Shown here in pieces: positions 1-51,318 of a stretch of DNA of 51,318 nt. Every line of letters starts with the position of its first letter. The first letter of the stretch is position 1. Source of the DNA: Ichthyophthirius multifiliis. Lineage: Eukaryota; Ciliophora; Oligohymenophorea; Hymenostomatida. The notes under the pieces were generated by a model. The model was not told the DNA's origin, made no database searches, and saw only the letters and a program-made list of their open reading frames with translations. The position numbers and the translations under genes are program-made. The stretch lies in NCBI RefSeq assembly GCF_000220395.1, contig NW_004086157.1:1-51318 (forward strand), given 5' to 3'.

Positions 1-256
1 TATTTTTATATAAATTTGTAAAATTTATTTTTTTGTTAATATCTATTGAAAATATATAATATATTTTCATGACAATTAATAAAAAGAAATTAATTTAATT
101 TAAAAATATACACGTAAACAAATAATTTTTATTTATATTAAAAAAAGAAAAAAATAAATTATAAATATGAAAATATCTAAATTTTTTTATTTTTAATACT
201 TTTTTTATCATTTATTTAATAATGTAAAAATTATTAAAGTAATGATTAATTTTCAG

Positions 257-1972
257 AACATGATATTTATCAAAAATAATATTAAGAGTAAATTATAAAC
301 GAAAATGAATAATAAATAAACAATATTAAATTTGATTAAAATAATAATAATAGTAATAATATAGAAACTAATATTCACATTAACTAGAATTAAAATTAGA
401 ATAATAATTAAAATTAAAATTTTATTAATGATACTAATTATCAAATAGAAAATACTTAAGCCTAAATTTAAGATCATGAAGATTAATATCATTAAGATTA
501 TAAATTAAATAATAAATAATAAACTCAGAATATAGATTAATATTAAGAATAAAATAAAGATAAATAAAGTGAAAATATTGATTAATATCAATAATATTAA
601 GAATTAAATAATGAAGAATAAAGTGTAAATATATTTACATAATATCAAGATATAGTAATAAACTTTTCTAATTTGATTGATTTTTGCATTTCTGATGTAT
701 TTTTCCGTTTTATTAATACATAAAAACACATGAACCATTTAATTATATATTTTTTACATATTTAATTATATACATATTAAAAAAAATGAGAAAATAGAAT
801 TATAGTAAATCTAATAAAAAATTACAACTAAACATAAATGAATAAAGTTTAATCGAATAAATAGAACAATAATTGAACTAATTATAAAATTAAATATAAT
901 AAATAAGATTTAAATTAAGTTAATAATAAGGATAAGCTTAATAAAATAATTGTAATTTATATTCGGAGTAATATTTATAAAATATAGATTAGAAAATATA
1001 ATCATTTGAAAAATAAACAATTGAATTTTAAAAATAAATTACATAATCCTAAAGCTAAATTTGTTAACTGATTTCTTAAATTAAAATTAAAAAAAAACAG
1101 AAAGTGTTTCACGAAAAATTTCTCTTAATGAAGATTCATAGAATATTTTAAATAAAAGTAATAATTTTTAAAATTTGAATTTGGAAAATAATGAAATTAA
1201 TAATAATTCAAAATAAGAAATATCAGGCTTTTATATTCAGAATTAGAATATTATTTAAAATTCTTTTTAAGAAAATAATGATTAAGTTGTCTATAATTAA
1301 ATTAATTAATAAAATAATAGTTATTAATAAGTATATTAAGGATATTAAGTAAATAATTAATTTGATAATTAATAGTAGATATAATAATAATAAACAGATA
1401 ATTATTTGGAACATTAAATAAATTATTAATAAAATAGTTAATAAATATATTAAGTATATTAGTCTAATAATTAAGATAATACTTAATAATTATAATAAGG
1501 ATAATATAATAATCATTAAGATAATAGTTAATAATTAAATTAAGATTAATATAATTAATAGTTAAATTAGGAATATTAACATAACATTTAAAATAACAAT
1601 GAATAATTATATTAAGAATATTAACCAATTAATTAAGAAAATAACTAATTATTATAATAAGAATAGTAGTAGTAAAATATTTAATTATTATAAGAAAACT
1701 AAACAGACGGATAATAAAATAATAATTTATAATAAAATATTGGTTTTTAATAAAATATTGACTTTTAATAAAATAATAATATATATTAAAATAAAAAAAG
1801 TGATGATTTTTAATAAAAAGAAAAAGTTTAAGATAATAATTCTAATACATAGTAATAAAATAATTTAAAAAATAATAACCCATTTAATATTCCTAAAAGC
1901 AATCTAAATTAAAGGATATAAAGGCCTAATAGAAATTATTAAAAAGCATCAGAAATATTTGGAAAAAAATGA
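257..1972 (+). CDS. Q/N-rich coiled-coil protein, 5' end not resolved
   Basis: I do not recognise the family. With TAR read as Gln the frame runs from a putative acceptor (TTTTCAG at 251-256) to TGA at 1970-1972. The first part is rich in N and Q. After a probable intron at 655-797, which has GT...AG ends and no internal AG before its end, comes a heptad-like coiled coil containing IEQIEQQLNQLQNQIQQI. A 38-bp intron at 1063-1100 restores the frame into a long Q/N-rich tail with SVSRKISLNED at its start and IPKSNLNQ near its end. An alternative is that 786 (ATG, overlapping a TGA) starts a separate gene, but the phase-0 intron joins both parts better. No in-frame ATG is seen upstream, so a first exon probably lies before 224 or outside the window. 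Such prion-like Q/N tails are common in ciliate proteins. Confidence 0.6.
655..797 (+). other. probable intron of the Q/N-rich gene
   Basis: It starts GTAATAAAC and ends AAAATAG. The 143 bases are more T-rich than the flanks and contain no AG dinucleotide before the end, apart from the GAG at 788-790. Both sides are phase 0. Confidence 0.5.
1063..1100 (+). other. 38-bp intron of the Q/N-rich gene
   Basis: GTTAACTG...AAACAG. It joins phase 1 to phase 1 and resolves an apparent frameshift at the A9 run. The size matches other introns in the window. Confidence 0.7.
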
Positions 1973-2149
1973 TTTTTCTTAGACAAAAAAATTATAATTA
2001 TATATTTTAAAGGATACTTAAAAAGTTTATTATATAAAATAAAGTTAATTATAAATTGAAAAAATATAAATATAAATATATTTATATATATATTAAATTT
2101 TTATTATATTTAAATTTATAAATTTTTATAATTGTAATCTAAAAATTTT

Positions 2150-3240
2150 ATTAGCCTTCCTTAATTTAATTATAATTTTCATAGTTTTTTATCTATTTTT
2201 TTTAATTAATAAAAATATATTTAACTGGCTTGTTTAATTTTAATAGCATAACAAATTCATTAAAAATAAAAATATTTTTATTTATTTTTTAAAATTAATT
2301 TTATTTATTATTTTATTATAAAAATAAAAATTCTTTTTATTTTTTACTTTATGTATCTTTATTTAATATTGTTTTTTAATTTTATTAACTTTTATTTATT
2401 TATTTTATAAAAAAACTTGATTTATTTAAATATATTTATTTTATTTATAATTTGCTGATCTATTATATATATTACTTTTATTACATTTTATTTTGAGTTT
2501 TTTGATTGTTATGAAGTTTTTTTTATTTAAGCATATTTTTAAAGTTTACAATTTTTATTGCTTATTTTTAAAAATTATATTAATATTATTATTTTTTTAG
2601 TAAAATAAGAAATTGTTTATAGAATCAAATAATTTATTATAATGAAACATTTAATGTATATAATAAATAATTAAATATTTAAATTGATATACTTCTTTAT
2701 TAATTAAATCATAAATATATTATTAATTTTATTATATTATATTTTTATTTGTAATATATCTTTTTGATTATTACTTTTTATAAATTTTTCTATTTATTAA
2801 TTTGTATTGAATATTGTTAATTATTTTGTGTTATATTATATAAATAATTATTTGGAAATTAAATATAATAAATTCAATTAATTTTTATATAATTTTTTTT
2901 TATTTTTCTTCAAGTTCTTTGATACATTTTATAATTAAAATAAGTTCATTTTTTATAGTCTTTATTTATTTTATTAGTTATATATTTATTTTTTTATGTA
3001 TTTTAAATTATATAGCATGTTATTAAATTAATTATATATATTAGAAACTAAAAAAAGAATTATTATTATTAATTAAGTCTATATACTTAATAATTATTGT
3101 CAAATTTAACAAGTATTTTACTACTATTATTATGCTATTTTTTTAACTGAAATATTTTGGTATTTTACTTGTTTATTAAATAATTTTTACACTTTATAAT
3201 ATTAGATTAATTAAAATTTTTATAATATTTTCATTTTTTG
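2150..3240 (-). CDS. possible hyper-AT-rich gene (weak)
   Basis: Coding is suggested but not proven. On the minus strand a short exon near 3147-3087 reads LKKQHNNSSKILVKFDNNYQ, bounded by a TTTCAG acceptor and a GTATATAGAC donor; the following 39-bp intron ends CTTTTTTTAG at 3048. Further downstream a different frame stays free of TGA for roughly 290 codons (about 3000-2150), including a coiled-coil-like stretch ending KCIKELEEK. In DNA this AT-rich, long TGA-free frames arise easily, so length alone means little. K, N, I and Q dominate. No family is recognisable, and start and stop are not determined. Confidence 0.25.
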
Positions 3241-4102
3241 GACAACTGTATAAATCTTTGAAACAATTAGTGAAAAAAAATTCAATTTTTGTATATTTTT
3301 TTTATTAATTTTATTATATTTTAATTCTTTTTTATTTAAAAATTAAAATTGGTTTTTTTGATGAAATATTATAATAAGACTTCTAAATAAAATTAATTTA
3401 ATCAATTTTTAATGCAAATTAATTTTTTTCCATCATATAGTTATTTATTAAGGATTTTGATCATATTTTGTACTAAAAAGATGTAAAAAAAAAGTATATT
3501 TATATAAAAATTCAAGTTAATTTAATATATATTTAAGTATAATTTTAAATAAGTATTTATACTCTAATTTATAAAAAAATAATTATTTTATAATGCCAAT
3601 ATTCCTCGCAAAATTTATTTTAAAAAATCACATATTTTTATATAATTTAAACTAATAAGATAACCCTTAAAAATCTAAAAACTATTTATTATAATATAAA
3701 AACATTAATTAATTATTTAATAAATTATAAAGGAAAATTAAAAAATAAATATAAAAATTAAATAACATTTAATTAAATATTAAATTATAAATTGATTTAA
3801 TAAATTATAAAATTAATAAATATATTTAAAATATAATATATTATATTTTATAATATAAATGTTATTGATCATTTACAATTATTATAAAATTTATGACAAA
3901 AACAATATATCTAATTTTATTTTTTATATATATTTAAATTTATAATTTTTAAAATATTAATTTAGATCATTTTTAGAATAAGAAAATATTAAGATTAATT
4001 TAATTTTTTTTTTTCCAAAAAAAATATAAATTAATAATTTTTTTGATTTTTTTTTTTTAAAAAAAATAATAATAAAAAAAATATCATAATATAAATAAGA
4101 AA

Positions 4103-6129
4103 ATGAATTTATAATAATAAATGAAATAATTTTAATTATTCTAATAATACATAAAAACATTAGATCATCAATAATTAATTGATAAACTAGCAAAAACAGA
4201 ATTAAAATGTATAAAATTATAATTTGAAAATGAAAGACTTAAACAAAAACAAAAATTAGAAAAATCCAAATATTATTCCAATAAAGAAATAGATATTAAA
4301 AAAAATTCTAAATCAAATGAAAAAAAGCCCAAAATAGAAAAAAATTACACAAGCATAACTCATAAACAATAAAATTAAATTAATTTAAAAAACTAAAATT
4401 TATTACATTCCATTCCTTCATTAATAATAATATAATAAGAAAAATACAATTTAATAAATCAAAAAGAAACAGTTCCAGAAGATATAACAAACTCTTGTTT
4501 ACAAAAGAGTCATTTTTTTCAAGAAAATAAAAATTCAGCCAATTTTTTATTCGAAGAGTTCTTTATTATAGGCCCCGAAAGGCTCGATTTATAATCTAAA
4601 CTTGAAAATAAAAAAGAAGGCTTTTCTACACAGAAAACCTACCTTTAATTTCCTGGAGAAATTCCTCTTGAATAATGCCAAAAAAGAAAATCAGTATAGG
4701 ATTTTTGTTTCCCTTTTGGTGTAAAATATGCAATTTAAAATCCCGATCATATCCAGGATTAAATTTAAATGAAAATATTTTGCAAAAATGCTTCTAATTT
4801 ATCCCAAAGTACTTTTTTTTTTACCCTAATGGGCAATAGTAAAAATTCAGATTTATCAAATATTACATTAGATAAATGTAATCCTTCAAAAAGCATATAT
4901 TGTATATGTTATTAAAATGAAGATTTTGTTTTTATTCCTGAATATAATTCAATATGTGTAGTTCCTGTTATATATTGTTTTATGACATATTATCCTTTTA
5001 TGAAGTTTTTCCTTGATATAATAACTGAAATAATAAATACTTTAAAAATAGCAAGAATACATTAATATTTATAAATTTAAAATTCGGAATAGTTAACTGA
5101 TGAGGAAAAAACTTAAAAAAAATGACCTTAGATATATACAAATAAGTGGAAAATTTCAACCAAATTTCTTCTCTAAAAACTTACCTTAATCAAGCCTAAA
5201 AATAAATGCCGCACCCTTGTAGATAAATATTTTTTAATTATGATTGTAATGGAAATATTTAACATAAGTAATTTATGATTCCATGTACAACAAGACTTCC
5301 TTTTTTAGAAGTCGAATGGGGATCTGCTCTGACTTTTTCGAATATTCCTTTTGATGACTTTTTGTTCCTTTTTACGTGTATTTCTTTGGAAAAAAATGTA
5401 ATTTTCTTTTCTTAAAATATCACTCTTCTTACAACTTCAATTTAGACTTTTGCCAGTAGCTTAAGACCCTTTTTATACCCTCATCCTATTATTTTTAGTC
5501 TTCCAGTATAGCTTTATGATATGATAGATTCCCCTGTACCTTGTATTATAGGGGTAAATGTTCCTAATAAGTAAGCTTAAATAGAAATTTGTAATGAATA
5601 TAAATTATAAGAAAAGTTTGTTTATGATTTGGATTTGAATGAGTTTATTGTAGATGATTTGAATGCGGCGGATTTGGCTAAATATATTCCTCATTTTAAG
5701 GAGGTTTAAAATGATTTGATTAAAAATTATTTAGAATTAAATATGATGTCATCGAAAAAATATAACTTTTTTAATTTAAATAAGTAAAGTAAAAATGCTT
5801 TTAAAAAATTGATTTATGAACCTAATTAAAGATAGTGGAATAATATGATTATTATTCTTGAAAAATTAAGGAATGTTTTAGAAGAATGCATTACTAAGCC
5901 TATTAAAGAATAAGCACAAAATTTTTAAAATTAAATTTAATTAATTAAACTTAAATAGCCTTAATAAAGTGGTGAAATTAATAATAAGTAAGAAATGGTT
6001 GATTTAAGTGAAATCTAAAAATACATTAAATATAAAAGTGATAAGTTATTTTTTAAAAGCTTCTTATAAACTTAAATTTTTAGTTATTATGTTGAAACTT
6101 AAATTAATTAAATAAATATTTAATGTTGA
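4103..6129 (+). CDS. DENN-domain protein (putative Rab guanine-nucleotide exchange factor)
   Basis: DENN modules act as GDP/GTP exchange factors for Rab GTPases in membrane traffic. From ATG 4103 the protein starts with a coiled-coil segment (LIDKLAKTELKCIKLQ), then an uDENN-like start FFIIGPERLDL near residue 153. The cDENN core follows near residues 410-485: FLFTCISLEKNVIFFSQN, then LYPHPIIFSLPVQLYDMI and DSPVPCIIGVN, which match the usual pattern of a family helix, a YP..hP.hP strand and the apVPfiiGv loop. A dDENN-like tail ends at TGA 6127-6129. One base is missing at an A8 run (5115-5122), where reading must shift by -1; both sides are clearly coding. Composition is less AT-rich than the surrounding DNA. 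The domain call is firm, the Rab target unknown. Confidence 0.85.
5115..5122 (+). other. frame interruption at an A8 run in the DENN gene
   Basis: The frame before the run ends in TGA immediately after it (5123-5125). The frame one base back continues MTLDIYKQVENF and leads into cDENN. A short intron with matching phase was looked for and not found. Confidence 0.6.
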
Positions 6130-9100
6130 GTTTTTTTTTTTTTTTAAACAAAAAATAAAATAAAGAGTATACTTGATTTTAAACAAAAAATAGTTATATT
6201 AATATTCATTTTTTTCTAAAAAAATAATAACATCATTATCATTAAAATTATTAGTTATTTAAAAAAATACAATTTTATTAATAAAATAAAAAAATTAAAA
6301 TAGAAATAAAGCTTTTTTAAATATATATTCTTTTTATTATTTTTTTTCATTAAATTTTAAAAATTAATAAAGAATAATTCTGATTTTTCTATTATTCTTA
6401 TAATAAATTTAAGTATTGAATATTATTAATTTATATAAAAAGTAAGAAATTAATTATAATAAGAAATATCATTTTATAAATATTTTTATAATCAATAAAT
6501 AATTTTGATATAATTCTCTTATATTCTATTAAACCAAGAAATTTATCTCAATATTTTTTTATTTAAATAATATTATAATTCTTTAATTTCATAATTATTC
6601 ATTTTTAATTTACAAACTTTAAATTATAAGATTTTTATTTACTTTATGAATTAAATATTAAGGTTACTTTTTATATTAAACTGTAGAAAAAGAAAGAAAA
6701 TAATCTAAAAGACATTAACCAATAAAAAATAAAATATTTTTATTTTTAATTTGAAATTTAAGGGTTTTAATTTAATATAAACTTAATCTGTAATTATACT
6801 TTATTATTTTAAAACATTTTTAATTTTAGAGAATAATTTTTATTTTTATTAAATCTTTAATTTATTTAATAAACATATATATATATATATTTATTGAAAT
6901 AATTATTTAAAATTTTTTCTAATTTTTGTCCAAAAAATATATTTTAATAATTAATTATTAAATATTATATGATATATCTTCAAGTTATATTTCTTTATTA
7001 TAACAAATAAAATATTTCTAATAATTATAATTGATTATATATATTAAAGTATTAATTTATTAATTTTCTAAAGCATTTTTTTATTGGTATTTACAAAATT
7101 ATAATTTTCTTATTTTTTAAAAAATATTTTAAGAAAGAAAAAATCAAAACTTAATATTTTTTTTAAAGTCTCTATTTTAACAATATAATATAATAATTTT
7201 TTATATCAATTACTTTTTAAGTATATCTTTTTTATATGTTTCTATATTTGTTAATTATTTATTAATTTTTTTGTAAAAAAAAAAAAAATGTAAAATATTT
7301 TTTTTTGTTATTTTTCATAGTTTATTTTAATTATAAAATAGAATTTCGAAATATTATTTAAATATTTTGATAAAAAATATCTTATGTAATTTATTTAAAT
7401 AAATGTATTTATGTATTTTTTATTTTACATATTATTTATTTTTTCAAACACAGATATAAAGAATATAAATAAGTTAAATTTAAATATAATAAAGAATATA
7501 TAATAAAAATATATATTAATAATATATTTACATTTATAATGTATTTGATATTATATTATTTTATTTAGTTTCTTATTTATTTTTATATATAAAATCTAAA
7601 CTAATTTATAAAATATTTATTAGAAGGTATTATTAAAATTAAAAAAATTCAATTTAAAAATTAATGTTGAATAATTGTTAGAATTTTATAAAAATTAGAA
7701 AAAGATGATCTTTAAAAAAATAATTTAATAATTAATTAGAAAATATAAATAATTATAAAACAATTTAATAATAATAAAAGCATTTAATTTAATAGATAAG
7801 TAAATTCAATATAAAATAGTTTTTATTTTCTTTTTTTGTTGTTGTTAATAAAACTCTTATACATAAACTATAATATAAATATATTGTAAAAACATATATA
7901 ATTTTAAAAATAAAGTTTTTTAATAATCAAAATGAAATAATTACTAAAATTATATAATTCAGATAAAAATAATTATGAAAAATATAAAATTAATTTGAAT
8001 AATAAATTAATATAATAATTGATATTTTTTCATTTTTACAAAATAAATTATAAATACATATTATATTTTTTAAAAAATATTAATTTATCATATAATAAAA
8101 TTAAATTTATTATAATAATAATAATTTAATAATTTTTACTTTTTAAATATTTTAAATAAATTATTTTATTTATTATAAATGTAATATAATATTAATAATT
8201 AAATATATAAATTATATCTCAACTATATTTATTTATTATATAAAATAAATTATTTAAAAATATAAAATATAGATAAATAAATAATCTATTTGTAATATAA
8301 ATGAATTAATTAATTTAATAAAAATATTTCTTTAAATAAACGGTAAGTATAATTACTAAGATTTTATCAATTTTTTTTTTTAAAAAATAATAATATAAAA
8401 TATATATGAATTATATAATATTTTGATTAAATTTAATTTTTTTTATTATATTAATGAAAAGAATTTGAAAATGTAAAAAAATAAATTTAAAAATAATTAT
8501 AATAATAAATGATGAAATTAAAAAAATATATTTTAAAAGAAATATTTATGAAATTGTAATTTAATAATATTTTTTTTATTGAAGATATTTATTGAAAACT
8601 AAACAATTACTTTTTTTTTTATTTTTTATATTTTTAAAAAACTATTCTAAAATAATTTATAAGTCATATTTAATTATATTAAAAACATATTTAATAAAAT
8701 TTAATAAAGAATTAATAGAATGAAATTATTATAAGATTAATGCTAATAACTACTACATAACTATTTCTTAGATTTAAAAAAATTAAAATATTTTTACATT
8801 TTTATATATAATATATAGATTTACCTTAAATATATCTAATTTTTATAAAAGAAAAACGAATTTAAATATAAAGTTTCAATATATTTTAGATAATAAAAAT
8901 AAATATTTAAAATATAATAAAATAGTATTAAAATAAAAATTAAAAATATATAAAAAAATAAAAAATAAATATATATAATTAAATATATAAAATAGTAATT
9001 TTTTCTTTTTTATTTATCCCCCCAAAAAAAAAAAAAAAAAAAAAAAATTCTTTTAACAAAAAAAAAAAGGAAAGTTAATTTCAAAATTAAAAGCTTTAAA

Positions 9101-9271
9101 GAGATTATTAAAAAAAAAAAAGAAGAAGTAAAGGTTTTTTTTATTTAAAAAGGAAATTTTTTTTTTTTTCTTTTAAGGGAAAAAAAAAAAAAAAAAATAG
9201 AAATCAATCAAAAGTGAAATTCTTTCCTAAAAATATTGTTTCTTTGTTTTTTTTGGTTTTTTTTGTTTTTT
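6130..9271. other. AT-rich spacer with long homopolymers
   Basis: I see no convincing coding stretch, tRNA or repeat family here. GC is very low. The right end (about 9000-9200) has exceptional homopolymers, including C6 followed by A24 (9018-9047), several A/T runs of 11-17, and a short higher-GC patch near 9290 that is already the 3' end of the TPR gene. Confidence 0.6.
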
Positions 9272-10350
9272 TCAAAAGTTTGGGTAGATTTTCTATAATA
9301 GTTTAATTCTTTCAAATGTTAAAAGTTAGTTTTCACAAAAAAGATTTAGTTTTTCTTAATTATTAATATTTTTTAATTCTTCGAATAAATAAAAGTTTTC
9401 AAACTATTTTAATTCATTATTTTTTCCTTCTTTTATATATTATTCTAAAAAAAATTAACTTTTTTCATAATTTCTAAGCTTTTTTTCAAGTAAAAATTCC
9501 CAAAAAAAACACTGCTTTTTTAATTGATTATTTTTTTTAAAATATCTATCAAAAAAATATTCTCTTCGTATTTTTTTTACAAAAAAGTAACTCTTTTTCT
9601 TATATTTTACCAAGATTTTTTGCTACTTTCCAAAATTGCTCACTTTTTTCGTTTTAGCCTAAACATAAAAGACATTTAACACCAAAATAAATTCCTAAAA
9701 ATCCATTATTTTGAATCCCATATGAAAAAAAAAGGATATATTTTTCACATAAATCAAAACAAATGTCATAGTATCCCCCTTCAAATAATCCTTATATGTT
9801 TTTTTCCATTATTTCTTTAGCGTCTAAGTTCTTATTTTGGGCTCCTAGTGTAAAGTTATGAATAGCTTTTTCATATAAACCATTTTTTAAGCAAAAGTCA
9901 CCAAAAGAAAGATAATGCTATCCATTTAAATATGAAGCTTTTTCAAAATATAGAATTGCTTCGGAAATTTTTCCAATTTAAGATAAAGATTCAGCTTTAG
10001 TTCTATACACAGAAGCTTTTAAGAAAGGATTTATATCCTAATTTTCGATATTTTTTAACTAATTTAAAGCTGTTTCATGTAAATTTAATTTCTATAAGCT
10101 TATAGAATAGTTTAGAATATATTAAATATTATTAGGCTCTAATTAGGATAATATTTAAAAATATTCAGCACTTTTATGGTAGTCTTCGTCCATGAAATAT
10201 TCATAGGCTTATGTTTGTATTTATGAAGAACAAAATTTAAATGGTTAAGAAGTGTTTGTTATACTTAATTTTTTTTTTTTTTTTTTTTTATATTAAAGTT
10301 TTTATTTTTTATTACAATTTTTTTATTAGTTTAAATGAGAGAGTTTTCAT
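9272..10350 (-). CDS. TPR-repeat protein
   Basis: Read on the minus strand the protein contains several tetratricopeptide helices: YHKSAEYFQILSQLEPNN, then AEISL-type pairs such as GKISEAILYFEKASYLNG and NGLYEKAIHNFTLGAQNK. TPR arrays are protein-protein scaffolds, and no partner can be named. The second half (DRYFKKNNQLKKQ to LLQKIYPNF, stop TCA at 9272-9274) needs a one-base shift at a T7 run near 9552-9558; without it a TGA occurs at 9549-9551. The start is uncertain. ATG at 10350 (MKTLSFKLIKK) is the best candidate, but it is joined to the TPR frame only across a T21 tract (10269-10289) whose length decides the frame. Confidence 0.75.
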
Positions 10351-10625
10351 TGTGTTTTTAATTTTTTTTTTTTTTTTTCTTTTTTTGGTGGTAATTTTTA
10401 TTTATATTTTAGTGCAACGTCGTTATTGTTATTTTTTTAGTATTTTTTTTTTTTTAGTATTTTTTTTTTTTTTCTTTTTTTTTGTAAAATTTTTTTTTTT
10501 TTTTTTTTCTTTTATTTTATTTTATTTTATTTTCAATTTTTTTTTTTTTTTAATTTTTATTTTTATAAAATTTATAATTATTATAATTTTTTCTTTTTCT
10601 TTTTACATTATCAATTTTATGTTTT
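10268..10625. repeat. T-rich low-complexity tract
   Basis: On the + strand it is almost pure T with runs of 9-21, including T21 at 10269-10289. Read as + strand protein it would be mostly Phe, which is not credible. It is probably the 5' region of the minus-strand TPR gene. Confidence 0.7.
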
Positions 10626-10951
10626 TTCAAATAACTTTAAATTGAAATACAGATGTCATTTAAAAAAATAAAAACAAAAAAATAAGAGATTAATTTAAAT
10701 TTCCCAAAATTTAATTATTTTTATAAAATAAAATATAATAGTTTTTAAAAAGAAAATATAAATAAGAAAGAAAATATAAATAAAGTAGAAGAATATATAA
10801 AAATAATTTAAATAATTATATAAAAAAAAATATAATTTTGCTTTATTTTTTAAATTATAATTATTTATATCAAAAAAGTAGAAAACAAAAAATTAATTTA
10901 TAATACAAATATTTTTTTTTGTAGAAAAAATAAAAATTTTAGGATTTTTTT

Positions 10952-11447
10952 TCATTATTACTAAAATATGTTAAAAATTTATTCAAATTATATATTATTA
11001 ATATCATTTGAAAATATAAATAGCTTCATATATAGAAAATCAATTTATTATTTATTTAAATTAGTTTATGATTAAGTAATACATTACTCAAATTATTTTT
11101 TAGTACATTATAAGCTGTTATTGTTTTTTTTTACGTTTGGGTCTTTATTTAAAATATTTAAGATAATTCCTTTTTATTTATTCAATATCTATATATAAAT
11201 ATATTTTAAAATTAAAAATATAAATTATTTAATTTATATTACTTCTGATATTTATTATTACATAATTTTCTATTCATCTAAAGTATAAATTTTGTAATTA
11301 TCAACTAAGTTTTTAAATATACTAAAAACTACTATTATTTCATTACATAAACTAAAATCAAATTTAATATATTCCTAATCATTATTTTCGACTAAGTATC
11401 GTGAAAAATCTATTAAATATTAATCATTTTATAAATTAAATGGATAC
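10952..11447 (-). CDS. hypothetical protein, last two exons
   Basis: Family not recognised. The penultimate exon (11447-11243) reads YPFNLQNDQYLIDFSRYLVE and then KFDFSLCNEIIVVFSIFKNL, a varied composition typical of real coding. A 54-bp intron (11242-11189, GTAATATAAA...ATATATAG) joins in phase 0 to the last exon, which starts ILNKQKGIILNILNKDPNV and ends at TGA (TCA 10952-10954). An upstream exon is likely near 11640-11730, where NVIDDNYISLEQIYNIL can be read, distantly reminiscent of the second half of an EF-hand. I would not call calcium binding from this. Start unknown. Confidence 0.5.
11189..11242 (-). other. 54-bp intron
   Basis: GT...AG intron in phase 0 between two exons that are both clearly coding. 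Confidence 0.6.
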
Positions 11448-11936
11448 CTATAAAAATATATAAATATATATATAATTTTATATAAATATTTTCTGTATTT
11501 TTAAATTAAAAAAAATCATCTATAAAAAAAAAAAATATAGTAAATAATAAAATGGCAATTTTATAATTAAATAATTTTTAGAAAAATACAGAAAATAAAA
11601 AATAAAGTAAAAATAAAAATTTATATATTATAAAAATATAATAATAAATAAATGATTACATTTGCAATATATTATAAATTTATTCTAAAGAAATATAATT
11701 ATCATCTATTACATTATTATAAAAAATCTAAAAAATAAAAATAAAAAATATAATATAAATTTAAAAAGATAATTAAAAAAAGAAAAATATAAATATTTAT
11801 ATATAAAAATATTTATATATATATATATATTTATAAATATATAAATATATATAAATTTATATTTATAGATATTTATTTTATTTAAAATAATATATTTTTA
11901 TATTTATTTTTATATTTATATCATATTCATATTTAT

Positions 11937-12104
11937 AAAAAATATAAAATTATATTAGATTAAAAATATATATTTTTTTTAAAAAAATATACATTTTCTA
12001 TTTCTTAAATTGAAATATTTTATTCTTATAAAATATATTTAATTTTCATTCCTAATTATTTTATTTCATCTATTTCAACTTTTTTAATTCTTTTACCTTA
12101 TTAG

Positions 12105-12159
<55 letters not shown>

Positions 12160-13647
12160 TAAATACATAAAGCACTTTAAAATCCATTTAAATTTTAATT
12201 ATTATTATTACCATTATTATTTCTATTTGTTGAATCTTTACTTAATTATACATTTCTACTTGAATATCTATCAAAATCATTGTTTTACATTGATTACCTT
12301 CCTATAAGATGTATGCAACTTCTTGAATGACTTCTTTCTGTTTATAATAGTTCTATTTATTATTTTAATTTATCTGTATTTTCTTTTTCTTTAATAAGCA
12401 TATTTTATATTTCAAACCTTTTTCTTTACTCTTCTTATAATTTTTCGACATTTTCATTATTTTTAAGTCTTATTAATTTTTTTAAATCATATATTTTATC
12501 CTCTTTGTTTTACATTTAAAGTTACGTATTATTAATTTAAATTTGAAGTTTTTCAATTTATTATTAAAACTATTCTTCGTTTATATTTTTGTTTTATTTT
12601 TTTTAAATTTTTTCTTGTTTTTCTTAATTGTTTTTGTTTCTTTCATCTTGTAGGATATATTAGATTTTTTTTTATCTTATTTTAATTATTATATCTATTT
12701 TTTGATGCATTAATCATTAATTTTAATTGGTGGATTTCTTCTTCGCTTTTATTAATTTTCCGGCCATTTCTATATTGTCTTATTTTATTATTTTGAAATA
12801 TTCATTTTCTTTTTCATTTTAGCTTGCTTATATACTCAATTCTAACATTTTTTTTAGTCTTTTGATTTCTTCTTGATTTTCTTTTATTTCTATCTTTATT
12901 TTTATTTATTTTTATTAATTGGAATATTTTATTTTTTTTACTTATAATTCTTGTATTTATGTACTTTTAGTGTCTTTTTATATTTTAATGAATTCTTTTT
13001 ATTTATTTGATAATTCTTATTTTAAATCAATAATTTGTTTTTTAAATTAATTAATAAAGAATTGTTTTTTTATTCAACATAGATAAAATTTTATTAATAA
13101 ATATTAGGTTCACTATATTAAGATTAACATGGTTTTTTTAGTGTATTTTTTTAAATTTCTTCTTTTAATACTTGATTTTTAGCTTTTTATGATTAAAAGT
13201 TTTACATTAATTTATTGTATTCGCATTTTTAATTTATTAATTAAAAATATAAATGCTCTTTATCGTAAAGAATATTTTTTGGTATTGTTTTGTTAAAGCT
13301 AAACAAAATTAATTATATATTTTTGTATATATAGTATTAAATTACTAAAATTAATTTTCAATTTCTTTAAGGGAATTATTAACTGTTCTTTTTTATTGAA
13401 TTTTTTTTTAATTTTTTTATTATTTAAAATTATTATTTTACTTATATGTTGGTTATATTTATTCGAATTTTATTTTTGAGTTTCTTCTTTTATAATCTTT
13501 ATATATTTTAAAATAAAATAATTAACGGCTTTTTGTTATTTATTTTAAAATAACAAAAATACCTGCGGATTTTTAAATTCTAACATTTAAACTTTTATAA
13601 TCTTTTTCACTTATTCGAAATTAATTTTGGGTATTTAATTCTTTCAT
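11937..13647 (-). CDS. long coiled-coil protein with poly-Asn tract
   Basis: Not assigned to a family. It starts MKELNTQNQFRISEKDYK at ATG 13647. A 76-bp intron (13562-13487) joins in phase 1 to EETQKQNSNKYNQ. Most of the protein is heptad-rich, for example DLKQELSNKQKEFIKIQ and EKLQEEQRKRFEIQNMLIKE, suggesting a structural or cytoskeletal role. A serine/asparagine-rich segment (RYSSRNVQLSKDSTNRNNN) precedes poly-Asn encoded by the trinucleotide repeat at 12111-12158. Past the repeat, KRIKKVEIDEIKQLGMKIKY looks coding and runs to TCA 11937-11939, while the other frame stops at 12075-12077. At least four frame changes are needed, most near A runs. It shares a short divergent promoter region with the gene at 13745. 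Confidence 0.6.
12111..12158. repeat. (ATT)n trinucleotide repeat, poly-Asn on the minus strand
   Basis: Sixteen near-perfect units inside the coiled-coil gene. On the coding strand the unit is AAT. Confidence 0.9.
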
Positions 13648-13744
13648 TTATTTGTAAATTATATATATATATATATATTTTAATTTCTTAAAATAATAAC
13701 GAAAATCAAATATTATTATATATTTTCAAGATATTATTATTTAA

Positions 13745-15166
13745 ATGTTATTATATTAAGAAAAAAATAAATTTTAAATTATTTCTTATACTCCAATATA
13801 AATTGAGTGCATATTAAATCCTATAATATTAATCATAATTAAATTTTTGAATACAAAAAATTAAGTTTTTGTCCAATTTATAGACTAAAATGCTAATTTA
13901 GAATCAGATATATACCAAATAGTTCAAAAAATGGATATAAAATATGGGTTTTGGAAAAAATTTATTATCAAAAGTATAAAAGAAGCCCCTTTTTTATATG
14001 ATAAAGCCTACTTTTTATATTTTTTATGTATTTTTTTGAGAGAAATATCTTATTTAAATGAATATTTTCCACTAAAAGAAAGATTATAGATATTAAAAGA
14101 GAGCGAATAAATATTTTTTTATAAAATAAAAGAGTTAAAAATATTAAAAAAAATAAAAGAATATAAACAAATATGTTTATATGAGAAATTATAATAAAAT
14201 ATAATCGATAAATATTATAAAGTGAAGAATTTCTAATATTTTTTAGAAGGATAATATTTGCTTTTTTTCGTTTGGTAAAAAGGATGTTTTTTAGAAGATA
14301 TTAGTGTTGAAAATGAGGCTTTTTTATTAGAAAAAAAAGGGTTTTTTTGGTGTTAAAATGAATAAAGGGAATTTTTTTGGATTTTTTTATTAAATTTTTA
14401 ATTTGAAAAGGAAACTTTAAAATGTTTTTTAGAAAAAAAAAACATATTTTTTCAATAAAGAGGGTTTGTTTAATTTTTCGAGAATAAATTTTTGAAAAAA
14501 CAGAAGATTTTATAGACTATTTTGGATAAGTTTTAATATTATAAAATATAAAAATAAAATAAATGAGGTAGTTGTAATGCTTTTTTTAAATTGAGATTTT
14601 TTAAGATTTAGATAGTTTTTAAGAAAAATGTTTTTTTAGAAAAATGAAAGCTTTTTTATAAAAGATATTAATAAAATGAATTTTTTAATTAAAAAAAAAA
14701 TTTTTCGGGGAAAAACTTATGCTCAGTATTATTTATTTAATGCTTTTTAAAAGAATTTTTTTTTTTTAAAAAGAATCTATTATAAATGATTTTTAGAAGT
14801 GTCAAAATATTTTATTTTAAGGAAAAGTTTGCGAAGGAAAAGGAATTTTTGAATAAAAATTAAGCAAAAAATTAACTAATTTTATTTCTAATCCTTTCAT
14901 ACATAAAATTAAAGATTGTTTAGATAATTATTAATTTATTATTTAAGGTTTTTAAGAAGATTATTAAAACGAAAAAAATGATGAAATTGATAAAAAAAAA
15001 ATAATGAAAATAAATTATTAAATAATAATGATTTTAATTAGAAAAAAAAGAAGTTTTTTATGATGATTATGTGTAGAAAAAAAAGATTTATAAATATATA
15101 TTTAATATATTAAAAGAATATTAAATATTTCAATTAGAAATGTAATTTTAAATACAAAAAAAATGA
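13745..15166 (+). CDS. hypothetical protein with multiple frame interruptions
   Basis: I do not recognise the family. From ATG 13745 one frame stays open to about 14560 and is clearly coding: DIYQIVQKMDIKYGFWKKF, EAPFLYDKAYFLYFLCIF and EDISVENEAFLLEKKGFFW. Beyond that, coding continues through several one-base shifts at A or T runs: DLDSFQEKCFF, then KNESFFIKDINKMNF, FRGKTYAQYYLFNAF, CEGKGIFEQKLSKKLTNF, HKIKDCLDNYQFIIQGF, and finally FYDDYVQKKKIYKYIFNIL before TGA 15164-15166. Helix-rich composition with repeated aromatic residues would suit an alpha-helical scaffold, but I assign no function. So many breaks in one gene raise the question of decay versus sequencing error. Confidence 0.55.
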
Positions 15167-16244
15167 AAAAAAAATATTTATATATTTAAAATTAAAAATA
15201 AATGATAAAAAAATCAAATTAAATAAAAAAATTAATATAAAAAAAATTAAATAATTAATATAAAAATTTATATTATAAATATTATATTAAGAAATAAGGA
15301 AAAATATAAAATTAAAAAAATAAATGAAATTATTAATATAAAAAAAAAATCACCAATATAAAAAATAAGAAAATTAATATAAAATGTGAATAACAAGGAA
15401 ATAATTAAAATAATTGTATTCAAAATTTAAAAACAAAAAAATATAATAAAATATAAAGTATATATATGATTTTAACAATAGCTAAATATAATTTATATTT
15501 GAATTAATTTTATATTAAATGTAAAATAAAATAAAAAAATTATATAATATATTAAAAATTAAAAAAATTATGATAAAATTAAGTTGGTATAATTATATAT
15601 TTATATATATTATAAAAAAAAAAAAAATATATATAAAAATATAATTATTTAAAAATATTAATAATAAGAGTATAATTTTAATGTATATAAATATATATAT
15701 ATATATATACTTTATATATAATTTAAATAAATTAATTATTTTATAAATAAAGAATTTATTATACATTTTTTTTTATAAAATTAATTGTTAATATTTATTT
15801 TTTATTTAAATTTATTTCGTTTAATACTTTTTGTCTATTTAATAAATTTTTTTTTTATATTTTTTTAATTTGATCAAATAATATATATATATTTTTTTAA
15901 TTTATTTTACTTTATTTTTTTATATAATTGATAACAATATTAATTTTTATATATATTTTAAATAATAATTCTTTCTCCAATATTGATAAATAAAATTTAT
16001 GTATTTTATTTTTTAAGTGATTTAAACTATTTATTTTATTCAAAATAAGTGCCTTATTTTTCACATAATCATTGAATTTTCATTTTTTTAAAAATCCAAA
16101 ATTTTTTAAAAAAATTGAGTAGATATAATATAAATATAATGCTATAATTCTTTTAAGTATTTTGTTTCTTTTTTATCTTGAATGATTTTAATTTGTATGC
16201 TTTTTTAAAATTAATATAATTTATTGAACATTTGAGTTTATAAA
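15167..16244. other. AT-rich spacer
   Basis: Mostly A/T with a TA tract near 15693-15710. A short stretch at 16140-16230 (LNDFNLYAFLKLIQFIEHL on +) may be an upstream exon of the next ORF. Nothing else is supported. Confidence 0.5.
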
Positions 16245-16442
16245 ATGTTTAATTTTTTGTAAAAGCAACAATTTTTTGAAAATAAATAATTTATAGAAAT
16301 TTTTTTAATATATTTATTTAAAAGTATATTTGATAATTTAAGTAAATTAGTAGTTGAGAAAAATATATGGAAAGTGTTATTTATATTGAATTTTGCTAGG
16401 GTTAAAGTTTAGAATTTTTTATGTTTTATTAATAAAATTTGA
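16245..16442 (+). CDS. small hypothetical protein
   Basis: About 65 codons from ATG 16245 to TGA 16440-16442. It reads MFNFLQKQQFFENKQFIEIF, then LSKLVVEKNIWKVLFILNFA. W, C, G, R and V codons make this more likely coding than random AT-rich sequence. A TGA lies in frame shortly upstream, so the ORF starts at this ATG or is entered through an intron from coding-like sequence at 16140-16230. No family recognised. Confidence 0.35.
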
Positions 16443-16776
16443 TTAAAAAAAAATTATATATAATAAATTAGTTTATCTAAAATAATTAAAGATATATTAT
16501 ACTATAAGAAAGAAAATGTTATTTTAAAACTAATTTTATTGAAAACAATTTAAAGATGTTTTATATTATTTGTAATTTTATATAATAAAAAATTATCTTA
16601 TTAAATTTAAAAAAAATATACGAATAAATTTTATTAAAGATAAATTAATAATATATAATTTATATTAATCAATATTAACTTTAATAATATACATATTTTA
16701 TATAAAATATAAATTTTTATTAAAATTTTTAATTTTGTATTCTTATTTTTTATTAATTATTTATTAAAAAAAAAAA

Positions 16777-17559
16777 ATGAAATCATAAAAATAGTAAAAA
16801 TTATAATTATAAATATTAGAATAAGCTAAATTTAATAAATTTTAGAAATATACTCGATTATAATATATTTAATATGATATTCCATAAAATTTAAAAGGAA
16901 TTATTCAAAATTTATAAAGTGATTATGAAATTTAATAGCAAATAAATAATGACATATAAAATAAAATAGAAAAAGATTAATTAAATTAGATTGATTATTA
17001 TGATATTTTATAAACAGAAGGTTAGAAAAATTCAAAAAAAAATTAATTTAAATCCAGAAGAATGTTATCAGAATAAACTTTATAAAATAGTTATTAATTA
17101 TTCTAAAAACCAAAATATAATTAATTTGATGTCAAAATTTTAAAATAACTTAAGAAAGTTCCTGGAAAAAAATTACTTATGAATGAAATGTTTAATTTAA
17201 TATTAAAATATTTAATATCAATTTTTTAAAAATAGTTATAAATAATTAGACGAAAAAGGTGATGAAAATATAAATTTTAATATTAAAACAAATATATTTA
17301 AACAAATAAAATTACCGAAGATTTAATAAAAAATATAAAATATGGAATCTGACGAAATAAAGATTTTATATGGTTTAGATTCTTGGCAAAAATAAATAAC
17401 AAATATAAACAAATATTAGTTATAAAAAATATTTAATGATTCTTAATATAAAGTAAAAATACAAAAAAAAGAAAATAAATATATAAATTTATATTCAAAA
17501 ATATTTATTTACAATTATATAATATATAAAATAAAAAATTTAAATAAAAAAATTATATA

Positions 17560-17612
<53 letters not shown>

Positions 17613-19479
17613 ATCTTTATAAAGAATGATTTGAATTAAGGCATATCTTTTAATAATAATAAAACATAAATATTCTTAGAGAATAAGATTAAATATAAAA
17701 TTCAATCTTATTATCATAAGATTAATTTTCAGAAATTACTTTTAATTAAAACAATGAAAAAATACCTAGTTAACATGTTCCTAATAAAAAATCAATAATT
17801 ATATAAGATTTAATTAAAAAAGAATAATTTTCTTAAGTAAATAATTTTTAATCATATAATTATATATATTACATTATTTTTATATTATTATAAATTTTTT
17901 TGTTAAATTTTGATTTATTTTATTTTATTTATAATTTATTATAAATATGTATTTATACTTATAATATATTTATCACAGAATAATGATCAAAAAAAAAATG
18001 AAATAAATAATATAAATAATTAAAGAAAGAGAAATTCTATAGATATGTTTTAATCTAGAGACTCGTTTAATGAGAAAATATTAAATGAAAGTACTGATAG
18101 CATATAGAATGATATAAGGAATATTAAAAAATAAATAGTTTAATATGTAAAATAAGTGCCCAATGAATTAATAAATGATTAAGATGATATTTTATTAACT
18201 GATTTAACTCCTGATGGAATAAAAAAATTATTTAAACTTTTTATTAAATAGATTTAAAGCAAGAAGAAAATATCAGTGTAATTGAAAGTGCGAAAAACTT
18301 TTAATAAATTTCAAGTATTATAGAAAGTCATTTAAATGAAAAGTAAAAGGAAACAAGTAGTTTTATTAATAACAAATTTAATACTATAAGGATTTTAAGG
18401 CTAGAAAATTAATCAATAATTAAAAGAATTCAATAATTAAAAAGTTTAATCAATTAATTATATATGAATATAAATTAATTAAATGCATAGAAAGAAGATA
18501 CTTTTAAAAAATAAGAGTTAAATCTTTCTTAAAGATATTCTAAATCAATAATAGAAAATATAATGAATGTTTCTAATAATATATATATTATTGAGAAAGA
18601 AATATAAACTCTGAAAAAATCATTAAAAAATTTTGAAAAAAAATAAATTTTCAATTATGTAATATAAGTTTATAATAAAAATATTATATAAATATATATA
18701 TATTTATAATATTTTATTTTTATTTATATTTATTTATATATTTCATATTTTTTTATATTTATTTTATTAGTATATGATTAATAATTTGGATTAAGAAATA
18801 AAATAAAAGAAAAAATATTAAAAAGAATTAGATTTAACATAAAGAGAATTTTTTTATTAAACCCTTAAATTTGGAAGAGATTGTAGAACAGAGGGACTTT
18901 CTTGGATTATCCGTTCTTTATGGAATATAGGAGAGAATATATATGTAAATCATTTACCTAATTTTTTAGATGATAAAGCAAAATAATTTATTATATATAA
19001 ATCAAAAAAAATATAAGAAATTAAAGAAATAGAAATTGTTTTAAATACATCTTTAAGTATATATAAAAAGCATTTAAATACTAGCGATTATTAATCTGAA
19101 AATTCGTTTAATTTTTATAATAAAAATTAATCTTTGTCTTTTTCTTTAATCTAATAAAAATAGTAGTTTAATACAAATTAAAGCTTCAGTATGATAAATG
19201 TTTAAAAAATTAAATATGATGAAAACTTAAAAAAAAAAAAAAAATTACTTGCTAAATATTAATTTATGTTCAAAGAATTAAATAATAATGAATAAGAATC
19301 CTTTAAGAGAAATTTAGATTAACTAATTGCTTCGAAATAAACTTCTAATAATATTTTTTATAATGAAGTTATTTTTAATATTTTTTTATTATAAATATTT
19401 ATTTAAAAAAAAAAACATAAGACAAAGAAAAAAATGAAAAAATTAATAAATTAAACGAATATAATAGAAAATTAAAATA

Positions 19480-19519
<40 letters not shown>

Positions 19520-19937
19520 TGTACTAATGTTAATAATAGTAATAATAATAATTCTTACTTTTCATAAGTTATTTTTATATATATAATTTATAGTTTTTTT
19601 TTTAACAAAAATTCTATAAAATTAGTTAATTTTATAAAATAGTAATACTCTATTATAACACAATATTTTATTAATTGATAATGACAAAGTTTTGAATTAA
19701 TTTGAAACAAAAGAACAATATTTCTAAAAATATGAAAACATGTAAGAATAAATAAAACAAATATAATAAGAACTTTAAAATGAAGAAAATTAAGAAATTA
19801 TAAGAATAATAAAAGAATTTGATTTTAAGAATTACTCTAAAAGATTTAATATAAACTGTCATTTAGTTTTTTCATGTTTTTTAGGAGCTTAAAAGGCTGA
19901 TTAGTAAATTATAAAAAATGGGATGATATAGAAATGA
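16777..19937 (+). CDS. multi-exon coiled-coil protein with a conserved internal block
   Basis: The first exon may start at ATG 16777, with an acceptor TTTTAG near 16845. Coding follows as NLQSDYEIQQQINNDIQNK and KILKQLKKVPGKKLLMNEMF. After an AT-repeat intron near 17460-17640 come SILLSQDQFSEITFNQNNE and IPSQHVPNKKSIIIQDL. A further exon starts near 17990 (RKRNSIDMFQSRDSFNEK). The region from about 18780 carries the most conserved-looking block: REFFYQTLKFGRDCRTEGLS, then WIIRSLWNIGENIYVNHLPN, which resembles a recurrent motif of ciliate coiled-coil proteins. Poly-Asn at 19483-19520 and a coiled tail (QIKQIQQELQNEENQEIIRI) lead to TGA 19935-19937. Two one-base shifts are needed, near 17230 and 18245. 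Function unknown; a cytoskeletal or ciliary role is only a guess. Confidence 0.6.
19483..19520. repeat. (AAT)n repeat coding poly-Asn
   Basis: In frame in the coiled-coil gene, followed by further Asn codons interrupted by C, T, V and S. Confidence 0.85.
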
Positions 19938-19966
19938 TAAATTATATATATATAAAATTTTTATAT

Positions 19967-22900
19967 TCAAATTTATTTAATTTCGTAATATTATTTTAAA
20001 TATTATACAATATATTTATTTTCCTAAATAAGATTTATTTAGAATAATTTCAAGTGATTTTTAGTCTACTCTAATTCCTTTTTATATTTTCTAAAAATAT
20101 ACATCCATCTTAGTAATTAAAAAATAACAACAAAAGCTATTTAAAAAGTAAATAAAGTAAATCCTATATTTTAAATATATTAGAAACTTTACTAAGCAAT
20201 ATAATTAAAATACTATTCTAAATCGAAAAAAGTATCATTTACAATTTTAAAAGCCTTATCCATTTCTATCATAAAGTTACTTTCTTTCTATTATTTTATT
20301 AAAAAAATATTCAAAACTTCACTACTACTATTAGCCTCATATTTTTTAAAAAGACTTGAAAAAAAATCTAATTGGGATTTAACATACACTAATAAACCTT
20401 ATTTTAATATCCCGCCCATTAATTATTCACATTCGTCCATATAAATTTAACCTCCATTATGGAAAGTATTAGTATAAAATTTTTTCGTATTACATAGGTT
20501 TCCGAATAATATTTATGAATAATATTCGTTATGTAGAATTTCGCTTTGTTTGTTTTCTTATAAAGAATTTAATAATTTTTATATTTAAATTGTATATTAA
20601 GAATTAATTTTATCTATAGAAGCTGCTACTTGGAAGAAATAAGAAGCCTATGGATCCAAATCTCTATTTAGAGAAGAGTTCCAGAGTCTAAAATGAATTG
20701 ATATATTTAATATTAGTTAGCCTACTATGTCCACTATATAACTCCTATATTGTAAATTTAAACTTCTTTCTGATGTAAATTACATATAATATAATATAAT
20801 CGTTATTGGCTATATAAGAATTAAACCTAAAGAGAAAACACTCCAAAAGAGAAGATTTTTTTTCAACTTTGGTAATGTTCGGAATTGTGCTGTTAGTTTT
20901 TTTCTTATAGTAGTAGATTTTAATAATTAAATGTCTTTTTATTTAGGTTAAGGAAGCTAATCAAGTATTTGGATATTGTTAATACTTGTTTGGAATTATT
21001 ATTATATATATTAAAGTTTTACTATTTGGAAACATCCAAGAAGTTTAAGGATTTTTTCTTTTTCGGAAACTTTGAAAAGGCTAATTGGAATAATTAGGAT
21101 AAAAATAAAAAAGGAAATTCCAAAAATAATAATTAAGTTTAAATAGTTTAATTGCTTTTAGTTTTTTATTTCTTGCTGTTTTTTTATTTCTTCCAAAGCT
21201 CGTATTTTTTAAACTTCAGTGTTTAATATGTTAGTATTTTTATATAAGAAAAGCTACTATTCGAGAATTAAAGGAGTTTCTATATCTATATTTCTCATTA
21301 CAGTAATATATCTTTAAAAGCAAGTAGATAGGATAACCTGATGACTTGAAGTTATATTATTTTAAGGAAATTTATATATATAAAATATTTAAACTAAAAA
21401 AGGGTTATTTTATTATATTTCGAATTATTTTGGTTATATTTAATTATAATAATCAATAAAATCTTATTATAAGCTATTTTTTATATATTATATTCTATTA
21501 TATATAGTTTGCATTATTTATTTCTTTTATTTAATTTATAGGCTTTTATTTTCTATAGTTCTTAAAAATGACTCGTCTTTTACAGCTATTATAATTTTTA
21601 GGTACATTATTATTTATGTATTGACGTTTTTATATAGGTTGTTCTGTTATCTAAATTGTATATAGGTTTATATGTAGAGGAAAATAGTTATAAAAATTGA
21701 GAAATTTATTAAAAATAAGGAAAGGAAATTTATTTTGTTAAGCATTGAAAAGTTGTATTTTTATTTTATTTGATTTACTAATTTTGTTTTTTGGATTTTC
21801 GTATAGTTTGTTGCAGTTTAAGTAGTTTAAGATTTATCGCCGGTTGCTTTTATATCGTTAAAAGAATTACCGGATGGATTTAAGGTATATGTAAAGTCTT
21901 AAAGAGTATTTTTTAGTATATTTTTAGAAGAATTTTTGTTTTTGGTCTTTAATTAGAGCTTTTAGAGGTATGTTTGCATTTTTTCATTATAACGATTTAT
22001 TTATATAATAGTTTCATTGGATTTTGCTTTTTAAATTTGAACATTTTCTTATATTTTTAGCTTTTCAGTTTTTGATTCTTGGATACTTTCAGAAGATTAA
22101 TTATCTAAAATATTTTAATTTTAATTTTAGGTATAATTGCTTAAAGTACTTTACTTTGTTTTATTTTCTTTAGTAATATTGAGTAATTAGTAATACATTT
22201 AGAGAATTTTTTGCTTTTTTTTCAATGTATTAATTTATCTACAATAGTTTATTTCTATGTAATAAAATGTTTTCCCGATTTTAGTTTATAAAGTACTAAT
22301 TTTAAATTAAATTAAATAAACAGATTAATTTATTAGATCTTAAAATCTTTGAAAATTAGGAAAATTAGAATTTTTATAACTAGAAGTTTGAAGCTTTAAT
22401 GTTTAAATATTATTTTAAATTATCAAAAATGAACAGAATTATTTATTATATAAAATTTTATTTCTTTAAATTAATTTTGTCAACGGTATTAATTAATCAA
22501 TATTAATGTTTTTAAATTAATCTTCTATTTTTTTAATTTATTTTTGTTATTTAAATGTTTTTGTTTATTATTTTGTTATTTAATTTTTACTTAAAGATAC
22601 AGATTAATATAATACATTAGTATATATGCTTTCAGTGTAATCTGTAATTTTTTATTATGTATTAAAAAGCATGTATTATATATCTGTTTTTATTTAAGTT
22701 AATATTATAAATATTCCAATATCAAAATTTTAATTAATTATTTTTAATCTTATTTAAACTGGTATTAAAAAGCATTTATAATTAAGGGCAAATGCTGATG
22801 TACCTTTTATAATATATATATATATATATATAAGTATTTATATATTTATTTATAAATATATTTATATATATATAATATACTATATACTCTTATTAAATAT

Positions 22901-24470
22901 ATACATTTCTCCTTTTTCTTTGAAATTATTAATCATATTATTGTGAAATTATGATAATGCTTTTGGTATAATAGAATCTAAAGGCTTATTAATTATGAAA
23001 TTATTGTCTATTTAAAATATATCTTTGAAGTTTTTGGAAACTTTATTTATTAATATTTCATTTGAAAGAAGCGAAGAATATAAAACGCAAGAATTTTAAT
23101 TAAAAATATCAAAAAATTATTTTATTTTTTTTCTTTTTTAATATTTTTGCTATATATTCTTACTTTTCTTTTTTTCTTTTTATGTTTAATTGCAATAATA
23201 TTTCGCCTTTCTATTTTTAAAATCCATTAATTTCATAAATATTTACTATAAATAATTTAATTAAGAAGATGTTGTATTAATACTATACAGAAGTACAAAT
23301 TATTGCTTTAATTATTTCAATTAAGTGTATAGTTTTTACGCGAAATTATCCACTTTTTATAAATCTAAAAGATAATCACACAAAATTTTATAAAAATTAC
23401 AAGTTTCGATTAATTATTTTAATAAAAAAGCTTATACTTATGCTAATTTTTCTTCAAAAAAAATAGTATCTTCAAGCGCGAGTTTTTAGTTTTGCAAATT
23501 TTATAAATGTAAATAATTTTTGAATTTTAATTTAAGTTTTTTGAATAAAATACTGAGGAAAAATTTTTCTTAAAACTTTAAAATAGAATAATAATTTTTT
23601 TGAAAAAAATAAATTTTAATAAAAGCTTTTATAAAATTATTTTAGACTTCAAAAAGAAAACTTAAGTATGAAAAATATATTTTCACCTCATTTTTTTTCT
23701 TTTTCGATAAAAATATTTCATACAAATTCTCATTATAATGTTTAATATATTATCTTCTATAATTCGGCAAAACGTAATTATTAAATTTGTCTTAAAGATT
23801 TTTTTCCTTAAATTAGTTACAAAAACACTTATATTATAGATTATCCTCTTCAAAAAATTCACATTTCATATTATGGTTAGCATATATATTTTCGAAAAAA
23901 ACACCTTCCATCTTTAAGTAATCTTCAAGTAAAAAAGAAAAATAATCGTTACTAAATCTTATATAAATATCCAATAAATCTCCTTTATTTATTACTTAAC
24001 CCTGCTAATTCAAAAAAATGTTTTTTCTATATTTTAAATTTATATTATAGCCAATTTTATATCCTAGGATTATGTAAATTAAAAGAATTAAAATTGTTTC
24101 GCTTTCAATTATAATTTTAGAAAGAAAAAGACCAAGACATATAAAGAAATTAATAAAACATAATAACTAGTATATGTAGAATATTTTAAAATCAAAGTAT
24201 ATTTATTCGAGGTAATTTTAGAGTATTTTAAAAGAAATATAAATAAGAAATACTATAAGAGAACTTTATTGTTCTAAAAAATATATTATAATTGTACAAA
24301 TGTATTAAATTGTAAATCTAAATATTTCTAAAATCGAAACTTTCTTTTATAAAAAATCTTTTCTATTAAATGTATAATCAAAATCGTGTAAAATTATTAA
24401 AATACCTTTATTAGAAAAAATAAAATTATTATTGATATTATATAAATTATATATAAATATAAATATAAAT

Positions 24471-24521
<51 letters not shown>

Positions 24522-24614
24522 TTATTTATATGTTATTTATTATTTCACCTATTTTGTATATTAATATTAAATTTATAAAAGATATAAATTTCTAAACATT
24601 TGTTGACTCCTCAT
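19967..24614 (-). CDS. giant multipass membrane protein with PAS domain (ciliate PAS sensor type)
   Basis: About 1500 codons in a single frame apart from one 84-bp intron (22804-22887). The N-terminal part, after a probable first exon MRSQQMFRN (ATG 24614) and an intron holding a long TA repeat, contains several hydrophobic helices such as CFINFFICLGLFL and ILILLIYIILGYKIGY. A long cytosolic region follows. The PAS core lies at about 23105-22700: SCVLYSSLLSNEILINKVSK, NFKDIFQIDNNFI and LDSIIPKALSQFHNNMINNF, continuing after the intron as TSAFALNYKCFLIPVQIRLK. The C-terminal half has more membrane helices, including LNLIIIFGISFFIFILIIPI and NIGFTLFTFQIAFVVIF, with an ectodomain between them, and ends at TGA (TCA 19967-19969). 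This architecture fits a large ciliate family of PAS S-box membrane proteins whose ligands and outputs are unknown. No kinase or cyclase domain is visible. It ends only 29 bp from the convergent gene to its left. Confidence 0.8.
22804..22887 (-). other. 84-bp intron in the PAS domain
   Basis: GTATATAGTA...ATAAAAG, mostly TA repeats, phase 1 on both sides. Splicing gives ...FNKS-TSAFALNYK, which continues the PAS fold smoothly. Confidence 0.75.
24475..24516. repeat. (TA)n microsatellite, probably intronic
   Basis: About 20 TA units lying between the probable first exon and the membrane region of the PAS gene. Confidence 0.9.
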
Positions 24615-24640
24615 TTTAAAATATTTGTAATTAAGCAGTT

Positions 24641-24982
24641 ATGAAAGGAAATACTAATAAATATTTGTATATTCCTAAAAAATATTTTATAATAATCATT
24701 TTCTTATTAATAATTAATTTTATATTTAACATATAACAAACTGTTAATAATATTAATCTAATTAATATTATCATATGAACTAATGTTGAAGTATAAAATA
24801 CTATTTATAGTTCATCCGAATTAGTTTTTTAAAAAAATACATTCAATTTCCTTACAAAATTTAAAAATTTAGATTACTGTAATTATTTAATATTATTATA
24901 AATTATTTATAATTCTTGGAATTAATCTATTAATAAAAGTATTATACTAAAATATAAGCCTCTATTTATTATAAATATTTGA
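24641..24982 (+). CDS. short membrane-anchored protein, possible in-frame TGA or intron
   Basis: From ATG 24641 the frame gives a positively charged N terminus (MKGNTNKYLYIPKK) and then one hydrophobic helix (YFIIIIFLLIINFIF), as in a signal anchor of a type II membrane protein. A TGA stands in frame at 24776-24778. The same frame then continues with coding-like composition (TNVEVQNTIYSSSELVF, KNLDYCNYLILLQIIYNSWN) to TGA 24980-24982. Alternatively an intron GTTAATAAT...TTTATAG (about 24742-24801) skips the TGA and enters another frame reading YYTKIQASIYYKYLRKQIK, which ends at a GTATGT donor. I cannot choose between these. Its ATG is only 26 bp from the divergent ATG of the PAS gene. Confidence 0.4.
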
Positions 24983-25249
24983 GGAAATAAATCAAAGTAT
25001 GTATTTATTAAATTTTATGTTATTTTCATTTACAATTTATATATTTATAATTCTGCTTTTTTATTGTTTTTATTATTTTATAAATAGTAAATTAAAAATT
25101 TTTAATTAAATTTTTAAAAAATAAAAATTTTAAATTAAAATATATATTAATATATATATATTTATGTTTATAAATAATTAAATATAATAATATATTTTAT
25201 TTAAATAAAGCATTAAATAAATACTATTCATATTAAATAAGATATATTT

Positions 25250-26280
25250 TTTATTAATATTTTAAAATATAATAATGGTAGAAAAAAATATTATAATGTT
25301 TAAAAAATAGATAAATATTAAAAAATATATTAATTAAAACAATAATATATTAAATTATCAAATATTGTTATATTAATTTTTTTTTTTTCTCTACATATAT
25401 TTTAAAAATAAAATTTAGTTCATAAATTTTATTTATAAATATAAAGATTTCTAAACTTTTATTTAATAAATATCATTTATTTTATTTATTTTTTAATTAT
25501 AATCTTATAGAATTTACTTTATTTTATATAAAACATAACTTTAATTATATAAATATCTATAATTTTTGTATAATATATTAATTTTATCATCTTATTCTTA
25601 AATGTATTGCTTTTGATAGAATACTTTATTCTTTTTTATTTTATGCTAACAACAAAAATACTTTTATTTGAGTCTTTTTAACTTAATTTTATTATGAATT
25701 AATTTTTAATAAAAAGAATTTTAATTATTTATAGAGGAATCTTAATATAATATTTTTTTTAATTAATTAAAATATTATTTTTGTTTAAGATTTTTGAATT
25801 TCAAAAATAATTTTAGCTTATATTTTTTGAATTAATTATTTATTTTTGATATAAATTTAATATATAAAATATCCTTTCTTCCTTTATTAATTTATATTTT
25901 TTATTTGTTAATTATTATATAATTATTTTTTAACAAATTACTTTTATTTATAAATATATAAAAAAAAACCTTATTAAGTTTTTATTTTATTAGTTTGCTT
26001 ATTTAGCAATTATATCATTTGTTTATATTTATTAATATTAATTTCAGATTACTTTTATAGTCATCTTAAAAATCTGATAAAGAGTTTTCCGGATTTTGTT
26101 AATTTTTTATTTTTTGGAAATAAGTTTTATCTAATATAAAATATATTATTTTTTTTATATATATTTTATTGGTTTTTTCTTTCTTATATAATTTTTTTTA
26201 TTTTAATATCTCATTAATTTAATTTGTAAATTATATTTATTTATAAATATATAATTAATTAAAAAATATTAATTTTAAAA
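25250..26280 (-). CDS. possible hyper-AT-rich gene (weak)
   Basis: Fragments on the minus strand look coding. An exon after the acceptor TTTATATTAG near 26130 reads DKTYFQKIKNQQNPENSLSD and FQDDYKSNLKLIL. Downstream lie a coiled segment (NKYKQMIQLLNKQTNKIK) and a further stretch near 25640-25440 with DYNQKINKINDIYQIK. Frames are not continuous and exon borders are unclear. It could be a rapidly evolving gene or a relic. No family recognised. Confidence 0.25.
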
Positions 26281-26898
26281 TAGTTACAAAGCTTCTTCTT
26301 AATATTAGTATATTAATAAGTAGCTAATTTATAAGTTTTGATTTTATATGAAATAAAGTATTTTGAAACAAAAAAAGAACTAGAATACATAAATATATAA
26401 TTTAATTTTTTTTTATTGAAATTTTCTTAATTTATATATTATTTTAAGATTATAAAAATATCAATGAATAGAAAAGAATTATTGAAGATTATTTTTTCAT
26501 ATAAAATTATAAAGTCTTTTAAATAATAATTTAATCAGTTTTAAAATAAGTTTTTGTTTATTTTAATAAATAAAAATTATTTAATTTATTCATAATATAA
26601 AAAATAATTATAATAAATATTATATCTGTAAATTTTTAATATTATTTATTAATTAAATTTTATTTTCTTAATAGTAAATATGTTTAAATAAAAGTAAAGA
26701 AAAATAAAATTTTTATGTATAAATAAAAAATCATTATCAAGTTTAATACAAATTAAAATATAAATATAATAAATTAATAATTAAAACATTTAAAAACTAA
26801 AATTTGATTTTTATTTATATATTTATATTTTGTTAAATTTTTTAAAAATTTATACAAATAAATAAAATTTTTATAAAATAAAGAAAAAAATAAATAAA

Positions 26899-26933
<35 letters not shown>

Positions 26934-27238
26934 GTTTTATAAATATATTTTTTATATTTATAATATTATATATACATAATTTTACATATATATTTTTTTA
27001 TATTTAATTTACTGTTTTATTTTCAATTTTTTTTTTTTTATATTTATACTTTAAAAATAGCCTTATATATAATAAGATAATTTTATATTAATTATAAATA
27101 ACTTTTTTAAAATAATATGTTATTATACAAAAATAAAAAACACTAAATAAATAAATAAAGATAATAATAAATAATAATATATTGAACAATAATTATATAA
27201 TTTCTAAAAAAATAATATTAATACATGCTTTTAATTAT
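26281..27238. other. AT-rich spacer with TA repeat
   Basis: Includes a TA tract at about 26898-26932. No supported gene or RNA. Confidence 0.5.
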
Positions 27239-28740
27239 TCATTTTTTAGTTTAATTTTTTTATTCTTTCTACAACTCACTATCATAAATTTTTTACCATA
27301 TATCTGCATTATTTTAAATATTAGTTTCTACTTAATCTAATTTCCCATCAGCTAACTCTTTTACCTATATCCAAATAGGCAGAATGAAATTTTTTAAAAA
27401 TCCAATTTCATTTTTTGCTATATTAATATATTTATCTAATCCTAGAAAAAATGCTGTAACAGGCAAATCAAGTTTTTTCTAAATTAACCTTAAATTTATT
27501 CTAATATATATTAATGTATTATTTTTTTACCTGATTACTAAATTCTTTTGATATTTTTAATGACCAATCGTGCGCGATTTTAAATATTCTCGCAGGAGCA
27601 CCTATATCAGCTGCATGTATAAGTATTCCAGATATATTGATTCTGTCCTCTTCAGGAAGTTTTTTTTATTATTAAAATAATATTATATATTATCTTTTAT
27701 TAAGCTTGTTAGATAAAAATGTTTACTCATATCTGTTACTATTATATTTTCTGTTGTAAACTTTTTTATTTTTTTAATGTTTTTTTATCAAAATTCTTAA
27801 ATATATTGCAATTTTTTTATTCTAATATACGAAAAGTAATTGCTATATGATTTTTTTCTTAAGGCTATTTTTTTATAAAATAAATAACATAATTTATTAT
27901 ATTATTTTTATTTTTTTTTTAAAAAAAAAACAGATGAGTTTCCATATTTTTGAAATAAGTCCGATTTTTTATTTGCTTCAAATACATTTGTGAATCCAGA
28001 ATGATCCACATCATGGCATAATGCAGAAAATAGTAATATATACTCTTCAATTTTTTCTAAATAATCGGATATTATGTTTTCTTTTATCATATAATATATG
28101 CCATGTGATACTTTCAATAATTGATATTTTTTTGTGTTTTGTTTTTTTTAAAAAAACCTGTTATGCCATGATCAAAATTATGAAAAGGATTTTTTCTATG
28201 CTCATAATTGTTTCCTATCTGTTTAACAAAATTATAAAATATTTATTATTCAATGTTAAGCCAATCAAACATGCCTGTTTATTAAAACATTGTTTATACA
28301 TACAAATATTTTTTTTCTGTATCTTATATTTATAATATATTAAAATTCCAATCATTTAATTCTAAATATTCCTATTCTGATAATTCAACTTAATTATTAT
28401 CTTTAATTCTTTTTTTTTTAAAAAAAAACAAAAATAAAAAATTATTATTAAGAGTAAAAGTCAATATTTTATATTATATATATATATTAATTCATTTATT
28501 CTTTATAATAAAGTTTTTTTGTTTTTAATTTATTTTTTAATCGTTTTTATAGTTTATTAATTTTGCTTTAATTTTTATAATTTTTTTTTTTTTTTAAATT
28601 TTTATAAGTTTCAACCCATTTTTTTTTTTTTTTTTTACAAAATAAATTTTATTTTTTTACTCATTACTTTACCGAATTATATGAATACTTAATTATTTTT
28701 CAGATGATCTGCCTTCTTTACTACAAAAGCAAAAATTCAT
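27239..28740 (-). CDS. class I 3',5'-cyclic nucleotide phosphodiesterase
   Basis: It hydrolyses cAMP and/or cGMP. Exons on the minus strand give the family signature in order: QIGNNYEHRKNPFHNFDHGI with the first metal-site motif HNxxH; after a 47-bp intron (28157-28111) TVSHGIYYMIKENIISDYLE; then LLFSALCHDVDHSGFTNVFE with the HDxxH metal motif; then NHIAITFRILEQKNC; then SGILIHAADIGAPARIFKIA with the conserved metal Asp; and the C-terminal helices ending KIYDSELQKEQKNQTKK, TGA (TCA 27239-27241). The usual LExHH reads as QEKNH, so the first His of that pair appears to be Asn, though the exon border there is uncertain. The N terminus from ATG 28740 is short and Cys-containing (MNFCFCSKEGRSSEKQ). 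No GAF domain or membrane helix is seen. Substrate preference cannot be read from sequence. Confidence 0.85.
28111..28157 (-). other. 47-bp intron in the phosphodiesterase
   Basis: GTTTTTTT...TTGAAAG, phase 1. Splicing gives DHGI-TVSHGIYYM, as expected for the family. Confidence 0.75.
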
Positions 28741-29363
28741 TTTAATGATATTGCTTTTTAAGTTATTTATTTATATTTTTATTTTTATATATTATTTTTT
28801 TTTCTTAATTTTATTAAATTTGATTTATTAATTGCTTTTTTATTTTGCTTACAAAATAAAATAAATACATAAAAAATAAAATAATTTAAAAACAAAAAAA
28901 AATGAATGTTTGATAAAAATTTAATAATATTAATAAAAAATTAACTTACAAAATAAATAAATTATATTATTATTTTTATTTTAATGTTTATTTAATAAGT
29001 ATTAGTATATTTTATAAATTTAATATAAAAATTTTATTCAAAAAAATAATTAAGAATACTCAAATTCTATAATTCTTATTAAAGTTAATAAATAAAATAT
29101 AATAATATAATATATAAAAATAAAAAAATTATTTTTATAATTAATTTTTATTTTTGATATTTATAAGAAAAATAAATATATTTTGTTTATTTAAAAAAAT
29201 TAATAATAAATTTAAAAAGAAAAAAGAAAAATGTTTAAATATTTTAATTAAAAAAACAAAAAACTTAGAAAATATTAAATATTCTAAAAATAACAAGTAT
29301 TTACAAATATTTTATATATATTTGTTGACTTATTATTAATATATCTATTTAACTTAATGTAAC
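28741..29363. other. AT-rich spacer upstream of the phosphodiesterase and tRNA
   Basis: Short A/T-only reading frames here (for example 29154-29339) run into the tRNA or have no real composition. Nothing else seen. Confidence 0.5.
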
Positions 29364-29436
29364 ACCCGTCTAGCTCAGTCGGTAGAGCGCTAGCCTTTTA
29401 AGCTAGTGGTCAAGGGTTCGAGCCCCTTGGTGGGTG
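29364..29436 (+). tRNA. tRNA-Lys (anticodon UUU)
   Basis: A complete cloverleaf without intron. The acceptor stem ACCCGTC pairs with GGTGGGT (29429-29435). The D arm is GCTC/GAGC, the anticodon stem CTAGC/GCTAG with loop CTTTTAA and TTT at 29397-29399, the T arm AAGGG/CCCTT with TTCGAGC, and the discriminator G at 29436. Internal promoter boxes A (TAGCTCAGTCGG) and B (GGTTCGAGCCC) are intact. It is the only GC-rich island in several kb. The decoded AAA codon is very frequent in this genome. Confidence 0.97.
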
Positions 29437-29438
29437 TA

Positions 29439-29445
29439 TTTTTTT
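29439..29445 (+). terminator. RNA polymerase III T-run terminator
   Basis: Seven T residues two bases after the tRNA 3' end. Confidence 0.7.
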
Positions 29446-30483
29446 AATTATTATTTTATTTGATTACCAAAATATTTAATTAATTTTTTATTTGATTTTA
29501 ATTTAATTTATTTTTATTTGCATATTAATCTATGTTATCATTATAAATCCGCTAATATTTTAATAATTAAATTTTAAAAAAAAAATATTTAATTATTTTT
29601 ATTAACTATTAACACAATAATAGATTAATAATTATGTTTTATACAACATAAATATAATTAATTAAATAATATAAAAATTTATAAATTTATAAAATTAAAT
29701 ATTTGTAAATAAATTTTTTAAAAAATAAAAATTAAAAGAATAAATATTCAGTATTTAAAATTTTATTTTTGAAAATAATATGATTTATATTATTGAGTTT
29801 AAATTGAATATATATATATTTATAAGAATAAAGAGATTTTTAGTTAACTAATAATAAAATAAAATATATATTATACAATATAAATATAAAAAATTAATTA
29901 AATAAAATAAATAACTTTTCTTTTTAATACAATGCATTTTCTAAAAATAAAAAAATAAAAGTTCATTAAATTAAATAAATAAAAAAAAAAAAATTTATTA
30001 ATTAACAATATAATTAAATATTGATTAAAAAATAAATTAGAAGTTAAAAATAAAAAAAAAAATTAAATATAAAATTAAAAATTTATAAATTAAAAAACTT
30101 GTAAAATTATAATATTATTTTATAAATTTATAATTTTGAAAAGTAAAACTTTTTATAATTATTAAATTATAAATATTAAATAATATTAAAAGATGAATAT
30201 ATATATAATAAGTTATATTAAATAAAATGTAAAAGATATTATATTACAAAATATAATAAAATATTTCATATTGTATTTGTAAAAATATTATTTTCTTATA
30301 AAAAAAAATAACAAAATTAATAATTTGAGAATAGAAAATAAAAAAATATATATATAGATGAATTATAAAAATTAATATATATATATATAAATATATATAT
30401 ATATTTATATATTTTTTTATAAAAATTATATTTTTATTTTTATATTTCAAATTATAAAAAAAATCATATATTTTTAAAAATAA
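29446..30483. other. AT-rich spacer
   Basis: Only A/T-dominated sequence with TA-rich patches (about 30375-30410). No supported feature. Confidence 0.5.
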
Positions 30484-31929
30484 ATGTATTTGAACTTTAA
30501 AAAATCAATTCCTTAATAATAAAATAAAATTAATACAAATAATTATTTATATTGTTAAAAAAATAAAAAACATAAAGCTTTCGAACTTTTATTTATTTTT
30601 TAGAAAAAAGCTGTTTTATTAACTAATCACCTTTATGTCCTTAATGTGTTCATGAAGAACATAGTGGTCATTAAGTTAAATTAATAAAAGAAATATCAGA
30701 AATAGCTTATAAGTTTATACAAGATGAGAAATGTAAACCTATAATAAGTTAATATTGGTAGAAATTATAGTAATAATATAATGAAATAAATGGAGAAATA
30801 AGCTAATTAATATATTATCTGTAAGAAACACAGAATTTTTTAAAGTAACATAATTAAGTATTTTTTAATAAACTAAATTCAGTTAAAAATAATTTATGGA
30901 ACAATATATAGGAGAATGCAAAATAAATAATTTATAATTAAGTAAGTGATGAATATGAACTCTTTTAAAAAACAAAGATTATTTTAAAAAATATTAATGT
31001 AATTGATGAACAACCTTAATATAAATAAAATATTTTTAAAGAATAAACTATAGAAAACATTCTTAATGGTTATAAGTAGTTATTTGATAAAATAAAGAAT
31101 ATTAAATAACATTTGAATTAACATTTAACTAAAAATAATATTTCTGATATTTATAATATTCCAGAAATATAAATTATTGAAGGAAATGAAGTTGTTAAAA
31201 TTTTATAAAATGAAAGTGAATGTTAAAAAAGATTTTGTTAAGATGATGAAGATTTCGATATTATTGAAATCAAATAAAATGAGGATTTATAAAAAAAAAA
31301 ATATTTAAATTTTAAAAAAAAAATAACATAATAATAATAATAATAATAATAATATTAATAATAATAATGGAACTATTATCAAGAATTTTTGTGAATAATT
31401 TTATATTAACAAATAATTATTTGGAATTAATTAATAAAAAATTTTGTAGAATAATTTTAATCTATAAAGAGAGAAATATAATACTAATGAAAATGATTCT
31501 AAAAGTTTAAATTTTTTATTAGATAAAAATAAACATTAATTAAAAACAAAATTTAGTTTTTAAAATAATTTATAGGTTACTATTTTATAAGGGAAACTTT
31601 TTTCTGCTATTCTTTAAAAAAAGGATAATGAAAAATTTAATTAGAAAGATCTTAAGTAGTAAATTTTATAAGAAGATTCATTTTCGAATTAATACTATAT
31701 TTTTAGAAATTGGGATTTCGATAATAACTATTATAAAAACATTTCGGAGTTTTTGTTTGAAAATAGTTTAAATAGTTCACATGATTTTAATTTTAATTTG
31801 AAAGATGTTAATTTAAAAAAATATTTAGATGGTTATATTTTAGGTCCTTTTAAAGAGTTAAATGCCATTTATATTTATTAATAAAGTATTGTTGAGAAAT
31901 TAAACGAAGGGTATATTTAGTTGTTTTGA
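30484..31929 (+). CDS. B-box zinc-finger coiled-coil protein
   Basis: From ATG 30484 the N-terminal region has KKHKAFELLF and then a B-box zinc-binding pattern: SCFINQSPLCPQC followed by VHEEHSGHQVKLIKEI, with paired Cys and a final H-x2-H. B-boxes mediate self-association and partner binding, usually with a following coiled coil, as here (YWQKLQQQYNEINGEISQLI). A one-base shift at an A run near 30603 joins the start to the B-box; the alternative is an intron ending ATTTTTTAG there. A second shift occurs at A-rich sequence near 31310-31322, just before an (AAT)n tract. The C-terminal part then reads KNFCEQFYINKQLFGINQQ and YLDGYILGPFKELNAIYIY to TGA 31927-31929. No RING domain is visible upstream, so E3 ligase activity is not implied. 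Confidence 0.7.
31329..31368. repeat. (AAT/TAA)n repeat in the B-box gene
   Basis: Codes poly-Gln (TAA) in the upstream frame and poly-Asn (AAT) in the frame that continues downstream. Confidence 0.8.
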
Positions 31930-32582
31930 AAAAATTATATTTACTATTTACTTTTATTTATGTAGACTGCTTTTTCTAATTATTTTTTTAATTTCAAGAT
32001 CAGAAAACAAGAGGATATAAATCATAACAAAATATATTAAATTTTTATTATACAAAATATAATTTTACAACTATTATTTTTAAAAATAAATAAATAATAA
32101 AATTATATTTTAGTTTAAAATTATATATAAATACTATGATAAATAAAGTAAAAAAATATATAATAGTATATTCTTTTTTATTATAAAATACTTAATTAAT
32201 ATTATTTTATTATATTAATAGTTTTATATATATTTTAAACATATTTTTAATCTATATTTAGTTTTTTTTTCTATATTAATTAATATAATCTAATAATATT
32301 TACAAAATTAAATATTAACAATTAAATATTTTATTAGATTAAAATATATATTTTATTTTATATTTATTTTCATGGATTTAAAAAATTATTAATTTATTAA
32401 TATATTATATTTATTAAACCAAAAAATAATCCAATATAAAAATATTTAAAATATAAAAGACATATAATATATAAAAATAATATTTATTATAATAATTAAA
32501 ATTAAATAATAAATATTTAATTATAATAAATATATAGTCAAATAACTTATAAATAAACTAATAAATTGATAATTATTTTATA
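31930..32582. other. AT-rich spacer
   Basis: No coding composition, RNA or repeat family seen between the B-box gene and the next gene. Confidence 0.5.
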
Positions 32583-33817
32583 ATGGAATCTTTCAAAAAT
32601 TTTATAGTAAAAAAATAATTAGTTATATATAAAAATGAAAAAAGACTTTATAAAAAACGAATCGAAAAAATTTAAAGAAATAATAAACGAAATTAAAAAT
32701 AATTATTAAAATTTAATTTATATTTATTATAAAATCTTTAAATCTTAAAGGAAAAATATTTAAAAAGAACAAACTAAAATAAAAAAATTAAATAATATCA
32801 AATAAATAATAATATCGAAACATATTTAGAAAATCAATTCATTATAGAAATTAAGTATAATAATAAGAATAAGCTTATTGTTTTAAAAACGAATAAATTA
32901 AAATTTTTTGCAAATATAAATAAAAGTATATACTTTTAAGGAAAAAATTGGAATTTGAATCTAATAGATTTATCGAAAAAAATAAAAGATAAAATATTCG
33001 ATTTTAAATTTAAAAATAAGTAAATTATAACCAATAAATGAAAATACTTCATAAACTGAAATAATGTATAGTTTTGAAACAATCAAAAGTTTAATCAAAT
33101 TTTTTTTATATAAATTAATTAAAATGTTTATTATATTAAATTTATTAAAATTAGAGTTTTATAATAAGCCATAGCTTTATTAATTTTTGAAAATAATAAA
33201 ATGAAAACAAACAAAATATTAGAATTAAATGAGGAAAATGGTAAACTTAATTCTCTTTTATAAAATTAATAATTGTAAATATAAATTAATAGAAATAGAT
33301 AAAAAAATTAAAGTTCTTTTTAAAAAAATTTTTAAAGAATTAATTAAATTTATATGTGATATATTTATTTTAAATATATAGTTTAAAGTAAAAAAGGGTT
33401 GTAATAAAATAATATATTGGAGAAAAAAAGTAAATTGCAAAGATAATAATTTTAATCTGTTTAAAGCTAATTTTTAGAATTATAATAATAATGAAGTTAA
33501 TAAAAAATTTTAATGCTCTTTTTATTTTTAATAATTATTTATTTTTTAATGAATATAATTAATATTAGTTCCATTTTTATTTGTATTTGTATTTATATTT
33601 GTAATTATATTTGCAATTGTATTTTTATTTATATTTGTTATATAAATAAATATAATAATAATAGAGAAAGTAAATAATAATATAATTAAAATTAAATTTA
33701 ATATATCAGTTAGTGTTAAATTTGACATTAAATAAAAGCTTTATTATATTCTTTTAATTATTATGGTAATATAAGTACTTAATATTAAAGGATAAAAATT
33801 TAATATAATTATATTGA
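32583..33817 (+). CDS. hypothetical coiled-coil protein with YL-repeat tail
   Basis: Unrecognised. From ATG 32583 (MESFKNFIVKKQLVIYK) one frame continues past ENQFIIEIKYNNKNK and KSIYFQGKNWNLNLIDLSKK to a TGA at 33039-33041. Coding goes on in shifted frames: NENTSQTEIMYSFETIKSLI, NKPQLYQFLKI, KILELNEENGKLNSLLQNQQ, then VKKGCNKIIYWRKKVNCKDN, with one frame ending at TGA 33550-33552. Another frame passes this point into a minisatellite-like stretch coding alternating Tyr and Leu/Gln (YLYLYLYLQLYLQLYFYLYL) and stops at 33815-33817. Repeated shifts at A/T runs are needed, so this may be error-ridden sequence or a decaying gene. Exact end uncertain. Confidence 0.45.
33566..33645. repeat. degenerate TTTRTATTTG minisatellite
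   Basis: Short imperfect units of TATTTGTATTTATATTTGTAATTA type. They code Tyr-Leu/Gln alternation on + and an Asn/Thr-rich run on -. Confidence 0.6.
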
Positions 33818-34524
33818 TTATAAGGCATATCTAATAATAAGAAATTTAAATCTTAAAATATTTTTTTTTTAAAAAAAAAATGAAAAACTTATTAATATAA
33901 ACTTATATTTAAAAATGAAACTTTTTATTTTTATAATATTTAAAAAATAAAACTTACATATAAAAAATTTGATATAATTATTATATATATTAATTGATAA
34001 TATAAATATATATTTTTTATTTTTTTTTAAAATTGTTTTTTTAATATTTTTTTTAATTTTCTTTTTTTAAAAAAATTCAATTAAAAAAAAAAAAAGAATA
34101 TAAATAATTTTCTTTTTTTATTGTTTTTTTTTATATAGTCTTCTAAAAAAAAATAGAAAAAAAATATATACAAGTAATATAAAGTAGTTAGTTAATTAAT
34201 TTAAAATTGCTTAAATTAAATACAAAAGAAAAGAAAAGAAAAGGAAAAAAATATTTTTAAAAAAAAAATTTAAATAATTAAATTAAAAACTATATAAGTT
34301 TAATATATATATATACACTGTTTAAATTAAATTTTTTATATAATAATTTTTTATTTTTTAATATAATCAAAAGTTTTAAAGAAATTAATTTAAATTGTTT
34401 AATTGTTTTTGTAATTTTTAATTTATTTGATAAAAAATATTAAAATAAAAAATAATTAAATTAAATAAAATTTTGATATATAATAACAATATTATTAGTT
34501 TATATATTTATTTTATAATAATTT
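33818..34524. other. AT-rich spacer upstream of the MORN gene
   Basis: Contains homopolymer runs and no credible coding. The promoter of the MORN gene should lie at its right end, but no motif is recognisable. Confidence 0.5.
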
Positions 34525-35861
34525 ATGGGCCAATAATAATGCTTTAAAAACTAATAAATATAAGAATAACAACAATATTAAACTTGTGAAATAATACCTA
34601 TATAAGAAACAAATGATTAATAATATAAAATAATAAACATTGTTGCAAAATAAAATTGTATAAAATTAAATAATAAAATTAAAAAAAATAAAAAAAGAAT
34701 AATTTACAGAATAACACAAAGAAGAAGATTGTATGTAATAAAGTTATGCTGAATTAAAAAGTTAGTATTTTGTTACCAATAATAATTTTGAGACAAAAAG
34801 TAATATTTAAATTACTGAAAATTAACAAATAGAACATTTACCTAATCCATAAAAAGCATAATATACATAATTTGTTTCCTCAAACTAAAACAAAAATATA
34901 ATAGAAACTTTATAAAAATTAGGAGATTTTAATTATAAAGATAATAGATTTTTTTCTCAATAGTTAACAAATTATGATTTAAATTTACCTTTTTTGGGTC
35001 CTTTTATATTTTAAGGGGGATAAATATATATAGGATAATGGAATAACGGGAATAGGCACGGATAAGGAAGATAATATTGGAAAGAGGGTAGTATATATGA
35101 AGGATATTGGGAAAATGGTAAAATAAAGAATATATACTAAAAAAAAAAAAAAAAAGATCAAGCACATGGTTTTGGAAGATTAATTTATTAATCAGGAGAC
35201 GCATATATAGGTTAATGGAAAAACGACTAGTGCGAAGGATTTGGAATTTATTATTTTTTCAATGGAGGAAAATATGAAGGATAATGGATTGGAGATAAAT
35301 ATAATGGAAAAGGAATAGAACATTGGCCTGATGGGTCTTTTTATGAAGGAGATTTCATTAATTAAAATAAATAAGGGAAAGGAGTGTTTAAATGGAATGA
35401 TTAATCGATATATTAAGGGGAATTTTATAATAATTTTATGCATGGATAAGGGAAATATAATTGGCCAGATGGAAAATGTTATGAAGGTTAGTGGGAAAAT
35501 AATAAAATGTAGGGAAAAGGGGTTTTTATATGGAATGATGGAAATAGATATGAAGGAGAATATTATGATGATTTGAAAAATGGATTTGGTGTGTTTTATT
35601 ATTCAAATGGTAAATATATTTTATACATTTTTTATTGCTTTTAAATAGTTATTTATTTTTTCGTTTGTTTAAGGTATGTAATTTATAGGTAATTGGAAAA
35701 ATGGAAAATAACATGGAGAAGGGGTTATTGTAGATAAAAATAAAAAAGAATAAAAAACTAAATGGGATAATGGTGTTTTAATACAATGGTTTATTTATTT
35801 TATAATATATTTTTGATTTTATATTATTAGGGTAAAGTAAGATAATAAAACTAATTGTTGA
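34525..35861 (+). CDS. MORN-repeat protein with N-myristoylation signal
   Basis: MORN repeats bind lipids or act as extended membrane/cytoskeleton linkers; in alveolates they occur in cortical and kinase proteins. ATG 34525 gives MGQQQCFK, a Gly-2 myristoylation consensus with a palmitoylatable Cys. About 70 residues later LGPFIFQGGQIYIGQW begins at least eight tandem MORN units, for example QWNNGNRHGQGRQYW, QAHGFGRLIYQSGDAYIGQW, NGKGIEHWPDGSFYEGDF and MHGQGKYNWPDGKCYEGQW. Four small introns fit in phase: about 34659-34698, 35118-35156 (39 bp), 35610-35673 (64 bp) and 35789-35830 (42 bp). Removing them gives an uninterrupted frame to TGA 35859-35861. No kinase domain is present. Likely role: a membrane-anchored cortical scaffold (inference). 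Confidence 0.85.
35118..35156 (+). other. 39-bp intron between MORN units
   Basis: GTAAAATAAAG...A-run...AAG. Excision gives YEGYWEN-DQAHGFGR with normal MORN spacing. Confidence 0.8.
35610..35673 (+). other. 64-bp intron in the MORN gene
   Basis: GTAAATATA...TTGTTTAAG, phase 1. Confidence 0.8.
35789..35830 (+). other. 42-bp intron in the MORN gene
   Basis: GTTTATTTA...TATTATTAG, phase 2. It completes a TGG codon. Confidence 0.75.
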
Positions 35862-35940
35862 AAAAATAAACGACATATTTTTTTGAAAAATATATATTAA
35901 ATATACGTATATAATAATTTTATATATTTATTTATTTATA

Positions 35941-35974
35941 ATTATATTTATATTTATATTTATATTTATATTTA

Positions 35975-36010
<36 letters not shown>
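35941..36010. repeat. (ATTTAT)n then (TA)n microsatellite
   Basis: Six or seven hexamer units followed by about 15 TA units. Confidence 0.85.
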
Positions 36011-36013
<3 letters not shown>

Positions 36014-36770
36014 ATAATTTTTTTTTTTTTATGTTTTTATGTTTTTTATATTTTTATTAATTTTTTTTTTATTATTATTATTTTTTTTTTTTTTACATAT
36101 AATTTCTGTCCTTATTTTTGTTTGTAAAGCATAAATAATTAATTTGATTTTTTTTTTTTTTATATAAGCCTTTTTTCTAATTATATTTATATAAAAAAAA
36201 AAATTCTTTACAACTTTTATATATCATTTATTTATTTTTAGAATTTTTTTTTTTCAATATTTTTTCTCTCAAAAAATATATAAATATATATTTCGATTAA
36301 AAAAGTTATTTTCTTATTTCATAATAAAATATGAAAAAAATATATATTTTAAATATTCTTATCTTACATTTATACTTTGATAGCTTCTTTTATATGTCAA
36401 AGAAATTTTATTCATATAATTTTTTTTACTGAATTAAAATAAGGTCTTAGTCTTATTTTTTAACATAGATTCAAATATAAAGGATTTCTAGAAAAAATAT
36501 TTTGTTTTAATTAAAAAAATAAAGTTATTTATTAATTTTAGAATATAATTTAAATGAATAAGTAATTAATTTGATAATTATTTATAAGGAAAGCATTTAA
36601 ATAATTAATAAATAAAAAAAATGAAGAAATAATATGATTTAAATAGTAATTAATAATATATTAAAAAGATTATATTAAAAATATAAGAAAAATTGTAAAA
36701 TGAATATATATATATATATATATATAATAATTATTATATTATATTAAATCAGGTTTTGTTAGTTTTTTTT

Positions 36771-36820
36771 AATAGTTTATATATAAAAAAATTAATCTAT
36801 TTTTTTATACATAAACTATT
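36771..36820. repeat. 21-bp near-perfect inverted repeat (hairpin)
   Basis: Left arm 36771-36791 (AATAGTTTATATATAAAAAAA) and right arm 36800-36820 are reverse complements except for one position (A opposite a base pairing to G), with an 8-base loop. The sequence just right of it has a small GC-richer patch (AAGGCGAAC). Confidence 0.75.
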
Positions 36821-36853
36821 CAAAAAAGGCGAACAAAAATTAATTTTGAAAAT

Positions 36854-36856
<3 letters not shown>

Positions 36857-36900
<44 letters not shown>

Positions 36901-36905
36901 ATATA
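36857..36905. repeat. (TA)n microsatellite
   Basis: About 24 TA units with one TTTAT interruption. Confidence 0.9.
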
Positions 36906-37073
36906 ATAGATATATATATTTTTTTATTTATATTAAAATTTTATATTTTTTAATTTAAATATATTATTTTATAATTAATTTATTTTGAAAATATATATAT
37001 AAAAAAATAAACATTTAAAAAAAAATACACAAAATATTTTTTTTTTTTTTTTAATATAAAATATATAAAAAAT

Positions 37074-38699
37074 TCATTATTTACTAATAAAATAAGTTTA
37101 AATAATTTCTTATGTATTATTCATATTGCCTATACTAACATTTTTAGCTTTTACAATACAAAATTAATTTATATTTTATTTATTAATCCAATTTTTAGTA
37201 CTTTAACTAATCATAACCTTCCCAGGTTCTCCACTTTATTCCATTTTATTAGCAATAAGAATATCTCTTCCATAAACATCATATCTAACAACTTTTGTAC
37301 CTAAGATTCCTCCAATTATTCTCTTTCCAGTATGAACTCCTATTCTCATATTTAAAAAGGTATAATTTTATCGGATTCTATTAATTTCATCAATCATTTA
37401 TAATGCGAAATTAATTACTTTATAATATAAATATATATATATATATAAATATCATAATGTATTGTATTTTTTACCATTTACAGCTTCTTTTGCCTTTTCT
37501 TAAACAGTATTTAACCTTTCAGCATCTACAAAAGATAAAACAACATAGCAATCACCGATAGTATATAATTTAAAAACGTTGTTTAGTAAACATAATTAGT
37601 CAAAGCTTTCAAAAAGATCTTTTAACATTCTCATAACTTTTTTAGGTTCTTTTACTTTATCAGAAAATTCAGTAAAACCTTTGATATCAGCAAATAAAAT
37701 AGTGACATCTTCAAATTAATCTGTTAGTTCTCTTTTATTTTATAAATTTCCTCTAAATTTTTTCAATGCCTAATTTATATGTATTATATATAAATATATA
37801 TAAGTTTAAAAATATATTTAAATAAAAAAAATATGTTTTAAAGAAAAAGAATATTTAATTAAAAAAATGAAATATATTTTTATATAAAAAGAATATATAT
37901 ATATATATATATTTATTTATATATCATTATTTATATATTTTTATTACTATTGCAGGTAATAATTAATTAACAAGTAATTGCATAGATTCTTTTTTTTGGT
38001 TTATTTTTGATGTTTAATTATAATTTTTTTTAGCAGTATTTCTATATATTTATCCTTTGTATATCATAAATGTAACAAATGTAAATATAAAAAAGGTATT
38101 TTCTACATCTATTTGTTTCCAAATAAATCCAATATATAAGCTTATAAAAATAAATCCAAAAATAATAATTTCAACAAAATTGAATATACTTAAATGATTA
38201 AACCATTTATATAAAACTACACTTTCAATTATTTAGACAATAATCATTTTCTAATTATCGTCACACATTTTTGCCTAAAAGAATTATGTAAACACTGCAT
38301 ATATAAAAATTGCATATATTAATTTTTTATATTTTTGATTTTTATAGGCTTTTTCTAATATTTAGAAAGCTGTTATAAATAAAAAGACAGTTATAATTCT
38401 TAAAACAAATATTATAAGATGATTTTAACATGTATCGTATGATATTGTGAATAATATAGTACTTATTTATTATTGGAAAAATAAAAATAATAATGAATAT
38501 TTATTTTCTATAAAAGTAATTTGTTATATCTATTTTTTAAATTTATTAATGGTTTATTAAGGATTAGTATTTTTATTTATTATTGTATTATATTTAATAG
38601 AATCATTATTTATATTATCTTATTCTTCTTCAGATTCATCTTCCTCGCTTTCATCTTCAGAAAAACTTGATAATTCCTATTTATTTTTTAAATTAAATG

Positions 38700-38741
<42 letters not shown>

Positions 38742-40375
38742 CATTAATATATTCTGTATTTTATTTTTATTCATTAGATTTATAAGGAGTTTATTCATCT
38801 CCTAAATTAATAGTTTTGATATTTTTTCCTTTAAAGATATTAATAATATTATTTTTCTATTTAATTTGACAATTATTATTTTCAATTTATTAATTACTAT
38901 GTTCAATCTATTAATTAATATTATTAATAATACTAAAATTGCTATTTTTTTTTATTCCAGTATTTTTAATATTAACAAGTGCGGATTGAAATTTTTTACT
39001 TGTAAAAAGTTCCCCAATTTCATATGCAGTCATTAATTCTTTTCCTTTAGGCTAAAATTAAATCGGTTTAAAATTATGATTCATCTACTTTACCTCATCT
39101 TTAACACTTTCTGATATTAAAATTTTACCATAATTACACTAAGCACATATTCTTGATGTTGTATTTACAGTATCTCCTATTAGAGAAAACTAGGGTTTTG
39201 GATTTCCTATAATACCGGCTATTACTTCGCCTTTATTTATTCCTATTTTTAATTTAATCCGATTGTTTTCAGAACCCCATCTGGTATTTTATGCACTTTC
39301 AAGCATTTCTTTTGCCATAAGAACCAGTCTTTCACCTTTTCCAATATGTTTTAACTACTCAATGATATTATTTTCAGATTCTTCAATACCAGTGGCAGCC
39401 ATATATGTTTTACCGACAGTCTCGATTTTTTAAGCGCCGTATTTTTCACAGATATTGTCGAATTTACGGAAAAGATCATCTAAAATTACTACTACATTGT
39501 TCTTTTCTTATTAAATTAATTAATCGAATTCACATATATCGGCAAACAAAATAGCTACTTACTAAAGGCTTTTTGCCATTTCAAATTTTTTGGTATTTTT
39601 TCGATTTTATTTTATATAGTTTTCAACGAATTCGGGTACTAGCATTGAAAGAATTTAATTATTTTGCTCTTTTACGGATTTGATGTCTTCTAGAGCACAA
39701 AAATGTTTCCTTTATTCTTATTAATTTCTATATAAACTAAAAAAAGAGTATATATAGATATATGAAGTTAATAAAATGAATTAAAAAATGAAATATATTT
39801 CAATTATTTGAGATCTTTTATCAGTATATTATGTTAGTATTATATATGTTTACACTATATAATTTAAAGTGTGGATTATTAAGACTTTTAATAAGGAAAT
39901 ATTTAAATTAATTGTCGTTATTAGGTTTAAAATTAGATTAATAAGAATTAAATTTATTTTTTTATCCAAAAGTTAAATTATTAGTATTATTAGAGTACTC
40001 AAAAATATTATAGAAGCTGTTGTTTTGTAGTAGTTTTTTTAGAAATGAGAGGAAAATATATATATTAAAAGTAATAAATAGATAATTATAAATGATATTT
40101 TAGTATAAAAAAATTAATTATTTGTTTAATTTATAATAATATCAAATATTATATAGACTGTAATGAATATTATAGTCTATTTTTTTAAATAAAAAAATAA
40201 ATTAAATTTTAAGTATTTTTTATATTTTTACTAATATATAGGTTATTCGAAATTATTTTATATAGTTCAAGATATTTTTTAATTTAAATTTTTCTTCCAG
40301 TGTTTCGTCTTTAAAATCTTAAGTAAATTTATTTATATATAAAAATAGTTTATCTTAATTATTTTCTAACACTAT

Positions 40376-40430
<55 letters not shown>

Positions 40431-41792
40431 TTTTATATTTAAATAAATAAAAAATATATACTATCTAAAACACTCTATTCAATTTTTTTGAAAGAACTAA
40501 AAATTTTCTATATGTATTTTTTTATATTTATATTTCTTTTCTCTTATTCTTCCCAATAATATCCAAAAACTCCCCAAAATTAACAAATTAAAAATCCACA
40601 TATTAAATTAAATACAAAACAGAAAATTAGTCCTTAATTTTCAAATAATAAATCTCCTAAGTGCTACCAATCAACCATTTAGTCCCAAAATATCTTCTAG
40701 AAGTAAATTAACCAAGTAATCAAGCCTCCTTATAGAAAAATAAAAAAAATAAAAATCTTCAAAGAGAACAAGAAGGCGATTTTAAATGCTAAAATACCCA
40801 CTAGACTTAACAAAATAATCTATATAGATTAATAAAGCTCACAATTTTTCCCTTATTTATTAATGAAATATTAAATAGAATACATAGTATTATAATAAAT
40901 GAGAATAGCTTAAAGAAAGGTTTCTAAAATACCCTCAAACTATAATTTTCTGTAAAAATTTTGCCTTTTTTTTGTTAAAATAAAATCCTTTTAATCTTCA
41001 TAGAAAAGTATCACTGAAAAAAAAAGCGAAAAAACAAAAGAAAAATCTAAAATAATAATTAATTGCCAAAATAAAAAGGAATTCCCAATAAAACCACTAT
41101 CCCAAACAAAAAAACAAACAGTAAAACTGACCAATATTTGCGCATAAAAAACACTGAAAATTATCTTCTGGATTTTATTGGAAAAAAAAACACCTTAGTC
41201 TATTATTTCCGAAACTTCTTATATTTAATTAATTTATATATCCCCAAAATAACTATAAAATTAATTATTCTCAACTTTTTATTCTAATTCAATTGAAATA
41301 TCAGAACTTTTGTTCATATTAGAATCTTTATAGCCCTCACCTAATGATAATATAGTACTTTCAGAGTCTTTAGTTGATTTTATTATATCTAAAAGGAAGC
41401 CTTTGGTAAATTAATCGATGTTATAGCCTATTAGTTTAGTTATAAATTATAATATGAATATAAAATGCTATAATAAATTGTTATCTCTGAGAATTTTGTA
41501 AAATGTAATACCGTTAAGGTACATTATGTATTATTTATTAGGATTTTGCTTTTCTTTTAAGAAAAATAAAATAGATCTTATTTAATCCCAAATATGAGAT
41601 ATATTAGATTCGCAGCATATATTTAAAATATTTTCTTAATTTAATTTTATACCTATATTACTAATATATATAAATAAATATAAAATATTAGTATAGATTA
41701 TATTTAATTTTTAGATATTTTTTTTTTATTAAAAAAAAAAAAAACAAATAATTATTTAATAAACTATTTTATATAATATAATAAAAATAAAA

Positions 41793-41854
<62 letters not shown>

Positions 41855-44800
41855 ATCTTTTTACATTAATGTATTTATGGTTTTTTATTTTATTTAATTA
41901 GACAAAATAAATAGGTTTTTATTTTTTTTATCAAAGTTTTCATATAATTAAAGCGCTTATTCATTTATTTTATCTTTTATGCCTATTAAGGCCAAATATT
42001 CCAGATCATTTTCCAAAGTTTTAGATAAATTTCTAATATCATGGTCTTATATTTATATATTCGATTATAAAAGATTATACTAATCTATATATTCGTTAAA
42101 CTATTACATACTAAGAGTTTTATAAGCAAAAGTTAAAGGTAAAATACCCTTTTTTTAATAGTCGTTTATTAAAAAATCTAAATTTTCATGCTGAATTTTA
42201 TTTAATTTTAATTATGATTTTATATTTTAAGCATACCCTTAAGTATATATATAATATTAATTATCTATTTATGTAAAATCTTATAATTAAACAATTACAG
42301 AAAAGTTATGTTTTTCTTCTTTTTAATAATTTATTACTTTAGTAAAAATTTCAACTAATTTTCTATTCTATATATTTAAATATATATTAATTTATATATG
42401 TAATAGAATATTTTTTTATTTTTTTACATTAAAATATATAAACATTTTGTCTTTTTAAGTATATAATTAATAGCCTGAATTTCGTGCAAATTTAAGTAAA
42501 GTGTTTTAAATAGGAAGTTCTATATTTTTTATGGATTAAAGTTAACCAAATTATGAAGGTTCTGAATAATTACATATTAAAATTGCATAAAATAATTATT
42601 ATAGATTGATATTTTTTTGATTATGATCTTTTTATTATTATAATTAATATATATAATCTTCGTTTTTATAAATCTTTATATCATTTAAATCTTATAATAT
42701 AAATTAATCTTTTTATATTTGAAATTATTCTTATGTAATACTTAAAGTTTATTGTTTTTCTTCTTTATTTTATATAATATTTTTGTCTTCAATTTAATTA
42801 TTTATTTGTATTTGATTTTCTATTTTTGATTAATCATCTTTTAGTTATTGTTATATTTGCTAATTCTATAAATATGCTAGATGTATTTATTTTTAAATTA
42901 ATACTTTTTCTTATAAATTAGATTCCTTATTTTAATTATCATTATTACTATGTATTTATTAATCAAATTCATTTACAAAGTCTTGCTTTTAAACTAAATT
43001 TAAAATATCAATTTCATCTTTATGAAAGCTTTTTAAAATTGGAGAGTTTGAACTATATTTTGCCATAGGTTAATAATCTATGTCTTTTAAATTATCATAA
43101 ATTTTATCTGATTTATTTATTGTTGTTTGTTTTTAAAGTGTATCTAATTATTATAAACCGTTATTAAATTTATTATTACTATTAAAAATAGATTGAAATT
43201 CTAATATATATTTTTAAAATTATAATATATATAAATGTAGATATATATTTATATTTTTATATACACATTTAACTATCCCCAAGAATTTATAATTAATTTT
43301 CTATTTTCAAATGATTTATATAATTATTATTATTTTCTTTTTAATAGCTATTTATAATTTTTAAACCTTTTAAATCTGAATTTTACTAACTTTATAAATT
43401 GTTTAAACTTTAAGTACTATCTAATTATTTTCCTAATATTTATATTAATTTGCTTTATAAACTTTCAGGATCAAATTCATATTAAGAATTAAATATATTT
43501 ATTTATTAGATTTCTCTTTCACCTTTTAAATTAAATATTGATTTATCCATAAATATATAATCAATCTATTATATATATATATATATAAATTTATTATATA
43601 TAATTTTTTATACTTATCCAATATTACTTATTACATCTGGATTTCCTATATTAATTTTATTATTTGGATTTTTCTTTTTAATAATTTTTTAAATCTTATA
43701 CATTTCTATAATTTAAAACAAATCCAAAATTCCATAAATTAATGGCGGGAAAATTTACGAATGTAAAATTAATTAACGAATAAATTTCAAAAACTACTAC
43801 TAATTAATTTCAATAAAAATCGAATAATAACTATTTATTTAATAAGAAAGTCCTATAATATTAGTAATACTAATGAAAAAGATATAAAAAAGGCAAAGAA
43901 AGCCATAATATTAAATAATATAGATAATGTAATAATTATCTTTAAAAATTCCTTTTTTATTTTAATTATTTCTATTTAACATTATTTAAGTATTCATTCC
44001 TCCGAATACAACTAATCCATAAATCCTATATTATATTAATTTTAAAATTTTATTAATTTTTTGTTTTTATAAAAACCAATCCATATTTTTAGTCAAATAA
44101 ACAATACTTCCTCTAGGTATAAAATTATCATTATTTAATACTTCTACTTTAGGGTCTTTTAAAAGTTTTAATTAACCATTAAATTATAGATTATGTTGAT
44201 TTTTTTCCTCATAAGATAATTTTAAAGTTAAGCAATTTTTATATCTATTAAAATATGATTTTCTATGATCTTTTAGATTTATAACTATAAGTAAATTTTA
44301 AGTATTTTTAATAGAAATATATATTTATTTATTTAAATTACTTTTAGTTAAACTTGGTGCATTTATTTATCTATATTCATCTTTTCCGTCTACATAGAAA
44401 GTATTGATATAACAAATTGCTTGTTTATTTCTTATTTTATTCGAATCTAATAAAATTATGTCTGCAGGCGATATTTCTCCATGGCAGATTCTAATCACGT
44501 CTCCAACTTTAACTTATTCCCATTTTATTTTAATGGTTTTTAGATTATCTTCTTTTTACTTTTTTTTTTTTTTTTAAAAAAAAAGAAATAAAATAAAAAA
44601 TAATATTTATAATAGACTATATACTGGCATTGTTTTATTTCTTCGACCTAAAGTAATGTTTTTCATAAAAAAAGAAAATCTCTATTAATCTTAATGTAAT
44701 GATTTTTTGGGATTTTATTATTTTTTTTTTTTTTTTTTCTAAACGTGTTATTTTTCCCTTATTTTACCTCTCTTTATTATTTTAAGTCAACAAAAAAATA

Positions 44801-45328
44801 TTTTTTTATTATATTTACTTAACAATTTTATTAATTAACTTATTTGTCCATTTATTTTCTTTTTTATAAAATTATTAAATTTTTAATTATATGTATTAAA
44901 ATATTAAAAATTAAAGGGCATATATATATCCATCTTTTTTGAAATAATAATATTTAAATAAAAAATGTATATATTTTTTTTTAAAAAAATAAAATTAAAT
45001 ACTTATTATATGGGTCTAATTCAGGTTTTATTAAGACTATTAGAGTTATTATAAGATTAATTTAATTTCCGATTTTATAAAAATTAGAAATCATTATTTT
45101 TGGCAAAGACTTATAATTTTTATTTATATATTTAATTAAAAATTATTTTAATTTTTTTTTACTGAATATGATTGTGTATATATATTATTTAATTCAGCTT
45201 AATTATATGATACCAATCTTCCTTTTTTAATTCTAACTAAATAAAAAAACATTTTTTTTAATTATTTGATTTATATCTATATAAAAATAATATTGTTTCA
45301 ATATTTACTGTTTGCGGAAATACTTCAT
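37074..45328 (-). CDS. giant guanylyl cyclase fused to a P4-ATPase-like domain
   Basis: The enzyme should make cGMP from GTP at a membrane. The N-terminal half (45.3-40.2 kb) has P4-ATPase landmarks: NNIYTQSYSSLPKIM before TM1, WEQVKVGDVIRICHGEISPA, YGLVVFGGMNTQIMLN, then IDYIFMDKSIF at the phosphorylation site (normally DKTGT), LIGIKDKINEQALQLYENFD, and ILSLGEGYKDSNM (normally GDGANDVNM). The catalytic motifs are thus degenerate. The C-terminal half has six TM helices and a first cyclase domain (about 39670-38950: AILFADICEFDQ, KIETVGKTYMAATG, FSLIGDTVNTTSR). An acidic Ser/Glu linker (SFSEDESEEDESEEE), six more TM helices and a second cyclase domain follow (TILFADIKGFTEFSD, YTIGDCYVV, RYDVYGRDILIANKM), to TGA (TCA 37074-37076). 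Metal Asp pairs lie in the second domain, the purine and ribose residues in the first: the inverted C2-C1 order known from ciliate and apicomplexan cyclases. Start ATG 45328 is tentative. Confidence 0.85.
37418..37474 (-). other. 57-bp intron in the second cyclase domain
   Basis: GTAAAAAATAC...TTATAAAG, phase 1, with an internal TA repeat. Joins KAKEAVN to the helix INFALQMIDEINRIR. Confidence 0.75.
38702..38739. repeat. (TA)n microsatellite in a cyclase intron
   Basis: Lies between the first cyclase domain tail and the acidic linker. Confidence 0.85.
40379..40422. repeat. (TA)n microsatellite in a cyclase intron
   Basis: About 22 units, followed by T10. It lies in the region of the gene between ATPase-like and cyclase halves. 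Confidence 0.9.
41797..41856. repeat. (TA)n microsatellite in a cyclase intron
   Basis: About 22 units plus a shorter block, between the degenerate GDGxND region and the LIGIKDK exon. Confidence 0.9.
43566..43613 (-). other. 48-bp intron at the pseudo-phosphorylation site
   Basis: GTATAAAAAA...ATAATAG, phase 0. Joins VISNIGQ to IDYIFMDKSIF, the exact place of the P-type ATPase DKTGT motif. Confidence 0.8.
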
Positions 45329-46429
45329 CCTAAAAACAATGTATACATCTTTATTATTAATGATTGTTTAAAATCATTTATTATTTTAACTTATTTATAT
45401 ATATCTGTCTTTCAATTATTATAAAACAAAGAATGCTTCTTTATTATTTTGTTAAATATAATAATTTATTATTTATTTTGTTTATTATAAAAAATAATAA
45501 TAATAATTAAATATTATTTAAATGATTTAATAAATATTATTATTAATAATATTGTAAAATTATTTAAATAAAAAGAATATTAATAAATTAAACACTACAA
45601 AAATACATTTTTATACTTAAAATATAAAAATATTTAAATAATATAATTATTTATTAAATTTCCTTTAATAAATTTATACATTTTTATAGTATTATATTTT
45701 ATTATATATATTTTATATTAACTTTTTTTTAATATATAATTTTATTATTATGTTTTTTGTTTTTTTTTTTTGATAATTTAAATTAATTAATTTTTAAAAA
45801 CAAACCGTTTTATTTTAAAATAAATTATTAATATTTATTATTTAAATAACTTAATTTAATAAATATTTAATAAATTATTATTTTAAAATCCATTTTAATT
45901 AATAATTATAAATAATAATATTTACTTTTATTTAATGAATAAAATACTAAAAAGAAAGTAAAAATGATTTATCTTAAATTAATATAAAATTATTACAAAA
46001 AGGTTTTTATTTTTTTTATTATTATTTTTAATAAATTAATATTATAAAAAAATAATCTTATTATATATAAAATATTTTTAAAAAATAAATTATTAAATAT
46101 ATATATATATATAACATTATTTATTGTAAATAAAAATTTAATTAAAATAAAATCTTTTTATATTTTTTATTTTAATAATGTTTATTTATTTTAAATTTAA
46201 TTAAAAATGTAAGAAATAAACTAATGTAATTAAAAACAAATAATTTAATCAATTAATTCATGCTAATATGTAATTTAATACTGCTAAGATTATTAATAAA
46301 TAAATTTTACTGAATTTTATTTTTGTACAATAAATGAAAATGTTTTAGTTTTAGATATATTAACAGTATTAATTTAATTTTATTTTTTCAATTAAAAAAA
46401 ATAAAAAAATAAAAATAATTTTATTTAAA
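45329..46429. promoter_or_regulatory. intergenic region between divergent cyclase and exchanger genes
   Basis: About 1.1 kb of very AT-rich sequence between the 5' ends of two divergent genes, so it must hold both promoters. No recognisable element is seen. First exons of either gene may also hide here. Confidence 0.4.
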
Positions 46430-48586
46430 AAAAATAAAAAAATATGAGATTTTTGTACCTTTATTATCATTTTAAATATTAAGTTCAACCTCGGAAATAT
46501 ATTTATCAGCATCTTTATAAAAAATATCTAATTTTTTTAAATTCTCTTAAACTTTTACTGCAATTACTATATTAGCTTTTGGAAACGGAGCTCCTGATAT
46601 ATTTACAGCTTTAATAGCTGGAAAATCATAAAATGGGGGTATTAATATGATTATTGGTTCTATTTTTGGGGCTGGATTATTTGTTACAACAATTACTTTA
46701 TCAAAAGTTATATAAAATGCAAAGAGAATAAAAGTATGTTTTTTAAAAAAATATTTTAATTTTATATATATATATATTTTTTTTTATATAAAGATAGATT
46801 AAAAAATATTTTTAAGAGATATTTTATTTTATATATTTGCATAATTAATAATTTTATTTTATACTTTTATTGGAAAAGTAACTTGGTATATGTCTTCTTT
46901 ATTTATTTCTCTTTATATTATGTATTTTTATTTAGTTTAATTTTTACAATTAATATCTTTTTTTTTAAAAAAAAAATAAGATACATAGGAATAGCAATAT
47001 TCTAAGAATAATAAATAAAAAAAGAATCATTAGCTTTAGGATTAGATAAACGTTTTTATTTTTTTAAAATAATAAATTTTTATTTATTTTATTTTTAAAG
47101 AAAAATTAGAATAAAAAATTGACATTGAAAACGAAGTTTAAAAAAAGATAAAATACGAAGAAAAAAAATAAAAGGAAAAAAATAATTAAATACTGTAAAA
47201 ATATATATATATATATATATATAAAATAATTTTTATATCTAACGAAAATAGTATTTAAAATTAATTAAATATAAATAATACCGATAATATGGTAATGTAA
47301 AAAAAAAAATTAAATATGTATTTTTAATTTAATACTATAAAAAGTATGAAGAAGATGAAATTTTATCTTCTTCTTAATCATCTGTATTGAGTCTTTAGAA
47401 TTTTTAAGAACTTTCATACGAATAAAACTAATAAAAAAAAAGGAGATATAAATTATAGCCAAAAAAATAAAAAAATAATATATTTTTACAACCTTAAAAG
47501 TACATTTTTAAGAAAAAATAAACCTTCATTAAAATAATTGGAATCAAATGAATATTATATAAAAGTTATTATATTTATAAAGATTACCCTTTGATTTTAT
47601 TAGATTTTTAACTATTCCGCCTTGTAGTGATTAATAATGGAATAAATATAGAGCTATTTTTTGTTGTTTTTCATCTCCTTTAATTATTTTGTATTTAACA
47701 CGATGTAAAATAATTTAAATGTTTTAATTAAAAAGATAAATAATATAAATATATATAAAAATTAGAGATTTAGACAATAATATTTGAAAAGTTTTTAGTT
47801 TTATATCTGATTTTGATTTTGGGTTCTTTTTTTTCTGTTTTGGTTTTTGTTTTTTGGATAATAATAAAGTTCCTAGGCATTTATGGCTTTTTTCTTTACT
47901 TGGGTTTTTGGTTTCTATTTTATATATTAAAATAGTTTCAGAAATTTTAATAGACTTTTTGAACGTAAAATTATATTTTTTTATATATATTAAAAAATAT
48001 ATAGTTCTTTTAAATTATTTCTAATATAAATAAAACTTTTCTTGGATTAGGAATATTAGCAGTAGGAAATTCATTATCAGGTATAATTATATTTTATTTA
48101 TTTTATTTTTTATTTTAATAGATAATTATACTAATTCTTAATTATCAAAAATGGGGTATGGTATAATGGCTTTTAGTGGATGTTTTTCAGGATAAAATTT
48201 TAATTTATTGATAGGGTTTGGTTTATTAATATTTATTTAATCTTTTAAGTATTTTTATTTTATTTTTTAAAAAAAATTAAATTATAATTTATTTTTTTTG
48301 TAGATAGGATTTATACTTTTCTTTATATAAATCAGATTCCTTACATTAAAATATTGATAATGTTTTGACTTTTAGTATATTATTTTTAAATATTTTAAAT
48401 TAAATTATAATTTTAATACTAGCTATAAAAAATAAGTAAATATTTTTATATATAATTTTTTGTTTATTTTCTTTATAAATTAGATTTAATTTTAAACCTC
48501 TTTAGTTTAAAAAATATTTTAATTATTATTATGCTTTTGCTATTTCTTACTGTCTAATTGTTTGCATATTATTTACTTTAGTTTGA
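46430..48586 (+). CDS. NCLX/CCX-type sodium(cation)/calcium exchanger
   Basis: A multipass antiporter exchanging Ca2+ for Na+ or other cations, at mitochondrial or other membranes. Both family repeats are visible. Alpha-1 reads ITILAFGNGAPDIFTAL, then NMIIGSIFGAGLFVTTITLS, preceded by SEIYLSASLQKISNFFKFS. Alpha-2 reads NKTFLGLGILAVGNSLSD, then YGIMAFSGCFSGQNFNLLIG. Between them lie RDILFYIFAQLIILFYTFIG, an acidic/Ser-rich cytosolic loop (YEEDEILSSSQSSVLSLQNF), LPFDFIRFLTIPPCSDQQWN, typical of NCLX loops, and PRHLWLFSLLGFLVSILYIK. A 41-bp intron (48081-48121) splits the alpha-2 Asp codon. A last phase-2 intron (about 48437-48484) leads to FNFKPLQFKKYFNYYYAF and TGA 48584-48586. The N-terminal exon or exons before about 46430 are not resolved. 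GNxAPD is intact; the second motif is GNSLSD rather than GNSxGD. Confidence 0.85.
48081..48121 (+). other. 41-bp intron splitting the alpha-2 Asp codon
   Basis: GTATAATTAT...TTAATAG, phase 1 (G|AT). Confidence 0.8.
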
Positions 48587-48694
48587 TTTTATTTATTTAA
48601 ATATTCTAATGATTACATATATATAAATAATTAAAATATATATATATATAATAAGAAAATAAATAAAAAGAATAATTATTTAAATTTAATATAA

Positions 48695-48699
<5 letters not shown>

Positions 48700-48731
<32 letters not shown>
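48700..48731. repeat. (TA)n microsatellite
   Basis: About 16 TA units in the spacer after the exchanger gene. Confidence 0.9.
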
Positions 48732-48734
<3 letters not shown>

Positions 48735-48821
48735 AAGTAAATAACTCAAAAAAATTGATTTACAATAATAAATAATTATTAAGTATATTTAAAGAAAATA
48801 ATAATAATTTATTTTTAATAT

Positions 48822-49290
48822 TCAAAAATAATAATTTAATTATTTTAAAAAATTACATTTATATATTTATTTATTTTTTTTAAAAAAAAAATACAATTAA
48901 AAAAAAAATGAATTTTTAAAATATATAATCTCAATATCCTTAATAAAATTAACCAATATATGTATACAACTAAACCTAAAATTAATAAAAATAAATTAAG
49001 CCACAATAATAAATATATCCATAAACAGTATAATAAACTCAAAATATTATTCCAATTTCATAAATAATTTAAAATTCATAAACTAAAAATAAAATTTGTA
49101 AATATAAAAATATAAAAAAATTATAAAAAAAAAAATAGTAAACTCATCAAAAGGTATAACTCAATTAAAATAATATCCGTAAAAAGAAACAACAGAATAA
49201 TTAATAAATAAAGAAAATAAGATAAAAAAAATCAATTTAACAAATGATATAATAAAAAGCCCATAATAGATATTAAATAAAAATAAAGAA
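48822..49290 (-). CDS. small multipass membrane ORF with one in-frame TGA
   Basis: On the minus strand one frame gives several hydrophobic helices: GLFIISFVKLIFFILFSLF, then FFFIIFLYFYIYKFYFQFM, then FEFIILFMDIFIIVAQFIFI, and a short tail KDIEIIYFKNS, ending at TGA (TCA 48822-48824). A TGA occurs in frame at 49163-49161 between SVVSFYGYYFN and VIPFDEF. It could be a sequencing error, an in-frame 3n intron (a GTTGTTTC...GATGAG block of 51 bases would remove it), or a real stop with a relic beyond. TAA and TAG also occur in frame as Gln, so this is not mitochondrial code. No family recognised; start not found. Confidence 0.4.
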
Positions 49291-49300
49291 TTATAATAAA

Positions 49301-49323
49301 ATGAATTATAAAATTAATAATAA

Positions 49324-49372
<49 letters not shown>

Positions 49373-51299
49373 TGAATATGAACAAGAAATAGAGGAAGAT
49401 GAAGAATAAGAAAAATAAATTAGATAATAAATATAGGAATAATTAGAAGATTTTAAATAAGAATTAATTGTAAATTATGAATAAACATTAAATGAATATT
49501 CTAATGAAAATGAATAAACTTCAAAGTAAAAAATATAAATATTTATAAATGTACATATATATATATAATAAGAACCATCGATAATTTAAAAAGATATATT
49601 TAATAAAATTCTAACGACCTATAATAAATACATATAAAAATGTCTTAAATAAATGATTAAATAAATTAGGAGAATCACTTAGAAGTATAAGATTAAGAAT
49701 TTATAAAATAAAAATTTATTAAAATGTAAGAAATATAAACAAAAAATCCTTTTATGGATTTAGAATAATAATAGAAAGAAGTTAAGGAAGAACTTGAAAA
49801 TTTAAAGTAAAAGTTTATTAATGATATAGAATTTTAGACTAATTAAGTATTCTTAAATGTTTAATTTAAAAATGAATAAGAAAATTTTGATATAAATTAA
49901 TAAATGGACTCTATTAAAAATTTTTGGGATGAAAAAATAATTAATTTTAGACAAGAAGTTGATATTTAATTAAATAAAATTGAAAATAAAATTAAAGATG
50001 TTTCTTAAGAATAAATTGTTATTTAAAATAATAATAATAATAAATAGGAAATATATGATTCATTTGAAAATTGTATTGAAGTTTTTGAAGGCGAATTAAT
50101 GAAAATTAAAGCCTTAATAGACAGTAAATTGGATAAATAATAGCTAAACTAGGTAATTTAAGGGTATAAAAATATAAAAGAATGTGAATATATTGGAAAA
50201 ATAAACTAAGAGTTAAATGTTTTGAAGGATTAAATATAAAAAAGTTCAATTTAAGTTGAAAAGGATGCATTTTTATTAGAAGATTAGTTAAAAAATTTCG
50301 AGAAAAATGTAAATTAGAAGCTTGAAGTATTATAGAATTAAGATAATAATCAAAATTTAATAGAGAAACTAAAAAATGGTATTGAAGAAATATAAAAGCA
50401 ATACATTTTTTTATAAAAAGAGTTAAAAAACTATGAAAATAGTTAAAATAATTAAAAAAGTTTGAGTGAAATTTAATTTTTAAAAATAGAAAATGAAATA
50501 TAAAATTTAGATGAAAAAAATAATTTTTTAAAAGAAAATTTTGTTAAAAAATAACTTGAAGAAAGCTGTTAAAATTTCGATTTTTAAGTAGAAGAATTAA
50601 ATAAAAATATAAATACGCTTTTCGAATAAATGAATATATTTGAAACATAATTAAATGAAAATATTCAAGAATTTGATTTGAAAATAAACGGATGTTTCTA
50701 GGAATATGAAGGTCTTTTAGATGGTAAAAAAATAGACATTTTAACTTATGATGATAGAGATGATTGTGGATAATTATAAGATGTACTTTTATAATATGAA
50801 AATTTTAATAATGAAGTTAATTCTTATTTAAAAGATAATTAATTACAATAGGTTTTTATTTTAATAAAATTATATATATATTTTATATATATATATATAT
50901 ATATATTTTTACATATATATATTTTTTTATTTTTACATATATAATTATAATTTAAAATTATTTTTTATTATTTTTTATCATTATTTTACTTTTTAAAAAA
51001 ATACTCAAATAAAAAAAACTTAGTTTATTTTTATTGAAATTTTTTTTAGTTAATAATGTTATACTAATAATTATTAAAAAAATAAAAAATTTATTTGAAA
51101 TATTAATATATAATTTTATTTATAGTAAGATATAGGTATTAATTAATAAAGTAATTATTTATTAGATGCTGAAAATTTTGTTATTGATGAATATGGAAAT
51201 TATGTATGTGATTAAGAAGGGTAGAGAATTTAATTAAGTTAAGAATAAGTTAATAATTTAAAATAATTTGATTAATTTGAATAATAATATTAATAATGA
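49301..51299 (+). CDS. large coiled-coil protein, 5' end uncertain
   Basis: From the poly-Gln repeat the frame is uninterrupted once two introns are removed (49526-49572, 47 bp, phase 2; 50852-51125, 274 bp, phase 0). It begins QQQYEYEQEIEEDEEQEKQ, is strongly acidic, then forms long heptads (KEVKEELENLKQKFINDIEF; LKNGIEEIQKQYIFLQKELK; NEIQNLDEKNNFLKENFVKK). The C-terminal exon has a distinct non-coiled motif, VIDEYGNYVCDQEGQRIQL, just before TGA 51297-51299. No family recognised; a structural cytoskeletal protein is likely. The ATG at 49301 is out of frame with the main ORF, so the true start lies in an unseen exon or the repeat length is miscounted. Confidence 0.65.
49323..49371. repeat. 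(AAT/TAA)n repeat at the start of the last gene
   Basis: About 16 units. In the frame that continues into the coiled-coil protein the codon is TAA, giving poly-Gln. Confidence 0.85.
49526..49572 (+). other. 47-bp intron
   Basis: GTAAAAAAT...ATAATAAG, phase 2. Excision links TSK to TIDNLKRYIQQNSNDLQ in one frame. Confidence 0.75.
50852..51125 (+). other. 274-bp intron
   Basis: GTTTTTATTTT...TTTATAG, phase 0. It is the longest intron I can place and contains TA repeats. Confidence 0.65.
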
Positions 51300-51318
51300 A
51301 AAATAAATTATTATATTA

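What the first reader, a model, noticed from the sequence alone, without database searches (positions are those of the whole stretch)
37074..45328. Guanylyl cyclase fused to a P4-ATPase-like half whose catalytic motifs have decayed
One continuous minus-strand gene pairs lipid-flippase landmarks with a 12-TM double cyclase. The phosphorylation site reads MDKSIF instead of DKTGT, the hinge reads GEGYKDSNM instead of GDGANDVNM, and the site where LTGDK is expected reads LSNQ. The fold is kept but ATP-driven transport looks impossible, so the ATPase half may be a regulatory or folding module. The fusion itself is established for ciliate and apicomplexan cyclases; the degree of decay here is the point of interest.
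Basis: partly seen in the sequence, partly recalled or inferred. Interest (0 to 1): 0.8.

Follow-up and report, generated by a model that had tools for sequence, protein, structure and literature searches.

The report
Guanylyl cyclase with a dead flippase half
A ciliate gene joins a cGMP-making enzyme, intact by sequence, to a lipid-pump half that has lost its pumping motifs, and relatives suggest this loss is old, widespread and happened in a recognisable order.

Summary
The minus-strand gene (37074 to about 45.25-45.38 kb, at least 10 exons, 2280 aa modelled) is an ATPase-guanylyl cyclase; two other contigs of its 45-Mb genome carry proteins named Ichthyophthirius multifiliis. Besides MDKSIF, LSNQ and GEGYKD, its actuator motif reads DGKD (DGET in pumps) and its TM4 motif PPLI (PISL in pumps). 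The phosphorylatable Asp is kept. Six key cyclase residues are present.

The decay is not peculiar to this gene. The genome holds 17 such double cyclases; DKTGT is kept in 4, lost in 8, unread in 5. This gene, three paralogues and two Tetrahymena proteins form a clade that shares the losses, so they most likely predate the Tetrahymena-Ichthyophthirius split. Two clade members have an ATPase half about as constrained as their cyclase half: a maintained pseudo-flippase, not a relic.

The unexpected part: in 108 relatives scored at both sites, DKTGT without the actuator Glu occurs 42 times, the reverse never. The Glu is absent in 62 of 62 scored members of the Paramecium/Tetrahymena/Ichthyophthirius half. 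Dephosphorylation chemistry seems to have gone first, while five cyclase catalytic residues stayed invariant in 135 of 135. A degenerate ATPase half is known (PfGC-beta); my searches found no report of this ordered loss.

The parts
37074..45377 (-). whole ATPase-guanylyl cyclase gene; stop TGA 37076-37074; 5' end uncertain (ATG at 45377 or 45252)
   Evidence: 5' end by eye against the C274 model
45003..45109 (-). N-terminal P4-like membrane exon (SLPKIMISNFYKIG...); the 2280-aa model starts at Met 45094
   Evidence: blast match to C583 and by eye to the paralogue models
43614..44640 (-). exon: TM2, actuator domain, TM3-TM4
44379..44390 (-). actuator motif DGKD where P4-ATPases have DGET (catalytic Glu replaced by Lys)
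43737..43748 (-). TM4 motif PPLI where flippases have PISL; the three Ichthyophthirius siblings keep PISI or PVSI
43265..43565 (-). exon with phosphorylation-site region IDYIFMDKSIF
43533..43550 (-). MDKSIF: Asp and Lys kept, TGT lost
41865..43143 (-). exon: diverged nucleotide-binding domain with Q/N-rich insert, and start of the second P-domain part; by eye TQGYA stands where flippases have KGAD and siblings CKGDP/CKGEP
41894..41905 (-). LSNQ where LTGDK is expected
40462..41660 (-). exon: second P-domain part and TM5-TM10
41324..41341 (-). GEGYKD where GDGxND is expected
40230..40371 (-). linker exon and start of the first cyclase TM set
38743..40177 (-). exon: first six-TM set and first cyclase domain (C2-like; KIETVGK, QFSLIGDTVNTTSR; domain 39699-38995)
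37948..38676 (-). exon: second six-TM set up to the start of the second cyclase domain
37475..37769 (-). exon: second cyclase domain, first part (C1-like; FADIKGF, TIGDCYV)
37075..37417 (-). exon: second cyclase domain, last part, up to the stop

Best explanation
The gene encodes a membrane guanylyl cyclase whose N-terminal half is a pseudo-flippase: descended from a P4-ATPase but unable to run the phosphorylation-dephosphorylation cycle that drives lipid flipping. Shown by sequence: the actuator Glu, the Thr-Gly-Thr of the phosphorylation motif, the TGD loop and the PISL lipid-path motif are gone, while the GTP-type base-selecting pair, both metal-binding Asp and the transition-state Asn/Arg of the cyclase are present. 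Shown by comparison: the loss is shared with three paralogues and with two Tetrahymena proteins, and in at least one pair of clade members the ATPase half is conserved about as strongly as the cyclase half. Inferred: the half is kept as a structural and regulatory module (membrane anchoring, probable CDC50-type partner binding, conformational input from lipid or another ligand) that sets the activity or place of the cyclase. Inferred order of decay: the actuator Glu went first (absent in all scored members of the Paramecium/Tetrahymena/Ichthyophthirius half), then DKTGT and TGD on the hymenostome stem of this clade, then the TM4 motif in this gene alone; the first GDG Asp was also lost here, and with another letter in C274.
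For: Motifs and splicing. Cyclase: E, N, R of the first domain and D, D of the second are present in 135 of 135 aligned proteins including this one, the base-selecting Ser in 131 of 135 (roles read against AC5/AC8/AC9). Shared derived state: in 6 of 6 clade members the actuator motif is DGK[DE], Asp-Lys is kept without TGT, [TS]GD is absent and GDGxND reads GxGYKD; clade support 100, its join with six Paramecium proteins that keep DKTGT 92. Constraint: C845/C274 aligned ATPase blocks differ at codon positions 1/2/3 by 0.23/0.10/0.40 (750 codons), the cyclase half by 0.22/0.13/0.41 (833 codons). Controls: TGDK and GDGxND in 16 of 16 stand-alone flippase loci examined (they were oriented by the GDGxND pattern), LDGETNL in 6 of 7 fetched stretches. 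Loss order. In yeast Drs2p, E342Q in DGET abolishes the PI4P-dependent ATPase but is reported to keep Cdc50p binding (PMC4230938, passages). In Toxoplasma, CDC50.1 serves as chaperone of the ATPase half of its GC (PMC9600588, passages).
Against: No expression, biochemical or structural data. The phosphorylatable Asp is kept in 6 of 6 clade members, which could mean residual phosphorylation. In this particular copy the ATPase half is less constrained (0.45/0.32/0.51 against C845) and its TM5-10 and first cyclase TM set are only 20-25% identical to siblings and Tetrahymena, so it may be drifting. The position of the mammalian phosphate-binding Arg is Lys here and varies in the family, although an Arg three residues on is kept in 131 of 135. 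In P. falciparum GC-alpha parasites with the ATPase Asp replaced could not be selected (PMC7858053, passages), so the module is thought active in a relative. CDC50 binding is not tested here.
Confidence: 0.72

Rival explanations
1. Hemi-active phospho-switch (concerns relatives, and does not exclude the best explanation for this gene): ATPase-cyclases that keep DKTGT but lack the actuator Glu autophosphorylate and stay phosphorylated, and that long-lived state, not transport, signals to the cyclase; this gene is a later member that lost even that.
For: 42 of 108 proteins scored at both sites have DKTGT without Glu, against 0 with Glu without DKTGT; the empty cell stays empty after collapsing similar rows (79, 64, 53 and 25 representatives). 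The Glu facilitates dephosphorylation of the aspartyl phosphate (PMC11225554, passages).
Against: The kept residues may be inert leftovers; many of these proteins also changed the TM4 and GDG motifs. One ancestral Glu loss could account for all 57 both-scored rows of the 78-row half, so the independent evidence is smaller than the row count (at least 7 state changes on the tree). This gene itself lacks TGT.
Confidence: 0.3
2. The ATPase half of this gene is non-functional baggage retained only because the fusion cannot easily be shortened.
For: Fast divergence of this copy, above all in membrane segments; loss of PISL, GDG Asp and TGD together.
Against: About 700 ATPase codons align with each sibling in one open reading (the splice search forbids TGA, so partly by construction); codon position 2 differs less than position 3 (0.32 against 0.51 with C845); C845 and C274 are under clear constraint; the losses are shared with Tetrahymena.
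Confidence: 0.15
3. Still a working flippase with unusual motifs.
For: Asp and Lys of the phosphorylation motif kept; siblings keep PISI/PVSI in TM4 and, by eye, CKGDP/CKGEP at the KGAD site.
Against: In this gene the actuator Glu is Lys, Thr-Gly-Thr, TGD and PISL are lost, and the KGAD site reads TQGYA by eye.
Confidence: 0.04
4. Pseudogene, assembly error or two separate genes.
For: A frame change near 45.2 kb at the 5' end that I could not resolve; no protein from a 51,318-base contig among the 120 listed homologues.
Against: 10 exons join in one reading; cyclase domains 66-71% identical to C845/C274 with the key residues kept; 16 further double cyclases in the genome, each with P4-like sequence upstream.
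Confidence: 0.04

Closest known systems
Ciliate and apicomplexan ATPase-guanylyl cyclases (Paramecium/Tetrahymena GC, TgGC, PfGC-alpha)
   Same: N-terminal P4-ATPase-like half, two membrane sets each followed by a cyclase domain, C1/C2 motifs inverted (inversion: PMC5746546, passages; here), GTP-type residues
   Different: TgGC is reported with DGET and DKTGT and PfGC-alpha with NGET and DKTGT (PMC6592433, passages); this gene has lost Glu, TGT, TGD and PISL
PfGC-beta
   Different: Different lineage; no ordered, clade-wide pattern is described in the passages I saw; its sequence was not compared here
T. thermophila P0003 and T. malaccensis P0002
   Same: Nearest listed relatives outside the genus; same derived DGKE, MDKIG, S[NY]EN, GDGYKD
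   Different: Keep a PLSV TM4 motif and the GDG Asp
Stand-alone P4-ATPases (DRS2, ATP8A1)
   Same: Order of A, P and TM regions in the N-terminal half
   Different: Catalytic motifs intact; not fused to a cyclase

Membership tests
ATPase-guanylyl cyclase fusion (alveolate GC) | P4-ATPase-like half and double class III cyclase in one open gene | tested here: met
   spliced model in one reading, DRS2 match E=1e-17, two PF00211 stretches; no transcript
ATPase-guanylyl cyclase fusion (alveolate GC) | GTP-type catalytic residues in inverted domain order | tested here: met
   first domain C2-like with E/S, N, R; second C1-like with D, D; mammalian Pgamma Arg position is Lys
Active P4-ATPase flippase | DKTGT phosphorylation motif | tested here: not met
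   MDKSIF; Asp kept, TGT lost
Active P4-ATPase flippase | actuator DGET Glu | tested here: not met
   DGKD
Active P4-ATPase flippase | TGD(K/N) and GDGxND of the P domain | tested here: not met
   LSNQ, GEGYKD
Active P4-ATPase flippase | PISL-type TM4 motif | tested here: not met
   PPLI
Active P4-ATPase flippase | KGAD of the nucleotide-binding domain | tested here: inconclusive
   profile finds none in 18 of 18 GC loci, but by eye siblings read CKGDP/CKGEP and this gene TQGYA, so the profile miss is weak evidence
Active P4-ATPase flippase | CDC50 partner | tested here: inconclusive
   CDC50 family matches on nine contigs of the genome; binding not testable
Active guanylyl cyclase | measured cGMP synthesis | not testable with these tools
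   residues only

The most novel reading that the evidence does not exclude
In the Paramecium-Tetrahymena-Ichthyophthirius half of the family, the flippase module fused to guanylyl cyclases stopped being a pump early, by losing the dephosphorylating Glu, and was remade into a signalling part. Members that keep DKTGT act as one-way phospho-switches; others, including this gene, act as phosphorylation-free scaffolds that gate a fully active cyclase.
Probability: 0.35. Interest if true: 0.8.

Novelty: new variant of a known kind. Interest (0 to 1): 0.55.

Why it matters
Why alveolates weld a lipid pump to a cGMP cyclase is open: a 2017 review says no functional activity had been shown for the N-terminal domain (PMC5746546, passages). 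In Plasmodium GC-alpha, parasites with the ATPase-domain Asp replaced could not be selected, read there as an active ATPase upstream of cGMP synthesis (PMC7858053, passages). Natural loss of the chemistry, in what looks like a fixed order and with the cyclase untouched, separates pumping from regulation and makes the question testable in laboratory Tetrahymena and Paramecium.

Tried and rejected
Rejected: that the decay is unique to this gene (17 double cyclases of the genome, 120 listed homologues); that it is a pseudogene; that the missing motif letters are unrecognised introns (the 48-nt intron before MDKSIF is removed in the model, and paralogue models and Tetrahymena proteins show comparable losses at the same sites).

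Led nowhere: Linder et al. 1999, the founding paper, is not held, so whether it noted the missing Glu is unknown to me. An alignment made for structure prediction seemed to spread the end of the 399-aa exon over the cyclase part of the long homologues, so I ran no structure prediction and no fold search. A simple hydropathy count gave 15 segments in this gene and 22-26 in three relatives (the C845 model among them runs into another gene), which does not settle the TM number. The 5' end stayed ambiguous. A KGAD profile missed all 18 GC loci, but the models show KGDP/KGEP-type sites in siblings, so I do not use that miss as evidence.

Limits: the 120 homologues are those listed of 536 found, chosen by similarity to this gene's cyclase region; named ones are ciliates, many are unnamed. 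DKTGT and the actuator Glu were each scorable in 113 of 135 tree rows, both in 108. From 138 proteins P0001 and P0031 were dropped as duplicates of C845 and C576, and the truncated C687 locus was dropped. Three DKTGT readings (L017, L021, P0002) were set by eye from the alignment, and C576's actuator residue was taken from P0031. The tree is a quick search with long-branch warnings, one of them at the Paramecium-hymenostome join. Paralogue splice models are computed, not transcript-based; the L009 and L019 models run into what look by eye like neighbouring kinase genes. The codon-position comparison covers six alignable ATPase blocks (about 700-750 codons), not the insert-rich part of the nucleotide domain, and third positions are near saturation. 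Only 16 stand-alone flippase loci, from the top 20 of 47 PF16212 places, were examined as controls, and only 7 stretches for DGET.
Full report
What is there. Under the ciliate code (TAA/TAG = Gln; no standard-code frame of the window reaches 150 aa) the minus strand between 37074 and about 45.3 kb encodes one ATPase-guanylyl cyclase. A homology-guided splice search, then refined by hand at three introns, joins 10 exons into 2280 aa in one reading; the search forbids in-frame TGA, so the absence of stops is partly by construction. Two further 5' pieces, one with RCIHCFQDEVFPQ like the start of the C274 model (by eye), leave the true start uncertain (45252 or 45377); a frame change near 45.2 kb was left unresolved. 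The window is a whole 51,318-base contig, C669, of a 44.96-Mb, 937-contig assembly.

The motifs. I add two: the actuator loop reads DGKD where stand-alone flippases have DGET, and TM4 reads PPLI where they have PISL. At the KGAD site of the nucleotide domain a profile found nothing in 18 of 18 GC loci but matched all 16 stand-alone flippase loci examined. This is weak, because by eye the siblings read CKGDP or CKGEP there and this gene TQGYA. The 16 stand-alone loci (the top 20 PF16212 loci less three GC loci and one duplicate) all read TGDK and GDGxND; they were oriented by the GDGxND pattern. Six of seven fetched A-domain stretches read LDGETNL; the seventh gave no match.

The cyclase half. 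The first cyclase domain aligns better with the second domain of AC5, AC8 and AC9 than with the first, and the second with the first: the inverted order reported for alveolate enzymes (PMC5746546, passages). Across 135 aligned proteins the purine-selecting Glu, the transition-state Asn and Arg, and the two metal-binding Asp are invariant; the second base-selecting residue is Ser in 131; this gene has all six. The position of the mammalian phosphate-binding Arg is Lys here and varies in the family, with an Arg three residues on in 131 of 135. In the same proteins the ATPase motifs vary widely: a within-protein control.

Paralogues. PF00211 matches mark 17 double cyclases and one fragment. All 17 carry a P4-like second P-domain part. 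DKTGT is kept in 4 (C554, C662, C576, C77), lost in 8 (this gene, C583, C845, C274, C443, C323, C49 and the second C689 gene) and could not be read in 5. So this gene is one point on a series.

Age of the loss. On a cyclase-domain tree of 135 proteins this gene groups with C583, C845, C274 and the two Tetrahymena proteins P0002 and P0003 (support 100); six Paramecium proteins are the sister group (92, not starred, with a long-branch warning). All six members of the inner clade share DGK[DE], Asp-Lys without TGT, no [TS]GD, and GxGYKD. The Paramecium group keeps DKTGT, SGDQ and GDGYND or GDGFND, but already has [DN]GKS in the actuator loop. Within the inner clade only this gene lost the PxS-type TM4 motif. 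The GDG Asp is Glu here and Gln in C274.

Constraint. C845 and C274 differ at codon positions 1/2/3 by 0.23/0.10/0.40 in the aligned ATPase blocks and 0.22/0.13/0.41 in the cyclase half (its catalytic domains alone 0.17/0.09/0.38): the pseudo-ATPase is about as constrained as the cyclase half as a whole. For C845/C583 the figures are 0.33/0.16/0.50 and 0.26/0.18/0.49. C845 and T. thermophila share 60% (A domain), 49% (TM3-4), 32% (31 columns around the phosphorylation site), 40% (N/P middle), 56% (second P part) and 57% (TM5-10), against 64 and 67% in the cyclase domains. This gene is a faster copy: 0.45/0.32/0.51 (ATPase) and 0.37/0.25/0.51 (cyclase half) against C845. Its TM5-10 and first cyclase TM set are at 20-25% identity to siblings and T. 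thermophila (27-36% in the second set), but its cyclase domains at 66-71% to C845 and C274 (all).

Order of loss. Of 108 proteins scored at both sites, 19 keep DKTGT and the actuator Glu, 42 keep DKTGT only, 47 keep neither and none keeps the Glu only. The 78-row half of the tree (Paramecium, Tetrahymena, Ichthyophthirius, Pseudocohnilembus and two unnamed rows) keeps the Glu in 0 of 62 and DKTGT in 35 of 60; the 57-row half (Stentor, Blepharisma, Stylonychia and unnamed rows) keeps them in 19 of 51 and 27 of 53. The empty cell stays empty with one row per cluster at 90, 80, 70 and 60% identity (79, 64, 53 and 25 rows). The Fisher value printed ignores relatedness and is not used. One ancestral Glu loss could account for all 57 both-scored rows of the 78-row half, so the independent support is smaller than the row counts suggest. 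The tree needs at least 19 changes of the DKTGT state and 7 of the Glu state, without telling gain from loss; that loss is the direction follows from homology to flippases and from the reported TgGC (DGET) and PfGC-alpha (NGET) motifs (PMC6592433, passages).

How it most likely works. The actuator Glu facilitates hydrolysis of the aspartyl phosphate (PMC11225554, passages). Its Gln mutant in yeast Drs2p has no PI4P-dependent ATPase but is reported to keep Cdc50p binding (PMC4230938, passages). A P4 module without that Glu should therefore fold and find its partner but not turn over. I conclude that this protein is a guanylyl cyclase carrying a pseudo-flippase kept as membrane scaffold and regulatory input. 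CDC50 family matches lie on nine contigs of the genome, so partners are available; binding and regulation are inference.

Prior art. The fusion, its spread in ciliates and apicomplexans, and a degenerate ATPase half in PfGC-beta are published (PMC6592433, PMC7858053, PMC5746546; passages). A 2011 fusion screen listed two copies in T. thermophila (PMC3143110, passages). Ten literature searches turned up no paper, in the listings and passages I saw, describing the missing actuator Glu or an order of loss in ciliate members. The library holds only open-licence papers, and the founding 1999 paper is not in it, so this absence is not strong.

Noticed in passing
L025 (G000:C687:36700-46699): A lone cyclase piece lies roughly 1 kb from an actuator-type region with an NKTRTLK phosphorylation site; looks like a truncated or rearranged family member.
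   Followed up: partly
loci L009-L011, L016 and many Paramecium rows: Members that keep DKTGT often lack the PISL-type TM4 motif (TM4 PxS-type in 12 of 48 scored rows of the 78-row half), while several Stentor-type members with broken DKTGT keep PISL: two different routes of decay.
   Followed up: partly
window 33998-36334 (+): MORN-repeat protein (PF02493, six stretches, 136 bits) next to the cyclase gene.
   Followed up: no
window 19967-24544 (-): Longest open frame of the window under the ciliate code (1525 aa), no Pfam match at E 0.01.
   Followed up: no
window 29363-29437 (+): tRNA-Lys (TTT).
   Followed up: no
window 45210-45345 (-): Frame change across an A-rich run between conserved N-terminal pieces; unrecognised splice or assembly indel, left unresolved.
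   Followed up: partly
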